64,000 nt of DNA, taken from assembly GCA_035546535.1 (NCBI GenBank), contig DASZWQ010000111.1, positions 80,357 through 144,356 on the forward strand, written 5' to 3'. Position 1 is the stretch's first letter, and each line of letters opens with the position of its first letter. Source of the stretch: Pirellulales bacterium (GTDB lineage: Bacteria > Planctomycetota > Planctomycetia > Pirellulales > JACPPG01). The notes below the pieces were generated by a model. That model did not search any database. It worked only from the letters and a program-made list of their open reading frames with translations, and was not told the DNA's origin. Below are positions 1 to 64,000 of the stretch, one piece after another. The position numbers and the translations under genes are program-made.

Positions 1-860
1 TCCGCGCCGAATTCGTGCATGAAGCGCAAGGCCGTCATGGCGTGGCGCACGTCGCCGACTGGTGCCTTGGCATTACTGAGCAACGTCATTTCAACATGCG
101 CGAGCCCCGCGCGTCCAGCCAGCAGCAAGTAACCTCCGAGCACGCCGTCGAAGCCGGCGCGGAAATCATCGGCCGAAGCATCAACGCGTTTCTGGAGCAC
201 CGCCCGGTTAGCCTGCCGATCGGCCCCGGTTTTTGCCAGCCCCAGGGCCAGACCATAAAACCCCTGGCGCGCTTCGGGAATTCGTGGGTCCGCAATCCAG
301 CGTCGCAGGCTGGCCATGGGCAAGCGATCCGCGACTTGCGCCACCTGGTCGAACGAGGCTGCGCCGAATTCGAGATAAGCGTCTTCGGCGACAAGCGCGT
401 TCGCGTTCTCCAGAAACCGCGCGAAATAGGGGAGCCGCTCGACGGCCGGCAAACGCCGCGAGGGCGCACGCGCCACGTAGGCGTACGCCACTTCGTCGAG
501 CGGCAAGACTTCCCAGCTCAGCCGCTCGGTCGTCGAGTCACGGGTTGCCAAGAGCAGCGCCAATTGACCTGCGCGACATGCGCCTGAGAGGTCACGCGTA
601 GGAATCGTCAGCGTTTGATCGGTGGCACGTTTCCCGCCGACGGTTTTAGCGCCGATGCCTTTGTCGTTCGTCGTCAGCGGCTGGCGCACGACGAACCGTG
701 TTTCGCTTTCGGTGGTGCCGGCGACTTCGACCAGGGCGGCTTGCGCGCCTTGCTCGATGCGCTCGGCGATGCTCGGCTTTACGGCCGTGCAGAAAGGGCA
801 GGCCGCGGCCGTTGCGGCCAGCAGCAGCACCAGCGCCGGCGAAATCACGCGCGCTGCCAT
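1..860 (-). CDS. Secreted CPFC-motif protein, partial (runs off the left edge)
   Basis: An open frame of 286 codons starts at 860 and continues past base 1, so the C-terminus is missing. A hydrophobic signal sequence (residues 1-20) is followed at once by C21-P-F-C24. The same CPFC pattern follows the signal of the protein at 2277-3983, and both continue with a similar A-V...E(R/E)(I/L) stretch, so I infer the two are paralogues. The ATG overlaps the stop codon of the upstream DUF3299 gene (TAATG), which points to translational coupling as the last visible gene of the operon. The paired cysteines at the mature N-terminus could bind metal or do thiol chemistry. The function is unknown and I recognise no named domain. 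Confidence 0.8.
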   Translation of the reverse strand, partial: MAARVISPALVLLLAATAAACPFCTAVKPSIAERIEQGAQAALVEVAGTTESETRFVVRQPLTTNDKGIGAKTVGGKRATDQTLTIPTRDLSGACRAGQLALLLATRDSTTERLSWEVLPLDEVAYAYVARAPSRRLPAVERLPYFARFLENANALVAEDAYLEFGAASFDQVAQVADRLPMASLRRWIADPRIPEARQGFYGLALGLAKTGADRQANRAVLQKRVDASADDFRAGFDGVLGGYLLLAGRAGLAHVEMTLLSNAKAPVGDVRHAMTALRFMHEFGA

Positions 861-1495
861 TAGAAGCGGACGGCTTCGCCGTCGAGATGGTAGATGGCCA
901 GGTACTTGCCGTCGGGCCCTTTGAAGTCGCGCAGCTCGAAGGTGCCTTCCACGGCCACCGGCCGCACCGTGAAATCCGTTGTCTTGCCCGGCTTCATGTC
1001 GACGACGACGCAGTCATAAAGTGCGGCGCCAGGCCCGAAGCAGCATTGCATATTGTCACGCACGAGCACGAACTGCGTGATGCCCGACTGCTGAAAGCTG
1101 GGCAGGATGTAGCCTCGCAACTTTACGTTGCGGCCGTGCAGAGCCTCGATCGCGGGCGTGAGCTTCGAGCGCTCGAACGGCTCGTTCTTTTCCAGCGGGA
1201 ACTTGATCGTGTCGAAGGTGATATCCTGCATGCCGGCCGGCGCAGCGGTTTTGACAGGGGCCGCCACGGGCTCCTGCACCGAAGCCGTGGTCGAGGCGCC
1301 GGAGGCCGCAGCGGTCTGATCGGGGGCTGAATTTACAGCGGGCACAGCATCCGCATCAGGCGTGGCCTCGGCGACGGGCGCTGCGGCGGCCACGTGTGCC
1401 GCGGCTGGCGCGCGGCTCTCCTCGCAGCCGGTCGCCACGACACCTGTGATGGCGACGAGCATTGAGATCCAATTTGTCGCGCGGCGATCGCTCAC
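860..1495 (-). CDS. DUF3299 lipoprotein
   Basis: This 211-residue protein has a lipoprotein signal (V-A-T-G-C24 lipobox), an Ala/Pro-rich linker to about residue 85 and then a DUF3299 domain with the hallmark C151-C152-F-G motif. The function of DUF3299 is unsettled. From family knowledge, DUF3299 lipoproteins sit beside LolD-like ATPases, FtsX-like permeases and His-rich zinc-binding proteins in zinc-starvation operons of gammaproteobacteria (Vibrio zrg, Pseudomonas PA4063-PA4066), which matches this neighbourhood. Its ATG overlaps the stop of the upstream gene (ATGA at 1492-1495) and its TAA overlaps the next ATG. It probably acts at the periplasmic face of a membrane. Confidence 0.8.
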   Translation of the reverse strand: MSDRRATNWISMLVAITGVVATGCEESRAPAAAHVAAAAPVAEATPDADAVPAVNSAPDQTAAASGASTTASVQEPVAAPVKTAAPAGMQDITFDTIKFPLEKNEPFERSKLTPAIEALHGRNVKLRGYILPSFQQSGITQFVLVRDNMQCCFGPGAALYDCVVVDMKPGKTTDFTVRPVAVEGTFELRDFKGPDGKYLAIYHLDGEAVRF

Positions 1496-2208
1496 TTCAA
1501 ATAGTCCGCGTCCAGATGGTAAATGACGCCACTGATGCCGTCGGTGCCCTGGCCCGGCTCCACGTGGAAAGTGCCCGCCAGGCGTTGTATCCGGGTTGAA
1601 TAGTTAAGCGAGAGCGGCCCCTTGAGCGTCACCAGGACGCGGTCCGTCAACTTCGGCTGCCCGCCAAAACAGCAATCGCCATTGTCACGGCAGAGCACGA
1701 ACTGCTTGATGCCGGTCGTTTGCTTGCCGGGGTAGACGTATCCTTTGATGAAAATACGATCGCCATCGCGCTCTTGGATCGCGGGGGGAAACAGCTCGCC
1801 CGGCTTCTCCGGATCTGGCTGCAATTCGGCGTAATTCAGCCGCTCGTAGCCCGGCGGGACCTCGGTCACGTAGTCATAGGTCAGATAAGCCGCGCCGCCG
1901 CAGAGAAAGACAGCGCTGAGCCCGACGCCGGCCAGGGCGACGCGCTGGCCGGTCAGTTCGGTCGGATTCCTGCGGATGCGCACCAAGGCCACCAGTCCGG
2001 CGAGGATCCCCAAAATCGGCACGATGGCCGCAAAGGCCCAGGCCAGGAAGCTGGTCACCGACAACAGGCCCAGCACGCAACTGGCCACGGCCAGAATGCT
2101 GAGAGCCCGGTATTGCGCGTAATCCTCCATCACTTCGGTGGACATCGGCATTTCCGACGACATGGCCTTGCCCGAAGAGCCCGCCGATTCAACTTGCACG
2201 CTCATCAC
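1492..2208 (-). CDS. DUF4190-like membrane protein with a DUF3299 domain
   Basis: This 238-residue protein has three hydrophobic segments (about 36-56, 58-78 and 90-110) that resemble a DUF4190 membrane module. A C-terminal DUF3299 domain (about 120-238) follows, with C173 and C179-C180-F-G. The domain is a paralogue of the lipoprotein encoded just downstream, with which it shares an ATGA overlap, so one DUF3299 is tethered by transmembrane helices and the other by lipid. It lies 68 bp downstream of the large CPFC protein gene, the only real gap in the operon. A role in metal handling with the ABC transporter is inferred from context. Confidence 0.78.
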   Translation of the reverse strand: MMSVQVESAGSSGKAMSSEMPMSTEVMEDYAQYRALSILAVASCVLGLLSVTSFLAWAFAAIVPILGILAGLVALVRIRRNPTELTGQRVALAGVGLSAVFLCGGAAYLTYDYVTEVPPGYERLNYAELQPDPEKPGELFPPAIQERDGDRIFIKGYVYPGKQTTGIKQFVLCRDNGDCCFGGQPKLTDRVLVTLKGPLSLNYSTRIQRLAGTFHVEPGQGTDGISGVIYHLDADYLK

Positions 2209-2276
2209 ACCCCCCGCACACGTTTGCGCCTCGACCGTTCTCTCTCTCCGCTTGGGAGATCCACTTCGCCGCGAGA

Positions 2277-3983
2277 CTAGCGCCGGAACAATAGCACCGA
2301 GCCGACGACGATCACGGTCACGACTCCGGCGATGATGCCCCAGTCGGAACCGCTGGGCAAGTTGGCGGCGCTCGAAGGCCGAGTTGTCTTGGAAGCGTTC
2401 GGCGCGTCAAATGCCTTATCGACTACCTTTTCGTAGTTCTTCGTGGGGTCGTACGGCTCGTCATACGGATTCTTGTACGGCGACTCCTTGGCAGCGATGC
2501 TTTGCAGCGGTTGCTCCTTATCGGCGCCCTCTGCCGCAAGCTTCGTCTCAGCGGTGGCATCCTTGGCAAGTTCAGCGGCAACCCCGGTCGACGGCAATTC
2601 GGCCGGCGCCTCGTTCGCACTCGAGGCGTTGGTTGCAGCCGCAGGCTTGTCCGCGGCCGGCTGTTCGGCTGCCTTTGCTGCGTCGGCGCGTTCCGTACTC
2701 GTGGTCGACGCCGGACTTGCTTCCGTACTTGCATCCGCTTGCGCGGCGGGCGCCGCCGTCGCGGCCACGGCCGGACCCGAGGCGCCCGGCAACGCCAGAT
2801 AATTCGTGGCCCGCTTCACTGCGTCCGGATCGATCTTGGCCAGTTCGTCGATGTATTCCTTGGCCTTCGGTTCGGGGCAGGCGCGGAGGAACTGCACGAC
2901 CGGCACGCGCACCCACGACGATTCATCATTGGCGTTCTTGAAAAGGTCGACGAGCTTGTCCATCGAGCCCCAATCCTGCCAACGCGCCAGGTCAGGAATC
3001 ACCAGGTCGGCCAGTTGCGGACGGTCGAGCATGTGTCGTAGCGAGGAGACCAGCTTTTCCTTTGGAATCACGTTGGTTTCCTGCCCCAAGACACGCAGCG
3101 CCACGATGGCCGAATACGTGTCGACGTATTCCGATTTGTCGTTCTTCAGGAATTGCTCCTCGATCAAAGGCAGCCCATCCGCGCCGCGCAGATTCAAGTA
3201 GCAGCCGATCATGGCGTCGAGCGCGGTGCGCACCTGGCGGTCGTCGGTCTTGATCATGGCTTCGATCATCGGGACGTCATCCTGCGTGCCGCACATGCCG
3301 AGCATGGTCAGGTACAACCGGCGCCGGCTAGGTGGCACTTTGTCGTCCTTGATCCACTCGATGAGCTTGTCGCGGTGCATCTTGTCCTTCAACTGCACCA
3401 CGTCCGAGTACGGCGCCTTGGCGAATTCGTTGAAGGCGTCGCCCGATAGCAGTTGATCCGGGTTCTCGAAGTATTCCTGGAAGAAAGCCAGCCGCTCGGC
3501 CGGCGTCTCTGCGAGTTGCGCTACCTTTTCGATGTATTTGAGCCCCTCGGCCGACAATTCGTTGGGCGTGCCCCAGGCAGGCTCCTTGGGATCGACGCCG
3601 AAGATCAAAAACGTCGCCCCCGGCTCTTGCGTGCCGAAGAACAGCATGTCGATCGTGGGCTTGTTCTCCAGCAGCTTCTCGCCCTTGAGGACCTTCGTAA
3701 TCTTGAACTTGCTTTTTTCCGGCGTGCCGCCGACCGCCGGATCGGCCGCGGCGGGACGTGCGACGAGCGTGGCAATCACCGCCGCGTCCGAGGCCTTCAG
3801 CTCTTCGCCCAAGGTCATCGACACGGCGCTACAAAAGGGGCAAGCCCAGAGAACCGCCGGCACGACGGCAGTCGCGGACAGAACTAGAACGACAACAGCG
3901 AACGACCATGAACGGGTCCAGGAAGTGTTCACGGCAATACTCCTTCGACAAAAATCATGCGGCGCTCGAGTACTCACATTCAT
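2277..3983 (-). CDS. Large secreted CPFC protein with alpha-helical repeats and a C-terminal anchor
   Basis: This is a 568-residue protein. A signal or anchor helix (about 27-46) is followed by C48-P-F-C51. Next comes a helical middle (about 170-400) that looks like HEAT or Armadillo-type repeats, an Ala/Glu/Pro/Thr-rich linker (about 405-500), and a final transmembrane helix ending in Phe-Arg-Arg. The layout suggests an exported protein held in the membrane by its C-terminus. It overlaps the permease gene by ATGA (3980-3983), so it is probably made with the transporter. The start at 3983 was chosen because of that overlap; a GTG about 19 codons inside would also leave a signal sequence. I cannot assign a function. 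Confidence 0.75.
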   Translation of the reverse strand: MNVSTRAPHDFCRRSIAVNTSWTRSWSFAVVVLVLSATAVVPAVLWACPFCSAVSMTLGEELKASDAAVIATLVARPAAADPAVGGTPEKSKFKITKVLKGEKLLENKPTIDMLFFGTQEPGATFLIFGVDPKEPAWGTPNELSAEGLKYIEKVAQLAETPAERLAFFQEYFENPDQLLSGDAFNEFAKAPYSDVVQLKDKMHRDKLIEWIKDDKVPPSRRRLYLTMLGMCGTQDDVPMIEAMIKTDDRQVRTALDAMIGCYLNLRGADGLPLIEEQFLKNDKSEYVDTYSAIVALRVLGQETNVIPKEKLVSSLRHMLDRPQLADLVIPDLARWQDWGSMDKLVDLFKNANDESSWVRVPVVQFLRACPEPKAKEYIDELAKIDPDAVKRATNYLALPGASGPAVAATAAPAAQADASTEASPASTTSTERADAAKAAEQPAADKPAAATNASSANEAPAELPSTGVAAELAKDATAETKLAAEGADKEQPLQSIAAKESPYKNPYDEPYDPTKNYEKVVDKAFDAPNASKTTRPSSAANLPSGSDWGIIAGVVTVIVVGSVLLFRR

Positions 3984-5797
3984 GGGCTGGCCGACAGTGC
4001 CTTCGCCACGTCGGTGCGATAAGCACTCATGGCAGGCAAGTATCCGGCCAAGGCGGCCAGCACGATCAAGCCCGGGATCAAAATCAACTCATAGGGAACG
4101 AACTGGGCAAAACCAAGCCTCACGCCGGTAAACGCCTCGACAACGGGTCCCAGGACGCCGATCAGAACGTGCCCCAGCGCGAAACCAAGGACGCCTCCGC
4201 CAACGGCCAGCAGGATCGACTCCAAGAGGATGACCGACAGTACGGTTTGACGGCCGGCCCCCAGGGCCCGCATCACGGCGATATCCCGGCGGCGGTCGTT
4301 CATCGAATTATAGATGCTGACCATCACGCCAACCCCTGCCACGACGATAATCAGCACCGTCAAGGACAGGAGGGCAATACTGATGCCGCGGACCAGAGTG
4401 TCGAAGAACTCGCTGATGACCTTCACCGGAAACACGGCCTGAGCCGTCTCCCCCTCGTTAATCATAGTCCGCAGAGAAACGGCGTTAAGGTCGTTGTTGG
4501 CAAGGACTAAGATCGACGTGACTTCACGCTGATTCTCGGGCAAAGGCTCGTGATGGTGGTGCCCGGCGTGGTCATGGTCGTGCCCCTGTCCGTCGTGTCC
4601 CTGCCCGTCGTGTCCCTGCCCGTCGTGACCGTGGCCAGCGTGGTCGTGAGCGTCATGGTCATGCCCCGCATGGTCGTGGGAGTCATGATCATGGTCCCCA
4701 TGTTCGTGGGCGTCGCCTGGCATTCCGGCATGATCGTGATCATGGTCTGCGTGATCATGATCCGCGTGGTCGTGATCGGCATGCCCGGCCTCGGCATTCT
4801 CGTGGGCATGATCGTGGGCGTCCTCTTCATGTGCGGCGTGACCGGCGGCTTCCTGAGCGCGTGCCTCAGCGGCAGCGCCGCCGGCGGTTACCTCATCATG
4901 TCCATGATCGTCGTGATCGTGAGGAGCGTCTTTATGTTCGTGCTCGGCGTCGTGATCGTGGCCGGCTTCATCTTGACGATGCTCGTCGGCCGCATGATCG
5001 TGTTCGGCATCGTGAGCGTGCCCGTGCTCCGCCGCTTCGTCGTGGTGATGATCGGCGTCATGGGCGTCGTGCTTTTCGCCGTCGGCCGGGCGCTCGTCGC
5101 GCGCGGCAGCGTCTAGGGGAGCGTCCTTCGCGTGATTGTCTAAAAGGTAAAAACCTTCGATGTTGATAAACAGCGCGCGATCGTTGGCCGTGCCGGTGGG
5201 CTTGAGAATGCCGACAATCTTGAAGGGATCGTGCTTGTGCCCGTCGCCTTCGTCTGAAGTGCCGTGGGTGGGCTGGAATTCGTCGCCGACCTTCAGGCCG
5301 GTTTTTTGAGCCACCGTGGCGCCGATGACGGCTTCGAAGAAATGGTCAGGCTCGAAGTTACGGCCGCCTGCCTGGAACTCGTATTTCTTGCCGCTCGCAT
5401 GATCGAGCTTGTCGAACAAGTCCGCGACCGTACCGACGACGCGAAAGCCTTCGTAATTGTCGCCTAGGCAGTAGGGAATCGCAGTCTGCACATAGGGCGC
5501 AAACTTGCCCTTGTGCTCGGGGGTGTTGAGGAATTCCTTATAGAAGGGATACGGAAGATTTTCGATCGGCTCTTGCAAGTGGTAGACGGTATTGAGGACC
5601 AGTTGCAACTGGCTTCCCTTCTTGCCTACCACCAGGTGATAACCGCCTGCGCCGCGTTTGAACGAATCCGAAACGACACCCAGCGCCACAAGCACCGCGA
5701 TCACCAGCGCCACCCCCAGCGCCATGCTGAGTGCCGTCAATGAGGAGGCCAAGGCCCGCTGCTGAATGCTGCGCCAGGCAATTTTCCACAAGCTCAT
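3980..5797 (-). CDS. FtsX/MacB-like ABC permease with a His-rich insertion
   Basis: This 605-residue permease has one N-terminal membrane helix (about 17-42), a periplasmic MacB-PCD-like domain, and three C-terminal helices (about 455-600), as expected for FtsX/MacB/LolC-type permeases. Such permeases are usually about 400 residues. The excess is an insertion at about 225-418 with 53 histidines between 243 and 416, mostly as His-Asp repeats, placed in the periplasmic loop. I infer a metal-binding function (zinc, copper or nickel). It overlaps the ATPase gene upstream and the CPFC gene downstream by 4 nt each. Related systems in gammaproteobacteria keep the His-rich part as a separate periplasmic protein, so a fusion here would be a variant. 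Confidence 0.88.
   Translation of the reverse strand: MSLWKIAWRSIQQRALASSLTALSMALGVALVIAVLVALGVVSDSFKRGAGGYHLVVGKKGSQLQLVLNTVYHLQEPIENLPYPFYKEFLNTPEHKGKFAPYVQTAIPYCLGDNYEGFRVVGTVADLFDKLDHASGKKYEFQAGGRNFEPDHFFEAVIGATVAQKTGLKVGDEFQPTHGTSDEGDGHKHDPFKIVGILKPTGTANDRALFINIEGFYLLDNHAKDAPLDAAARDERPADGEKHDAHDADHHHDEAAEHGHAHDAEHDHAADEHRQDEAGHDHDAEHEHKDAPHDHDDHGHDEVTAGGAAAEARAQEAAGHAAHEEDAHDHAHENAEAGHADHDHADHDHADHDHDHAGMPGDAHEHGDHDHDSHDHAGHDHDAHDHAGHGHDGQGHDGQGHDGQGHDHDHAGHHHHEPLPENQREVTSILVLANNDLNAVSLRTMINEGETAQAVFPVKVISEFFDTLVRGISIALLSLTVLIIVVAGVGVMVSIYNSMNDRRRDIAVMRALGAGRQTVLSVILLESILLAVGGGVLGFALGHVLIGVLGPVVEAFTGVRLGFAQFVPYELILIPGLIVLAALAGYLPAMSAYRTDVAKALSASP
4591..4635. repeat. 15-bp tandem repeat inside the His-rich coding region
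   Basis: Two exact 15-bp units (4591-4605 and 4606-4620) and a diverged third encode Gly-His-Asp-Gly-Gln repeats on the minus strand. The wider stretch 4540-5080 is made of shorter His-Asp codon repeats. The His-rich insertion therefore looks as if it grew by slippage or duplication. Confidence 0.8.
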
Positions 5798-6465
5798 GCG
5801 GCCACCACAGCGTGATTGAGTTGATCCAAATGGTCGACGCGCGTGAACTGTTCGCTCACTTCCGGCGTGTGCGTGACCAAAAGTAGAGACACGTTCTCGT
5901 CGCGGCAGGCGGTGCGAATCAAATCGATGATCTGTTGCTGATGCCCGGTATCGACATTGGCCGTCGGCTCGTCAGCCAAGAGGACCTTGGGGCGGTTGGC
6001 CATGGCCCGGGCGACCGCCACGCGCTGCTGCTCACCGACCGAAAGCATGGCCGGCTTATGGGTCAAACGATGCGACAGCCCGACCTGAGAAAGCAGATGG
6101 CGGGCCCGCGATTCATCGACGCGCCCCGTCGTGAAACTCATGCCCAAAAGCACGTTCTCGAGCGCCGAGAAACCGGGCAGGAGATTGAATGTCTGGAACA
6201 CGTAGCCGATGTGGTCGGCCCGAAAGCGATCGCGGCCATGTTCCGAGAGCGTGCCCAGGTCGCAGCCGGCGACCTGGACCAACCCTGAATCAGGCCGGCT
6301 GATGCCCGAGATGACGTGCAGCAGCGTGGTCTTGCCGCAGCCGCTGCGCCCCATCAGGGCAATCTGCTCGCCGGCCGCCACGTGAAACTCAGGGATATCG
6401 AGAATCGGCAGACGCGATCCGTCCGGCTCGATGAACGACTTCTTGACGTTCTTCAGCACAAGCAT
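5794..6465 (-). CDS. LolD/MacB-type ABC transporter ATPase
   Basis: This 223-residue ATPase has Walker A G39-R-S-G-C-G-K-T-T, a Q-loop near residue 91, the signature L141-S-V-G-E-Q and Walker B V161-L-L-A-D-E-P. Length and sequence fit the LolD/MacB/FtsE group, whose members power mechanotransmission-type permeases rather than classical import. It is the first gene of the minus-strand operon and overlaps the permease by ATGA (5794-5797), so the two form one transporter. The substrate is not shown by the sequence. The His-rich permease and DUF3299 neighbours suggest metal-linked envelope work. Confidence 0.9.
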   Translation of the reverse strand: MLVLKNVKKSFIEPDGSRLPILDIPEFHVAAGEQIALMGRSGCGKTTLLHVISGISRPDSGLVQVAGCDLGTLSEHGRDRFRADHIGYVFQTFNLLPGFSALENVLLGMSFTTGRVDESRARHLLSQVGLSHRLTHKPAMLSVGEQQRVAVARAMANRPKVLLADEPTANVDTGHQQQIIDLIRTACRDENVSLLLVTHTPEVSEQFTRVDHLDQLNHAVVAA

Positions 6466-6568
6466 GGCGGCGGTGTGCCCTCGGTTGGCGTAGGAACCTC
6501 AATGCGGCCCGAGGCTATTGCGGCCGGGCGCTTGCAACGACCGGATGCACGGGCGGGCGAGGTTTTTG

Positions 6569-6596
6569 AACATAACATCTTGCCGCGATTGGACAA
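6569..6596 (-). promoter_or_regulatory. Possible promoter of the metal-handling operon
   Basis: Reading the minus strand, TTGTCC (6591-6596) and TATGTT (6569-6574) are spaced by 16 bp, about 105 bp upstream of the ATPase start. An ATAACAT string overlaps the -10 element and resembles half of a gammaproteobacterial Zur site, but no second half is present. This is a weak call made by eye. Confidence 0.25.
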
Positions 6597-6734
6597 GCGC
6601 AGTTTCGCGTTGCCCATGCGGAAGGGCCTCGCAAGCGGCCGGCGCGCGGCCTCACGCCTTTTGTTACGCGACTCTACGGCCCACGGTTCGGCACGACGTG
6701 CTCCCCGGCACACCGAACGGCACAACGGCGACGG

Positions 6735-7721
6735 CTAAGGAATTAGCCCCACTCCCACGGGCGGCAGGCGGATCGGCGGGGCTGGCTCGCGAGCGGTGGA
6801 TTCGAAGCCGGCTTGCTGCACGGGCGGAAGAGGTACCACGGTCTCCGCCTCAGCCGTTTGCTCGCGCGCATCGTGCTTTGCTTGTTCGCGCTTGGCGGCG
6901 GTCCTTCCCGCGACATGTCCGACCGCCGCGCCGCCGGCCCCCAGTGCCGCTCCGCCCCACCAGGCCGAGGAGAGGAACATACCGCCGATCGACGTGCTGG
7001 CGATTCCCATTTGCGGGTAGAGCACGTGATAGGCCTCTTTTTCAACTTCCCAATCGCCTTGTTCGCGCGCGTACCCGATCACGTCGCGCACCGCGAGCGT
7101 GTCGCTCCACAGGCCCAAGACAGGCAAGTCTTGAATCACGGCGTAAGTGCCCGGCATCTTTTGCGAATGCACGTCCTTGCTGTACGCGGCTTCGCGCAGG
7201 ACCATGGCCGACACGTCGGAATTCAAATACAGGCTGTTGGTGTAGGGGTTGTAGCTGTCGCCGCCGAAGATCCGCCCCGGAAAGACCGTATAGCCAATGA
7301 CGCTTATTGCTCCGGCCGTGTAGCGCCATCCCGCGCCGACCCGCTTGTTGTCGCGCAGCCGCTGCCACTGGCGTTTGGGGTCGTAGTGATTGATGAACAC
7401 CGCCACGTCGTTCAGGTCATTGCGCGCGAGATACTCGCGCAGCTTGTTCTCTGTGGTGCGGCTGATCTCGTGATCGTTGATCTTCGCGTTCATCGGCAGG
7501 ATCTTTGCCGGAAAGCCGACGATCTTGCCGATGCCGTCCAGGGTCTTGTTCGGCTTGCCGTATTCGACGGTTACGGTCTCGGGCCCCTGCTCACCATCCT
7601 CGTGAAAATGACCGTACTGGTACGGCGCGATCTTGCAGCCGGAAAGCGCGGAGAGCAGCAAGCTCGCGCACAGAGGCGCGACGGCGAGGCGCAGGCGCAA
7701 ACACAATGCGCTCTTTCGCAC
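6735..7721 (-). CDS. Lipoprotein of unknown function
   Basis: This 328-residue protein has a lipoprotein signal with lipobox L-S-G-C at about residues 26-29. Its middle is soluble with many aromatic residues (about 30-220). A short glycine/alanine-rich hydrophobic stretch (about 245-272) follows, then a proline-rich C-terminal tail. I do not recognise the family; similar lipoproteins occur in planctomycetes, but no function is known to me. It stands alone, 269 bp upstream of the transporter operon on the same strand and 184 bp from smpB. It is probably anchored to a membrane facing the periplasm. Confidence 0.75.
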   Translation of the reverse strand: MRKSALCLRLRLAVAPLCASLLLSALSGCKIAPYQYGHFHEDGEQGPETVTVEYGKPNKTLDGIGKIVGFPAKILPMNAKINDHEISRTTENKLREYLARNDLNDVAVFINHYDPKRQWQRLRDNKRVGAGWRYTAGAISVIGYTVFPGRIFGGDSYNPYTNSLYLNSDVSAMVLREAAYSKDVHSQKMPGTYAVIQDLPVLGLWSDTLAVRDVIGYAREQGDWEVEKEAYHVLYPQMGIASTSIGGMFLSSAWWGGAALGAGGAAVGHVAGRTAAKREQAKHDAREQTAEAETVVPLPPVQQAGFESTAREPAPPIRLPPVGVGLIP

Positions 7722-7905
7722 TGCTGGCTACCGCAGGGGATGGGCGATACGAGAAAGGAGGCAGGGTAGAAAGTCTGCCGTGGGGCATGTGGTACCAAGA
7801 GTTACCCGCCCCCACAATGGCGGTTGGCGTCTACCTCACGATACCGCAAGCTTGAGCCCCCTCTGCTGGCAATGATGGCGTGCCGCGCCGGCCAGAAATG
7901 AGAAT

Positions 7906-8391
7906 CTACCGGCCGCGCATGGCGCGCTGGATATCGCGTTGGACCGAGCGTTTCTTCAGCTTCTCGCGCTTGTCGTGCGTTTTGCGGCCGCGACAGACGC
8001 CTAAGAGCAGCTTGGCTTTCCCTTTTTTGAAATACAGCTTCAAGGGGACGAGCGTCAGCCCGGTCTCGTAGGCCTTGCTGGCGAACTTGAGGATCTCGCG
8101 GCGGTGCATGAGGATCTTACGCGGCCGCCGCGGCTCGTGATTGAAGCGATTCGCCTGCAGGTATTCGGGAATGTCGCAGCCGACGAGCCACACCTCACCC
8201 CCTTTGACCCGGGCGTAAGCTTCGTCGAGCGAGACGTGCGCCGTGCGCAGGCTCTTTACCTCGCTTCCGACCAGCACGATGCCGCACTCCAACGTATCGA
8301 GCACCTCGTAGTCGTGGCGGGCCGAGCGATTCTGGCTGATCAGCCGCTCGTTGTCGTGCTCGCGATCGGGTTTTTCTTTTTGCTTAGCCAT
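7906..8391 (-). CDS. smpB: SsrA-binding protein SmpB
   Basis: This 161-residue protein matches SmpB in length and sequence. It has the N-terminal N-R-S-A-R-H-D-Y segment, V-G-S-E-V-K-S-L-R near residue 43, and the basic C-terminal tail G-R-K-x-H-D-K-R-E that binds the tmRNA-ribosome complex. SmpB delivers tmRNA to stalled ribosomes for trans-translation. The tmRNA gene is not in the window as far as I can see. It is divergent from the lipB-like gene. Confidence 0.96.
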   Translation of the reverse strand: MAKQKEKPDREHDNERLISQNRSARHDYEVLDTLECGIVLVGSEVKSLRTAHVSLDEAYARVKGGEVWLVGCDIPEYLQANRFNHEPRRPRKILMHRREILKFASKAYETGLTLVPLKLYFKKGKAKLLLGVCRGRKTHDKREKLKKRSVQRDIQRAMRGR

Positions 8392-8443
8392 GCCGGAACG
8401 ATTTCGTGCCTTGGCCCTTCCGCCCGCGGCCGGAAGTCAACCT

Positions 8444-8471
8444 TTGACGCTCATAATTCTCTTGTTAGAGT
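8444..8471 (+). promoter_or_regulatory. Possible promoter of the lipB-lipA operon
   Basis: TTGACG (8444-8449) and TAGAGT (8466-8471) are spaced by 16 bp in the divergent region between smpB and the lipB-like gene, about 80 bp upstream of the start codon. The -35 is good and the -10 is weak. Confidence 0.3.
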
Positions 8472-8549
8472 AGCCAGAGCCGCCATTATACGCGAGACGG
8501 TGCCCGGCCGGACTCGAGCATCGGATTAGATAAACGTCCCGAACCCAAC

Positions 8550-9326
8550 ATGCCCAAGCCGAAGCCCGACATCAATGCTGCCAGGACCGGTGCGCGAGCG
8601 CCCATCGCGCGCCCGGCGCTAGCGGCGTACCTGTTGGGCACCGTCGATTTCGACGCCTGCCTGGCGCTCGAACAGCGATTGGTGTACGAGGCGGGCGGAA
8701 GTCGCGACGGTCAAGTCACGCTCTTGATCTGCGAACACCTGCCCGTGATCACCGTGGGCCGGCAAGGCTCGCGCCCGGATGTTCGGCTCGCCCCGCGCAC
8801 GCTGGCCAGCGAAGGGCTATCGGTCCGCTGGGTCAACCGCGGCGGCGGAGCTTTGGTACACGCGCCGGGGCAATTGGCAATCTATCCGATTGTGCCTTTG
8901 GCCATTCACGGCTGGACGGTGGGCGAATATTTGTCGCGCTTGCAGTCGGGCATTCTGGCGGCCCTCTGCGAGCTGGGTTTTCAGGGACAAACCCATGCCG
9001 ACCGCTTTGGCATCTGGGGGCGCACGGGTCAGATCGTGTCGCTTGGTTCGGCCGTGAAAAACTGGGTGACCTACTACGGTGCCTACCTGAACGTATCTCC
9101 TGCCCGGCGAATACTTACCGCCGTGTACAGCGACGCGCGGCAGCGCACCGTGATGAGCTCTTTGGCAATCGAGCGCCAACAAAATGTTAAAATGACTCGG
9201 GTGCGTGAAGGTCTGATCCGGCATTTGACCGAGGCCTTCGATTGCTCGCGTTATCACCTGCACACCGGTCATGTCCTGTTGTCGGCGCCGCCGCTGAAGA
9301 ATGTCACAACCGCTCGCGCTAGTTAG
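8550..9326 (+). CDS. LipB-like protein lacking the catalytic Lys and Cys
   Basis: This 258-residue protein has the fold signature of octanoyl-ACP:protein transferase LipB: R-G-G-G-A-L-V-H-A-P-G-Q-L at about 98-109 (family form R-G-G-Q-x-T-x-H-G-P-G-Q-L) and an L-N-V segment near 180. The catalytic lysine of the K-I-x-S-L-G motif is Gln161, the His of F-H-G is Tyr, and the catalytic Cys motif (P-C-G) is replaced by V-Y-S around 192-195. No cysteine lies between 141 and 231. It may be a pseudoenzyme or a divergent transferase. It overlaps lipA by 26 nt, so the two are co-translated. Confidence 0.85.
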   Translation: MPKPKPDINAARTGARAPIARPALAAYLLGTVDFDACLALEQRLVYEAGGSRDGQVTLLICEHLPVITVGRQGSRPDVRLAPRTLASEGLSVRWVNRGGGALVHAPGQLAIYPIVPLAIHGWTVGEYLSRLQSGILAALCELGFQGQTHADRFGIWGRTGQIVSLGSAVKNWVTYYGAYLNVSPARRILTAVYSDARQRTVMSSLAIERQQNVKMTRVREGLIRHLTEAFDCSRYHLHTGHVLLSAPPLKNVTTARAS

Positions 9327-10218
9327 CCTGCCGATCCTCACGCCCGATGACGCGCCGCTGGCCGCTTCTACGGGGCCGCGCCTGCCGCGCTGGCTGAAGC
9401 GCAATGTGCCGAAAGGGAATGCCAACCATTTCACGGCGCGCCTGCTGGAAGAGTTGCGGCTGGAAACGGTCTGCGACAATGCGAAGTGCCCCAACCGCAT
9501 GGAGTGCTATTCGCAGAAGACCGCCACGTTCATGATCCTGGGCAATGTCTGCACGCGGCCGTGCGGCTTTTGCGCCGTGGCCAAAGGCAAAACACAAACG
9601 GTCGAAGCCGACGAGCCCGAGCGGTTGGCCGAAGCCTCGGCCCGGCTGGGCCTGGCCCACGTGGTGATCACCTCCGTCACGCGCGACGATCTGGACGATG
9701 GCGGCGCTGAACATTTCTATCAGTGCGTGATGGCCGTGCGCGAGCGCACCGGCGCCGCCGTGGAAGTGCTGACCCCCGATTTCCTGGGAAAGCCCGGCGC
9801 CATCGAGCGCGTCGTGGCAGCCCGGCCGGAAGTCTTCAATCACAATACCGAAACCGTGCCTCGGATGTATCGCGAAGTGCGGGGACGGAAAAGTGACTAC
9901 CGCTGGACGCTCGAATTGCTGCGACGCGTCAAGGAACTCGACCCGACGATCAAGACCAAGAGCGGCCTGATGCTGGGGCTGGGCGAGACGCGCGACGAAT
10001 TGCTCGACACGCTGGCCGACCTGCGCGATGTCGGCTGCGATTTGTTGACGCTCGGCCAGTACCTGCAGCCTTCGCCCGAGCACCTGCCGGTGGTGCGCTA
10101 CGTGCCACCGGAAGAATTCGACGAGCTCGGCACGGCCGCGCGACGCATGGGTTTTGCGCAAGTTGCCAGTGGCCCGTTCGTACGCTCGAGTTATCACGCC
10201 CGCGAAATGGCCGAGTAA
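9301..10218 (+). CDS. lipA: Lipoyl synthase LipA
   Basis: This 305-residue radical SAM enzyme inserts two sulfur atoms into protein-bound octanoyl groups to make lipoate. Both iron-sulfur sites are visible: C84-x3-C88-x2-C91 for the radical SAM cluster and C58-x4-C63-x5-C69 for the auxiliary, sulfur-donating cluster. The conserved R-S-S-Y-H-A is at the C-terminus. The ATG lies inside the 3' end of the lipB-like gene, giving a 26-nt overlap. Since the neighbouring LipB-like protein looks inactive, the octanoyl substrate may come from another transferase elsewhere. Confidence 0.97.
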   Translation: MSQPLALVSLPILTPDDAPLAASTGPRLPRWLKRNVPKGNANHFTARLLEELRLETVCDNAKCPNRMECYSQKTATFMILGNVCTRPCGFCAVAKGKTQTVEADEPERLAEASARLGLAHVVITSVTRDDLDDGGAEHFYQCVMAVRERTGAAVEVLTPDFLGKPGAIERVVAARPEVFNHNTETVPRMYREVRGRKSDYRWTLELLRRVKELDPTIKTKSGLMLGLGETRDELLDTLADLRDVGCDLLTLGQYLQPSPEHLPVVRYVPPEEFDELGTAARRMGFAQVASGPFVRSSYHAREMAE

Positions 10219-10262
10219 CGATTGATGTGACCGCGCGTCTTTGGTGTCGGGGGGGCAAAGGA

Positions 10263-10505
10263 ATGCGACACGACCTGGTGATGCCGGACCTGGGCCTGGG
10301 AGATCGCACCGTCACGATCAGCCTGTGGCTGGTCGAGCTGGGCAGCGAAGTCACCGAAGGGGACCGGCTCGTCGAACTCTCGGCCGACAGCGTGACGGTC
10401 GACCTGCCCGCCCCAGCCAGCGGCCGCCTGGTGGAATCGCTCGTGGCCGAAGACGAAGAAGTCTCGATTGGCCAGTTGCTGGCCATCATCGAAAGCGAGG
10501 ATTGA
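10263..10505 (+). CDS. Stand-alone lipoyl-like domain lacking the lipoyl lysine
   Basis: Starting at ATG 10263, this 80-residue protein is one biotinyl/lipoyl-type beta barrel. It opens with M-P-D-L-G and ends with G-Q-L-L-A-I-I, as in E2 subunits. In place of the E-T-D-K-V turn that carries the modified lysine, it reads S-A-D-S43-V-T-V, so lysine is replaced by serine and no lipoylation is expected at that site. An upstream ATG at 10227 would add 12 residues, but 10263 matches the usual domain start and has purine-rich sequence before it. It sits 44 bp after lipA, apparently in one operon. The function is unknown. Confidence 0.78.
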   Translation: MRHDLVMPDLGLGDRTVTISLWLVELGSEVTEGDRLVELSADSVTVDLPAPASGRLVESLVAEDEEVSIGQLLAIIESED

Positions 10506-10577
10506 CTCGCTTAACCGTGCGCCGCAGGCGCCCTTGTCTTCCCAAGATATTCGGTGCCCTCGGTGCCGAGGCAATCT

Positions 10578-11240
10578 CTACCGTACCAGCTCCAGCGTGC
10601 CCCATACGCTTGGGTCGTCGCGATAGGGGAATTCCTTGCCGCAGCTGAAGGTCTGTTCGCCTAGCTCTTGATCCACCACGGCGTAGGTGAAGCCCAGCTT
10701 GGCATGTTCAGCCGGGTCCCAGCCGGTAATGGCCGCGGCCGGAATGTAGGCTTCGAGCAAGTAGCCATCGACGCGCTTTTCGCTGCGCGTTTTCAACACG
10801 TCGGCGCGGATCGGCTTCGGATTCTCCCGAGCGCGATTGATGAAATACAGCTCGCCGTACGGATCGGCCAGGTTACGACCGCTGCCGGCGGGCAGGAAGA
10901 TGAACTGGTGGCAGAAACGGCTGGCGCGGTGGATGTTGTGCGTATCGCGCGTGTCGATCCACACGCGCAGCCCGTCGCTTTCGTCGGGGCGTGATTCGCG
11001 GCACCACGGCGGCCGGCGCTTGCCCGAGACTTGCACGTTGAAGGCCAGGCCCGCGTCGCTCCAGGCGACACGCACGTCGGCGAACGAAATCTGCTCGTCG
11101 AGATCGGCAAAGCTGGGCAATCGAAATTGCGGTCCCAGCTGCACGCCCGTTGGCGTCCATAGCGGCTCGTGGCGCAGGCAAGGCGCCGCAAAACGAAAGA
11201 GCATGCGCGGCGGAATCAGGCGATCGCTCATAGTGTGCAT
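10578..11240 (-). CDS. CBM9-like (DOMON-type) domain protein
   Basis: This 220-residue protein resembles the carbohydrate-binding module family 9 fold, with an F-A-D-V-R-V-A-W-S-D-A-G-L segment near residue 55, a central S-D-G-L-R-V-W-I-D-T-R-D motif near 90-100, and E-A-Y-I-P-A-A-A-I-T-G-W later on. Modules of this type bind sugars or haem-like ligands. No signal peptide is visible, and no enzyme domain is attached. It may share a transcript with the LarA gene 40 bp upstream, although the two functions have no obvious link. Confidence 0.65.
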   Translation of the reverse strand: MHTMSDRLIPPRMLFRFAAPCLRHEPLWTPTGVQLGPQFRLPSFADLDEQISFADVRVAWSDAGLAFNVQVSGKRRPPWCRESRPDESDGLRVWIDTRDTHNIHRASRFCHQFIFLPAGSGRNLADPYGELYFINRARENPKPIRADVLKTRSEKRVDGYLLEAYIPAAAITGWDPAEHAKLGFTYAVVDQELGEQTFSCGKEFPYRDDPSVWGTLELVR

Positions 11241-11280
11241 GCAAGCGCGCTTGCCGCGCGCTCGGAAACGCCTCGATTGC

Positions 11281-12558
11281 TTAGTTGCCGGCCACTTGCG
11301 CCAGCACGTACGGGCCTTTGGGGATCACGGCCATCGTAGCCTGCGGGCCGTATTCGGCGAGCGATTCGGCCACGGCCTGTTCCACACTGGGCGCACTCTC
11401 GACGAACAGGCTGTCGATCGTCTCGCGCGGCAGCCCGTCACTGATGATCTTCACGCGTGCCTTGCGACACACCTTGGCGAGCTCTTCCAGTTGCCATTGA
11501 TCGAGGACAAAGTATTTTTTGCCAAGGATCCGCTCGACGAAGATTTCCAGACTGTCGTTCTCGCGGAACAGGCTCGCAAACTCGGGACTGCCGATCCCTT
11601 CGCTCATGCTGGCGGCCAGGATGATGGTCCCCCCTTGCTTGACGATCGGCAGCGCGCCGGTCAGTCCCTTCACGGCCTGATAGAACGTGGTGTCGAGCGG
11701 ATAGCCGGCGGCGCTCGTGACCACGACGTCGACCGGCTCGCGCACGGTATCGACGACGACTTGTCGCACGAACGCCACCCCCTCGAGAAAGGCCGCTTCC
11801 ATATCGCCGGCCACCAGCGCCAGCGGGCGACGCTCGGCGTCGATGACGGCGTTGATGATGAAATCGCAGCCTGCCAGGCGCCCGATCCAGGTGTTCTCTT
11901 CATGTACCGGATTGCCTTCGAGAATGCCGCAATCGGCATTCGGATGTTCCAGGAAATCAGGCCCGTGCCAGACCTTCACGGTTTCGAGCGCCGCCAGCCC
12001 GGGGCAGATCAGCTTGCGCCCGCCCGAGAAGCCGGCCATCAAATGCGGCTCGATCAGGCCGGTGGTGATTTTCAAATCGGCGTTCACGTAGCGCGAATCG
12101 ATCCACACGGGCACGCCGCGCGGACTATCGCCCAGGAACGTGTGCTCGGCGAGCACCGTGCCATGATGATTTTCGACGCGATAGTTAGCCGCCACGTCGG
12201 GGCCGACCATCTCGACGATCTCGGCCTCGGTCGAGGGGCGATGCAGGCCGGTGGCGATAAGGATCGTGACCTTGTCGCGCGGGATGCCCGCCGCTTCGAG
12301 CGTCGGCAGCACTTGCGACAGGATCAGCCGGTTCGGCACCGGCCGCGTGATATCGCAGATCACGATGCACGCATCGCGGCGGCCGCGGGCAAGTTCCGCG
12401 AGCGGGGGCGTGCCGGTCGGTGCTGCCAACTTGCGGGCCAACTCGGCCGCGGGATCCGCGAGCGGCGGGGCATCTTTGTAGCCCAATGAACGAACAACAC
12501 GATCGGCCGGAAGATCGACCTGCAAACCGGTCTTACCGTACTCGAGCTTGACGCGCAT
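11281..12558 (-). CDS. larA: LarA-family nickel-pincer racemase/epimerase
   Basis: This 425-residue protein belongs to the LarA family. LarA of Lactiplantibacillus plantarum interconverts D- and L-lactate with a nickel-pincer nucleotide covalently bound to Lys184. The conserved residues appear here at near-identical positions: His106 (G-L-H-R-P), His172 (E-P-H), Lys182 (G-G-R-K) and His198 (W-H-G-P). The maturation genes larB, larC and larE are not in the window. Many family members act on other 2-hydroxy acids, so the substrate is open. Confidence 0.88.
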
Positions 12559-12596
12559 GGTGGGTGACCGTGAAGAGCTAGAGCTGTTTGCTCGTT

Positions 12597-12673
12597 GGGT
12601 GCCATGGGCGGCTTGTCCACCCGTGCCAAGCCCGCGGAACGAATCACTGGTGGGCGAGCCACCAGTGGCACCC
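12597..12673. repeat. Double-hairpin intergenic repeat with GGGTGCCA ends
   Basis: The element begins GGGTGCCA (12597-12604) and ends with its exact complement TGGCACCC (12666-12673). It contains two hairpins: an imperfect one at 12603-12625 and a perfect 9-bp stem with a 5-nt loop at 12645-12667. It lies between the small basic protein and larA, both on the minus strand. It may be a mobile palindromic element or a processing/termination signal. Confidence 0.75.
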
Positions 12674-12735
12674 GAAGATGCCTCGGGCTCTTGGCACCAC
12701 GCTTGATGCTACGGATGCACGATCCGTCTAACGCA

Positions 12736-13047
12736 CTACTTCTTGGCCGGAGCGCCCTTGGCCGGGGCAGCGGCCTTGGCGGCCGGCGCGGCAGCCTTGG
12801 CACCCGCGGCAGGAGCGGCGGCGCCGGGAGCTGCGGCCGCGGCTTCTCCCTCGGCACCTTCTTCCTTGGCCTTCTTTTTCTTCTTCATCGACAGCTTCAC
12901 GACCCGCACCTTGGGCAGGCCCAGGGGGCTGCGGCCGTCGGGGAAGCGGTCCATCTCCTGCAGCTTCGCGATCCGCTCGCCGCGCGTCAGCACGCCGCGG
13001 GCACGGGCCAAGCCCATCGAAGTCCGCAGGCTTTTATCCATCGTCAT
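12736..13047 (-). CDS. Small basic protein of the PVC superphylum, with an Ala/Lys-rich tail
   Basis: This is a 103-residue protein. The first 55 residues have the pattern of the small basic protein conserved across Planctomycetes, Verrucomicrobia and Chlamydiae (TIGR04137-like): D-K-S-L, then G-V-L-T-R-G-E-R-I-x-K-L, then S-P-L-G-L-P-K-V-R. A K-K-K-K-K run and an Ala/Pro/Gly/Lys tail (about 60-103) follow, resembling tails of histone H1-like proteins. Family members are thought to act with nucleic acid or ribosomes, but the role is not established. A GGAG lies 9 nt before ATG 13047; ATG 13041 is an alternative start. Confidence 0.82.
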   Translation of the reverse strand: MTMDKSLRTSMGLARARGVLTRGERIAKLQEMDRFPDGRSPLGLPKVRVVKLSMKKKKKAKEEGAEGEAAAAAPGAAAPAAGAKAAAPAAKAAAPAKGAPAKK

Positions 13048-13243
13048 GGCAAATATCTCCGAAAGCGTTTTTCAGCGTGTGCGGTTAGGGCGCGCCGCGG
13101 GGCGTGTTCGCCGCCAGGCCGGCTCGCGGGCCCAGGCAGACCGGGAAGCAACCCGGGGCCCGGCCTAAGACCCGCCAGTATACGGGTGGACACGGGGAGG
13201 GATCAAGGCGGGGGTTCGGAATGTCACGGTGCGCCTTGTGCCA

Positions 13244-13273
13244 TTGTCACAAAAAAAGGCGTTTTGCTCTAAT
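13244..13273 (+). promoter_or_regulatory. Possible promoter of the polysaccharide-export gene
   Basis: TTGTCA (13244-13249) and TCTAAT (13268-13273) are spaced by 18 bp. They lie about 48 bp upstream of the GTG start at 13321, which has a strong AGGGAGG ribosome-binding site. The -10 differs from consensus at one base. Confidence 0.4.
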
Positions 13274-13320
13274 GCCCGTGTGCTCTGGCGTCCGCCGAAA
13301 CGAGCAGGGAGGGAACCATC

Positions 13321-13992
13321 GTGCGCTTCAGGCCGCCGTTTGTCGCGATCGTGGCGACTTTTTGTGCGATGACCGCTGTCTGGGCCGAAGACGCACCCAC
13401 CGGCAATTCGCCCGCACCCTTGTCGCCGTATCGGATCGAACCGCCCGATGTGCTTCACATCGAGGTGCGCCGGACGGCAAAGGACGACTACGTGGTCGAA
13501 AAGGGGGAGCCAGACAGCCCGGTAATCCTCGACGGCAAATTTCTCGTGGCGCCGAACGGCACCGTCAACCTAGGGCGTTATGGCGAGGTGAAAGTGGCGG
13601 AGCTCACTCCCAGTAGGGCTCAGAACGCGGTGCGCGAACACCTGGTGAACGCCGATAAGCAGTTACAGCGCGATCACGGGCTGGAAGTCTCACTCGACGT
13701 CTTCGCCTGCAACAGCAAGTTCTATTACATCGTGCAGGAAGGCGCGAAACCAGGAGACCAGATCATTCGCATACCGATCACGGGCGTAGAAACGGTGGCC
13801 GATGCGATGACGCACATCGGCGGTGTGCCAAAAGAGAGTCGCAAGAAGATCTGGGTGGCCCGGCCCGCCTCGGTTCATGGCGCCAAGAAGGCCCGAGTAC
13901 TGGGCGTGGATTGGCGCGCGATCGTGAACGATGCCGATACATCGACGAACTGGCAGCTCTTTCCCGGCGACCGCTTGTTCATCACGAACTAA
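13321..13992 (+). CDS. Wza-like polysaccharide export protein
   Basis: This 223-residue protein has a signal peptide (about 1-22) followed by the polysaccharide-export domain signature Y-R-I-E-P-P-D-V-L-H-I near residue 38. A soluble ligand-binding (SLBB-like) second half ends in F-P-G-D-R-L-F-I. Wza-type proteins form the outer-membrane or periplasmic channel for exported polysaccharides. It is short and lacks an obvious lipobox or C-terminal barrel helix, as is common in planctomycete copies. It is not adjacent to other export genes; the glycan cluster lies 27 kb away. The GTG start is supported by AGGGAGG about 8 nt upstream. Confidence 0.8.
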   Translation: MRFRPPFVAIVATFCAMTAVWAEDAPTGNSPAPLSPYRIEPPDVLHIEVRRTAKDDYVVEKGEPDSPVILDGKFLVAPNGTVNLGRYGEVKVAELTPSRAQNAVREHLVNADKQLQRDHGLEVSLDVFACNSKFYYIVQEGAKPGDQIIRIPITGVETVADAMTHIGGVPKESRKKIWVARPASVHGAKKARVLGVDWRAIVNDADTSTNWQLFPGDRLFITN

Positions 13993-14013
13993 GGAAGGCC
14001 GTTCTCGTGCGCA

Positions 14014-14451
14014 TCACCTGCCGAATGCTTTGTCGATCATGCGCGCACGATCGGGCCGCGCGTCGGCCAGCGCAGGGCAGCCGACGTAATACATGATCGT
14101 GGCCTCGGGGAATAGCGCGAGCGTGCGCCGCGCGTCGGCCTCGTTGTTCCGCAGCGCCATCGCCAGCGGTTCGTCCCCCAGCAGGCGCCGCCACGCCGGA
14201 ATCTGCGGCGATGACGAGGTGGCCGTATTGATGGATTCCGCCTGAAGGATATCGGCGCCACCCCAAGGGCCCATTCGATCCATGATCATCCGCCTGCGCA
14301 CGAACTCGTCCTTGATGTCGCGGCGCATCGCGTTTCGAGCACGGATGAAACTCAGTTCCCAACCTAGCCCCACCCCCACGACTGCCATGAGCAGCAGCAT
14401 GCTGCCCAGGCTGAACTGAAGGTGACGGCGAAATCTAAAACGTTGTCCCAT
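14014..14451 (-). CDS. Small membrane protein, planctomycete type
   Basis: With the start at ATG 14451 this is 145 residues: a basic N-terminus with F-S-L-G-S before a single hydrophobic helix (about 14-33), then a soluble polar domain. The frame stays open upstream to 14553, but the chosen start gives the usual basic cap plus helix seen in short planctomycete membrane proteins. It converges with the polysaccharide-export gene. The function is unknown. Confidence 0.6.
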   Translation of the reverse strand: MGQRFRFRRHLQFSLGSMLLLMAVVGVGLGWELSFIRARNAMRRDIKDEFVRRRMIMDRMGPWGGADILQAESINTATSSSPQIPAWRRLLGDEPLAMALRNNEADARRTLALFPEATIMYYVGCPALADARPDRARMIDKAFGR

Positions 14452-14643
14452 GCCAGCGGTGTATCGCCCCGAGTCATGCGCGGTCAATAGCGATTGAAAG
14501 AAAGCGCCCTCGTCGGCAATCCCGCCTCCGGACTTTAGCCGTTTTTGCCTCATTTCCGCGGCTTTTTGCCGCTAGCCCGGGGCTATATTTCTTTGCCCCT
14601 TTGTTCATCTCGCCTCCCTCCGTCCGTACGGAAACGTGCAGGC

Positions 14644-15963
14644 ATGAAGCCGCGCTTCGTTTTGCTCATTCTGTTGCTCGCGCTAGTTGCTGGGCTGGGT
14701 TGCGGTGCGCGCCAGGCGCCGCCGACCGATTCGGGTCCGCCTGTGGTCAACGTCAGCCATCCCATCCAGCGCAAAGTTGTCGACTATATCGACTACACCG
14801 GACGGACCGACGCCATCTACTCGGTCGACATCCGCCCGCGCGTGACGGGGTATCTCACGAAGATGCCCTTCACCGAAGGGAGCGACGTCAAGAAGAACGA
14901 GCTGCTGTTCGAGGTCGATCCGCGCCCGTATCAGGCGCAGCTCGACCAGGCGATCGGCCAATTGGAACTGGCGAAAGCGCGCCTGAAAGTCGCCAAGGCC
15001 AATAACGAATTGGCCAAGCAAACCGCCAAAACACCAGGCGCGATCAGCGTGCAGGACGTGAACAAGTACCAGGCGTCCGAGGAAGAGGCGCTTGCCGATG
15101 TCGATGCCGCCACGGCCAACGTGGAAGTCAATCGGCTGAACCGGGAGTTCTGCGAGGTCACTTCGCCGATCGACGGCCAGGTGAGCCGGTACTACTTCAC
15201 GCTCGGCAACCTGGTGAATCAGGACCAGACGCTGCTCACGACCGTCGTATCGCTCGACCCGATCTACGCTTATTTCGATATCGACGAGCGGCAGCTCCTG
15301 CGGATTCGCTCGGCCATCAACGAGGGGCGGCTGCGTATGCGCGGGCAGGGCGAGATTCCGATCTTGATGGGCGTGCAGGGCGAAACTGGCTATCCGCACG
15401 ATGGAGTCGTGAACTTCATCAATAACAAAGTCGATCCCTACACCGGCACGATCACGCTCCGCGGCAAGTTCGACAATCCGAAGCCCGAAAACGGGCGGCG
15501 CATCCTCTCGCCCGGCATGTTCGTGCGCGTGCGGATTCCGATGGGCGATCCGCACGAGGCGCTCTTGGTCACGGATCGCGCGGTGGGTACCGACCAAGGA
15601 TTGAAATACCTGTACGTCGTCGACGCGCAGAATAAAGTGCAATACCGCCGCGTGACGCTCGGCCCTTTGCAAGACGACGGGTTGCGCGTGATCTCCGAAG
15701 GGCTCGAAAAGGACGATTGGGTGGCGGTCAGCGGGTTGCAACAAATCCGCCCACGCATGGAAGTGAAGCCGGCGCCGATCTCGATGCCGATTCCGACCGA
15801 GGAAGCGTCGACGTCGGCCGCGCCCGTCCCCGAGAAGCCCACACCGGCCATAAAGACAGCCGCACCAGCGGATCAGCCGACGGCTCCTGGCGGACAACGC
15901 GGGCCCGCCGAAAAGCACGCGCCTGCCGACGCCGCGCCCGCACCCAAAGGCGCGAATCCCTGA
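14644..15963 (+). CDS. RND efflux periplasmic adaptor lipoprotein
   Basis: Starting at ATG 14644, this is a 439-residue AcrA/MdtA-type membrane fusion protein. It has a lipobox ending L-G-C at about residue 19, a barrel-sandwich (lipoyl-like) hybrid domain, an alpha hairpin (about 95-155) and the P-I-D-G-Q-V-S segment. A Pro/Ala-rich tail is extra. It joins the inner-membrane pump to the outer-membrane channel. The pump gene follows after 10 bp. Upstream in-frame codons exist, but a start there would bury the lipoprotein signal. Confidence 0.92.
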   Translation: MKPRFVLLILLLALVAGLGCGARQAPPTDSGPPVVNVSHPIQRKVVDYIDYTGRTDAIYSVDIRPRVTGYLTKMPFTEGSDVKKNELLFEVDPRPYQAQLDQAIGQLELAKARLKVAKANNELAKQTAKTPGAISVQDVNKYQASEEEALADVDAATANVEVNRLNREFCEVTSPIDGQVSRYYFTLGNLVNQDQTLLTTVVSLDPIYAYFDIDERQLLRIRSAINEGRLRMRGQGEIPILMGVQGETGYPHDGVVNFINNKVDPYTGTITLRGKFDNPKPENGRRILSPGMFVRVRIPMGDPHEALLVTDRAVGTDQGLKYLYVVDAQNKVQYRRVTLGPLQDDGLRVISEGLEKDDWVAVSGLQQIRPRMEVKPAPISMPIPTEEASTSAAPVPEKPTPAIKTAAPADQPTAPGGQRGPAEKHAPADAAPAPKGANP

Positions 15964-15973
15964 GGGCGGGCCG

Positions 15974-18900
15974 ATGATCTCGCGCTTCTTCATCGATCGC
16001 CCGATCTTCGCGGCCGTGCTGTCGATCGTGATTACGCTGGCCGGCGCGATCGCCATGCTCTCGCTGCCGCTATCGCAGTATCCCGACATCACGCCGCCGA
16101 CGGTGCAGGTCTCGGTCACCTATCCCGGCGCCAGCGCCCAAGTCGTGGCCGACACCGTGGCCGCGCCGATCGAGCAGCAGGTCAACGGCGTCGAAGGCAT
16201 GCTCTACATGTGCAGCCAGTCGGGCAATGACGGTAGCTACAACCTCACCGTCACCTTCGACCTGGGCACCGATCTGAACACCGCGCTCGTGATGGTGCAG
16301 AACCGCGTGTCGCTGGCCATGCCACAATTGCCCACCTCGGTGCAGCAGCAAGGGCTGACGATCAAGAAGAAATCGCCGAACATCCTGCTGGCCGTCAGTT
16401 TTTATTCGCCCGACGGCCGGTATGACAATATCTATCTGAGCAACTTCGCCACGATCTATGTCAAGGACGAGCTATTCCGCCTCGAGGGCGTGGCCGACAT
16501 CAACTACCTGGGCGAGCGCGATTACAGCATCCGCGCCTGGCTCGATCCCGAACTGTTGGCCTCGCGCAGCATCACGGCGGCCGAAGTGGCCAACGCCATT
16601 CGCGGGCAGAACCAGGCCGCCTCGCCCGGCTCGCTCGGGCAGCAGCCGTCGTCTTCGCCCAGCGGCTTTCAGATGCCGATGGATGCGCTGGGCCGGTTGA
16701 CCAAGCCCGAGCAGTTCGGCGACATCATCATCAAGACGGTCGACGGCGGCCCGAACGGCGTGACGCCGCAGACCGTGCGGCTGAAGGACGTGTCGCGCGT
16801 CGAGTTGGGCGCGCAGCAATACGATCAGAGCAGCATGATCAACGGCCATCCGTCGGTGGGCCTGGCCATCTACCAATTGCCCGGCACCAACGCGCTGGAC
16901 GTGGCCGAGCGCGTGCAGGCGAAGATGCGCGAGCTGAAGACGCGCTTTCCCGACGGCGTCGAGTACCAGATCGCTTACGACACGACCCCCTTTATCAGCG
17001 AGTCGATCGCCGACGTCGTCCACACGCTGTTCGAGGCGGTGGTCCTGGTGGCCGTGGTGGTGCTGTTGTTCTTGCAGAACTGGCGGGCGACGGTTATTCC
17101 GCTGGTGGCGGTGCCGGTCGCGATCGTCGGCACGTTCGCCGTGATGCAAGTGCTGGGCTTCAGCCTGAACAACATTTCGCTCTTCGGCCTGGTGCTGGCG
17201 ATCGGCATCGTGGTCGATGACGCGATCGTGGTGGTGGAAAACGTCGAGCGGTGGCTGGAAAAAGGCTTGCCGGCGCGCGAAGCAGCCCGCCGCGCGATGG
17301 ACGAGGTTACCAGCCCCGTGATCGCGGTGGCGGTCGTTTTATGCGCCGTGTTCGTGCCGTGCGCGTTCATCAGCGGCATCCCGGGGCAGTTCTTTCGCCA
17401 GTTCGCGGTGACGATTGCGGTTTCGACCGTCATTTCGGCGTTCAATTCTCTGACGCTCAGCCCGGCCCTGGCGGCGTTGTTATTGCAACCGCACGGCGCG
17501 AAGCGCGATATTCTTTCGCGACTGCTCGATTTCTCGCTGGGTTGGCTGTTTCGACTGTTCGAACGCACCTTCACGTTCGGCACCAATATCTACGCAGCGG
17601 CCGTGGGCGCACTGTTGCGGCTGGCCGTGATCGTGCTCTTGGTCTACGCCGGACTGCTGGGGGTTACGTACTTCTTCTTTTCGCGGATGCCGACCGGCTT
17701 CATCCCGCAGCAGGATCAGGGATGGCTGCTGGTGAACGTGCAACTGCCCGACTCGTCGGCCGTGGGGCGCACGCAGGATGTGATGCGCAAAGTCGACCGG
17801 CTGGCCCGAGCCACGCCCGGCGTACACGCTACGGTGGCCGTGTCAGGCCAATCCATCCTGCTCACGGCGAATAGCGCGAACTTCGGTTCGATGTTCGTCG
17901 TGCTCGATCCCTTCGACAACCGCCGGGACGCGGAGCGCAGCGCCGACGCGATCATGTACAAGCTGCGCGAGACGTGCAAACGCGAAGTGCCCGAGGCCGT
18001 GGTCAGCGTCTTCGGCGCACCGCCGGTGCCAGGCATCGGCACGGCCAGCGGCTTCAAGCTGATGGTCGAGGATCGCGGCTCGCTGGGCCTGCCGTCGCTG
18101 CAGAAATACACCGACCAGTTGATCGGCGATCTGGCCGCCACGCCCGGCCTGGTCGGCGTGTTCACGATGTTCCGCTCCAACACGCCGCAGTTGTACATGG
18201 ATATCGACCGCGCCAAGGTCCGCGCGATGGGCGTCACGATCCGGGACCTCGACGACACGCTGCAGATTTACCTCGGCTCGCTGTACGTCAACAACTTCAA
18301 CGATTTCGGCCGCTCGTGGCAAGTGAACATCATGGCCGACGGCGAGTTTCGCAATCGCGAGGAAGATATCAACTTTCTCAAGGTGCGCAACACGCGGGGC
18401 GAGATGGCGCCGTTGAGCACGCTTGTCGACATGCGCGAAGTCAACGGCCCGATCATGGTCATGCGCTACAACCTCTATCCGGCCGCGCCGGTCAACGGCG
18501 TGATCTTTCCCACGCTCAGCTCGGGCCAGGCGATCAAGATGATCGACGCGATGGCTGTGGAGAAGTTGCCGCTGTCGATGAAAACCGAATGGACAGAACT
18601 CACTCTGATGCAGATTCGCGCCGGCAATACGGCCATGTACGTCTTTGCGCTGGCCGTGGTGTTCGTGTTCCTGGCCCTGGCCGCGCTGTACGAAAGCTGG
18701 TCGCTCCCCTTGGCCGTGATCCTGGTTGTGCCCATGTGCTTGCTGTCGTCGATCCTGGGCGTGGCGATCGCCCACATGGCGATCAACATTTTCGTGCAAA
18801 TCGGGCTGGTCGTGCTCGTAGGGCTGGCGTGCAAGAACGCAATTCTGATCGTCGAATTCGCCAAGCAATTGCGCGACGAGGGGCAGCCGTTGCACCAGGC

Positions 18901-19366
18901 CACGCGCGAGGCCTGCCGGCTGCGCTTGCGGCCCATCATGATGACCAGCTTCGCCTTTATCCTGGGCGTCGTGCCGCTGGTCATCGCCAAGGGAGCCGGC
19001 GCCGAGATGCGCCGCGCGCTGGGCACCGCTGTCTTTAGCGGCATGCTCGGCGTCACGCTGTTTGGCGTCTTCTTCACCCCGGTGTTCTTTCTGGTCATCG
19101 AAGGGCTGGGCGAAACGCGGTTCTGTTCCGACTCGCGCGTGCGGCGCTATGGTTCGGTGCTGATCGGCGCCGTGGCGGGTCTCACGGCCGGCCTACTCTT
19201 GTACAGGGTCAGCCATATCCGCCTGCTCGAAGCTCTGCTGCTGGGTCTCGTACTGGGCGTGACCACGACGACGCTCGTCACCCGGCTGCGCCAGAGATAT
19301 TTGCCGCGAACGGTCGCCGGCCGACCCACTGATACCGAAACATCCGACCCACACCGCAGCGAGTAA
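15974..19366 (+). CDS. RND multidrug efflux pump (HAE1 family), first copy
   Basis: This 1130-residue AcrB/MdtB-type proton-driven transporter begins I-S-R-F-F-I-D-R-P-I-F-A. It has 12 expected transmembrane helices, with the proton-relay aspartates in the G-I-V-V-D-D-A-I-V-V-V-E-N motif (about 411-424). A C-terminal extension with one or two extra hydrophobic stretches (about 1060-1130) makes it longer than the usual 1030-1050. It works with the adaptor upstream. A second pump gene starts immediately after its stop. Confidence 0.95.
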   Translation: MISRFFIDRPIFAAVLSIVITLAGAIAMLSLPLSQYPDITPPTVQVSVTYPGASAQVVADTVAAPIEQQVNGVEGMLYMCSQSGNDGSYNLTVTFDLGTDLNTALVMVQNRVSLAMPQLPTSVQQQGLTIKKKSPNILLAVSFYSPDGRYDNIYLSNFATIYVKDELFRLEGVADINYLGERDYSIRAWLDPELLASRSITAAEVANAIRGQNQAASPGSLGQQPSSSPSGFQMPMDALGRLTKPEQFGDIIIKTVDGGPNGVTPQTVRLKDVSRVELGAQQYDQSSMINGHPSVGLAIYQLPGTNALDVAERVQAKMRELKTRFPDGVEYQIAYDTTPFISESIADVVHTLFEAVVLVAVVVLLFLQNWRATVIPLVAVPVAIVGTFAVMQVLGFSLNNISLFGLVLAIGIVVDDAIVVVENVERWLEKGLPAREAARRAMDEVTSPVIAVAVVLCAVFVPCAFISGIPGQFFRQFAVTIAVSTVISAFNSLTLSPALAALLLQPHGAKRDILSRLLDFSLGWLFRLFERTFTFGTNIYAAAVGALLRLAVIVLLVYAGLLGVTYFFFSRMPTGFIPQQDQGWLLVNVQLPDSSAVGRTQDVMRKVDRLARATPGVHATVAVSGQSILLTANSANFGSMFVVLDPFDNRRDAERSADAIMYKLRETCKREVPEAVVSVFGAPPVPGIGTASGFKLMVEDRGSLGLPSLQKYTDQLIGDLAATPGLVGVFTMFRSNTPQLYMDIDRAKVRAMGVTIRDLDDTLQIYLGSLYVNNFNDFGRSWQVNIMADGEFRNREEDINFLKVRNTRGEMAPLSTLVDMREVNGPIMVMRYNLYPAAPVNGVIFPTLSSGQAIKMIDAMAVEKLPLSMKTEWTELTLMQIRAGNTAMYVFALAVVFVFLALAALYESWSLPLAVILVVPMCLLSSILGVAIAHMAINIFVQIGLVVLVGLACKNAILIVEFAKQLRDEGQPLHQATREACRLRLRPIMMTSFAFILGVVPLVIAKGAGAEMRRALGTAVFSGMLGVTLFGVFFTPVFFLVIEGLGETRFCSDSRVRRYGSVLIGAVAGLTAGLLLYRVSHIRLLEALLLGLVLGVTTTTLVTRLRQRYLPRTVAGRPTDTETSDPHRSE

Positions 19367-19372
19367 GTGCCC

Positions 19373-22300
19373 GTGATCTCGCATTTTTTCATCGACCGGC
19401 CGATTTTCGCTTCCGTGTTGTCGATCGTGGCAACCCTGGCCGGCGCGGTTGCGCTCTTGGCATTGCCGGTAGCGCAGTATCCGGACGTCACGCCGCCCAC
19501 GGTGCTGGTCACCGCGTACTATCCGGGCGCCAATGCCCTGACGGTACGCGACACGGTCGCCGCGCCGATCGAGCAGCAGGTGAGCGGCGTCGAGAACATG
19601 ATCTACATGTCCTCGCTCTGCACCAACGACGGCGCCTACGTGCTGACCGTGACGTTCAAGCTGGGTATGGATTCGGACATGGCCCAGGTGCTGGTGCAGA
19701 ACCGCGTGCAACTGGCCGAGCCCGTGATTCCGGACCTGGTGCAGCGCGAAGGGATCAACGTCAAGAAAATGTCGCCCTCCACGATGATGATCGTGAATCT
19801 CGTCTCCGACGGCCGCTACGACAATATTTTCTTGAGCAACTACGCCACGATCCAGATTCGCGACGAGCTGGGCCGGTTACCCGGCGTCGCCAACGTCGCG
19901 TACCTGGGCGAGCGCGATTACAGCATGCGGGCCTGGCTCGACACCGAAAAACTGGCGTCGATGGCCATCACGGCCGAAGATGTCGTGGCCGCCATCAGCG
20001 AGCAGAACTTGCAGGTCGCGGCCGGCCAGATCGGGCAGCCCCCGATTCCGCCGGGGCAGCAGTTTCAACTCACGATCAACACCTTGGGACGTTTGATCGA
20101 TCCCGAGCAATTCGCCGACATCATCATCAAGGTGGGCCAGAACCAGGCGACGGGACCCACGGGCGGGCCGGGGCAAAGCGGCGGCAGCACGCCTAATAAC
20201 GAGCAAAGCGCGTCGACCAGCATCGTGCGCTTGCGCGATGTTGCGCGCATCGAACTCGGCTCGCAGCAATACGACCAGTCCTGTACGCTCGACGGCAAGC
20301 CGTCGGTGGCGCTGTCGATTTATCAATTGCCCGGCTCCAACGCGCTGCAAACCGCGCAGGGCGTGTACGCCAAAATGGACGAGCTGAAGTCACGCTTTCC
20401 CGACGGGCTCGACTACCGCATCGTTTACGACACCACGCCGTTTATCAAGGAATCGATCGGCGAGGTTTTCAAAACCTTGCGAGACGCCATCATCCTGGTG
20501 GCGATCGTGGTGCTGGTGTTTTTGCAGAACTGGCGCGCGGCGCTGATTCCACTGATCGCCGTGCCCGTGGCCGTGGTAGGCACGTTCGCGGCCATGGCGG
20601 CGCTGGGCTTCTCGCTCAACAACTTGTCGCTCTTCGGCCTGGTGCTGGCCATCGGCATTGTCGTCGACGATGCCATCGTGGTCGTCGAAAACGTCGAGCG
20701 CTGGCTGGAAGAAGGCCTCGCTCCGCGCGACGCCGCGCGAAAAGCCATGGACGAAGTGACGAGTCCCGTCATCGCCGTGGCGCTTGTCTTGTGCGCGGTG
20801 TTCGTGCCGTGCGCATTCATCAGCGGCATCACCGGGCAGTTCTTCCGGCAGTTCGCCGTGACGATCGCCACGTCGACCGTGATCTCGGCTTTCAATTCGC
20901 TGACGCTCAGCCCGGCGCTGGCGGCGTTGATCTTGCGGCGGCGCGGTACGGTACACGATCCGCTGACTCGCGTGCTCGATTTAACGTTGGGCTGGTTCTT
21001 CAAGTTGTTCAATGGTGCTTTTGGCGTCGGCACCGCGGCCTACACGCGCGCCGTGGGTGGTTTACTGCGCGTGAGCGTGATCGTGCTCCTCTTGTACGGC
21101 GGGCTGTTGTGGCTGACGTACGAGGAATTCAGCCGCGCGCCGACCGGCTTCGTGCCCGAGCAGGATAAGGGCTACTTGCTCGTGAACGTGCAACTGCCCG
21201 ACTCGGCTACGGTCGCGCGCACCGAGGCCGTGATGGCCCGGCTCGACGAGATTGCCCATGCCACCGAGGGGGTCGAGCACACGGTCGGCATCTCGGGCCA
21301 GTCGTTGCTCTTGGGCGCCAACGCGCCGAACCTGGGCTCGATGTACGTCATGCTCAAGGAATTCCACGATCGCCGCGGCATCACGGCGGACGACGTGGCT
21401 GCGCAGATTCGCGAGCAATGTGGGAGCGAAATTCGCGACGCCGTGGTCAGCACCTTCGGCGCCCCGCCCATCGACGGCTTGGGCACCACGGCCGGCTTCA
21501 AGATGATCGTCGAGGATCGCGGCAACCTGGGCCTTAACGAACTGGCGTCTATCGCCGATCGCATCGTTGCCGCAGGCAATGAAACTCCGCAACTCGACGG
21601 GCTCTTTGCCAGCACGCGCGCGAGCACGCCGTGGCTGTATTTGAATATCGACCGTACAAAGTGCCTGGCCGTCGGCCTGTCGATGGCTGAAGTGTTCAAC
21701 ACGTTGCAAGTCTATCTCGGCTCGTATTACGTGAACAACTTCAACCAATTCGGCCGCACCTGGCAAGTCAACGTGATGGCCGATACGCCATTTCGCGACC
21801 GGATCGAGGACATCTCGCTCATCAAGCTGCGCAACAAGCGCGGTGAGATGGTGCCGCTGGGCACCGTGCTCGACGTGCGCGATTCGAGCGGCCCGGCGGC
21901 CGTCATGCGATACAACATGTACTCGGCCACGGCCATTAACGGCAATGTCGCGCCCGGCACCAGCTCGGGCCAGGCGATCAGCGTCATGCAAGGGATCGCC
22001 AGCAAGGAGCTGCCACGGTCGATGGCCTATGACTGGACCGAGCTCACGTACATGCAGTTGCAGGCCGGCAACACGGCCGTCTACGTCTTCGCGCTGGCCG
22101 TGGTTTTCGTTTTCCTGGTCCTCGCCGCGCAATACGAAAGCTGGAAACTGCCGCTGGCCGTGATCCTGGTCGTGCCGATGTGCCTGCTGTGCTCGGTGAT
22201 CGGTGTTACGTCATCGCGGATGGATATCAACATCTTTACGCAGATCGGTCTGGTCGTGCTCGTGGGCCTGGCGAGCAAGAACGCGATTCTGATCGTCGAA

Positions 22301-22612
22301 TTCGCCAAGCAGCAGCAGGAAGAAGGGGTGCCCCTGCGCGAGGCGGCACTAACGGCCTGCCGCCTGCGGTTGCGGCCGATCTTGATGACGTCGTTCGCCT
22401 TCATCCTGGGCGTGGTGCCGTTGGTCGTGGCCCAAGGGGCCGGCGCCGAGATGCGACGCACGCTGGGCATGGCCGTGTTCAGTGGGATGTTGGGAGTGAC
22501 GATCTTCGGCATCTTTCTGACGCCGGTTTTCTATTACGTCATTCAGTGGTTCGGCAAACCACCGGTAGCAGCGGTCAAACCGGCGCACGAAGAATCGAAA
22601 TCGGCCGAATAG
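19373..22612 (+). CDS. RND multidrug efflux pump (HAE1 family), second copy
   Basis: From GTG 19373, six bases inside another possible GTG start that abuts the stop of the first pump, this is about 1079 residues and begins I-S-H-F-F-I-D-R-P-I-F-A like its neighbour. The G-I-V-V-D-D-A-I-V-V-V-E-N proton-relay motif is present. The two pumps are clearly homologous along their length, so this is a tandem duplication or a heteromeric pair as in MdtB-MdtC. An insertion rich in Gly, Gln and Pro lies around residues 255-283. Confidence 0.95.
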   Translation: MISHFFIDRPIFASVLSIVATLAGAVALLALPVAQYPDVTPPTVLVTAYYPGANALTVRDTVAAPIEQQVSGVENMIYMSSLCTNDGAYVLTVTFKLGMDSDMAQVLVQNRVQLAEPVIPDLVQREGINVKKMSPSTMMIVNLVSDGRYDNIFLSNYATIQIRDELGRLPGVANVAYLGERDYSMRAWLDTEKLASMAITAEDVVAAISEQNLQVAAGQIGQPPIPPGQQFQLTINTLGRLIDPEQFADIIIKVGQNQATGPTGGPGQSGGSTPNNEQSASTSIVRLRDVARIELGSQQYDQSCTLDGKPSVALSIYQLPGSNALQTAQGVYAKMDELKSRFPDGLDYRIVYDTTPFIKESIGEVFKTLRDAIILVAIVVLVFLQNWRAALIPLIAVPVAVVGTFAAMAALGFSLNNLSLFGLVLAIGIVVDDAIVVVENVERWLEEGLAPRDAARKAMDEVTSPVIAVALVLCAVFVPCAFISGITGQFFRQFAVTIATSTVISAFNSLTLSPALAALILRRRGTVHDPLTRVLDLTLGWFFKLFNGAFGVGTAAYTRAVGGLLRVSVIVLLLYGGLLWLTYEEFSRAPTGFVPEQDKGYLLVNVQLPDSATVARTEAVMARLDEIAHATEGVEHTVGISGQSLLLGANAPNLGSMYVMLKEFHDRRGITADDVAAQIREQCGSEIRDAVVSTFGAPPIDGLGTTAGFKMIVEDRGNLGLNELASIADRIVAAGNETPQLDGLFASTRASTPWLYLNIDRTKCLAVGLSMAEVFNTLQVYLGSYYVNNFNQFGRTWQVNVMADTPFRDRIEDISLIKLRNKRGEMVPLGTVLDVRDSSGPAAVMRYNMYSATAINGNVAPGTSSGQAISVMQGIASKELPRSMAYDWTELTYMQLQAGNTAVYVFALAVVFVFLVLAAQYESWKLPLAVILVVPMCLLCSVIGVTSSRMDINIFTQIGLVVLVGLASKNAILIVEFAKQQQEEGVPLREAALTACRLRLRPILMTSFAFILGVVPLVVAQGAGAEMRRTLGMAVFSGMLGVTIFGIFLTPVFYYVIQWFGKPPVAAVKPAHEESKSAE

Positions 22613-22634
22613 AGCAACCCCCCGTCACGCCGCG

Positions 22635-23060
22635 TTATTTAGCCGCTCCGCTCGCGGAACGCTGTTCCCCGGCGTTCGACGCAGCAGCATTCGCCGGCGC
22701 CTCGCACGCCGCACTTCCCTCCCGGGCGCCGAAAAGCCCCGCCGGGTTCGTCGGCACACAGCGATACCACGGTTCGCAATTCCGCGGGCAGCCCGGTAGC
22801 GGCTTGCGGCAATAGTCGTCGCACGTCCCGCAGGGCACGGGCGGCGGGCCTGGCAGCGGCTTGCGGCAGTAATCATCGCAAGTACCGCAAGGGCACGGGG
22901 GCGCGCCCGGCAGCGCCTTACGGCAGTAATCGTCGCAACACCAGGTTTTGCACACGCCGCACGGCGGCGAGCAAGGGTCGCGCCGCAGCGGCGGCCCGGC
23001 GCGCAGTTCCGACACCAGGCAACAGCCGATCAACAGTGTCATCGCACAGGCGCAGTTCAT
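22635..23060 (-). CDS. Secreted Cys-rich repeat protein
   Basis: Starting at ATG 23060, which overlaps the stop of the outer-membrane factor gene (ATGA), this is a 141-residue protein with an N-terminal signal (about 1-21). Three copies of a 19-residue repeat built on C-D-D-Y-C-R-K-x-L-P-G and C-G-T follow, at roughly residues 41-95. The cysteine pairs suggest a disulfide-rich surface or periplasmic protein, or a metal binder. Such repeats occur in planctomycetes without a known role. The coupling implies co-expression with the efflux channel. Confidence 0.75.
   Translation of the reverse strand: MNCACAMTLLIGCCLVSELRAGPPLRRDPCSPPCGVCKTWCCDDYCRKALPGAPPCPCGTCDDYCRKPLPGPPPVPCGTCDDYCRKPLPGCPRNCEPWYRCVPTNPAGLFGAREGSAACEAPANAAASNAGEQRSASGAAK
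22790..22945. repeat. 57-bp tandem repeat, about 2.7 units
   Basis: The coding repeats of the Cys-rich protein are visible at DNA level as diverged 57-bp units with similar cores near 22810, 22870 and 22925. Each encodes one C-D-D-Y-C-R-K block. Confidence 0.7.
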
Positions 23061-24862
23061 CGTCGACTTCCTTGCGCAGCCGTTGTATCCGGCGCGGCGC
23101 GCACCGACGGCGCCGGCAGTCTTTGCGCCGGCGCAGCGGGACGCAACACGCCGAGCGGTCCGTCCGGCGGGGGCAGCGGCGGAACGGGACCTTTGATCGG
23201 TGGCGGATTCAACAGGGGCGAAGGCGCGGGAATCTGCTCGGGCCGGCGATTCGGATCGGGCGGCGGCAAGCCCTGCAGAGCGCCCGACGCCGGATCGAGC
23301 CGAATTTCCCATCCTCCGCCCAGCGCGCGAAACGTCTGCACCAGTCCCAGCGCGATCGAGCCGAGCGCCTGGGCATAAATGTTCTGCTGCTGCACCAGGT
23401 TTTGTTCGACGAGCGACACGCGGTTGAAATCGGTCAATCCGCCCTGGTACTGCGCAATGGCAACCACGACGGCCTTCTTGGCGGCCGTCACGCTCTCGGC
23501 CATGTAGCGGGTCTGTACCTGCGATTTCAAGAACGTGACGATGCCGTTCTCGACCTCTTGGCTGGCCGTGAGCACGGTATTTTGATAGTGCGCAACGAGC
23601 TCTTGAAAGAGTGCATCCTGGGCGCGGACGTTATTCAGAATGCGTCCATAGTTCAGCAGGTTCCATTGAAACGCCGGACCCCAAGTGCCGTACAACGCGC
23701 CGGAACTGAATAATTGCGGAAACTCCGCCGCCGAATAGCTGAAGGAACCGTTGAGCGAGATCGCGGGATAGAAATCGCTCTCGGCGATGCCGATCTGCTC
23801 GGCCTGGGCTGCGGCGTTGCGTTCGGCGCGGCGCACATCAGGTCGGCGTCTCACCAGGTCGGCCGGAATGCCCACCGCCACCTCGGGCCCGACGATGGGA
23901 ATGGAACGCGGCGCCATGCGCCGTTCCAAATCCTCGGCCGGTATGCCCAAGAGCACGCACAGCCGGTTATTGGTTTGTCGGAGGCTGATTTCCAACTGCG
24001 GGATCTGCGCCTCGGTTTGTGACAGGATGCTCTGCGCCTGGTCGACGTCCAGCTCCGTGACCAGGCCCCCTTTGTAGCGCGCCGTGGCGATGGCCAATGT
24101 CTCGCGCTGCAGCTCGACGTTAGCGCGCGTTAGCGCGATCTGCTGTTCAAAAATGCGAATCTGCACGTAGGCCTGGGCGATATCGCCGAGCAGGGTGACA
24201 AGCACGGCGTCGAAATCCTCGACCGAGGCATCGAGCCGGTCGTTGGCGGCGATGATCGCGCGGCGGAAGCGTCCCCAGAAATCGAGTTCCCAGTTGAGCG
24301 TGAAGCCGACGTCCCACTCCGGAAAGAACTGATCCAGCACGAAGCCACGGTTGGCCACGTTCTTGCTGATCGAGTTTGCCGTATGGTCGCCGAAGGCATA
24401 TTGCTGCTGCGGAAAGAATCCGCCCACGGCAATTCCCAACAGCGCGCGATTTTGCAGCACGCGAAAGCCCGCTTCCCGCAGCGTCAGGTTTTGCCGGTAG
24501 GAGTCGGCTACGAGTTGATCGAGCACAGGATCCTGGAACACCGTCCACCAGCGGGCCAGCTCGGGCGATTCCTCTTTGCGCAGACGCATGTCATCGGCGT
24601 CGATCCAGTCGTTGGCCACCGGCGCCGGCGGGCGTCGATAATTCGGCCCAACCTTGTAGCCGTTGGCAACATATTCGCGGAAGCTCGTGCAGCCAGAGCT
24701 AACGAGCACAAGCACGCACAACGCGGCGCGCAGTGCCGTCCGTAGGAAGCCCGCAAGCCACAGGCGCGCACTGCGGCGGACGCCGACAGCGCGCACGCTC
24801 GCGCGCGTTGTCGATCGAGCCACGGACGAGTCCGTCCACGGTCGAGGCGGGCTTGCCTCCAT
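23057..24862 (-). CDS. Outer-membrane efflux factor (TolC/OprM, NodT family)
   Basis: Starting at ATG 24862 this is 601 residues. A lipobox V-S-S-G-C is followed by the two repeated TolC-type halves of the outer-membrane efflux family, with S-Y-R-Q-N-L-T-L-R-E-A near the first and R-R-P-D-V-R-R-A-E before the second. A Pro-rich tail (last ~80 residues) is unusual. It forms the channel through the outer membrane for the RND pumps, whose operon converges on it from the opposite strand. The frame is open to 24958, but those codons would precede the signal awkwardly. Confidence 0.9.
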   Translation of the reverse strand: MEASPPRPWTDSSVARSTTRASVRAVGVRRSARLWLAGFLRTALRAALCVLVLVSSGCTSFREYVANGYKVGPNYRRPPAPVANDWIDADDMRLRKEESPELARWWTVFQDPVLDQLVADSYRQNLTLREAGFRVLQNRALLGIAVGGFFPQQQYAFGDHTANSISKNVANRGFVLDQFFPEWDVGFTLNWELDFWGRFRRAIIAANDRLDASVEDFDAVLVTLLGDIAQAYVQIRIFEQQIALTRANVELQRETLAIATARYKGGLVTELDVDQAQSILSQTEAQIPQLEISLRQTNNRLCVLLGIPAEDLERRMAPRSIPIVGPEVAVGIPADLVRRRPDVRRAERNAAAQAEQIGIAESDFYPAISLNGSFSYSAAEFPQLFSSGALYGTWGPAFQWNLLNYGRILNNVRAQDALFQELVAHYQNTVLTASQEVENGIVTFLKSQVQTRYMAESVTAAKKAVVVAIAQYQGGLTDFNRVSLVEQNLVQQQNIYAQALGSIALGLVQTFRALGGGWEIRLDPASGALQGLPPPDPNRRPEQIPAPSPLLNPPPIKGPVPPLPPPDGPLGVLRPAAPAQRLPAPSVRAAPDTTAAQGSRR

Positions 24863-25163
24863 GCGCGTGAATTCCTGCGAGGACTGAACGAACGACTCGG
24901 GCGGGAAACAAAAACGGATGTGAGATGCGGCCGGCGCGCGAATGGCGCCAGGCAACACGGCGGGCCAGTAAAGGCAGGGCTCTGTGGAAACATCGGCAAA
25001 TTCGGTATCCGAGGCACAACCGAACTGGCGCGGCGCGCCGCTTGCCGGTCACGTGCGCTGGAAAGACAGGGATGCTGGCAATGCAGCGCAACAACGCTAG
25101 CCCCCAGCGCGCAGCGCGAAAATGCCCTCCGCCTGGAAACGCGAGCCTTCGCGACACAGCGCT
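24863..25163. other. Intergenic region, 301 bp
   Basis: This separates the outer-membrane factor gene from the HEAT-repeat lipoprotein gene on the same strand. It should hold the promoter of the former. No clear promoter, hairpin or small gene was seen. Confidence 0.5.
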
Positions 25164-25601
25164 TTATCGCTTGCCGCGCTTCTTGGGCTGCGGCTTGGGT
25201 GTCAGGCTGGGATCGATGCGCGTGAGCGCCTTTCCGGCCTCGCGGCGCACCCGCGCGTCGCGGTCGTCTTCGGCCTTGCGCAAGTCGTCGATGGCACTTC
25301 GGGCCTGTTCGCCAAAATACCCCAGTCCGATGGCCGCGCTCAGCCGGATGTCCGGCTCCTTGTCGTGCAAGCATTGCGCGAGGACCGGGACTATTTTCTG
25401 GGCTTCCTTAGTTCGCTGCGGCAACAGGCGCACCGCGATGATGCGGTCGCGCTCTTCGCGGGAATTCAGGTCGGCGATCAATTCATCGGTCGATTTGCTC
25501 CGCCCGCATCCGGCCACGGCAAGCAGGCCGATGAACAAAGTGCTCCATAACACAAACCGCGTCCGCGCGCTGGCGGTCGGACCTCTGGTGGTCGGCGTCA
25601 T
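25164..25601 (-). CDS. HEAT-repeat lipoprotein
   Basis: Starting at ATG 25601 (ATGA overlap with the DUF1559 gene), this is 145 residues. The signal ends in a lipobox A-V-A-G-C near residue 29. Two or three HEAT/PBS-type helical repeats follow, with P-D-I-R-L-S-A-A-I-G-L-G and a basic P-K-x-Q-P-K-K-R tail. It is probably a small periplasmic scaffold. Its coupling to a pseudopilin-like protein is common in planctomycete operons, but the function is unknown. Confidence 0.78.
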   Translation of the reverse strand: MTPTTRGPTASARTRFVLWSTLFIGLLAVAGCGRSKSTDELIADLNSREERDRIIAVRLLPQRTKEAQKIVPVLAQCLHDKEPDIRLSAAIGLGYFGEQARSAIDDLRKAEDDRDARVRREAGKALTRIDPSLTPKPQPKKRGKR

Positions 25602-26608
25602 TGCGAACCACCTGTGATCTCGCCGCCGGCGATCGTACACATGTACTGATACGTCAGCGGCTCGATGCTGCTGGTGATAAAGCGCACCGAACCGTCGCCG
25701 AGCAGGAAGTTCGCCCCCTGGCCGGCATGCATGCTGTAGAACGTATCGGGGTCGAAGATCGGAAAGTCGGCGCTCGGCACGTGCGTGGCGTTGCCGTGCG
25801 CGAGCACCAGCGCCTCGGCGAAGTCGGTGTTGTCGTACGCCGGCCCTGGTGGAGGCGAGTTCGGCGTCTGGCCCGCCATCCAGGCCGGACATAGTCCACC
25901 GGTGACGGCGCCGGTCCAGGTACTGGGCGAATGATCGCCCGAGCGCTCGCCGACGACGATCGTGACGCTCAATCCGTCGGTGATGCTGGCCGGCGTAAAG
26001 CGGCTGTTGCGGAAGAAGAGGCCGTCTCCTTCCAGCCCCAAACCGCCCTGAAGTCCGTCGGCGCCACCGCTGCCATCGGCCGCGCCGCCGGCATTGTAGA
26101 AGCACTCGATCCAGCCATTGCAGCCCACGTAGTTGGCGTGCGCCACGGTGGCGATCGGCGCGCTCATATTAATGTCGTAAATCGCGACCGGGTCCTGCCA
26201 GGGATCGGTCGGACATTGATACATGGCCAGCGTTTGTTGCGCCACCGTCGCGTTCACAGCTGCTTGCACGCCCTGATGGAATTGAATCTGGTTGTACAGA
26301 TTCTGCTGTTCTTGAAACGGCAATAGAAAGGCGGCCCAACCCCAGCCGGGACCAACGTCGTTATCCGGCGTCGCTGTGGCGACCTTATTGCCGTCGATAT
26401 AGCCGGGCGGAAAGAAGCCCTGGCTGTTGACGTAGTTGTGCAGCGCCAGGCCGATCTGCTTCAAGTTATTCGTACATTGGCCGCGTCGCGCCGCTTCGCG
26501 CGCGGCTTGCACCGCGGGCAAGAGCAGTGCAACCAGCATTCCGATAATGGCAATCACGACCAACAGCTCGACGAGCGTGAACGCCCGTCGCGAATATCTT
26601 CTGTACAT
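25598..26608 (-). CDS. DUF1559 pseudopilin-like protein
   Basis: This 336-residue protein has a type IV pilin-like N-terminus (R-R-A-F-T-L-V-E-L-L-V-V-I-A-I-I) with the prepilin peptidase site, then the DUF1559 domain. It ends with the planctomycete H-X9-D-G motif (H-A-G-Q-G-A-N-F-L-L-G-D-G). Such proteins are expanded to dozens of copies in planctomycetes and are thought to assemble fibres or sit in the envelope; the role of each copy is unknown. It overlaps the HEAT lipoprotein gene by 4 nt. Confidence 0.93.
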   Translation of the reverse strand: MYRRYSRRAFTLVELLVVIAIIGMLVALLLPAVQAAREAARRGQCTNNLKQIGLALHNYVNSQGFFPPGYIDGNKVATATPDNDVGPGWGWAAFLLPFQEQQNLYNQIQFHQGVQAAVNATVAQQTLAMYQCPTDPWQDPVAIYDINMSAPIATVAHANYVGCNGWIECFYNAGGAADGSGGADGLQGGLGLEGDGLFFRNSRFTPASITDGLSVTIVVGERSGDHSPSTWTGAVTGGLCPAWMAGQTPNSPPPGPAYDNTDFAEALVLAHGNATHVPSADFPIFDPDTFYSMHAGQGANFLLGDGSVRFITSSIEPLTYQYMCTIAGGEITGGSQ

Positions 26609-26802
26609 CTCCGTGGTTCTCCCAATCGTTGAAATCCGGACGCGGCGTTGGGAATCGTTATGTCATTTCCCAAGCGGCAGCCGCGCGCGAGTCCACAAGG
26701 ACGATTGGCCCATGCAGTTTGTCGCGCGATACATGGAGGACCGAAAATCCGCGCATGCACCACCGGTGCACAGCAAGAACTAACGGCCGAACAAGACGCA
26801 GC

Positions 26803-27264
26803 TCAAATCGAAGGAGCTACGATGGGAGGAGCCCGTGCCTGCGTGGCGACAACCACGATCGGTTGCACACGCGGGGCCGAGACCGTGCGAAGCGGAACGA
26901 CGTGTTCCGAGTTTTCCACAAGCTCAAATGGCGTGACCGCCAGGATCGGGCGGCCGAGAAACTGGCAAATCTGGCAATCGTCGTCATCGGCGAGCGGTGC
27001 ATGACATGGCTTGGCCGCGTCGTGATCCGTATCATCGTGGGCAAACGCGTGAGGATCGGCCGCACGATGATCACTCGCCTGATCTTCGCACGCTTGATCA
27101 TCACAGTCGTGATGATGGCAATGCCCAATAACGACCGCGTGCGACGCTTCGCCCAGCGCATGCACGTGCACGTGCGATGCATTGCTGAATACAATCGTCA
27201 GCAAATACGCCCAGGCGGCGAATAGCTTCGTCGCGCGGTGAGTGCGTGGGCGTCGCAGGAACAT
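26803..27264 (-). CDS. His/Cys-rich small membrane-anchored or secreted protein
   Basis: Starting at ATG 27264 this is 153 residues; ATG 27351 would add 29 more. A hydrophobic helix (about 12-28) precedes a His/Asp/Cys cluster (H-C-H-H-H-D-C-D-D and further H-D pairs, about 50-95), then D-D-D-C-Q-I-C-Q-F-L. The layout resembles DUF2946-type proteins linked to copper or other metal export. Metal binding is inferred from composition only. It stands alone between the DUF1559 and DUF1501 genes. Confidence 0.6.
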   Translation of the reverse strand: MFLRRPRTHRATKLFAAWAYLLTIVFSNASHVHVHALGEASHAVVIGHCHHHDCDDQACEDQASDHRAADPHAFAHDDTDHDAAKPCHAPLADDDDCQICQFLGRPILAVTPFELVENSEHVVPLRTVSAPRVQPIVVVATQARAPPIVAPSI

Positions 27265-27579
27265 GAAGAGGATCCGTGCTGATCGCGGACTGTGCCGCAT
27301 ATGACGTTTGGCGAGCGCTTTCGCTCCGTAGCGATTCGGCTTGCCGCTCAACCCCGTAATCCTAGTTGCAGATTGCGGCCCGGGTCAAGCTCGAAGTCAC
27401 CGTTCCGACAATGGTTTATGGTGATATTCGTGGCAAAATTCCTTGCCCGAGGCGGTGCCGTACTGCTATCCTGGCGGCTGAAATCGAACGTCGGGTAACG
27501 ACTGGCCCGGCGACGATTCGCCTGCTCGATTCCCGCCTTCCACCGCCGCTCGCCCCCGCCGTGCGTTCCGGAGCGCGTC
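27265..27579. other. Intergenic region, 315 bp
   Basis: This is the divergent region between the His/Cys-rich gene and the DUF1501 gene, and should contain promoters for both. No convincing element was identified. Confidence 0.45.
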
Positions 27580-28941
27580 ATGCTGAACCTGCTCGGTCCG
27601 GTCAGCCGTGAGCCGTTTTGCGATCGTCTGTCGCGGCGCAATTTCTTGCGCATCGGCTCGCTGGGCGCGGCCGGTCTGACACTGCCGCAACTGCTGCAAG
27701 CCGAAGCGACCGCCGGCGTCACCAATTCGCGCAAATCGCTGATCCTCATCTACCTGGTGGGTGGGCCGCCGCATCTCGACATGTTCGACTTGAAGCCCCG
27801 CGCCCCGCGCGAGGTGGCCGGTCCGTTCCGCCCGATCGAGACCAACGTGCCGGGCGTGGAAATCTGCGAGCACATGCCGCAGCTCGCCCGACGGATGGAT
27901 CGCCTGGCGATCGTCCGCTCGATTGCCGACTGCCAGGCCGATCATGACGCGTTTCAATGCTACACGGGGCGCGAGTCGCGTGCCGCAGGCGCGAGCGGCG
28001 CCTGGCCCACCGTCGGCGCTACTGTCGCCCGATTGCAAGGCTCAGCCGCGCAGGGCATACCGCCGTATGTCAGCCTGTGCTACCCCTGCACGCATCCCCC
28101 GTACAACGAACCGGGCCCCGGCTTCCTGGGCGTGGCCCACACACCGTTCCGCCCGTTGGGCGACGGTCGCGACGACCTGGTGCTGCGCGGCATCACGCAG
28201 GATCGGCTGCACGATCGGCGACAACTACTCTCGAGCGTCGATCGCTTTCGGCGCGAGGTCGACACGCGCGGCATGATGACCGGACTCGATGCCTTCACCG
28301 AGCAGGCGATGGGCGTGCTCACTTCTTCGCAATTGGCCGAAGCGCTCGACCTATCGCGCGAAGACTCGCGCACCGTCGAGCGCTACGGCACCGGCGACCC
28401 GTCCGTGTTCATCGATGGCAACGGCGCGCCGCGCGTGCCGCAAAGCTTTCTCGCGGCACGCCGCCTGGTCGAAGCCGGCGTGCGCGTCGTCACCGTGAAC
28501 TACAGTAAGTGGGACTGGCACGGGCATCCTTACGGTTCGTGCTTCGATCGTTGCCAGGAAGATATGGTCGTTTTCGATCGCGCCTTCTCGGCCCTGTTAG
28601 ACGACCTGCGCGAGCGCGGCCTGGAGAATGATGTCACCGTGGCGGTGTGGGGTGAATTCGGACGCACGCCAACGATCAACGCCAACGTGGGGCGCGACCA
28701 CTGGCCGCGCGTAGCGTTCGGCCTCCTGGCGGGCGGCGGTTTGCGGATGGGACAAGTCATCGGCGCGACCGACCGCTTGGGCGGCGAGCCCATCGAGCGC
28801 CCCGTGAAATTCGCCGAGCTCTTCGCCACGCTTTATCACACACTCGGCCTCGACGCGTCGCAGGTCACGGTCGCGGATCTGGCTGGCCGGCCGCAATATC
28901 TTGTGGCAGGTGATGCAGCGCCATTACGCGAATTGGTGTAG
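27580..28941 (+). CDS. DUF1501 protein with Tat signal
   Basis: This 453-residue protein opens with a twin-arginine signal (S-R-R-N-F-L-R-I-G near residue 18) and continues as a DUF1501 protein of the alkaline-phosphatase/sulfatase-like fold. It has G-G-P-P-H-L-D-M-F-D near 62, W-D-W-H-G near 309 and W-G-E-F-G-R-T-P near 355. In planctomycetes DUF1501 genes are usually paired with a cytochrome-like DUF1549/DUF1553 gene; no such partner is here. It is probably a periplasmic enzyme of unknown substrate. Confidence 0.93.
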   Translation: MLNLLGPVSREPFCDRLSRRNFLRIGSLGAAGLTLPQLLQAEATAGVTNSRKSLILIYLVGGPPHLDMFDLKPRAPREVAGPFRPIETNVPGVEICEHMPQLARRMDRLAIVRSIADCQADHDAFQCYTGRESRAAGASGAWPTVGATVARLQGSAAQGIPPYVSLCYPCTHPPYNEPGPGFLGVAHTPFRPLGDGRDDLVLRGITQDRLHDRRQLLSSVDRFRREVDTRGMMTGLDAFTEQAMGVLTSSQLAEALDLSREDSRTVERYGTGDPSVFIDGNGAPRVPQSFLAARRLVEAGVRVVTVNYSKWDWHGHPYGSCFDRCQEDMVVFDRAFSALLDDLRERGLENDVTVAVWGEFGRTPTINANVGRDHWPRVAFGLLAGGGLRMGQVIGATDRLGGEPIERPVKFAELFATLYHTLGLDASQVTVADLAGRPQYLVAGDAAPLRELV

Positions 28942-29094
28942 CTGATGCCCCCTAGAGGTCGTCGTGGCGAAGCGCATCGCGAGCGGGTATGTTGTCGAGC
29001 GTAACCGCTGTCCATTACGCAATCGCGGCAGGCCACGCGCTTTTGGTACGGCACACGAAACCGCCCGCGTTCCTCCAAGGAGCTTTGTGCAACG

Positions 29095-29973
<879 letters not shown>

Positions 29974-30009
29974 CTCGCGCCGGCCGTGCAAATCTCAGGA
30001 ATAGGACTT

Positions 30010-30142
30010 CACCACGGAGGCACGGAGACACAGAGGAAATGCAGAATGCAAAATGATGAATGATGAGCAGGCAAGCCTGGGATTCTCGTTCGTCATTCCG
30101 TATTCCTCATTTCTTCTCAGTGTCTCCGTGACTCCGTGGTGA
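30010..30142. repeat. Inverted-repeat intergenic element (ACCACGGAG type)
   Basis: A ~30-bp arm at 30010-30040 (CACCACGGAGGCACGGAGAC...) is matched by its near-complement at 30110-30142, with about 70 bp between, including AT-rich direct repeats such as GATGAATGATGA. Similar ACCACGGAGACAC elements recur between genes in many bacterial genomes. No coding sequence is present. It may be a non-autonomous mobile or structured RNA element. Confidence 0.8.
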
Positions 30143-30234
30143 TTACGCCTTTCGGCGCTTGCTTGACGCGTAGCCAGCGCGCATGATCGAGAGCGATCGT
30201 ACGAAATATCAATCGCCTTGATGGGATCACTGCC

Positions 30235-32541
30235 ATGCGCCCTTGTCTCGCCGCGCCCGCGCGCGTTCACTGCTACCTGTTCTCGCTTGCGATCGCGTTG
30301 GTTCTCGTCGCCCATGCGACGGCCGCCGAGCCGATTGCCAATCCGGACACGGCCGGGCTGCCGCCGCGATCGGTGCCGGCTGCCCGGCCGGCGCGGCCGA
30401 TTCCCGAATGGATCGAAACGCACAAGCGGATCGGCCATTTGCCCGGCTCGCTGCCGATGGGCGAAGAGTTCGTCAAGGCCGGCTACAACGTCGTGACGCT
30501 GAATGTGTTGGGCCGCTGGGAAATCGTGGGCCCGTCGGCGGACCTTTATCCGGCCGAGCGCGTCAAAGAGGCCGAGCAGTATTTGCGCACGCACGTCGAG
30601 CGCTGCCATAAGGCCGGCGCCAAAGCCGTGTTTTACATGGGGCCCGTGCAGGTCCCCTCGGGCAATGACCTCTTTGCCAAAGCGCATCCCGATTGGCTGC
30701 GCATCAAGGCCGACGGCCAACCCGACCCGGTGCCGAACTTCGCCAACATTCGCAGTGGCTACGCCGACTGGCTGCTCGCGCAGCTGGAATACGTCACGCG
30801 CGAGTTCAAGGTCGACGGCTATTGGTTCGACGGCTATGCGCCGGTACACCTGCACACGTACGACGACGCGACCAAGAAGGCGTTCCGCGAATTCTCGGGC
30901 GGGAAGGAGATACCCACCAAGTTCGATCCCGTGCACGATCCGGTGGCGAAGCAATACCTCGCCTGGCACGCTGCGTATTTCGTCGATTTTGCCGATCGCA
31001 TGCGCACGGCCATTCGCACCGCGAATCCCGAATCGATCATCTACGTGAACCACTCGGCCAATCGCACCTGGTATTACCCTGACATGTACATGGGCGAATA
31101 CCCGATCGATTACACGAGCGCCGTCGACATCTCTTCGGTGGAATTGTATTGGGACGTACCGGGCGATCCGCTGTACCAGCAATTCGTGTACGCCTTCATG
31201 CAAGGCATCACCCACGAGCGCGGCGCGGCGTGCTGGATTCAGCCGTCGGCTCATGGCATCTCGGGCATTTCGTCGCGCGTCGAGATCCAGTTGCGCGGCC
31301 TGGAAGGAACGCCGTGGGGTGTGTACCCGGAGTTCGTCGAATCGACCGGCCGCGAGGAATATTACAAGCTGCACCTGGAAAATATGAAGGCTCGCGACGA
31401 GTGGTTCGCCCATTCGCGGGCGATTCCTTACCTGGGCATTGTTGCCTCGGAACAAACCCGCACGCTGTACGCGCAAGGCGCGCTGCCGGTCTATTTCTCG
31501 CACACGCTAGGCGCCTTTCGCGCGTTCATGGAGAAGCACATTCCCACGCGCGTGCTGACCGAGCACGACCTGGAGGATGCCGACCTGCAGGGCATTCGTG
31601 TCCTGGTGCTGCCGAACGTCGCCTGCATGTCGCCGCGCGCGGCCGAAGTGGTGCGCCGCTTCGTGGCCGCCGGCGGTGGCCTGATCGCCACGTTCGAGAC
31701 ATCGTTGTACGACGAGAACTATCAAAAGCGCCCCGACTTCGCGCTTGCCGATCTGTTCCGCGCGAAATATCAGGCGACCGACACGGTTTCGCAGCGGGTC
31801 GAGAACATTTATCTCACGCTGTCGGCCGACCATCCGATCGTCAACGACCCGCTCATTAAATCGAAGCAGAACACGGCCTGGCTCAACCCGGGCAATCCAC
31901 CCGAGCAGGGAACGCTCGCGCTGATCGCTAGCGCCGCCGACGTGAAACCGCTCGACGGCGGCCAGGTGCTGGCCACGTATCGCCCGAACTTGCCGGCCGA
32001 GCGCGCGAAGGAGCAGCATCCGGCGATCATCGCCTCGGAATTCGGTCGCGGCCGCGTCGTTTATTTTCCGGCGTCCGTCGACAAGGGAATGTTCTTCTAT
32101 CCCGACGGCTACATGCGGCAGATGCTGGCCGCCGCGGCGCGATGGGTGGCGCGCGACGAGCGCCCGCCGGTCGACGTCGATGGTCCGCTGATTTTGACGG
32201 CCACTTATCGGCGCCAGGCCGACAAGAAGCGCACGATCGTGCATCTCTTGAATCAGGCCAGCAGTTGGGGCATGCACTCGATTTATCAAAAGCTGGCACC
32301 CCTGCCGGAAGAACTGAACAAGCAATGGGGATTTCCGAATCAGTCCGAGCTGCGCGGCACCTGGCCGGTGCGCGAAGAGATCATTCCGCTCTCGGGCATC
32401 CGCGTTCGCTGCCGCGCGCCGGGCGTGACGCGCGCCACGCTCGAACCCGGCGCGATCGATCTGCCGCTCACGAAAACCGACGATGGTCTCGAAGCGATCG
32501 TCAACGACCTGGGCATGCACGCGATGGTGGTGTTTGAATGA
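30235..32541 (+). CDS. Secreted glycoside hydrolase-like protein (GHL6/GH42-like)
   Basis: This 768-residue protein has a signal peptide (about 1-31). The first 350 residues look like a TIM-barrel glycosidase related to the hypothetical glycosyl hydrolase 6 (GHL6) and GH29/GH42 groups, with D-G-Y-W-F-D-G-Y near residue 194. A following part (about 400-650) resembles the trimerisation/amidotransferase-like domain of GH42 beta-galactosidases, with a run of S-A-D-H-P-I-V-N. The substrate is unknown. The stop overlaps the esterase start (ATGA), so the pair is a co-translated carbohydrate-degrading unit. Confidence 0.75.
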   Translation: MRPCLAAPARVHCYLFSLAIALVLVAHATAAEPIANPDTAGLPPRSVPAARPARPIPEWIETHKRIGHLPGSLPMGEEFVKAGYNVVTLNVLGRWEIVGPSADLYPAERVKEAEQYLRTHVERCHKAGAKAVFYMGPVQVPSGNDLFAKAHPDWLRIKADGQPDPVPNFANIRSGYADWLLAQLEYVTREFKVDGYWFDGYAPVHLHTYDDATKKAFREFSGGKEIPTKFDPVHDPVAKQYLAWHAAYFVDFADRMRTAIRTANPESIIYVNHSANRTWYYPDMYMGEYPIDYTSAVDISSVELYWDVPGDPLYQQFVYAFMQGITHERGAACWIQPSAHGISGISSRVEIQLRGLEGTPWGVYPEFVESTGREEYYKLHLENMKARDEWFAHSRAIPYLGIVASEQTRTLYAQGALPVYFSHTLGAFRAFMEKHIPTRVLTEHDLEDADLQGIRVLVLPNVACMSPRAAEVVRRFVAAGGGLIATFETSLYDENYQKRPDFALADLFRAKYQATDTVSQRVENIYLTLSADHPIVNDPLIKSKQNTAWLNPGNPPEQGTLALIASAADVKPLDGGQVLATYRPNLPAERAKEQHPAIIASEFGRGRVVYFPASVDKGMFFYPDGYMRQMLAAAARWVARDERPPVDVDGPLILTATYRRQADKKRTIVHLLNQASSWGMHSIYQKLAPLPEELNKQWGFPNQSELRGTWPVREEIIPLSGIRVRCRAPGVTRATLEPGAIDLPLTKTDDGLEAIVNDLGMHAMVVFE

Positions 32542-34433
32542 GTCGGGCTCCTAGGTGCTGCCTGAGGTGGCTCGTCACGTCTCTGCTGGTCATCGGCGCG
32601 GCCGATCGAGCCGCAGTCGCCGCGGACGATGCGCCACCTGCCGGCGACCTCGCGGCTACGACTTCTGCCACCATCAGTTCCATCGACGAACTGTGGTCCG
32701 GCTTCGATCCGTACTCTCCGCCGTTCGACATCGAAACGATCAAGACCCAGGACGAGGAGGGCATCCACCTCGAGACGATTTATTTCACCGGGGAAGTCTT
32801 CGAAGGTGAAAAGACGCGCGTGTTTGCTTACCTCGGCCGACCTCGACAGGTCGCCGGCAAGACGCCCGGCGTCCTGCACATTCACGGCGGAGGGCAGACC
32901 GCCAACCTCGACTGGGCGCGCTATTGGGCGCGCCGCGGCTATGTCACCCTGAGCTTCGATTTCTGCGGCGATACCAACCTGCCGAACCTCGGGCCGGAAT
33001 ACCGCCGCGAGCATTTCACGCGCTGGGGTAAAGTGCCCGCGAACATGATGCAAGTCTCGGGCGGGCGTTCGATGAGCCCCACGCCGCGCCATAACCCTTG
33101 GTATCATTGGGCACTCGCCGCGCGGCGCGGATTGTCGCTGCTCGAAGCGCAGCCCGAGGTTGATGCCTCGCGGCTGGGCATCTTTGGCATTTCCGTGGGC
33201 GGCACGCTGACGTGGATCGTGGCGGGCGTCGACCCGCGCGTGAAAGCGGCCGTGCCGATCTACGGCAACGGCTGGGAATCGTACAACAGCTATCCGCCCC
33301 AGCCCGAGCCGCAACCAAGCGAAGATAATCGCCTGTGGCGGCTACTGATCGCGCCCGAAGCGCACGCGCCGCGCATCAATTGTCCGCTTCTGTTCATGAG
33401 CGCGACCGATGACTTTCACGGCAAGATGGACCTGGGCTACCGGTCGCTCGACTTGCTCGGTTCCGACGTACGGCGCCAGTTGTTCACGCCGAACTACGAT
33501 CATCACATCGAACCGGCCGAGGCACGTTCGCTCCCCTTGTGGATGGACGCGCACCTGCGCGGTGATCCGGACCGTTGGCCAGCCACTCCGGCGATCGAAT
33601 TTGCCGCCGCGACTGAGAGTGGTATTCCGCAGTTACGGGTCACGCCACCAGATATAGCGCACGTCGAGCGCGTCGATATTTACTATTCGCTGTCGAACGA
33701 CTGGCCCATGAGCCGCTTCTGGCGAACGATCGCGCCGGTCCGTCGCGAGCGGGATGCGTTCATCGGCTCTGCCCCCTATGTCGACGCCCGCGACGTGCTG
33801 TACGCGTTTGCCAACGTAACGTACGACTCGGGCATTCGGCAAAGTTCGCTGTTGATCAAGCGACCGGCGGCCGCGATCGACGGTGCCCGGCCGACGCTTG
33901 CTCGCTCGCAGCTCATCGACGACATGGAAACGTCCACCGATTGGAACTGGGTGCCAGCCTATACCGATCCGAATCAAGGCGAGACGCGTTTTTTCGAGCC
34001 GTGGCAAGGAGGCGCCGGTGAGCGCGGTTTCACGCTCGATGCCAAAATGTTCCCGCACGAGCGGCCGATGTCGTTTTATTTCGGAACGCGCAAGATCGGC
34101 GACCCGCAATTTCGCGGTGTCGGTGACGCAGCGCTATCGATCGACTGTCTGGCGGCAGCGATGCCAGACAAAATCACGGTGCGCGTGAAACACCGCCGAC
34201 CGGGCGAATACGGCCAGGAATATACTGCGGACGTGCTGCCCGAGGCCGAGGCGCAATCATCGGCGGTCGGCGACGTAGGCGATTCGGTCTGGCGGACGAT
34301 TCGCACGCAGCGCGAGCAGTTTCACGACGCACAAGGCACGACGCTTCCGGATTGGGAGCACGTCGAGTACTTCATGCTGCAAGGCACCAGCTCGGCCGGC
34401 AAACCGCCGGTGTTCAAACGATTGCGATGGTGA
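32538..34433 (+). CDS. Secreted alpha/beta hydrolase (acetyl-xylan-esterase-like) with C-terminal extension
   Basis: This 631-residue protein has a signal peptide (about 1-29) and an esterase core (about 75-345): oxyanion H116-G-G-G, nucleophile Ser219 in G-I-S-V-G-G, acid Asp291/292 and His322/323. The C-terminal ~250 residues look like beta-rich accessory domains, perhaps carbohydrate-binding. It is probably a deacetylase acting on the same polysaccharide as the glycosidase it overlaps by 4 nt. It is followed by an inverted repeat. Confidence 0.82.
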   Translation: MSRAPRCCLRWLVTSLLVIGAADRAAVAADDAPPAGDLAATTSATISSIDELWSGFDPYSPPFDIETIKTQDEEGIHLETIYFTGEVFEGEKTRVFAYLGRPRQVAGKTPGVLHIHGGGQTANLDWARYWARRGYVTLSFDFCGDTNLPNLGPEYRREHFTRWGKVPANMMQVSGGRSMSPTPRHNPWYHWALAARRGLSLLEAQPEVDASRLGIFGISVGGTLTWIVAGVDPRVKAAVPIYGNGWESYNSYPPQPEPQPSEDNRLWRLLIAPEAHAPRINCPLLFMSATDDFHGKMDLGYRSLDLLGSDVRRQLFTPNYDHHIEPAEARSLPLWMDAHLRGDPDRWPATPAIEFAAATESGIPQLRVTPPDIAHVERVDIYYSLSNDWPMSRFWRTIAPVRRERDAFIGSAPYVDARDVLYAFANVTYDSGIRQSSLLIKRPAAAIDGARPTLARSQLIDDMETSTDWNWVPAYTDPNQGETRFFEPWQGGAGERGFTLDAKMFPHERPMSFYFGTRKIGDPQFRGVGDAALSIDCLAAAMPDKITVRVKHRRPGEYGQEYTADVLPEAEAQSSAVGDVGDSVWRTIRTQREQFHDAQGTTLPDWEHVEYFMLQGTSSAGKPPVFKRLRW

Positions 34434-34460
34434 ACCGATCGGCGCGACAGAAAACAATCC

Positions 34461-34562
34461 ATCCACAGATTTCGCAGATGACGCAGATTAAGAGAAGCGC
34501 GGTTGACCGCGTAGTGTCGTGCTCTGCCAACAAATCTGTGTCATCTGCGCAATCTGTGGACG
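34461..34562. repeat. Inverted-repeat element, TCCACAGATT type (copy 1)
   Basis: The arm 34462-34489 (TCCACAGATTTCGCAGATGA...) pairs with 34533-34560 in inverted orientation at 26 of 28 positions, with a ~43-bp spacer. Copy 2 lies at 37281-37369, on the other side of the blaI-blaR1-like pair. Elements with this core occur between genes in many unrelated bacteria. Confidence 0.85.
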
Positions 34563-34604
34563 CATTTCTTGCTGCATGAGAGTCGACCGTGCCTGGAAGC
34601 GGTG

Positions 34605-36791
34605 TTACTGCTCTTCACGCTTCGCCTCGGTTTCGCCGTCCCCTTCGACGATGACTTTCGGTGTCAGCAGTAAGTACAGAAATTGTTTCTGCTCGTAGGT
34701 GGGAATGCAGCCGATGAGTAACGACTGACCGTCGGCTAAAGTTGACGAGACGTCAATTTGGCAGTGGCGGACGCGTGGGATCTCGAGCGTCGTTGGACCG
34801 TCGGGAGTGACCGCGGTAATTTTGCGGACTTCCTCGATCTTGCTCAGATCGATGTGCCCGTCGAGGCCAATTGTTTTGGCATCGGCGCTTTGTAGCGTCC
34901 GCATTTTTATTTTAACCCCCTCGTCGACGACGACGACCCGCGGACGTTGGCCGCCATCGGCCAATCGTGCGATTCCCACGGTGTACGCCGCTTGGGTGTA
35001 ATCATTGAGAAAGATCTGCTGACCGTTGAAGGCGGTCACCTTAGGTGCCTGCAAGGTCTGACCGGTGACGTTGGCGATGATTGAATTGACCAGAGCCTTC
35101 GCTTGTTGCTTGTCGAGCGTGGCCACGGCCGTGGCCAGGTAGTCGTCGACCGATGCGGCCGCTCGGACGTTGAGCTTCTCCTCGCGCCATTCCGAGAACG
35201 CTTCCTCGTCCTCCGCAGGCGGCACCGGTCCAACGTAACGCCATGCGACGCCGAGCCGTGCGGCGACGTCTTCGTCGCAGGTGAGAAAGCGCGTTTCGAT
35301 GCACGTCTGGCCGATACCACTTTTTTCCCAGGCCGCCAGCAAGCGGGCGATCTCGTCGTTTACGGTGCGAGGCGCGGTGATGGTCAGTCGATCGCCGTCG
35401 AGCTTCATGCGCTCGTCCGCCCACTCCTTGGTTTTGACGTCGTGCTGGCTGGCGCTCATGGGCAACACGTGTGCCAGTAGCCAGTAGACGTTTCTTCTCG
35501 CCGTATCGCTTCCGGGGTTGGTATCGATGCGCTCCCAGATTTTCGCCAGGTCGTACGTGCGAGCGATCTCGGGACCGGGATCCGGCTTCGGCGAAGCCCA
35601 CACGTCCCAATCATAGGCGGCGCCGGGCAGCCAATCGTTTTTTGGTGCGGGCTTCGGTGGCGGCGTTTGCGCATCGGTCAGGCCGGCGATCGCCACGAGC
35701 GCGACGACCAGCGCCGCGCCGATCGCCTGCCAGCGCCCGCGCACGACGCCAGCCCTCTGCAGGGCCTGCAACCGGTTTTGTGCCGCGCGCCGACGAACGA
35801 AACCCGACAGAAAGCCGACGATCAACGCCGGCAGCATGATTCGCCAACGCGAATGCATCGCCGGCCGTGAGAGAAGCTTTAACAGCAGCTCGGAATAGGC
35901 TCGGGCCGGGCACCCCTCGAGATGCGCGAGCGCGAAGGCGTCGCACGCTTGCTCCCGCAGCGCTCGAAAGCGCGCGGCGGCCAGCCAGTAAACCGGGTTC
36001 CACCAATGCGCGGCTCGCACAAGCGCCAGCAGCCAGTTGGCCGCGATGTCGTAGCGGCGCACGTGGCCGAGTTCGTGCAGCATCACCATCCGCAGTTCGT
36101 CATCGGACAAATCAAGCGCCGCCGGAGGCAGGAGCAATTTCGGGCGCCACAGGCCGGCAACGGCGACATGGTCGATCGTTTCGAGGTGCAAGAGCGGAAT
36201 CGCGCGGCGGCAGCCGACGAGCCGACGACACTCGTTCCATAGCGCAAGCAATGGCGGATCCGTACACGGCAACGCCTGGCCTAACAGGCGATGAAAACGC
36301 CAATTGGCGACGAGCGTTGCTGCCAGCAGGGCGATCAACCCAACGAGCCACGCCGCGGGCAAGAGTATCGCGATAAGATCGAGAACCGGAGTCGGCTCGT
36401 GAACGCTACTAGCGGCCTCCACGGTCGTCGGCGCCGTGGCTAGCGTTGCGGCGGCTTCGTCAGCTTCTGCACCGACAAGCGTATCGTCAGCCGGGCTGGC
36501 AACAGAGCTTGGCATGGGCGGCTGTGCGTCCGCGTCGGGAATCATCCGCAACAGATTTTGCAGGCTGACCATGCTCGGCGGCGCGAGCGGAACGAGCAAT
36601 CGCACGAGTACCATGGCCCACAGCAGGCTCATCACGCCGGCAGACAGCCAACGCCGCAGCGCGACATTCAAAACGCCGACGACGATCGCCAAGAGCGAGG
36701 CGGTCGCACCGGCAACGATCGAGAACACCAGGCCCGTGCTACCTAGGTCGTCCAACAATATGCCAAGGGAGGAGAGTCCGTCCATGATCAA
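34605..36791 (-). CDS. BlaR1-like M56 peptidase fused to a secretin-like domain
   Basis: This is a 728-residue protein. The first ~370 residues form a BlaR1/MecR1 sensor: membrane helices, zinc peptidase motif H239-E-L-G-H, and E-Q-A-C-D near 280. Canonical BlaR1 ends with a penicillin-binding sensor; here residues about 440-715 resemble secretin domains instead, with L-Q-A-P-K-V-T-A-F-N-G-Q near 580 and K-I-K-M-R...F-L-Y-L-L-L-T-P-K-V near 627-713. The signal sensed is thus unlikely to be a beta-lactam by the usual route. It overlaps the regulator gene by 4 nt (36788-36791). Confidence 0.85.
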   Translation of the reverse strand: MIMDGLSSLGILLDDLGSTGLVFSIVAGATASLLAIVVGVLNVALRRWLSAGVMSLLWAMVLVRLLVPLAPPSMVSLQNLLRMIPDADAQPPMPSSVASPADDTLVGAEADEAAATLATAPTTVEAASSVHEPTPVLDLIAILLPAAWLVGLIALLAATLVANWRFHRLLGQALPCTDPPLLALWNECRRLVGCRRAIPLLHLETIDHVAVAGLWRPKLLLPPAALDLSDDELRMVMLHELGHVRRYDIAANWLLALVRAAHWWNPVYWLAAARFRALREQACDAFALAHLEGCPARAYSELLLKLLSRPAMHSRWRIMLPALIVGFLSGFVRRRAAQNRLQALQRAGVVRGRWQAIGAALVVALVAIAGLTDAQTPPPKPAPKNDWLPGAAYDWDVWASPKPDPGPEIARTYDLAKIWERIDTNPGSDTARRNVYWLLAHVLPMSASQHDVKTKEWADERMKLDGDRLTITAPRTVNDEIARLLAAWEKSGIGQTCIETRFLTCDEDVAARLGVAWRYVGPVPPAEDEEAFSEWREEKLNVRAAASVDDYLATAVATLDKQQAKALVNSIIANVTGQTLQAPKVTAFNGQQIFLNDYTQAAYTVGIARLADGGQRPRVVVVDEGVKIKMRTLQSADAKTIGLDGHIDLSKIEEVRKITAVTPDGPTTLEIPRVRHCQIDVSSTLADGQSLLIGCIPTYEQKQFLYLLLTPKVIVEGDGETEAKREEQ

Positions 36792-37159
36792 CCTTCCTGC
36801 TCATCGAGCATTTGGCGTAACGCGGCAATTTCCTCGTGCGATAGCTTCGCGCTGCGCAGAAAATGGGCCAGCAACAGCGCTGATTCACCCCCGAAAACGC
36901 GCTCCAGAAACGAGCGACTCGCCTGCTTGACGCAGTCCGTGCGCCGCGCGCGGGCCCGGTAGACGTAGCGATTCCCGTCCAACTCGTAGGTGAGGACCCG
37001 CTTCTTCACCAGCCGATGCAGCATGGTCTTCACCGTTGCCGGAGCCCAGGAGGCGTGATCCGCTAGCTGGGCAATCACTTCCTGCGCCGCGAGTGGCCGG
37101 TGATCCCAGATGACGTTCATCACCTGCCACTCGGCGTCGGAAATCGTGACTGTCGGCAT
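36788..37159 (-). CDS. blaI: BlaI/MecI/CopY-family transcriptional repressor
   Basis: This 123-residue winged-helix repressor matches BlaI in length. It has an I-S-D-A-E-W-Q-V-M-N-V-I-W-D start and a T-V-K-T-M-L-H-R-L-V-K-K recognition helix near residues 42-53. Family members bind TACA-N-TGTA dyads and are cleaved on signalling from the M56 partner encoded just downstream. Two such dyads lie in its own promoter, so it is likely autoregulated. GGAGG is 7 nt upstream of the ATG. Confidence 0.93.
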   Translation of the reverse strand: MPTVTISDAEWQVMNVIWDHRPLAAQEVIAQLADHASWAPATVKTMLHRLVKKRVLTYELDGNRYVYRARARRTDCVKQASRSFLERVFGGESALLLAHFLRSAKLSHEEIAALRQMLDEQEG

Positions 37160-37185
37160 CGTGGGGCCTCCGTTCCTCGTTTCGA

Positions 37186-37197
37186 TTACACGTGTAA
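37186..37197. promoter_or_regulatory. BlaI-type operator 1
   Basis: TTACACGTGTAA is a perfect 12-bp palindrome with the TACA...TGTA core bound by BlaI/MecI repressors. It overlaps the -10 element of the blaI-blaR1 promoter on its downstream side, 27 bp before the start codon. Confidence 0.85.
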
Positions 37198-37223
37198 ATA
37201 ATTACATTTGTAATCGTTGTCAA
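37195..37223 (-). promoter_or_regulatory. Promoter of the blaI-blaR1-like operon
   Basis: On the minus strand TTGACA (37218-37223, perfect -35) is followed after exactly 17 bp by TATTTA (37195-37200, -10). Operator 2 fills the spacer and operator 1 overlaps the -10, so a bound repressor would block RNA polymerase. Confidence 0.85.
37201..37214. promoter_or_regulatory. BlaI-type operator 2
   Basis: ATTACATTTGTAAT is a dyad with the TACA...TGTA core, sitting in the promoter spacer. Its centre is 16 bp from the centre of operator 1, which would let two repressor dimers bind side by side. Confidence 0.85.
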
Positions 37224-37280
37224 CAGCAGAAAATCGGATGCGAAGGGGATGGCGGCGACTGCGTCGCCAGGAAGAAGCTA

Positions 37281-37369
37281 TCCACAGATTGCGCAGAGGA
37301 CACCGATGTGAAGAAGGGTGTAATTCGTCCGTCGCGCTACGCGCGAAATCAATCTGCGAAATCTGTGGA
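37281..37369. repeat. Inverted-repeat element, TCCACAGATT type (copy 2)
   Basis: TCCACAGATTGCGCAGA (37281-37297) is complemented by TCTGCGAAATCTGTGGA near 37353-37369. The arms are more diverged than in copy 1 at 34461-34562. It lies upstream of the blaI promoter, between it and the phosphoketolase gene. Confidence 0.75.
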
Positions 37370-37410
37370 CGTATTCCACGCCCCCTTGAGGCGGCGCGTC
37401 GCCATGCCGC

Positions 37411-39840
37411 TCACCACCGCCAGTCGCGGATCTCGGGCATGTCTTCGCCGTACGTGCGGATGTAATGCTTGTGATCGATGAGACGGTCGCGGCAGAACTG
37501 CTTGACGTATGCGCCTCGATCCTGCAGTTGCGGCAGCCGGTCGATAGTGTCCATCACCAGGTGGAAGCGGTCCATGTCATTGAGCACGGTCATGTCGAAC
37601 GGCGTGGTGATGGTGCCTTCTTCCTTGTAACCGCGGACGTGCATGTTGTCGTGATTCGCCCGACGATACGTCAGCCGGTGAATCAGCCAGGGATAGCCGT
37701 GATAGGCGAAAATCACGGGCTTGTCGCGCGTGAAGAACGAATCGAAGTCCTTGTCCGGCAATCCGTGCGGATGCTCGCTAGCCGGCTGCAGCTTCATCAG
37801 GTCGACGACGTTCACGACGCGGATCTTCAATTCCGGCAGGTGCTCGCGCAGCAGCTTGACGGCTGCCAGGATTTCCAGCGTCGGAATGTCACCCGCGGCA
37901 GCCATCACCAGGTCAGGCTCGCCCCCGGCGTCGTTACTGGCAAATTCCCAGATGCTGACACCGCCCGTGCAATGCTTCACAGCCTGGTCCATCGTTAGCC
38001 ACTGCGGCGCCATATGTTTTCCGGCGACGATGATGTTCACGTACTGCCGGCTGCGCAGGCAATGATCTGCCACCGACAAGAGGCAGTTCGCGTCGGGCGG
38101 CAGATAGACGCGCACGATTTCGGCCTTCTTGTTCATCGCCACGTCGATGAACCCCGGATCCTGGTGCGTAAAGCCGTTGTGGTCCTGCCGCCACACGTGC
38201 GACGACAACAGGTAGTTGAGCGATGCGATCGGCCGTCGCCAGGAAATATGATTCGTGACTTGCAACCACTTAGCGTGCTGGTTGAACATCGAATCGACGA
38301 TATGAATGAACGCCTCGTACGAGTTGAACAGGCCGTGACGTCCGGTCAGCAGGTAGCCTTCCAGCCATCCCTCGCACTGATGCTCGCTGAGCACTTCCAT
38401 CACGCGGCCGTCGCGCGCCAAATGATCGTCGCCTTTGATCAATTCCGCGTTCCACTGCCGCTCGGTCGCTTGAAAAACGTCGTTCAACCGATTCGACATC
38501 GTTTCGTCGGGGCCGAAAATGCGGAAGTTGCGCATGGAAGCGTTTTGCCTGATGACGTCGCGCAAGTAGGTCCCCAGCACGCGCGTGTCTTCGGCATCGA
38601 CGGCACCGGGCGAGGTCACTTTCACGGCGTATTGCTCAAAATCCGGCAGCGTCAGATCCTTGAGCAGCAGCCCGCCATTGGCGTGCGGATTGGCTCCCAT
38701 GCGCCGATCGCCTTGCGGCGCCAATTCCCGTAAGTCTCCCATCAGTCGGCCCGACTCGTCGAACAATTCCTGCGGTTTGTAGCTGCGCAGCCACTCGTCG
38801 AGCTGCTTGAGATGCTGCGGATTCTTGTGCGGGTCGGAAAGCGGGACCTGGTGCGCGCGAAACGTGCCTTCGACCTGCAGGCCGTCGACCATTTTGGGCC
38901 CGGTCCAGCCCTTGGGCGTGTCGAGCACGATCATTGGCCAGCGGGGGCGCGTGGCGTCGTGCTTCGTGCGGGCGTTGTGCTGGATCTCGGCGATCTGGTC
39001 GAAGATCGTATCGAGCGTCGTGGCCATCAGCTCGTGCATCTTCGTGGGGTCATCACCGGCGACGAAGTACGGCTCGTACCCATAGCCGCGCATGAGCTGC
39101 TCGAGCTCTTCGTGGCTGATCCGCGCGAGCACCGTCGGATTCGCGATCTTGTAGCCATTGAGATGCAGGATCGGCAGCACGGCGCCGTCGGTGATCGGGT
39201 TCAAGAACTTATTGCTGTGCCAGGCCGTGGCCAAGGGGCCGGTTTCGGCCTCGCCATCGCCAATGACGCACGCCACGACGAGGTTGGGATTGTCGAACAC
39301 GGCGCCGAAGGCGTGGCTCATGCTGTACCCCAGTTCGCCTCCTTCATGGATCGAACCGGGTGTCTCGGGGGCGACGTGGCTGGGAATGCCGCCGGGAAAA
39401 GAGAACTGCTTGAACAGTTTTTGCATTCCCTCGGTGTCTTCGGTGATGTGCGAATAGAGCTCGCTGTAGGTTCCCTCCAGGTAGGTGTTCGCCACCAGGG
39501 CCGGACCGCCGTGTCCCGGGCCGGCAATGTAGATCATGTCCAGATCGCGATCCTTGATGATGCGATTCAAATGGACATAGACGAAATTCTGTCCCGGCGT
39601 CGTTCCCCAATGCCCCAGCAGGCGCGGCTTCACGTGCTCGGACTTGAGCGGTTCGCGCAACAGCGGATTGTCGTACAGGTAAATCTGCCCGACCGACAAG
39701 TAATTCGCCGCTCGCCAATAGCGATCGATGCGGTGCAGCAAATCGGGCGATAGCGAACGACCGGCCGCTCGGCCCTCGCCGGCCGAGTCCGATTTCTTCT
39801 CAACCTTCGGCGCCCGCTTCTCGATCGACGAGCTTGACAT
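37411..39840 (-). CDS. xfp: Phosphoketolase (xylulose-5-P/fructose-6-P)
   Basis: This 809-residue protein is a full-length thiamine-diphosphate phosphoketolase that splits xylulose 5-phosphate or fructose 6-phosphate into acetyl phosphate plus glyceraldehyde 3-phosphate or erythrose 4-phosphate. It shows G-H-W-G-T-T-P-G near residue 76, G-P-G-H-G-G-P near 107, and the G-D-G-E-A-E-T-G cofactor motif near 193. The acetate kinase gene lies 38 bp upstream on the same strand, so acetyl phosphate can be turned into acetate and ATP. Sequence does not separate the two substrate preferences. Confidence 0.96.
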
Positions 39841-39878
39841 GAGGTAGTTCCTTTGCCGTTGGTGAAACGCGCGAGGAA

Positions 39879-41081
39879 TTAACGGCTTTCAGGCTCGTCG
39901 AGCAGCCGCTGGACCTCGCGTGCAATCATCGATTCTTCATCCGTGTGGATGACCCATACCTGGCACCGTGCGTCAGGTGCAGAAATCATTCCCTGGCCGG
40001 TCGCATTTTGGACGTTGTCTAGAGCAATGCCCAAGTGGCCCAGTTCCCGACAGATTTCGGCGCGCGTTTCGACCGAATTTTCTCCGATCCCACCGGCAAA
40101 TACCAGCGTATCGATCCCGCCGAGTGCGGCGGCCAGCGCGCCAATCCATTTTCGCGCCTGGTAAGAAAAGACCGACAAAGCGTCGCGAGCGCGCGGATCC
40201 GTCACACGTCGTGCCAGCAAATCGCGCACGTCGGCGATCGTTTCCGAGAGCCCCAGCAGCCCCGATTGCCGGTTCACCAGCTCATCGATCGCGTCGGCCG
40301 TCATGTGCTTTTGCCGAAGCAAGTGGACAAACACGCCCGGGTCGAGGTCGCCGGTACGCGTTCCCATCACCAGCCCGGCCGTGGGCGTGAACGCCATCGT
40401 TGTATCCACGCAGTGTCCGTCGCGCACGGCGGCCATGCTCGCGCCGCTGCCAAGATGGGCGAGTACGACCCGCCCTCGCGCACGCTCGGGCCCCGCCAGG
40501 CGCGCCAGCTCTTCCATCAAAAAACTGTACGACAGACCATGAAAACCATAGCGGCGGATTCCCTCGCGTTCGAAATGCAGCGGAATCGGCAGTAATCGCG
40601 CTTCGCGCGGCAGGTCGCGATGAAATGCCGTATCGAAGCAGGCGATCTCGGCGACCTTCGGCAGCCGCCGCTGGCAAGCCTCGACCAGCGCGATCTCGCC
40701 GGGCAGATGTTCGGGATCCAAAGGCGCGAGGCGCCGCAACTCGTCGAGCATCGCAGGCGTGATCGATTGCGACGCCGTGAAATCGGCTCCGCCGTGTACG
40801 ATGCGGTGGCCGATGCCGCGAAGCCGCCCCAGATCGAATTGCTTGCCCAGTCGGTCAAACAAGATCTTTGCGGCGCTCTCCAAATCCGGCGCCTCGACCG
40901 GCTGCGCAGCGCTCGCCTCGCCCGTGGCACAGCGCGTGAAGAGCGATGCCTGCTGCCCGACGCGCTCGATCCGCCCGGAAAATTGTCGCGTCGGGGGCTC
41001 GCCCGGCGCGAACACTGCGAACTTCAGGCTCGACGACCCGCCGTTGAGCGCCAAAATCCAATCATCCATGGCCGGCCACAC
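39879..41081 (-). CDS. ackA: Acetate kinase
   Basis: This 400-residue ASKHA-fold kinase makes acetate and ATP from acetyl phosphate and ADP, or the reverse. It has the N-terminal [10 protein letters not shown] motif, V-H-G-G near residue 95, G-F-H-G-L-S-Y, H-L-G-S-G-A-S near 208 and F-A-G-G-I-G-E-N-S near 330. ATG 41069 (M-D-D-W) is an alternative start that drops four residues. It is paired with phosphoketolase, completing a short acetate-forming route. Confidence 0.96.
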
Positions 41082-41165
41082 GATCCGTCGGTTCGGGCGT
41101 AAATAACCGGCGCCATTATAACGAATGGCGAACGCCGCACCGAGAACCGACGCAAATCCATGCCG

Positions 41166-41948
41166 CTACGCCACGGCCTCGCCGGTTGCTTCAACGGGCG
41201 GCGCCGCCTCGCGGGCTTTGAACTCCGTGATCCTGTGCTTCAGACACAGGTTTTCCAGCCGGCTCGTCAGGCGCTCGCCGATCTGGGAAAAGTAGCGGCG
41301 AATCCGGCCGCGCTCGATGGGCGTGGCATCGAGCAGCACGCGCATCTCGGCCGGAATGTCACTGCCGACGGCGATCACGCCGAGCCCGTACTGGTGGTCG
41401 AAGGCGAACGTCGGATAGTGGGCCTCGATCTCGTCCCACAATTGCCAGACGCCAAAGCCCGGAAGCCGTGCGCGGATGTCGTGCATCAGCACCACGCCGC
41501 GAGGACTCATCTTGGGGCGCCAGGTGTCGAAATCCTCTTTCACGGCGTCGTAGGAGTGAAAGCCGTCGATGTGCAATAGGTCGATCGTGCCGTCGCCGAA
41601 GCGGTGCACGGCGTCGCAGAACTTACTTTGTATCAGGGACGAGAATCGGCCGTAGAGCGGATCATGATGTTGCTTCAAGTCGTTCAGCACGACCGGGTCC
41701 ATGAAGCCGGCGTGCTCATCCCCTTCCCACGTATCCACGCCGTACGCACGGGCGTCGATACCCAACTGATCGATCGCCTGGCAAAACGAGCAGTACGACA
41801 CGCCCAGATGAACGCCCAACTCGACCACCAGGTTTGGCCGGGTCATCTCGACAATCGCCATGCCGAAGGGGACGTGTTCCAGCCAGGCGGAATGGACCAA
41901 CCGCTGCGGCATCACGAGCGCCGCTTGATAGTCGAGAGGATTGAACAT
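41166..41948 (-). CDS. Class I SAM methyltransferase (glycan cluster)
   Basis: This 260-residue protein has a Rossmann methyltransferase core with V-V-E-L-G-V-H-L-G-V-S near residue 40 (SAM site) and L-L-H-I-D-G-F-H-S-Y near 127. This is the pattern of the Methyltransf_24/CmcI-like group found in glycan clusters, where members O-methylate sugars. It is the last gene of the minus-strand glycan run, 20 bp after a double glycosyltransferase. The target sugar is unknown. Confidence 0.82.
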   Translation of the reverse strand: MFNPLDYQAALVMPQRLVHSAWLEHVPFGMAIVEMTRPNLVVELGVHLGVSYCSFCQAIDQLGIDARAYGVDTWEGDEHAGFMDPVVLNDLKQHHDPLYGRFSSLIQSKFCDAVHRFGDGTIDLLHIDGFHSYDAVKEDFDTWRPKMSPRGVVLMHDIRARLPGFGVWQLWDEIEAHYPTFAFDHQYGLGVIAVGSDIPAEMRVLLDATPIERGRIRRYFSQIGERLTSRLENLCLKHRITEFKAREAAPPVEATGEAVA

Positions 41949-41968
41949 GGTTTATCCTTTTGCACGTG

Positions 41969-43912
41969 TCAGCAAAACCCGAACCGGATTCCCAATTCGC
42001 GAGCGGTGCGGACCATTGCGGCGCGCAATCCCCGATCGCGTAGATATTGCCATGCCCGCGGCACAAGCGCCGTAGTCCTGGCGTGCTCTTGCATCTGCTC
42101 CTCGAGCGCCGCCGCCGTCGGCCGATCGACCGCGGCCAGGATCGCCAGCTGTTTTTGCTTGGCGACCTGGTAGTAAGCGTGGAACTTCGCGGTGCGCTCG
42201 CGCTCGAGTCGCGCGTCGGCGGGCACGCGATAGCCGGACGTCGTTTTGTCGACGAAGACGAATTCCGCGTCGAGCGAGTACCGCGTCCACAGGTTCCAAT
42301 CTTCGAGCAGTTCGAGCGATTCGTCGAAACCGCCGTGCCGCTCGTAAAGCCGGCGATCGAACAAGATCGATTGGATCGGGATGTAATTCCGCTGCCAGAG
42401 CAACCCGCGGCAAAACGGCTGCCGGTAAATCGTGCGCCGCGAGCGCTCTTCGTACACGAGCGGTTCGGCCGATTCCGTTTGCGTGGCAATTTCCCACGCC
42501 GCTGCGTAGGCCGCCGCGCAGTTTGGACTGTCGAGCAGTTGCGCCACGAGCGTTTCGACATGGTCGGCAAAAAAGTAGTCGTCGTCGTCGAGGAAGCCCA
42601 GATATGCCCCGCGCGCGACATCCAGGCCCGCGTTCCCCGCGCGGCATCTTCCGGCCCTGGGCGACAACACGTAGCGAATCGCGAAAGTGGTCTTTGCTTC
42701 GCATTCGCGCAGAAACTCGGCCGCGAAGCCCGTCTCGCCATCTTCAACGACGACGAGCTCGATGCGCGGATACGTCTGGTTCAGCACGCTCGCCACGGCT
42801 TCGCGCAGATATCCCAGCCGGCCTGCGTACGTGCGGACGACAATCGACACAAGTGGCGAGTCGGTCCGCTGCGAACGCTTTTGTTCGAGAGCAAACCGAT
42901 CGCGGGCAATCTCGTATCCCACGCCACGAAATGGAAATGCAGCCGCCGATGGCCGCCGGTTGCGCACGAAGGCAGGCGCCAGCCGCAGGAACTTCGGAAC
43001 CAGCTTGAGCAACGCCCAGGCGTACCGCGGATGGAACAACACGATCCACCACCGCGAAAAGTAAACGAGCGGAATGCGCAGGCGCTCACGCCATCCGCCG
43101 AAGCGCAAGCGCAAAAGCATGTTCGCCAGCGAGATGCCGAGGAACTCGGTCTCCCGCGGCTCGCCCGGCGTGTGACCATAGTGCCAACACACGGCCCGTG
43201 GCGAATAGAGCAATCGATAGCCGCACGCGCGTAGGCGGTACGACAGATCGACGTCCTCGCCGTACATGAACAACTTTTCGTCGTAGCCGGCTACTTGCCG
43301 TAGCGCCGTCGTACGCAACAGCACGCACGCGCTCGAACACCAGGTCGTTTCCAGCGTCGCGGGATGATAATACTTCGGATGCTCGTACGGTTTCTGCCGG
43401 CACTCCCAACTGGCAACATCGCTCGGGCTGTGTGCTGCCTGATCGACCAGTCGCACCAGCGTTTCGCGCTCGAATTCCAGATCGACGTTCGTGACCAGGA
43501 AATAGTCCGCCGCCGCCGATCGCAGGTTCGCGTTGTGCCCGGCCCCGAACCCGCGATTCGCCTGCCGCGTCACAACTACGCCAGCGAACTTGGCGCCGTG
43601 CTGCCGCGCGAATTCCTGTAGCACCTCGTGCGAGCCATCGCACGAACTATTGTCGGTCGCCAGCACGCGGATCCGGCTCGCCGGGTAATCCTGCGCGAGC
43701 AGGCTGTTGAAGAATTTCGGCAGCCAGCCACTCGAGTTGTATGTGACCAGCGAGACGTCCAACAGCGGCCATGCCTGCACGTCGACCGCCGCAACTTTCT
43801 GCTGCCCGGCTGACGCCACACTTGGGTTCGCTGGCGCAACATATGGACTGCCGGGTAGGGCCGGTGTCGCTGCATCAAGGTTTGTTGAAGTCGAGAAAAT
43901 TCGCATCGTCAT
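41969..43912 (-). CDS. Double GT2-family glycosyltransferase
   Basis: From ATG 43912, one base after the upstream stop, this is 647 residues. It carries two GT-A-type GT2 domains: the first (about 50-300) with V-S-L-V-T-Y-N-S-S-G-W and the second (about 350-580) with V-S-I-V-V-R-T-Y-A-G and L-V-V-V-E-D-G. Each should transfer one sugar from a nucleotide donor, so the protein may add two residues in succession. An upstream ATG at 43954 would overlap the previous gene by 41 nt. Confidence 0.87.
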   Translation of the reverse strand: MTMRIFSTSTNLDAATPALPGSPYVAPANPSVASAGQQKVAAVDVQAWPLLDVSLVTYNSSGWLPKFFNSLLAQDYPASRIRVLATDNSSCDGSHEVLQEFARQHGAKFAGVVVTRQANRGFGAGHNANLRSAAADYFLVTNVDLEFERETLVRLVDQAAHSPSDVASWECRQKPYEHPKYYHPATLETTWCSSACVLLRTTALRQVAGYDEKLFMYGEDVDLSYRLRACGYRLLYSPRAVCWHYGHTPGEPRETEFLGISLANMLLRLRFGGWRERLRIPLVYFSRWWIVLFHPRYAWALLKLVPKFLRLAPAFVRNRRPSAAAFPFRGVGYEIARDRFALEQKRSQRTDSPLVSIVVRTYAGRLGYLREAVASVLNQTYPRIELVVVEDGETGFAAEFLRECEAKTTFAIRYVLSPRAGRCRAGNAGLDVARGAYLGFLDDDDYFFADHVETLVAQLLDSPNCAAAYAAAWEIATQTESAEPLVYEERSRRTIYRQPFCRGLLWQRNYIPIQSILFDRRLYERHGGFDESLELLEDWNLWTRYSLDAEFVFVDKTTSGYRVPADARLERERTAKFHAYYQVAKQKQLAILAAVDRPTAAALEEQMQEHARTTALVPRAWQYLRDRGLRAAMVRTARELGIRFGFC

Positions 43913-43913
43913 C

Positions 43914-46139
43914 TCACGCAGCCACCCGAGCCACCATGGCGCCAGGCGTAGCATAGAGCCGATTGCTTCTCACTTGCTCGACAAAGCGGGCCCAGTTGCG
44001 GTGCCGAGCGATGTATTCCGGACCCAAGCGGCGCAGCTCCTTGACGCGGTCGCGATTCTGGCACAGCTCGTCGAGCACTCGCGCGTACTCGTCGACCGCC
44101 TCGGTCCCGCTGACAAGATACCCGTTGTCGCCCGAGAGCAGTTCCGAAATTCCTCCCACGTCCGGCGCCACACACACCAGTCCGGCTCCCATGGCTTCCA
44201 TCAACACGTTGGGCAAGCCGTCCCAGGCGGTTGTATACAGAAACGCGTCGAATTGCTCTGTCGCCAGAGAACCGAAACCGTCGTACTCACCGTGATACGT
44301 CACGTGCGGACAAGCGCGCAACCGCGCCGGATAGCGATTCGCTTCGAGCGCCGGCGCCCCGAAAATATGAAAATCGATCGGCAGCGTTCGACACGCTTCG
44401 ATGATGCGTAACAGCACGTCGGGACGCTTTTGCCGATCCAACCGGCTGGCCCAAAGCACCTGCAGTCGATCGACTGAGGCCGGCGTCCGCGGCCGCACCG
44501 TGACCCGCGTCGGAAAATCGAGCACCTGGAAGCGGGCGCGTTCGAAGTCGTACGTCTCAACTAACTCGTCGACGAAACGACGGTTGTCGCAGAACACGCC
44601 CGTCAGGTGCGGAAAGATCGCGGGCAGGTACTCGAACGCGTAACCGCCGTACCCCTCGACCGAATAATCGGGGCACCACATCGATGCGAACAGGCGCGCC
44701 ATCGACATTAGCGCCGCGCCGTGCCGCGCGTACAATTTCAGCCCCAACGCCGAGTTAATGCAATGCACGTGACTGGGGTTACGCTGCACGAGCAATCGAG
44801 AGAGGACCTGCAATCGCGCCTCGTCGGTCAGGTGCGCGGCCAGCTTGCCGAACTCCAGCACCGCGGTCCGCGGCGGCAATTCCGAAAGCCAGGGCGAATC
44901 GCACGCCTCGGTGGTCAGACACAGTTGGCGGTCGCATCCCAATTCGGCCAAGGCGCGCATCTGATGCAGCACCACCAGGTCCGACCCGCCGCGTTTCATC
45001 CAGGGAAGCAAGAAAACATGTGTGCGATCGGGTTGCCACAGCCCGGTCGCCTGCCGATACACATGTGCCGCGGCCGACAAGGTCGGCCGGTGCCGCGAAA
45101 TGGCCGCGCCGCGATCGGCCGTGGGCCGCAGCGCCGGCTCGATTTCGTGTTGGGCCCGCCACTCAGCGACAAGCCAATCGGGCAAGGGCGTGCCGATGTT
45201 ATCGCGGCACGCTAATGTCGTTCGTGCTGCGTTGAAGGCTCGCGCGGCAGAATTGATGCGCCGAACAGCCGCGCGCAACCGTGGTCGGTCATACAATTGG
45301 GCTCGCAAAAGCGTTTCCATCTTCGAACCGAGATTCGTCCACCGGTCACTGCGCTTCGATTTCGACTGAGAGGCCGTTGCGATGCGGCTGGAGCTATCAG
45401 CCTCATCGTGTAGGTCCCATAGCCGTGTTGGCGGCATTAATCGAGCCGCGTCCGGTGCGCGGCCTTGCTGTGATGCGTCGTCGCGGCCGCGCAGAAAATG
45501 AACGGTGCCCGGCACAACCTGATGTGTCGCGCCCGCGGCGATCGCTTCGCAGTTCCAATGCCAATCGGCATGCCCCCAGCCGTCGGCCGCCGGGGCGGGA
45601 GCGTAAGGAACTTCGAGCAACAGTTCGCGTGTCGCGAAGGACAGGCCGGTCCAACACGCGTCGGAGAAGAGATTCCAAGTTTCAAAACCTGGGTGGCGCT
45701 GATCGAGGTGCTCGATCAGCTTCGGATGCTGCCCGAACAGCAGGCTGAATTGCGGATGGTAGACCGCGCGTTCTTCACCGGCTGAGCGCGCCTGCTCGTG
45801 AGCCGCGGCCAGCCAGTTCTCCGAAACCAGGTCCGTCGCGGTCAGAAACGCGATGTAACGGCCGGCAGCCCGCTCGACGCCGTAATTCCGCGCCAGACCC
45901 CGATCCTTGAAAGCAACGCGATGAATCCGTGAAAAATGGGCGGCGTGCCGATCAAAATAAGCGACCGTGTCGGCCGTGGGGGCATCGAGCACCGCGATTA
46001 GTTCGATGCGCAGTTCCGCGCCGCAAAGCCGCTGGGCGGCCCGAACGGAGCGCAGCGCGCCGCGCACCGAGCGATGCGCAAGTTTCCCCTCGTCGTGCGC
46101 CGTGATGACGACCGAGATACTGCCTTCGATTGTCGTCAT
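43914..46139 (-). CDS. GT2-GT4 bifunctional glycosyltransferase
   Basis: This is a 741-residue two-domain protein. The N-terminal part (about 5-260) is GT2-like (S-V-V-I-T-A-H-D-E-G start). The C-terminal part (about 370-735) is GT4/GT-B-like, with Q-V-L-W-A-S-R-L-D-R-Q-K-R-P-D near residue 565 and E-A-M-G-A-G-L-V-C-V-A-P-D-V-G-G near 675. Two transferases of different fold in one chain suggest consecutive steps of one repeat unit. Donor sugars cannot be read from the sequence. Confidence 0.87.
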   Translation of the reverse strand: MTTIEGSISVVITAHDEGKLAHRSVRGALRSVRAAQRLCGAELRIELIAVLDAPTADTVAYFDRHAAHFSRIHRVAFKDRGLARNYGVERAAGRYIAFLTATDLVSENWLAAAHEQARSAGEERAVYHPQFSLLFGQHPKLIEHLDQRHPGFETWNLFSDACWTGLSFATRELLLEVPYAPAPAADGWGHADWHWNCEAIAAGATHQVVPGTVHFLRGRDDASQQGRAPDAARLMPPTRLWDLHDEADSSSRIATASQSKSKRSDRWTNLGSKMETLLRAQLYDRPRLRAAVRRINSAARAFNAARTTLACRDNIGTPLPDWLVAEWRAQHEIEPALRPTADRGAAISRHRPTLSAAAHVYRQATGLWQPDRTHVFLLPWMKRGGSDLVVLHQMRALAELGCDRQLCLTTEACDSPWLSELPPRTAVLEFGKLAAHLTDEARLQVLSRLLVQRNPSHVHCINSALGLKLYARHGAALMSMARLFASMWCPDYSVEGYGGYAFEYLPAIFPHLTGVFCDNRRFVDELVETYDFERARFQVLDFPTRVTVRPRTPASVDRLQVLWASRLDRQKRPDVLLRIIEACRTLPIDFHIFGAPALEANRYPARLRACPHVTYHGEYDGFGSLATEQFDAFLYTTAWDGLPNVLMEAMGAGLVCVAPDVGGISELLSGDNGYLVSGTEAVDEYARVLDELCQNRDRVKELRRLGPEYIARHRNWARFVEQVRSNRLYATPGAMVARVAA

Positions 46140-46213
46140 GCCGACCCCCCACGCACTCAGATCACGCCATCACTTCAGTTGCTGTGCTCACGTGCCGCGT
46201 GAGCACGCTTTGG

Positions 46214-47035
46214 CTAAACTCCACGCCGCAGCAACCGCCTTGCAACGCGGCGCAACCCGGCCGGGCCCGCCATGCGCGTATGTTGCGGGCCGGGCCCCAC
46301 GAAATTCTCCAGACCTTGCCGCGAGGCGAAGGCTTCGCGATTGACGATCGATTGCTTGCACACCATTGCGGCGCCGCAGTTGTTCAACCAGTACGGCCAC
46401 TCGAAGAAGATCGGCACCAACTCCGGCGCCCGGCCACAGGCCTCGACGATGGCCCGCCGCACGCCTCCTTGGTTCTTGGTGTCGTACGATTGGGCGTGCA
46501 GCGACGTGTCGTGGAAGATCATCAGGCCATCGTCACGCAGAATCGTGCTGAAGTATTGAATCTCGGCGAACACGGCGTCGAAGTCATGACAGGCGTCGAC
46601 GTAAATGATTTCAAATGGCGCGGCCTGCGCGAGCTGCTTACGAACCGACTCCTCGTAGCTGAACCCCTTGATGCAGGTCACCTGCTTCTCCAGTCCAGCC
46701 CGCTTGACGTAACCACTGGCCTTGGCATGACACTCGTTCGTCGGCTCGACGGTGTACACCTTGCCGAAATCGTTCAACCGCAGCGCTTCGCCGAGGACGA
46801 TCGCGGCCGAGCCGATATGCGTGCCCAGTTCCAGGATCGAGTCGGGCTTGAACGACAACGTCAAGCTGAACAGCAGATTGCGAATGCCCGCGTCCGAGTG
46901 GCCAGGCGCGTGCGGGTCGTTCTGCATGGCCTGCAGCGTTTCCAAGTACGCAGGCGAAAACGGCAGCGGTTGATAGACCGAGTGCAGCGCCCAGCGCGAC
47001 GGTGGGTAAAGCGTCGGATCCTTGGGTAGGGCCAT
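46214..47035 (-). CDS. Class I SAM methyltransferase (CmcI-like)
   Basis: This 273-residue protein has SAM-binding I-L-E-L-G-T-H-I-G-S near residue 72 and I-I-Y-V-D-A-C-H-D-F near 142. It resembles the methyltransferases at 41166-41948 and 53211-54101, and probably also modifies a sugar of the exported glycan. It is preceded by a tandem repeat at the end of the kinase gene. Confidence 0.8.
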   Translation of the reverse strand: MALPKDPTLYPPSRWALHSVYQPLPFSPAYLETLQAMQNDPHAPGHSDAGIRNLLFSLTLSFKPDSILELGTHIGSAAIVLGEALRLNDFGKVYTVEPTNECHAKASGYVKRAGLEKQVTCIKGFSYEESVRKQLAQAAPFEIIYVDACHDFDAVFAEIQYFSTILRDDGLMIFHDTSLHAQSYDTKNQGGVRRAIVEACGRAPELVPIFFEWPYWLNNCGAAMVCKQSIVNREAFASRQGLENFVGPGPQHTRMAGPAGLRRVARRLLRRGV

Positions 47036-47125
47036 CGTGTTTCTTCCTTGAAAAGTGGGGCGTGCCGTCGGGCGGCGCTTTTCTTTCCGGCGTTTGCGGG
47101 GGGCGGGCTAAGCGGCGGGATCGGT

Positions 47126-47189
47126 GTGTGGCCAGGCCACGGTGTTGTTGTGTGGCCAGGCCACGGTGTTGTTGTGTGGCTAAGCCACC
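47126..47189. repeat. 24-bp tandem repeat, about 2.7 units, overlapping the hddA stop
   Basis: Two identical 24-bp units (47126-47149 and 47150-47173, core GTGGCCAGGCCAC) are followed by a diverged partial third (core GTGGCTAAGCCAC) that supplies the stop codon and last codons of the heptose kinase gene. Each core is a palindrome, so hairpins can form in the transcript just after the kinase stop. Confidence 0.85.
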
Positions 47190-48190
47190 TTGGCCAGGTC
47201 AGGCATGTGGGATCGGTCGTCGTAAATGATCGTGGTGCCGGCGTCGTCGAATTCGACTTCGCATTCATCCAACTCGGCCAGTGCCCGGCGCAGACGATCC
47301 TGCTCGGACTCGGGCACATAGAACAGCAGGAAGCCGCCCTGGCCCGCTCCGAGCAATTTGCCGCCGAGCGCGCCGTTTTTCATGGCCAGGTCGTAGAAAT
47401 GGTTGATCCGATCGTTGCAGATCGTGCGCGCCATTTCCTTTTTGTACATCCAGCCGGTGTGCAGCATGTCGCCGAATTCGTCGAGGTGGCCGTTGCCGAC
47501 CGAGACGCGCAGCTCGTCCGCCAGCCGCACCATGCGTTTGACGTTGGCGACGACGCGGGCATCTTCGGCCAGGTTCTTTTGCTGCTCGGCCAGCACGCTG
47601 TTCGCGGCGCGGGTTTCGCCCAGGTAGAACATCCGCAGCCGCGATTGCAGGCGGGCCCGCGTCACGCCGTCGAGGAAGATCGGCTGCACATCCACGCGGC
47701 CATCGCTGCGAAAACGAAAGTAGTTCATGCCGCCGAACGTGGCGGCGTATTGATCCTGCTTGCCGATCGGCGAGGCGAGCCGCTCAATTTCGACGTGGCA
47801 CGCCTGCTCGGCGATGTCGCGGCGGTACATCACCTGGTTCGTGTAGGCGTTGCACAGCTGGATTAATCCAACGGTGAACGCCGACGAGCCCCCGAGCCCC
47901 GTGCCGGCCGGCACATCGGCGCTCGAGTTGAAATCGACGCCGCTGATGCTGTACAGGCTGAAGACTTCGCGAATGATGCGGTGGCGAATGGCCGCCACCG
48001 AGTCAACCAGCTCACTCTCGGAGTATTTCAAAAAGATCTTCTGACGATGAAACATCGGGTGTAGCGACAGGTACACATACTTGCGAATCGCCACGCTCAG
48101 CACGGCGCCACCATGCTGGGCGTAGAATTCCTTGAAGTCGCTTCCTCCCCCGGCAAAGCTGATGCGCAGTGGCGTGCGTGAAATAATCAT
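47180..48190 (-). CDS. hddA: D-glycero-D-manno-heptose 7-phosphate kinase (HddA-like)
   Basis: This is a 336-residue GHMP kinase from ATG 48190, which overlaps the stop of the upstream gene (ATGA). It has R-T-P-L-R-I-S-F-A-G-G-G-S-D near residue 5, the ATP motif P94-A-G-T-G-L-G-G-S-S-A and a late G-A-G-Q-G-G. It matches HddA, which makes heptose 1,7-bisphosphate, the second step toward GDP-D-glycero-alpha-D-manno-heptose. The downstream phosphatase and guanylyltransferase are fused in the adjacent gene, so the assignment is supported by context. Confidence 0.85.
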   Translation of the reverse strand: MIISRTPLRISFAGGGSDFKEFYAQHGGAVLSVAIRKYVYLSLHPMFHRQKIFLKYSESELVDSVAAIRHRIIREVFSLYSISGVDFNSSADVPAGTGLGGSSAFTVGLIQLCNAYTNQVMYRRDIAEQACHVEIERLASPIGKQDQYAATFGGMNYFRFRSDGRVDVQPIFLDGVTRARLQSRLRMFYLGETRAANSVLAEQQKNLAEDARVVANVKRMVRLADELRVSVGNGHLDEFGDMLHTGWMYKKEMARTICNDRINHFYDLAMKNGALGGKLLGAGQGGFLLFYVPESEQDRLRRALAELDECEVEFDDAGTTIIYDDRSHMPDLAKVA

Positions 48191-49491
48191 GCGACTTTCC
48201 CCCGCGCGATTTCGGCCGTCTTGCCAAGGATCAACTGCACGGCCGAGGAGAGGTCCGCGGCCACGCCGCCACGCGCCGTGCGCGCCGGCCGCGGATCGAT
48301 CAGGATCGTCTGGCAGCCGGCCTTTTGGCCCGCCAGCAGATCCGCATCGGTATCGCCGATCATCCACGATCCTGGCAAATCGACGTTCAATTGCCGCGCC
48401 GCCTCGAGCAGCATGCCCGGCTTCGGTTTGCGGCAATCGCAATCGATCTTCAGCGTGGCCACCTCGCCGTCGAAGCCGCGCTCGGGATGGTGCGGGCAGT
48501 GATAGATCATGTCCAGGTAAGCGCCACACTCAGCGGCCAGCAACGTCTCCATGCGTGCGTGTATTCGCTCGAGTCCTTCGTGGGTCAGCATTCCCTTGGC
48601 CAGCATCGGCTGGTTGGTGACCATAACGGCCAGGTGTTCGCTGTCATTGATCTGGCGGATCGCCTCGGCCGCGCCGCGTGCCAGCACGACATCGTCAGGC
48701 TTAGCCAGGTGATCGACGAAGTTCAGCACCACGCCGTCGCGATCGAGAAAGATCGCCCGTCGCCGGTGCGCCCGGTTCATGCGCGCGATGCGCCCCGTGC
48801 GATAAGCATGGTCGATCTCGGCGAGCCGGTCGGGCGTGCCCATGTCTTTGACGAACTCGGCCGAGTTGTAAGCGGCGACCAACTGCCCGCGTGCGATTAG
48901 CGCCGGAAAGACGTCGCGGCCGAAGTCCGACGATTCGCCAAAGGCCAGGTGCTGGAAAATCTCGGGAGAGCACACGTATACGCCCGCGTTGACCACGTTG
49001 CGGTGGCACGTGCCCGTGGGGCGGGGCTTTTTGTGCCATGCCACGATGCGCGCCTGATCGTCGATTTCCACGAGATCACTGTCTTGCGGATGGTCGTTCG
49101 GATGCACGACCAAGGTCGCAAGCGCGTGCGATTCGCGATCGAAGGCGATGAGCCGTCCCAGGTCCATGTCGAGCATCACGTCGCCGTAAAACACCAGAAA
49201 GCGATCCGTGAGCAAGTGCTTGGCTAGTGCCAGGCTGCCGGCCGTGCCCAACGGATAGGGCTCGATCAGGTGTGTGATCCTCATGCCGCGCGTGGCGCCG
49301 TCGCGCAAATGATCGAAAGTCATGTTGGCCAGGTGCCCCGAGATCACGATCACCTCGCGGATGCCGTAACGTTTCGCGAGGGCCAATTGATGTTCGAGCA
49401 CGCTGCGATCGCCGATTTTCGTCATCGGCTTGGGAACGTTTGCCGTGCCGAGACGGGTGCCCTTGCCGCCAGCGATGATGACCAGTTTCAT
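48187..49491 (-). CDS. HddC-GmhB fusion: heptose-1-P guanylyltransferase plus heptose bisphosphate phosphatase
   Basis: From ATG 49491 this is a 434-residue fusion. Residues 1-230 form a sugar nucleotidyltransferase (A-G-G-K-G-T-R-L-G at 7-15, then P-K-P-M, and G-T-A-G-S). Residues 244-434 form a GmhB-type HAD phosphatase: nucleophile D250-R-D252-G, zinc ligands C332, H334, C351 and C353, and G-D-T-D-A-D near 379. Together they would remove the 7-phosphate and then attach GMP. Both neighbours overlap it by ATGA. Nucleotide specificity (GDP or ADP) is inferred from HddA-type context. Confidence 0.87.
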   Translation of the reverse strand: MKLVIIAGGKGTRLGTANVPKPMTKIGDRSVLEHQLALAKRYGIREVIVISGHLANMTFDHLRDGATRGMRITHLIEPYPLGTAGSLALAKHLLTDRFLVFYGDVMLDMDLGRLIAFDRESHALATLVVHPNDHPQDSDLVEIDDQARIVAWHKKPRPTGTCHRNVVNAGVYVCSPEIFQHLAFGESSDFGRDVFPALIARGQLVAAYNSAEFVKDMGTPDRLAEIDHAYRTGRIARMNRAHRRRAIFLDRDGVVLNFVDHLAKPDDVVLARGAAEAIRQINDSEHLAVMVTNQPMLAKGMLTHEGLERIHARMETLLAAECGAYLDMIYHCPHHPERGFDGEVATLKIDCDCRKPKPGMLLEAARQLNVDLPGSWMIGDTDADLLAGQKAGCQTILIDPRPARTARGGVAADLSSAVQLILGKTAEIARGKVA

Positions 49492-50429
49492 GATGATGTC
49501 TCCAGCATGGCGCGCACGGCACATTGCACGGCTTCGTCCGACGTACGCCGCGCGTGCCAACCCAACGCCCCCAACTTGTCGACGCGATAACGGACCTGTG
49601 CCACGTCCCCCACCCAGCCCGTGGCGCTCTTCTCATAATGCACTTCGGGGGCAACGCGCATCTCGTCGGTCACGGTGCGTACGATTTGCTTGACGCTGGT
49701 GCGCGAATCGACGCCGACGTTAAAGACGTTCAAGGGGTCATCGGCGTTTTGCCAGATGAACAAGAGCGCCTCGACGAGTTCCTTGACGTACAGATAAGGC
49801 TTTGCCTGCTCGCCGTTGCCGCGCACCGGCAAATGGTCAGGGTCGCGACGCAGCCGGTTGATAAAGTCGAAAAGCGCGCCGTGCGTGGCCCGCTCGCCGA
49901 CAATATTGGCAAACCGGGCGATCCAGGCCTGCATGCCATAATTGGCCACGAAACTGGAAATAAAAGCCTCGCTGGCCAGCTTCGCTGCGCCGTAGTGCGA
50001 TACGGGCAAGAGCGGGCCGTGATTTTCATCGAGCGCACAGGCCGCGTCGCCGTAGATCGCTGACGTCGAGGCGAACACGATCTGCTTCACGCCATGCGTG
50101 CGCATCGCCGTGAGCACGGTGTACGTTGTTTCCAGCGTGTTACGGAAATCGACGCCCGGGTCGTCGTGGCTGCGCGCGATATCCGAGTTGGCAGCCAGAT
50201 GGAATACGCAATCGAAGTTTTCGCTGCCCATCACCGCGCCGAAAGCGGCGGCGTCCAGAATGTCGAGCGGGTGCAAGCGAAAGCGCGGTTGTCCAGCGAG
50301 GTGCGCAAGCTGCTCATGGCTCCCCAGCGAGAAATTGTCGACCGCCGCGACGTCATGCCCGAGCGCCAAGAGCGCCTCGATCAGATGGCTGCCAATGAAA
50401 CCGGCTCCGCCGGTTACCAGAATGTGCAT
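49488..50429 (-). CDS. NAD-dependent sugar epimerase/dehydratase (extended SDR)
   Basis: This 313-residue extended SDR has G-G-A-G-F-I-G at 7-13 for NAD(P) and the active-site Y146-x3-K150 with S-T-S near 121-123. It resembles UDP- or GDP-sugar 4-epimerases and dehydratases. Its position directly before the heptose genes, with a 4-nt overlap, suggests it may alter a nucleotide-activated heptose or another sugar of the same glycan. The exact reaction cannot be assigned. Confidence 0.85.
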   Translation of the reverse strand: MHILVTGGAGFIGSHLIEALLALGHDVAAVDNFSLGSHEQLAHLAGQPRFRLHPLDILDAAAFGAVMGSENFDCVFHLAANSDIARSHDDPGVDFRNTLETTYTVLTAMRTHGVKQIVFASTSAIYGDAACALDENHGPLLPVSHYGAAKLASEAFISSFVANYGMQAWIARFANIVGERATHGALFDFINRLRRDPDHLPVRGNGEQAKPYLYVKELVEALLFIWQNADDPLNVFNVGVDSRTSVKQIVRTVTDEMRVAPEVHYEKSATGWVGDVAQVRYRVDKLGALGWHARRTSDEAVQCAVRAMLETSS

Positions 50430-50466
50430 GACGAAAACTTCCTGCGAACGATCCCTCGTTCGACGC

Positions 50467-52899
50467 TTAGGCGGCCGCGTCGCGGATAATTTTTCCTGGC
50501 GGCCCTATCGGGCCATGAGCGGCGAGTTTCGCCCGCCGGTGTGCTTTGCGAATCGTTTGCCGGACGATTTCCTCGATGCGCCGCGCCATCCCCACCTCAT
50601 CCGGAAACCCTTGGACGTAAGCCATGCCATTGGCGGCGCGGCGGGCACGCTCGACGTCGTCTGCCAGAATCTGCTGCACCTCGCGAGCCATCAGGTCGGG
50701 CGAGGGATTCAGCAAAAAGATGTTCTCTTCACCGCCATAATTCACGGCCGCGGCGTCACGCCCGATGTCGGCTACGGCCAGACCGCAGGCCATCATCTCG
50801 TACGGCACCAGGCTGGGATTGGTCGTCGAGAAGACAATTCCCAGATCCGCATTGCGATAAAGCTCGGCCAGCGCCTGCAAGCTCGGCAGCATCTGCAAGT
50901 TGGCGTGCGGAAACGGAACCGTTTCGCTCTCGATCTTCGACGAGCCGTACAGCACGATTTCCACGTCGGGATTGCGCCGCGCGAACTGGGCCAGCATCGC
51001 GATCCCCAGCTCGTAGCAGCGGCGATTCCACTCCGGACGCGCGAAGAACAATACGCGCCGGTGCCGCACCGTGCGCGTCCCTGGTCCGTAGATCGACGTA
51101 TCGATCGGAAAATAAAACTCGTGGGCGTCCCGGCTGTACTCGCGCTCCAGCACCGTCTTGGGCCACGGGCCACTCGTGACGTGCGTGAACCCCAGCCGAT
51201 ACGTGTTCTCGGCCAGGATGTACTCCGAACCCATGGGGTAGAACATCGGCTCGAAATCTTGCACGAAGTAGAACGGATGGCGAACGCGGTGGCGATTCGC
51301 CTGCAGGCAGTAGGCCGTTGACCAGTGCGTGGCGAAGCAGACGTCGTGACGCCCGGTCGTGCCGCGATAGCGCACGAAATCCACCTCCGACAGGTCGTAG
51401 AAGTTCTGGCAGACGAATTCTTTCGTCGAATCGTCTTGGGTCTCGGTGTGGTACAGCGTGACGCGATGGCCGAATTCGCTCAGCTTCTTGGCCGCGCGAT
51501 AGATGTTGCGATGTCCGCCCGAGCCGGCCGAAGGCTGCGGCACGATCCAGGCGATGTCCAAGCAATTCAAGTCGCAGGGGCCGTCGTTCGCCGCCTCGAT
51601 GATCGTGTGATAAACGTCCACGATTGCCGCGGCGCAGGAATGAATCGAGAATCGCGGTACGAAACGGGCCGTGGCTGCGCGTCCCATCTCGATGCGTAGC
51701 TTGCGGTCGGCGACCAGGCGATCGAGCGCCGCGAACCATTCGGCCGGGGTGGCCGCAACGAAGCCATCCTTGCCGTGCGTGATGCACTGGCCGTAGCTAT
51801 CGGTCGCCGACGCGACGGTCGGCACACCGACGAGGGCCGCCTCGAAGATCTTCAGCTCGCTCTTGCCGGCGGTGAAGGGATTGTCGAGTTCCAGCGGCGC
51901 GATATTGATGTCGACCGTCGCCAGCTCGCGCAACATGTCCAAGGGGGACATGAACCGCTTGCGAATGATCCGGCTCTCGAAGCCCGCGAAGTCGGCCGGC
52001 AATTCCAATGGCCCCACGATCAGGAATTCCACCTCAGGCCGCTCGCGCATCACGCGGGCCACGGCGCCGGCGGCTTCAAGAAAGTCTTTATTGTGCGTGG
52101 CCGAGCCCGAGAAATAGCCGATCCGCGTTCTCGGCGATTCCGCCTTTGTGGCGGGCCACTGCCGCGCGACGGCCAATTGCTCGTCGTTGATCGTGTTCGG
52201 AATGACGTGGGCCGGTTTTCCCAGCCGCTCGATGCGTTCTTTCAAGAAGCTTGTCGTGCAGGTCGCCGCGTCGGCCTCGAGCAGCATCTCGCGATAGCCG
52301 CACACGCCGCGCCGATACTCGGCGACTTGCTCGGGCGAGTAGCCGCGAATGCCGTCGACATGATGGATGCTTTCCGGCTCGAACACCAGGTCGTCGACGT
52401 CGAAGACGACCGGAATCTTCAGCCGCCGCGCCTCGGCCAGCACTTCCGCCAGGGCCGGCGTTTTGATCGAGCGAAAGACAACGATCAAATCGGCGAGCCC
52501 AAGGATGTCGAGCTCGATCGGATGCGAAGAGTCGAACACCTTGCCGAGCACGCCTTCGCCGTGCAAGCCTGCGATCACGTTTTGCACCCGGTAGCGGAAC
52601 GACTCGCCGGTGCCGCCGCCGGCGAAGAACAAAACCAAGCGCAGGCTGCTGCCCGACAATTGGCTGACCGGGCTTTCCATGACCGAGAGGACTTCGCGAT
52701 TGGCGCGGCTGCTGGCCGTGCCTTGCCGGTATTTCCACCAGCCGTGGAGTAGCACATCGCGAAGATGCTTCACCCGTTCGCGCCGCGGCGAACCGAGTGG
52801 CAAAAGCGAGTCGCGCAGTTGGCGCACCCTCGCGCGCAAGCCGGGACGACGACCGCCCGGGCGAGTTGCTCGATCGATATTGTGCGAATTTACGGACAC
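50467..52899 (-). CDS. Double GT4-type glycosyltransferase (second half WsaF-like)
   Basis: This 810-residue protein has two GT-B-like halves: about 84-430 with S-G-S-A-T-H-N-K-D-F near residue 275, and about 465-800 with W-I-V-P-Q-P-S-A-G-S-G-G-H, the signature of WsaF-family rhamnosyltransferases. With dTDP-deoxysugar genes at the far end of the cluster, the second half may add rhamnose or a related deoxysugar. The start is GTG at 52899, chosen for the very strong GGGGGAGG site 6 nt upstream. Confidence 0.85.
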   Translation of the reverse strand: MSVNSHNIDRATRPGGRRPGLRARVRQLRDSLLPLGSPRRERVKHLRDVLLHGWWKYRQGTASSRANREVLSVMESPVSQLSGSSLRLVLFFAGGGTGESFRYRVQNVIAGLHGEGVLGKVFDSSHPIELDILGLADLIVVFRSIKTPALAEVLAEARRLKIPVVFDVDDLVFEPESIHHVDGIRGYSPEQVAEYRRGVCGYREMLLEADAATCTTSFLKERIERLGKPAHVIPNTINDEQLAVARQWPATKAESPRTRIGYFSGSATHNKDFLEAAGAVARVMRERPEVEFLIVGPLELPADFAGFESRIIRKRFMSPLDMLRELATVDINIAPLELDNPFTAGKSELKIFEAALVGVPTVASATDSYGQCITHGKDGFVAATPAEWFAALDRLVADRKLRIEMGRAATARFVPRFSIHSCAAAIVDVYHTIIEAANDGPCDLNCLDIAWIVPQPSAGSGGHRNIYRAAKKLSEFGHRVTLYHTETQDDSTKEFVCQNFYDLSEVDFVRYRGTTGRHDVCFATHWSTAYCLQANRHRVRHPFYFVQDFEPMFYPMGSEYILAENTYRLGFTHVTSGPWPKTVLEREYSRDAHEFYFPIDTSIYGPGTRTVRHRRVLFFARPEWNRRCYELGIAMLAQFARRNPDVEIVLYGSSKIESETVPFPHANLQMLPSLQALAELYRNADLGIVFSTTNPSLVPYEMMACGLAVADIGRDAAAVNYGGEENIFLLNPSPDLMAREVQQILADDVERARRAANGMAYVQGFPDEVGMARRIEEIVRQTIRKAHRRAKLAAHGPIGPPGKIIRDAAA

Positions 52900-53210
52900 A
52901 TTGAACCTCCCCCCTCACGCGCGTCGCCACGTGGTGCTAGCAGATGCGAGCAGCCGGCAATGCGCCGCAAGTTTGTAGCCCATCCTCGCGAGCGAGGTCA
53001 ACACGGATTGCTCGTTCCGTTGCTAGCATCGGTCAGCCGCGCGGAGGCGTCGCGGACCGTCCTCCATTGCCAGCTTCCAAGGCGATCTGTTACGTTGCCG
53101 TCCGAACGACCGATGGCGGTTCGGGATGCCTCGGTGGGCTGGCAAGTTGCGGGGGCGCCACGAGTTCACAGGCCCCCGAGTCTTGGGGCCATGAGGAGAA
53201 CCGCCGGTTT
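52900..53210. other. Divergent intergenic region, 311 bp
   Basis: This lies between the double GT4 gene (minus) and a methyltransferase gene (plus) and should contain promoters for both halves of the glycan cluster. The ribosome-binding site GGGGGGAGG on the minus strand (52906-52914) is the only clear element. Confidence 0.5.
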
Positions 53211-54101
53211 ATGCATTCTCAAAGGCGCGTGGGCGATCGGTCGACGTCCTTACCTTCGCAGCCGAACGCGCACGACGGGCCGCATGTGTCGCACCTTGAT
53301 TCTCCGGTTGGCACGCCGCATCTCGGCGTCACGGACTTCGCCGCGCCTGCGGAGGCTGAGGCGACGCGTGGCCGTCAGACCCACCTGGAATTCCTCCGCG
53401 CGCTGCACGCCCGGCTTGCGCCACGGTTCTATCTCGAGATCGGCATCCGGCACGGCAACAGCCTGGTCTTGGCCAATTGCCGGGCCCTGGGCGTCGACCC
53501 CGCTCCCGAGATCGGCGCCTTGCTCGCCGCGACCATACAGGTCGTTTCTCAAACCAGCGATGATTTCTTTGCGCAGCGTGCCGACGATCTATTGTCCGCA
53601 GGTTTGGACCTGGCCTTTATCGACGGCATGCACTGGTTCGAGTTTGCCCTGCGCGATTTTCTGAACATCGAGCGGCGCGCGCACCCAGGGACGGTCGTCG
53701 TCTTCGACGACATTTTTCCTGGGCACCCTTGGCAGGCCGCGCGCGACCGTCGCACGCGCGTGTGGACCGGCGACATCTGGAAAATCGTGGTCTGTTTGCG
53801 CAAGTACCGCCCTGACTTGCTTTTGATTCCCTGCGACACGTGGCCGACCGGCATGCTGCTGGTGCTCGGACTTGACGTGGCGAACCACACCTTGTCGCGC
53901 CAGTACGACAGGCTCGTGCAGGAGTTTGTCGAACTCGATGATGGGCACATTCCTGCCTGCGTGCTTTCGCGCCAAGACGCCTGGGCGCCTGATGATCCTC
54001 GAATCGGGACACTGCTCGCGGATGTTCGCGAAGCGCGTGAGTCCGCCAACCCACGTTCGGCCATTCAAACGATTGTGGCGGCGTTTCGCGCCGCGGTTTG
54101 A
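53211..54101 (+). CDS. Class I SAM methyltransferase-like protein
   Basis: From ATG 53211 this is 296 residues. It has a Y-L-E-I-G-I-R-H-G-N-S motif near residue 75 (SAM site) and L-A-F-I-D-G-M-H-W-F near 130, close to the pattern of the other two methyltransferases in the cluster. The frame is open upstream to 52944, but that part is low-complexity and lacks a domain. Its stop lies within four bases of a downstream TTG, and the next gene starts 33 bp later. Confidence 0.75.
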   Translation: MHSQRRVGDRSTSLPSQPNAHDGPHVSHLDSPVGTPHLGVTDFAAPAEAEATRGRQTHLEFLRALHARLAPRFYLEIGIRHGNSLVLANCRALGVDPAPEIGALLAATIQVVSQTSDDFFAQRADDLLSAGLDLAFIDGMHWFEFALRDFLNIERRAHPGTVVVFDDIFPGHPWQAARDRRTRVWTGDIWKIVVCLRKYRPDLLLIPCDTWPTGMLLVLGLDVANHTLSRQYDRLVQEFVELDDGHIPACVLSRQDAWAPDDPRIGTLLADVREARESANPRSAIQTIVAAFRAAV

Positions 54102-54133
54102 GCCAAGCATTCAACGCGAGAGATTTCCGACCG

Positions 54134-55036
54134 ATGCAGCCCTTGCGCCTTTCCGTGATTGTCGTTGCCTATAACATGGAGCGCGAACTGCCCCGGACGC
54201 TTCGCTCGCTTGGGCCTACGATGCAATTGCGTATCGCGCCCGAGGATTATGAAATCCTGGTGGTCGACAATGGTTCGTCGCCGCCGGTGGATATCCGTGC
54301 GTATTCCGCGTGGTGCAGGAATGTCGAGATTATGCGCATCGAAAACCCGCGCATTTCACCGGCGGGCGCCATCAACAAAGCGCTTCGGCGCGCGCGAGGA
54401 CAGTTGATCGGCGTGATGATCGATGGCGCACGCATCGCGTCGCCCGGCTTGCTTGCCAACGCGCTGGCCGCGGCGCGGCTCTGCCCGCGCCCCGTGATCG
54501 CCTCGCTCGGCTTTCACCTGGGACCGGAGGTGCAGATGCAGAGCGTCGCCAAGGGGTACAACCAACAAGTCGAAGACGGCCTGCTCGCGAATGCTCGCTG
54601 GCACGAAGATGGTTATCGGTTGTTCGATATCTCGGTATTCGCGGGCTCATCGGCGGCGGGCTGGTTTCGACCGGTCTCGGAATCGAACGCGTTGTTTTTG
54701 CACGCCGCCGACTGGCAAGAACTGGGCGGCTTCGACGAAGGCTTTGCCGCGGCCGGTGGCGGACTGGTGAATCTCGATACCTACGTCCGCGCGTGCGAAT
54801 TGCCCGACAGCCAGTTGATCGTTCTATTGGGCGAAGGGACCTTTCACCAGGTGCATGGAGGTGTGGCAACTAACGCGAGCACGTCGCCGTGGAGTGAATT
54901 TCACGCTGAATACATGCGACTGCGCGGCAAAGAGTTTTGCATGCCCGTGGCCGAGCCTTGGTACTTCGGGCAGGTTCGGCCGCAGGCGCTCGATTCGATC
55001 GCGCGATCAGCCGAGATGGCCAGGCCCACGCGCTAG
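54134..55036 (+). CDS. GT2-family glycosyltransferase
   Basis: From ATG 54134 this is a 300-residue GT-A glycosyltransferase: L-S-V-I-V-V-A-Y-N-M near the start, I-L-V-V-D-N-G-S-S near residue 45 and a degenerate D-G-A-R in place of D-x-D near 101. The acceptor-side D-E-G-F segment is present near 218. A TTG start at 54098 would add 12 residues. The protein is single-domain, unlike the other transferases of the cluster. Confidence 0.82.
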   Translation: MQPLRLSVIVVAYNMERELPRTLRSLGPTMQLRIAPEDYEILVVDNGSSPPVDIRAYSAWCRNVEIMRIENPRISPAGAINKALRRARGQLIGVMIDGARIASPGLLANALAAARLCPRPVIASLGFHLGPEVQMQSVAKGYNQQVEDGLLANARWHEDGYRLFDISVFAGSSAAGWFRPVSESNALFLHAADWQELGGFDEGFAAAGGGLVNLDTYVRACELPDSQLIVLLGEGTFHQVHGGVATNASTSPWSEFHAEYMRLRGKEFCMPVAEPWYFGQVRPQALDSIARSAEMARPTR

Positions 55037-55103
55037 GAACCGTGAAATCCTCCGGGGCTGGCTGCGTTCTGTAGCCGTGGCTCAACTGTCATCCGCACCG
55101 GAT

Positions 55104-56264
55104 TCAGGCACAGAGTTCTGCCGGTCCCCCCTGGGATTCCGCCTCTTCATTAATCTCGATGGTGCGGCCCTTCCGTCTCGCTGATCCGGTCGCTGACGCG
55201 CGCCGAAGAACATGGTATGCGGGTCGCAGGCCAGGTATACGACCCAACCACCGGCGTATCACGGTGCTGGGCATACGCGATTGCAGGTCAAACAGTCGCT
55301 GCTCGATTTTCGTGCTGTATTCGATACTGCGCGTCAGCCGTTCTTCGAGGGCTGCCATGCGCTCGAGGCTCGCCGCGGCCGCACGTTCCAACGCCTGCAT
55401 GCGGCGGGTTTGCATTTGCTGCGCCGCGTTCACCTGCCGTAGAACCTCGTGCAGCGTCTGCTCGCGCGACACGGCGATGTTCTGCTCGCCGAGCAAGGGC
55501 TTGTCTGGTAACGAATCGCTAATGACGGAAATGGGCGGTGTCCAGGCGTCCGTTTGCGCTCCGAGCGACGCTCGCGACATGTTTACCAGCTTCTCGTAAA
55601 GGGAAAGCGCCTCGGTGCCGACGAGTTCTCGATCGTCAACCCGATTGTGGCAAAGATATGGGTTGAATAGCGCGGCGGTTTCGCAGTTCCAGCGCAACTG
55701 CAAGTGCTCGCACAGGCGCTGCAAGTGCGCGTGCACGACAGCCTGCGACTGGTCGTAGGGGAACCAGAACACGTGTTTCGCGGTCGCAACATGCCGCAAG
55801 AGATGCTGGTTATAGATCGTCCACAACCGCAGTCCTTCTTCGAGGTCGAGTCCGTCGCGCACGGCAAGGCTTTGCGCCACGGCCCACGGGTGCCGCACGC
55901 ACGCCAACAGGGCATAGTCCGGCAAATGCCGTTGCCAGGCTGGGAAGGTGATCGTAGTGCGCGGATCCTTCCAGCCAAACAGCGGCCGCGCGGCGAACTG
56001 CGCCAACAGGCGGCTCATTCTGTTTTCGCAATCGGTATTCCAGGCAAGGCTCGCCGGCACATTCTGCCAGGTGCCGCCCGACTGTGACAATATTTCGTCG
56101 TTGATGGCCACGACGTCGCGGGCTTCCCAATGGCCGATCAAGTTGCTCGCCATCGGTTCGGTGCAGTAGTTCTCACCCAAGTACACGCCCAAGTGGTGCA
56201 GCATGCGCGTGACACACGAGGTGCCACTGCGATGCATTCCCAGGACCACGAGGCAGCGGCTCAT
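55104..56264 (-). CDS. Sulfotransferase-like protein with C-terminal coiled coil
   Basis: From ATG 56264 this is a 386-residue protein. G-M-H-R-S-G-T-S-C at 9-17 is the 5'-phosphosulfate loop of PAPS-dependent sulfotransferases, and C-V-R-H-P-W near residue 123 fits the 3'-phosphate site. Residues about 280-335 form a predicted coiled coil, followed by a basic tail. It would sulfate the glycan before or during export. Genes for PAPS synthesis are not in the window. Confidence 0.82.
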   Translation of the reverse strand: MSRCLVVLGMHRSGTSCVTRMLHHLGVYLGENYCTEPMASNLIGHWEARDVVAINDEILSQSGGTWQNVPASLAWNTDCENRMSRLLAQFAARPLFGWKDPRTTITFPAWQRHLPDYALLACVRHPWAVAQSLAVRDGLDLEEGLRLWTIYNQHLLRHVATAKHVFWFPYDQSQAVVHAHLQRLCEHLQLRWNCETAALFNPYLCHNRVDDRELVGTEALSLYEKLVNMSRASLGAQTDAWTPPISVISDSLPDKPLLGEQNIAVSREQTLHEVLRQVNAAQQMQTRRMQALERAAAASLERMAALEERLTRSIEYSTKIEQRLFDLQSRMPSTVIRRWLGRIPGLRPAYHVLRRASATGSARRKGRTIEINEEAESQGGPAELCA

Positions 56265-56651
56265 CGCTGGCCCCCCGGCGCAGGCTGTTTGCACAAGCTG
56301 AGAACAGCGACGCATCCTGGCATCGCTGACCGCAGCGCGCGCAGAAAAAGACCACAAACGAAGGCGTGGCGCGCTGGACAGATGCCGAAGTGATTCGGTC
56401 GATCGCTGGGGCAGAAAGTCACGGCAGTTCGGGCCTGTGGTACGCGTACGGTGGATCGCTACGCTTTTGCCCCGCGCTCCGTCTTGGCCGCATCGACGCC
56501 AGGCGTCAACGCTTACCCGAACTGCCATTCGACGTGGCGGCAAGATATCCCACCTGTCGCCTGGGGAACAAGACCGGATCAGCCGGGCGGTCGTCTGCCA
56601 TTCGGCATAGGCGCGTTGCAGGCACTGCGACCTGCGGCCGCCGCGACGAGA
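56265..56651. other. Intergenic region, 387 bp
   Basis: This lies between the sulfotransferase start and the MITE-like element. I see no gene, promoter or repeat with confidence. Confidence 0.45.
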
Positions 56652-56808
56652 CTAGCAGCCTGTTGAAGAACTCAACGGGCTGCGACATCGCAGGGATGCG
56701 ATGGCAAAATATCGACGTAAGTCGTTATTTTGCGAGTCGTGCGAAGCTTTGCTTCGCACTTGGCAAGGTTGAAAAAAGCCACGAGGGCTTTTTTCAACAG
56801 GGTGCTAG
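56652..56808. mobile_element. 157-bp MITE-like element with terminal inverted repeats
   Basis: The ends CTAGCAGCCTGTTGAA (56652-56667) and TTCAACAGGGTGCTAG (56793-56808) are inverted copies with one mismatch. Inside are perfect hairpins (GTGCGAAGC...GCTTCGCAC; GCAAAATA...TATTTTGC around a GTCGAC-like stem) and no gene. CTAG at both outer edges may be part of the repeat or a target duplication. The last bases supply the stop codon of the ABC ATPase gene. Confidence 0.85.
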
Positions 56809-57566
56809 GCCGCCTGCGTTCGCGCGGCCTGCGTGGCCTGCTCGGTATAAGCAGCGATGACCTGCGCCGTCGGTCCAGCCAGGCGAATCGTGCCGTGGTC
56901 GAGCCATAGCACGCGGTCGCACAGTTGCGCTAGTGACGACATGTCATGACTGACGATGACCACGGCCCGAGCGCTTGCTATCAGTGCTTTCATCCGCGCG
57001 CGGGCCTTGGCCTGAAACTCCATATCGCCGGCACTGAGCACCTCGTCGACGATCAGAATATCAGGCTCGATCGAGGTCGAAATCGAGAAGGCCAAACGCA
57101 CCAGCATGCCGGCCGAATAGTATCGCACCGGCACGTCGAGGAACCGCCCCAGCTCGCTGAAGTCGGCGATCGGCTGCATCTTGGCGCGGATCGAGCGAGG
57201 CGTTTCGCCCAGCAGATAACCACGATACTGGATGTTCTCCCAGCCGGTGGCATCCATTTCGAAGCCGAGCGCGATGTCGAAAAGCGAGCTGATATGGCCG
57301 TGTACCGTGCGGCGCCCCTCGGTGGGCGGATAGACGCCGGCCATGAGCTTGAGCATGGTGCTTTTGCCGGCGCCGTTGTGGCCAATGATGCCGACCCGTT
57401 CTCCCTCGCTGATCGACAGGTTGATGTTGTTCAGCGCTTTGACCAGAAACTGATTGTTCGCGCGGCGGCGGAACATGCCGCTGAGCAGGTATTCCTTGAA
57501 GCTGATTCGTCCATGCTGCCGCACGACGAACTGGAGGCTCACATTTTCCAGCGAGATCAAAGTCAT
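56805..57566 (-). CDS. wzt: Polysaccharide ABC exporter ATPase (Wzt/TagH type)
   Basis: This 253-residue ATPase has Walker A G62-H-N-G-A-G-K-S and a V-R-Y-Y-S-A-G-M signature region near residue 147, with V-D-E-V-L near 174. It lacks the C-terminal glycan-binding domain of some Wzt proteins. Its stop codon lies in the MITE, so the tail may have been altered by insertion. It works with the permease gene 58 bp upstream to move a lipid-linked glycan across the inner membrane. Confidence 0.9.
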   Translation of the reverse strand: MTLISLENVSLQFVVRQHGRISFKEYLLSGMFRRRANNQFLVKALNNINLSISEGERVGIIGHNGAGKSTMLKLMAGVYPPTEGRRTVHGHISSLFDIALGFEMDATGWENIQYRGYLLGETPRSIRAKMQPIADFSELGRFLDVPVRYYSAGMLVRLAFSISTSIEPDILIVDEVLSAGDMEFQAKARARMKALIASARAVVIVSHDMSSLAQLCDRVLWLDHGTIRLAGPTAQVIAAYTEQATQAARTQAA

Positions 57567-57624
57567 GGACCGCTCTGGCGAAGTAGCCTCGGGCGAAATG
57601 GAACGCGCGACCTGGCTGCGCTTG

Positions 57625-58407
57625 TTACAAATAAAAGATCATCTTCCGTTCGAACCGTGACAGCAGCAGGCACGCGGCACCGGCTGCCACGGCCGCCGTC
57701 AACAGCGCGGCCCCATAGGCCGAAACCGGCGGCAGCTTGGCTTCGATCAATGGCGCCCGGATCAGTTCCAAGTAGGCCGAGATCGGATTGAACACGAGCA
57801 CCCAGTTCAAGCCGCGCTCGCGCAGCACATTGGCCGGGTACATGATCGGCGTGACGTAGAATACGACCTGCAGCAGCACCTGGATCAAATGCTGAATGTC
57901 CTGGAACAATACGTTCAGCACGCCCATGCACACGGCCAGCGACCAGGCCAGGATGAAGAATAGCGCCAGGCTGGGAACCAGGCTCACGAGCGCCGGCACG
58001 TTGCTAAATCCGTTCAGACACCAGGACAGCGCGAGCACGACGACCAGGCCGGCCAGCAAATGAATGCTCGCCCCCAGCGTGGTGCGCAAGGGATAAATTG
58101 CCAGCGGCGCGGGATGCTGCCGGATGTACGACTCACCCTGCAGGAACGATTGGCACCCCTGCGTCATGACCGATGTCAGGAAGTTCCATGCCGTGAGCCC
58201 TGCTAGCAGATACGGCGCGAAGGTTCGCACGTCGACGTTGAAGAGCTTCGCAAAGACCGTACACAGCACGATCGTCATCGACAGCGGCAACAAGAGCGAC
58301 CAGCCGAGCCCCAGAATGGAATGCCGGTAGCAGCGTTTCAAGTCGACGCGCACCAGCGCCAACCAGAAATGCCGCAGTCGCCAGATTTCCGCGACATAAC
58401 CGGTCAC
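57625..58407 (-). CDS. wzm: Polysaccharide ABC exporter permease (Wzm type)
   Basis: With the GTG start at 58407 this is 260 residues with six hydrophobic segments, as expected for an ABC-2 transporter (F-Y-V-T-P-I-M-Y-P near residue 180). The frame is open upstream, but the upstream part lacks a membrane protein signal, and GTG 58407 has AAAGAGAG before it; GTG 58440 is an alternative. It pairs with the ATPase for export of the cluster's glycan, so no Wzx/Wzy is needed. Confidence 0.88.
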   Translation of the reverse strand: MTGYVAEIWRLRHFWLALVRVDLKRCYRHSILGLGWSLLLPLSMTIVLCTVFAKLFNVDVRTFAPYLLAGLTAWNFLTSVMTQGCQSFLQGESYIRQHPAPLAIYPLRTTLGASIHLLAGLVVVLALSWCLNGFSNVPALVSLVPSLALFFILAWSLAVCMGVLNVLFQDIQHLIQVLLQVVFYVTPIMYPANVLRERGLNWVLVFNPISAYLELIRAPLIEAKLPPVSAYGAALLTAAVAAGAACLLLSRFERKMIFYL

Positions 58408-58535
58408 GTATGCTCTCTTTCCGCTCAAGGGGTGTCGCACCGCGTCAATTACTTCGCTTGCGCCGCTACCGCAGGCAGCTTTATCGCACAGATTGGGATC
58501 AAATTCGCACCGGTCGCGAGGCACGCCGCCGCGGC

Positions 58536-59138
58536 TCACGCCGCGTGCGAATGCACACGAGTCCCAAAGCTTGTGTCGGCGAATTCCGCATAAGAAGGGA
58601 GACTGCCCGTCGCCAGGTCGTGCAGCCGGGGCAGCCGCGCGTCCTTGGCCGACAACGTCGGTAGCGCGAGCGGCCAATCGATCGCCAAGGCCGGGTCGTT
58701 CCAGGCGATGCCGATCTCGCATTCCGGACGGTAGAAGTCGCTGCACTTGTACGCCACGAGCGCGGTGGCCGAGACCACGCAAAAACCATGCGCGAAGCCG
58801 GGGGGCACGTACAGTTGACGGCCATTTTCCAGCGACAGATCAAACCCGATCCAGCGGCCGAAATGTGGCGAGCCGACGCGCACATCCGCCACGACGTCGA
58901 AGATTTGTCCCGACAGCACATAGACCAGCTTGCCTTGCGGGGCCGGGTATTGCAGGTGCAAGCCACGCAACACCCCGCGCTTCGACCAGGACATGTTGTC
59001 CTGCACCATGTTCGTGGGCAGGCCCAAGTCCTGATAGCGCTCCTGGTGCCAAGTCTCGAGGAAGTAGCCGCGCTCGTCGCGGAAGGTGCGCGGTTCGATC
59101 AACAAGACGCCCGGCAGTTTGGCGGAGATGGTCTTCAT
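58536..59138 (-). CDS. rfbC: dTDP-4-dehydrorhamnose 3,5-epimerase
   Basis: From ATG 59138 this is a 200-residue cupin-fold epimerase of normal length. G-V-L-R-G-L-H-L-Q near residue 55 carries the catalytic His, and G-K-L-V-Y-V-L-S-G and F-A-H-G-F follow. It converts dTDP-4-keto-6-deoxyglucose to dTDP-4-keto-rhamnose. rfbB is divergent from it across a 321-bp gap. Confidence 0.95.
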   Translation of the reverse strand: MKTISAKLPGVLLIEPRTFRDERGYFLETWHQERYQDLGLPTNMVQDNMSWSKRGVLRGLHLQYPAPQGKLVYVLSGQIFDVVADVRVGSPHFGRWIGFDLSLENGRQLYVPPGFAHGFCVVSATALVAYKCSDFYRPECEIGIAWNDPALAIDWPLALPTLSAKDARLPRLHDLATGSLPSYAEFADTSFGTRVHSHAA

Positions 59139-59459
59139 GCGTGCTAGCAGTGGGTTGGATAAGGCTGGCGTTTTAGCGCGGCGTCTTTCTGCCAAAACGC
59201 TCGAACAGCGTCCAGAGCAGTTTCTATGTTTGGGGGCGGCCGGCGGTCGATTCGTAGGCCTCTTGCCCTGGATCGTGACGCGACTGCTATCGCCGCTGTA
59301 GCAGAGGCCAGCCAGCGATCTTGTCGATTGTGCGATTTCGCTGCTATAACGCTGCCCCCGCAATAAGTTTCGTCGGCGCGCCCCTACTTCACGCGCGACA
59401 ACGAAACGCCGATCCAGAAACGTAACAGGCGCGCCGGTCTTGGTCGGCGCGAGGCAGCG
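59139..59459. other. Divergent promoter region of the rfb genes
   Basis: This 321-bp region separates rfbC (minus) from rfbB (plus). It holds the candidate promoter at 59321-59350 and otherwise nothing recognised. Confidence 0.55.
59321..59350 (+). promoter_or_regulatory. Candidate promoter of rfbB-rfbA
   Basis: TTGTCG (59321-59326) and TATAAC (59345-59350) are spaced by 18 bp, 110 bp before the rfbB start. The -10 matches consensus at five of six positions. Confidence 0.4.
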
Positions 59460-60527
59460 ATGGCAACGGTCTTGGTTACAGGCGGTGCTGGCTTCATCGG
59501 CAGTTGCTTTGTCCGGCAATGGCTGGCCGAAGAAGAAGATCCGCTCGTCAATCTCGACAAGCTGACGTACGCTGGCAATCTCGATTCGCTCGAACCGGTC
59601 GCCGGCCATCCGCGCCACCTGTTCGTCGAAGGGGATATTGGCGACCGAGCGCTTGTAGCGCGATTGCTCGAACAGCATCGCCCGCGCGCGATCGTCAACT
59701 TTGCCGCCGAATCGCACGTCGATCGCTCCATCGACGGGCCCGCCGAATTCGTCCACACCAACGTCGTGGGCACGTTTCAACTGCTCGACGCCGCGCGCAG
59801 CTACTGGAATGCTTTGTCGCCGCGCGAGCGCGGCGCGTTTCGCTTTCTGCAAGTATCGACCGACGAGGTTTACGGTTCGCTCGGCAGCACGGGGCAATTC
59901 ACCGAGACGACGCCCTATTCGCCGAATTCGCCTTACTCGGCCAGCAAGGCCGCCTGCGACCATTTCGTGCGTGCTTACCACCACACGTACGGCCTGCCGA
60001 CCTTGATCACGAACTGCTCGAACAACTACGGACCGTACCAGTTTCCCGAAAAGCTGATTCCGCTGATGATCCTCAACGCCATCGAGGGAAAGCCGCTGCC
60101 GGTCTATGGCGATGGGCAGCAAATCCGCGATTGGCTGTACGTCGAGGATCATTGCCGTGCCATCCGCTGCGTGCTGGCCGGCGCGACGCCAGGCGAAACT
60201 TACAACGTCGGCGGAGACTGCGAACGCGCGAATCTCACGATCGTCGAGCGAATCTGCATGCTCGTCGATCGCGAGCTTCCCAAATTGCCGCATGCGCCCT
60301 GCCGTTCACTGATTACGCACGTGGCCGATCGGCCGGGGCATGACCGGCGCTACGCCATCGACGCCAGCAAGATCCGCCGCGACCTCGGCTGGCAACCGCG
60401 GCAAGATTTCGAATCCAGCCTGGCGCTGACCGTGGATTGGTATCGCAACAATCGCGAGTGGGTCGAGCGTGTCACCAGCGGCTCGTATCGTCGTCAACGT
60501 CTTGGTCTTTTGCGCGCGAGTGCCTGA
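59460..60527 (+). CDS. rfbB: dTDP-glucose 4,6-dehydratase
   Basis: This 355-residue extended SDR has G-G-A-G-F-I-G at the N-terminus, S-T-D-E-V-Y near residue 135 and Y-S-A-S-K near 160, as in RfbB. It forms dTDP-4-keto-6-deoxyglucose from dTDP-glucose. rfbA begins 2 bp after its stop, so the pair is one operon, and RfbC lies divergently. Confidence 0.96.
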
Positions 60528-60529
60528 AT

Positions 60530-61450
60530 ATGCCGACTTCACACTGTCCGAAGGGCATCATCCTCGCCGGCGGGTCCGGCACGCGGCTCTATCCGGTCAC
60601 GATGGCCGTTAGCAAGCAATTGCTGCCGGTCTACGACAAGCCGATGATTTATTACCCGTTGTCGGTCCTCATGCTGGCCGGCATTCGCGAAGTGCTGCTG
60701 ATCTCGACGCCCGAGGACATCGGCAATTTCGAACGCCTGTTGGGCGACGGTAGCCGGCTGGGTATCGAGATTCGCTATGCCGTGCAACCCAAGCCCGAGG
60801 GGCTGGCCCAAGCCTTCATCATCGGCCGCGAGTTCGTCGCTGACGATCACGTGGCGCTCGTGCTGGGGGACAATATCTTTTACGGCCACGGCCTGCAGAA
60901 GATGTTGGCCCGCGCCGTCGCGCGGCCGCAGGGCGCCACGGTATTTGCTTACCAGGTGCGCGATCCGGAGCGTTATGGAGTGGTCGAGTTGGACGCGACG
61001 GGCAAGGCTCTGTCGCTTGAAGAGAAGCCGGCCCGCCCGCGCTCGAACCTGGCCGTGACCGGATTGTATTTTTACGACAACAAAGTGCTCGATATCGCGG
61101 CCGGGCTGAAACCCTCGGCACGCGGTGAGTTGGAAATCACGGACGTCAATCGGGCCTACCTTGAACAACACACGTTACACGTCGAAAGTTTCGGCCGCGG
61201 CTTTGCCTGGCTCGATACCGGCACGCACGAGTCGTTGATCCAGGCGGCCAATTTCATCGAAACCGTCGAGCAGCGGCAAGGTTTGAAAATTGCCTGCCTG
61301 GAAGAAGTCGCCCATCACATGGGATTCATCACGGCCGACGATTTGCTGGCCCTCGCCAAGCCGCTAAAAAACAGCTACGGCGACTATCTAAGGCATATCG
61401 CTGCCGACGCCGAAAGAATCCGCCGCCCGGCGCTGCGCGTGGCCGGCTGA
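60530..61450 (+). CDS. rfbA: Glucose-1-phosphate thymidylyltransferase
   Basis: From ATG 60530 this is 306 residues with [14 protein letters not shown] near the start and [11 protein letters not shown]. It makes dTDP-glucose for RfbB. rfbD, the final reductase to dTDP-L-rhamnose, is absent here, so it lies elsewhere or another enzyme takes the keto sugar. Confidence 0.96.
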
Positions 61451-61484
61451 GCAACCTAACACCAGCCCGAAGCGACAGCGAACC

Positions 61485-61946
61485 ATGTGGGCCACTCTCA
61501 AGCGTCTGCTCCTGCTGTTCTGGGCCGTGTGGCTGGGACTGGTCGTGGTCTTCAACGTGGCCGATGCGCTCAAGGCCCTGGACGTCTTGCCGACCACGTT
61601 CGTGTGGGCATCGGGCAATTATGGCGCGATTCTGGAAGTGCTCGCCCCCTTCGATTTGCCTGATTGGTTTGCCGGATTTCTGTTCGGCGGAGTGATCGTC
61701 TGGGAAACGATCGGCGCGGCGCTTTATGCGCTTTGCGCTTGGCGCTGGCGTGCCGCCCGCGGCCGAGATGGACAACGCCTGCTGGCGATCACGTTCATGA
61801 CCAGCCTTGGGCTGTGGGCCGCATTTCAAATCGCTTGCGAGGTGTTTCCTTCGGAGCTTGCTTATCGGCTGGGGGCCACGCATCGGTTGTTGTTCACCGA
61901 GACGCTTGCGACCTTGCTGGCCATAATGCTGTTGCCCGACGAGTGA
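61485..61946 (+). CDS. Four-helix membrane protein of unknown function
   Basis: This 153-residue protein has four hydrophobic helices (about 5-28, 60-85, 98-118 and 132-150) with short loops. No family is recognised. It follows rfbA by 34 bp on the same strand and may be co-transcribed with it. A link to the glycan pathway is unproven. Confidence 0.65.
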   Translation: MWATLKRLLLLFWAVWLGLVVVFNVADALKALDVLPTTFVWASGNYGAILEVLAPFDLPDWFAGFLFGGVIVWETIGAALYALCAWRWRAARGRDGQRLLAITFMTSLGLWAAFQIACEVFPSELAYRLGATHRLLFTETLATLLAIMLLPDE

Positions 61947-62076
61947 TGGTCCGTCTCTAAAAGGGCCAGATGTATGGCGGGTGACATCCGCGATCGGAAA
62001 CCGAGATTCGCCGCACGCCGTTCCGCGAGAAGAATTAGTGCCGTGTAACCACTTCGGCTGGAAGTTGCCATGGCAA

Positions 62077-62130
62077 CGCTCGCCATCGCGCGGGCCAGCG
62101 CAAAAAAAACGCCCGCGCCAGCGGCGAGCG
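62077..62130. repeat. Interrupted palindrome (stem-loop)
   Basis: The arm CGCTCGCC...CGCGGGC (62077-62095) is the complement of GCCCGCG...GGCGAGCG (62111-62130), with an A-rich loop (eight A). It lies between two convergent genes and could act as a terminator-like structure for either, but no U-tract follows the stem. Confidence 0.6.
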
Positions 62131-62195
62131 AGGTCACCAACCTGGCGGGGCAGTGAGAGCGCGGTCCCGGGTGCGCGGGCCCACACGCAAGTCTC

Positions 62196-62795
62196 CTAGC
62201 GCGCTCTGAGCGAGTGGCGGCGGGCGAGCCATACGCCTAGGCCGCCGAGTATCGCCAAGGCAATCGTCGCAGGTTCGGGTGCGACTGTCGTCGTAATATG
62301 CGCGACGTTCGGACTGAAAGCGAAGCCGTTGTATAGGAATGTCGTGGCGACAGGCAGTTGCCCCACGCCCGGCACGTTGACATCACCCGCGAGCTGTGCC
62401 GGGCTCTCGGTGCTGGTGAATTGAAAGCCAGTTAAGGTGCCGCCAGGCGCGAGGCCACCGTTGAACGAGTAGAATTCGATGCCAAAGCCATCGGTGCCGC
62501 CAAGTGTCGAAGTGATCCCAATCCAGTTCGCGGGGGATACTGTGCCGGTCGGCGCGACAGACATGAAGTTCGTTTCTGGGCTGTCGAGCCAGGCGAACCA
62601 GAGCGTGTCGATCGCCAACGTGCCGGTGTTGTGCAACGTCAACGAGTAGGTAAACGGTGCGCTCGTTTGCTGGGTGCTAAGTGTGACGGTGCCCATGACG
62701 GCGGCCTGCGTTTGTGTCGCTAGCGCGCCGACGAGGCTAAAGATCGCGAGCAGGCGAACGGCCGTTCGCCGATTGCCCTGATACAGAAACGTCAT
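62196..62795 (-). CDS. PEP-CTERM sorting-domain protein 1
   Basis: From ATG 62795 this is 199 residues: signal peptide (about 10-32), a Thr/Ser/Gly-rich beta-type middle and a C-terminal P-E-P-A-T followed by a hydrophobic helix and R-R-H-S-L-R. Such proteins are sorted by exosortase to the cell surface or matrix. GAGAGG lies 4-9 nt before the ATG. Three in-frame codons further upstream are less likely as start. Confidence 0.88.
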   Translation of the reverse strand: MTFLYQGNRRTAVRLLAIFSLVGALATQTQAAVMGTVTLSTQQTSAPFTYSLTLHNTGTLAIDTLWFAWLDSPETNFMSVAPTGTVSPANWIGITSTLGGTDGFGIEFYSFNGGLAPGGTLTGFQFTSTESPAQLAGDVNVPGVGQLPVATTFLYNGFAFSPNVAHITTTVAPEPATIALAILGGLGVWLARRHSLRAR

Positions 62796-62881
62796 TGTTC
62801 CTCTCTCCATGATGCCAGAATGATTGGTTGACAGCCCCCGTTGTGCGATCGCCCCCATAGAGGTGCCGCGGTGGGCGAGAC

Positions 62882-63523
62882 TCAGCTTGACGTCATGCGC
62901 CGGTGCGCCGCACCGAGCACGCAGAATCCTGCGGCCACAAGGGCCATGCCCCAGGTCGCCGGCTCAGGGGTCGCCTTCACGACGAAGTTGAAGTCGTAGT
63001 TCGTCAACGCACCGAGTTGCTGAACCCAGAACGTGTACGATCCGGCGGCCAAGGGCGCGGTAAATCCCTGCGCGCCTGGGCCTTGCCCCATGCCGGGAAG
63101 GATGTCGAGGCCGACGTTGCCGGCGCCGGGGCCAAAATGCGTCCAACCCAATAAGTTGGCAACATTGGGGGCGGAGGCCGATTCGGTAAAGGTCGTTCCG
63201 TGTTGGACGCCGATGAAGCCTCGCTGATCCGTCGAAGTGAACGACTCGAGCACAAGCTGCGAAAGTTCATCGCCCGTCGGCACGTTGATCGTGAAGTAGT
63301 CGAGGTCGCTCGGATTGCCCACGACCGATCCGATAACGTCGTTGCTGCCGACGGCCACGGCAATTGCCGTCGGGGCGAGACGATCGTTGGAAAGATCACC
63401 ATTAATCGATTCGTTCCACACCGTGGCGGCCGCAGTGGACGTGGCCGCGCAAAGGGCGAGCAGGCACGAGTTGAATGCGAGCTGGACGTGTTTTCTGGTC
63501 GCGGAGCTATGCAAAGTGTTCAT
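62882..63523 (-). CDS. PEP-CTERM sorting-domain protein 2
   Basis: This 213-residue secreted protein has a signal peptide (about 10-33), a beta-sandwich-like middle and C-terminal T-P-E-P-A-T-W, a helix and R-R-M. It is encoded 86 bp upstream of PEP-CTERM protein 1 on the same strand, so the two are probably co-expressed; their middle domains do not look alike. Exosortase is not in the window. The role may be in the surface or biofilm matrix. Confidence 0.88.
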   Translation of the reverse strand: MNTLHSSATRKHVQLAFNSCLLALCAATSTAAATVWNESINGDLSNDRLAPTAIAVAVGSNDVIGSVVGNPSDLDYFTINVPTGDELSQLVLESFTSTDQRGFIGVQHGTTFTESASAPNVANLLGWTHFGPGAGNVGLDILPGMGQGPGAQGFTAPLAAGSYTFWVQQLGALTNYDFNFVVKATPEPATWGMALVAAGFCVLGAAHRRMTSS

Positions 63524-64000
63524 GTGCTTTCTCAGTTGTCGATGATTCTCGGTCGTACAAACTGCCCCCTAAGCGCGCGGTACGAGCACAAACGATTCCG
63601 ATCCGGTAGCGCCTTCCCGATAAACTCCGCGATCCGACCGCCAGCTCATCGGTCGATTGCCACGAAGATGTACAAACCGCATGTCATCCGTCGGTGGTCT
63701 CGCGCGGGGCGAGAACGCTCACGAGTGAATGACGACAAACGGGAAACTCGGCCATCCGGCCGAGGGGGAAGAGCGCCGGCCGCTTGGATCACAGGCTCAG
63801 GCGTCGCGAGAGGATGCGTGGATTAGCGTCATCCATCGTGGGGGTTGTTGTGCGGTCGCAGAGAATACGCCCCGAGGTAACGCCTGGATTGCCGATTATC
63901 GAAAAAAATAGCGCCGATGCGGAGATTGGCGTAAGTTAGCTGTTCTCGGCTAACGAGCCGAACCAGCGAGAATCGGCGCGAAGGGCACCGCGGTTGCTCG
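63524..64000. other. Right-end region without recognisable gene
   Basis: This 477-bp stretch upstream of the PEP-CTERM genes should include their promoter. Short open frames exist (such as 63729-63911), but none has a recognised domain or clear start signal. Confidence 0.5.

Follow-up and report, generated by a model that had tools for sequence, protein, structure and literature searches.

We present an analysis of an M56-family receptor gene in a stretch of 64,000 nucleotides from a Pirellulales bacterium (hereafter, the window), and our findings support that it likely encodes a receptor of the BlaR1/BlaI regulated-proteolysis type that controls its own expression and senses through a secretin-derived domain. 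BlaR1 is familiar as a receptor in antibiotic resistance; in this case, its proteolytic switch appears to be wired, repeatedly and in a manner conserved across planctomycete families, to a secretin that has lost its pore. We found no description of an M56-secretin fusion in the open-access papers searched.

Table 1. Features of the receptor locus, in window coordinates
Feature	Position	Strand	Description
M56-secretin-like receptor gene	34605..36791	(-)	728 codons counted from TTG
Peptidase_M56 domain	35856..36704	(-)	residues 30-312; PF05569 143 bits vs cut-off 31
HELGH zinc motif	36063..36077	(-)	residues 239-243; H239, E240 and H243 invariant in 13 fusions
EQACD motif	35940..35954	(-)	residues 280-284; E280 third zinc ligand, D284
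Fourth membrane helix	35670..35726	(-)	residues 356-374 (hydropathy); leads into the periplasmic part
N-domain	35313..35570	(-)	residues 408-493; secretin N-domain/ferredoxin-like
Trimmed secretin core	34647..35312	(-)	residues 494-715
blaI	36788..37159	(-)	Penicillinase_R repressor, 123 aa, 123.8 bits
Putative operator dyad 1	37186..37197	.	TTACACGTGTAA
-10-like TATTTA	37195..37200	(-)	overlapped by operator 1
Putative operator dyad 2	37202..37213	.	TTACATTTGTAA
-35 box TTGACA, blaI promoter	37218..37223	(-)	

The open reading frame of the receptor is a real gene at the coordinates in Table 1. The listed TTG start at 36791 overlaps the blaI stop codon, and we prefer the ATG six bases further in, at 36785, as the probable true start, with AGGAAGG directly 5' of it. 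In addition to the M56 domain with its HExxH and ExxxD motifs, the receptor has the accessory residues of BlaR1. The E and D of the EQACD motif are invariant across the 13 fusions, as are the residues corresponding to BlaR1 H201, E202, H205, E242 and D246; R294 is also invariant, although its assignment, made by position, is less certain, and D210 and Y261 are kept in 12 of the 13. The roles of these catalytic and accessory residues in BlaR1 were defined previously (PMC9834060). Hydropathy indicates a four-helix topology, with the fourth helix at residues 353-370 in the predicted model, and the full-length model has the BlaR1 fold (Z 19.9 and rmsd 3.6 Å over 256 aligned residues of Staphylococcus aureus BlaR1). 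Judged from its sequence, the receptor is a BlaR1-type M56 zinc peptidase that retains all catalytic residues.

The C-terminal 320 residues of the receptor are homologous to secretins according to sequence profiles and structural models, and this similarity is not due to chance. Using the Pfam Secretin profile (PF00263) on the C-terminal 351 residues, we obtained a score of 20.1 bits (E 5e-4), which is below the gathering cut-off of 27.5, but several full-length orthologues pass it (31.9, 28.7, 32.3, 42.9, 43.7, 34.8, and 47.1 bits); the profile search gave no match to PASTA or penicillin-binding families. Full-length relatives of the receptor in other planctomycete families are 25-46% identical to it. 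When a profile of 13 fusions was compared with solved structures, its first 305 positions matched BlaR1 (E 2e-9) and its C-terminal part matched BfpB (6e-6), GspD (5e-5) and pIV (6e-5). For an AlphaFold model of the C-terminal part (pLDDT 82.6), the best 35 Foldseek matches were secretins without exception, and the 28 structures ranked highest by VIA-align were all secretins (Z 9.3-12.3), followed by an unrelated structure at Z 6.9. Because the alignment behind this model included true secretins and possibly biased it, modelling was repeated with fusions only; the resulting full-length model recovered the same four long strands and matched secretins with a Z of about 11 over residues 493-716. 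The four core strands span residues 592-609, 615-634, 640-662 and 665-686, and the predicted fold is the secretin beta-core of PF00263. pIV aligns to residues 31-338 of the C-terminal model, i.e., 408-715 of the protein, and ferredoxin-like matches cover model residues 31-116; assignments of this N-domain to a copper chaperone, SecDF and the like were rejected as generic ferredoxin folds with low Z. The motifs APKxTxFNGQ, DxxQxPFV and EG are conserved and common to fusions and true secretins. An earlier note on this DNA had proposed that intact M56 motifs (H239-E-L-G-H and E-Q-A-C-D) are combined with secretin-like residues 440-715 in a protein without a penicillin sensor. Both motifs are present, the orthologue scores, the fusion profile and the Foldseek and VIA-align matches bear out the secretin assignment, and no penicillin sensor was detected (see below). 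Altogether, these data support that the secretin-derived part, consisting of the N-domain and the beta-core, occupies the place of the penicillin sensor of BlaR1.

Outside the M56 proteins, the closest sequences are the C-terminal regions of a planctomycete secretin, which is mostly 1100-1520 residues long and widespread in the phylum; the genome analyzed here itself carries a true secretin of 1404 aa (G000:C111:25.9 kb). Compared with true planctomycete secretins, the secretin core of the receptor is short (214 versus 297-336 residues). From the first core strand to the helix before APKxT, presumably the site of the membrane lip in true secretins, fusions have 18-62 residues and true secretins 70-132, and the window protein has an acidic, low-confidence loop in place of the lip. 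VPxLxxIPxxxxLF, which we take to be the secretin PROSITE pattern and which is recognized in the true planctomycete secretins here, is absent from the window protein and the 10 fusion ORFs checked and occurs in 62 of 69 other ORFs, a set that includes some truncated sequences and one (L075) that is itself a fusion. The tip between strands 3 and 4, which is probably gate 2 based on the layout in PMC12114550, is 12-19 residues long in fusions versus 40-55 in true secretins. The signature, the full membrane-lip segment and the strand 3-4 hairpin of PF00263 are all missing, and the charged fraction of strand residues is 0.23 in fusions versus 0.09 in true secretins, with ranges that do not overlap. 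Because of these missing segments and the charged strands, we infer from sequence and model that the C-terminal domain is probably a soluble periplasmic sensor and not a pore. The parts that make secretins gated pores of the outer membrane are lost, arguing that the receptor contains a modified secretin fold and is not a pore-protease fusion. Thus, of the secretin-like domain suggested in the earlier note, the secretin-derived fold stands, while the lip, hairpin and signature of a pore are lacking.

blaI directly precedes the receptor gene. The window BlaI carries an H-F pair (P1-P1') equivalent to the N101-F102 cleavage site of BlaI, and the P1' residue is Phe in 19 of 21 main-clade BlaI proteins and Leu in the remainder. 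blaI adjoins every fusion examined, save the second member of a tandem pair; at that locus (L176:5941-10953, G236), a single blaI is followed by two tandem M56-secretin genes. The blaI promoter of the window contains two adjacent TTACANNTGTAA dyads, of which one (operator 2) lies inside the 17-bp spacer and one over the −10 element, and this TTGAC-plus-dyads arrangement recurs 5' of most fusion blaI genes. With an adjacent BlaI-family repressor, a predicted cleavable site and promoter dyads that are putative BlaI operators, in addition to the catalytic residues, the receptor has the anatomy of a regulator.

Two exact dyads are present in the 6.36-Mb genome, both at the blaI promoter and none elsewhere. 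Allowing up to three mismatches, 10 of the 13 fusion genomes have a single copy of the dyad pair each, in every case ahead of blaI (0-1 hits in a reversed-sequence control), and the regulon that can be detected is therefore limited to the operon itself. A wider regulon was rejected because the exact dyad is confined to the blaI promoter and the extra single sites in related genomes belong to a second blaI-M56 operon (two genomes) or are not shared. We found no effector gene in the predicted regulon, and flanking-ORF clustering revealed no conserved neighbor genes around the fusion loci; both observations count against our preferred explanation. Neighbor genes were rejected as targets because the clusters contained only generic planctomycete families (sulfatase, DUF1559, DUF1501 and the like). 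In the window, tandem phosphoketolase and acetate kinase genes (37411-41081) lie upstream of blaI; they are absent at other fusion loci, and their proximity is probably coincidental. A GTACACATGTAC palindrome at 25636-25645, inside an ORF of a DUF1559-like cluster, is probably due to chance.

M56-secretin fusions were detected in at least 8 of 58 relatives in the order and at least 12 of 392 genomes in the phylum; both counts are lower bounds, as no more than two candidates per genome were scored in the phylum survey. The fusion is patchy, and true secretins are common in planctomycetes, arguing that the fusion is not essential to secretin biology. In the tree of the M56 domain, fusions form two or more separated groups, and well-supported branches force three changes, implying repeated fusion or repeated loss; the tree of the C-terminal domain is less sure owing to long branches. 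In a plasmid search, the C-terminal domain gave no match that would indicate plasmid spread. In the second fusion group, the operators are GTACANNTGTAC-like and the proteins are longer; some of these include five POTRA repeats or SLBB domains. One M56 protein of 1400 aa (L055:2468-6667, G001:C161) has five POTRA repeats (157 bits), the BamA-type module, after its secretin-like stretch. Two others, of 1582 and 1709 aa (L071:3687-8432 and L072:3501-8627), carry one secretin-like block and, close to the C-terminus, a further block that is only partial.

The genome carries 13 M56 genes and 13 BlaI genes. Among its other M56 proteins are ones with HlyD, Poly_export, WD40, Big_5 or CarboxypepD_reg domains. 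This variety shows the M56-BlaI switch to be a modular receptor of general use, and several of its added modules derive from export machines. Individual examples are M56-BlaI receptors with a C-terminal Wza-type Poly_export region (86 bits; L201:2111-4042, G000:C37) or a C-terminal HlyD adaptor region (60 bits; L195:2263-4971, G000:C180), and an M56 receptor that carries a WD40 beta-propeller and has a BlaI of its own (L194:2871-5084, G000:C148).

In our model, the topology, M56 activation, BlaI cleavage and self-derepression are taken from BlaR1, and the domains, catalytic residues, BlaI partner, operators, fold and loss of lip, hairpin and signature are those computed here. The M56 domain would be anchored by four helices and face the cytoplasm, and the secretin-like part would reside in the periplasm. 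A protein event in the periplasm would alter the state of this part and activate M56, which would cut BlaI at the H-F bond; once cleaved, BlaI would come off the double operator, relieving repression of the blaI-receptor operon. As the likeliest trigger, we tentatively suggest contact or co-assembly with unassembled or mislocalized subunits of secretins or other export channels. Export-channel stress, as raised in the earlier note, is a plausible signal and an attractive hypothesis; pointing to it are the domain's origin, the recurrence of export modules and the precedent of the Psp response, in which PspBC recognize and bind multimerized mislocalized secretins (PMC5596341). PspC was found in one of eight fusion genomes tested and not in the other seven. 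The receptor is a candidate means for a bacterium without the PspBC sensor to monitor secretin or outer-membrane export assembly; PspA-family proteins are present in seven of the eight, which counts against this explanation. More speculatively, and we consider this rather doubtful, planctomycete M56/BlaI receptors may in general survey outer-membrane export machines using sensors derived from periplasmic parts of those same machines (secretin core, POTRA, SLBB/Poly_export and HlyD), with the secretin version detecting mis-assembled secretins. If so, the latter would fill the role of PspBC in enterobacteria.

The evidence for secretin or export-channel mis-assembly as the signal is circumstantial, and the same facts can be accounted for by a domain recruited to bind a ligand. 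The secretin-like beta sheet could have been recruited for an unrelated ligand, such that the receptor is a periplasmic ligand or peptidoglycan sensor that uses the same proteolytic switch but is no longer tied to secretion channels, a possibility to which we give real weight without favoring it. The loss of the pore-forming parts, the recharged strand surfaces, the regulon confined to the operon and the unrelated sensors of sister receptors (WD40, CarboxypepD_reg and Big_5) all fit such a role; however, the motifs APKxTxFNGQ, DxxQxPFV and EG are still common to true secretins, and export-machine domains (POTRA, SLBB, HlyD and Poly_export) recur on M56 receptors.

We consider it improbable that the fusion acts as a true secretin pore held at the inner membrane, with M56 controlling its assembly or turnover. 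The four-strand secretin sheet and the N-domain are retained, which speaks for such a pore, but, besides the trimmed segments, the charged strands and the acidic loop at the lip position, the protein has a membrane anchor in place of a signal peptide, and BlaI and the operators indicate signaling. BlaR1 is the closest characterized relative of the M56 part, raising the question of whether the protein is a disguised beta-lactam receptor or its C-terminal region only generically beta-rich. In a profile search, the receptor gave no match to a transpeptidase domain at E values up to 1, and its C-terminal part has no SxxK motif, arguing against BlaR1-type acylation by beta-lactams; a penicillin-binding or PASTA sensor was rejected on the same grounds. 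Moreover, the receptor scores 102.6 bits against the BlaR1 beta-lactam sensor family NF000326 (cut-off 400), and the structural matches place secretins well ahead of any unrelated fold, which makes either possibility extremely remote.

The regulated-proteolysis receptor that we favor shares with the BlaR1/MecR1-BlaI/MecI systems of S. aureus and Bacillus licheniformis the M56 gluzincin with four membrane helices and the same catalytic residues, as well as a partner BlaI repressor with an equivalent cleavage site and promoter dyad operators. It differs from them in its secretin-derived sensor, in the gene order, which is blaI-receptor, in that we found no beta-lactamase or PBP target, and in a detectable regulon confined to the operon. 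The Mycobacterium tuberculosis BlaR1 homologue (PMC9834060) is likewise part of an M56-BlaI pair without a penicillin sensor, but has no equivalent of the new sensor domain. With GspD, PilQ, InvG, pIV, BfpB and the ~1400-aa planctomycete secretin, the receptor shares the N-domain, the beta-core and the conserved motifs; unlike these secretins, it has charged strands and no membrane-lip region, strand 3-4 hairpin or VPxLxxIPxxxxLF pattern, and M56 serves as its anchor to the inner membrane. If our suggestion for the signal is correct, the receptor would, by analogy, resemble the Psp response (PMC5596341) in having a secretin sensor in the inner membrane and a narrow, self-centered regulon, although the proteins are unrelated and the receptor would act via proteolysis of a repressor.
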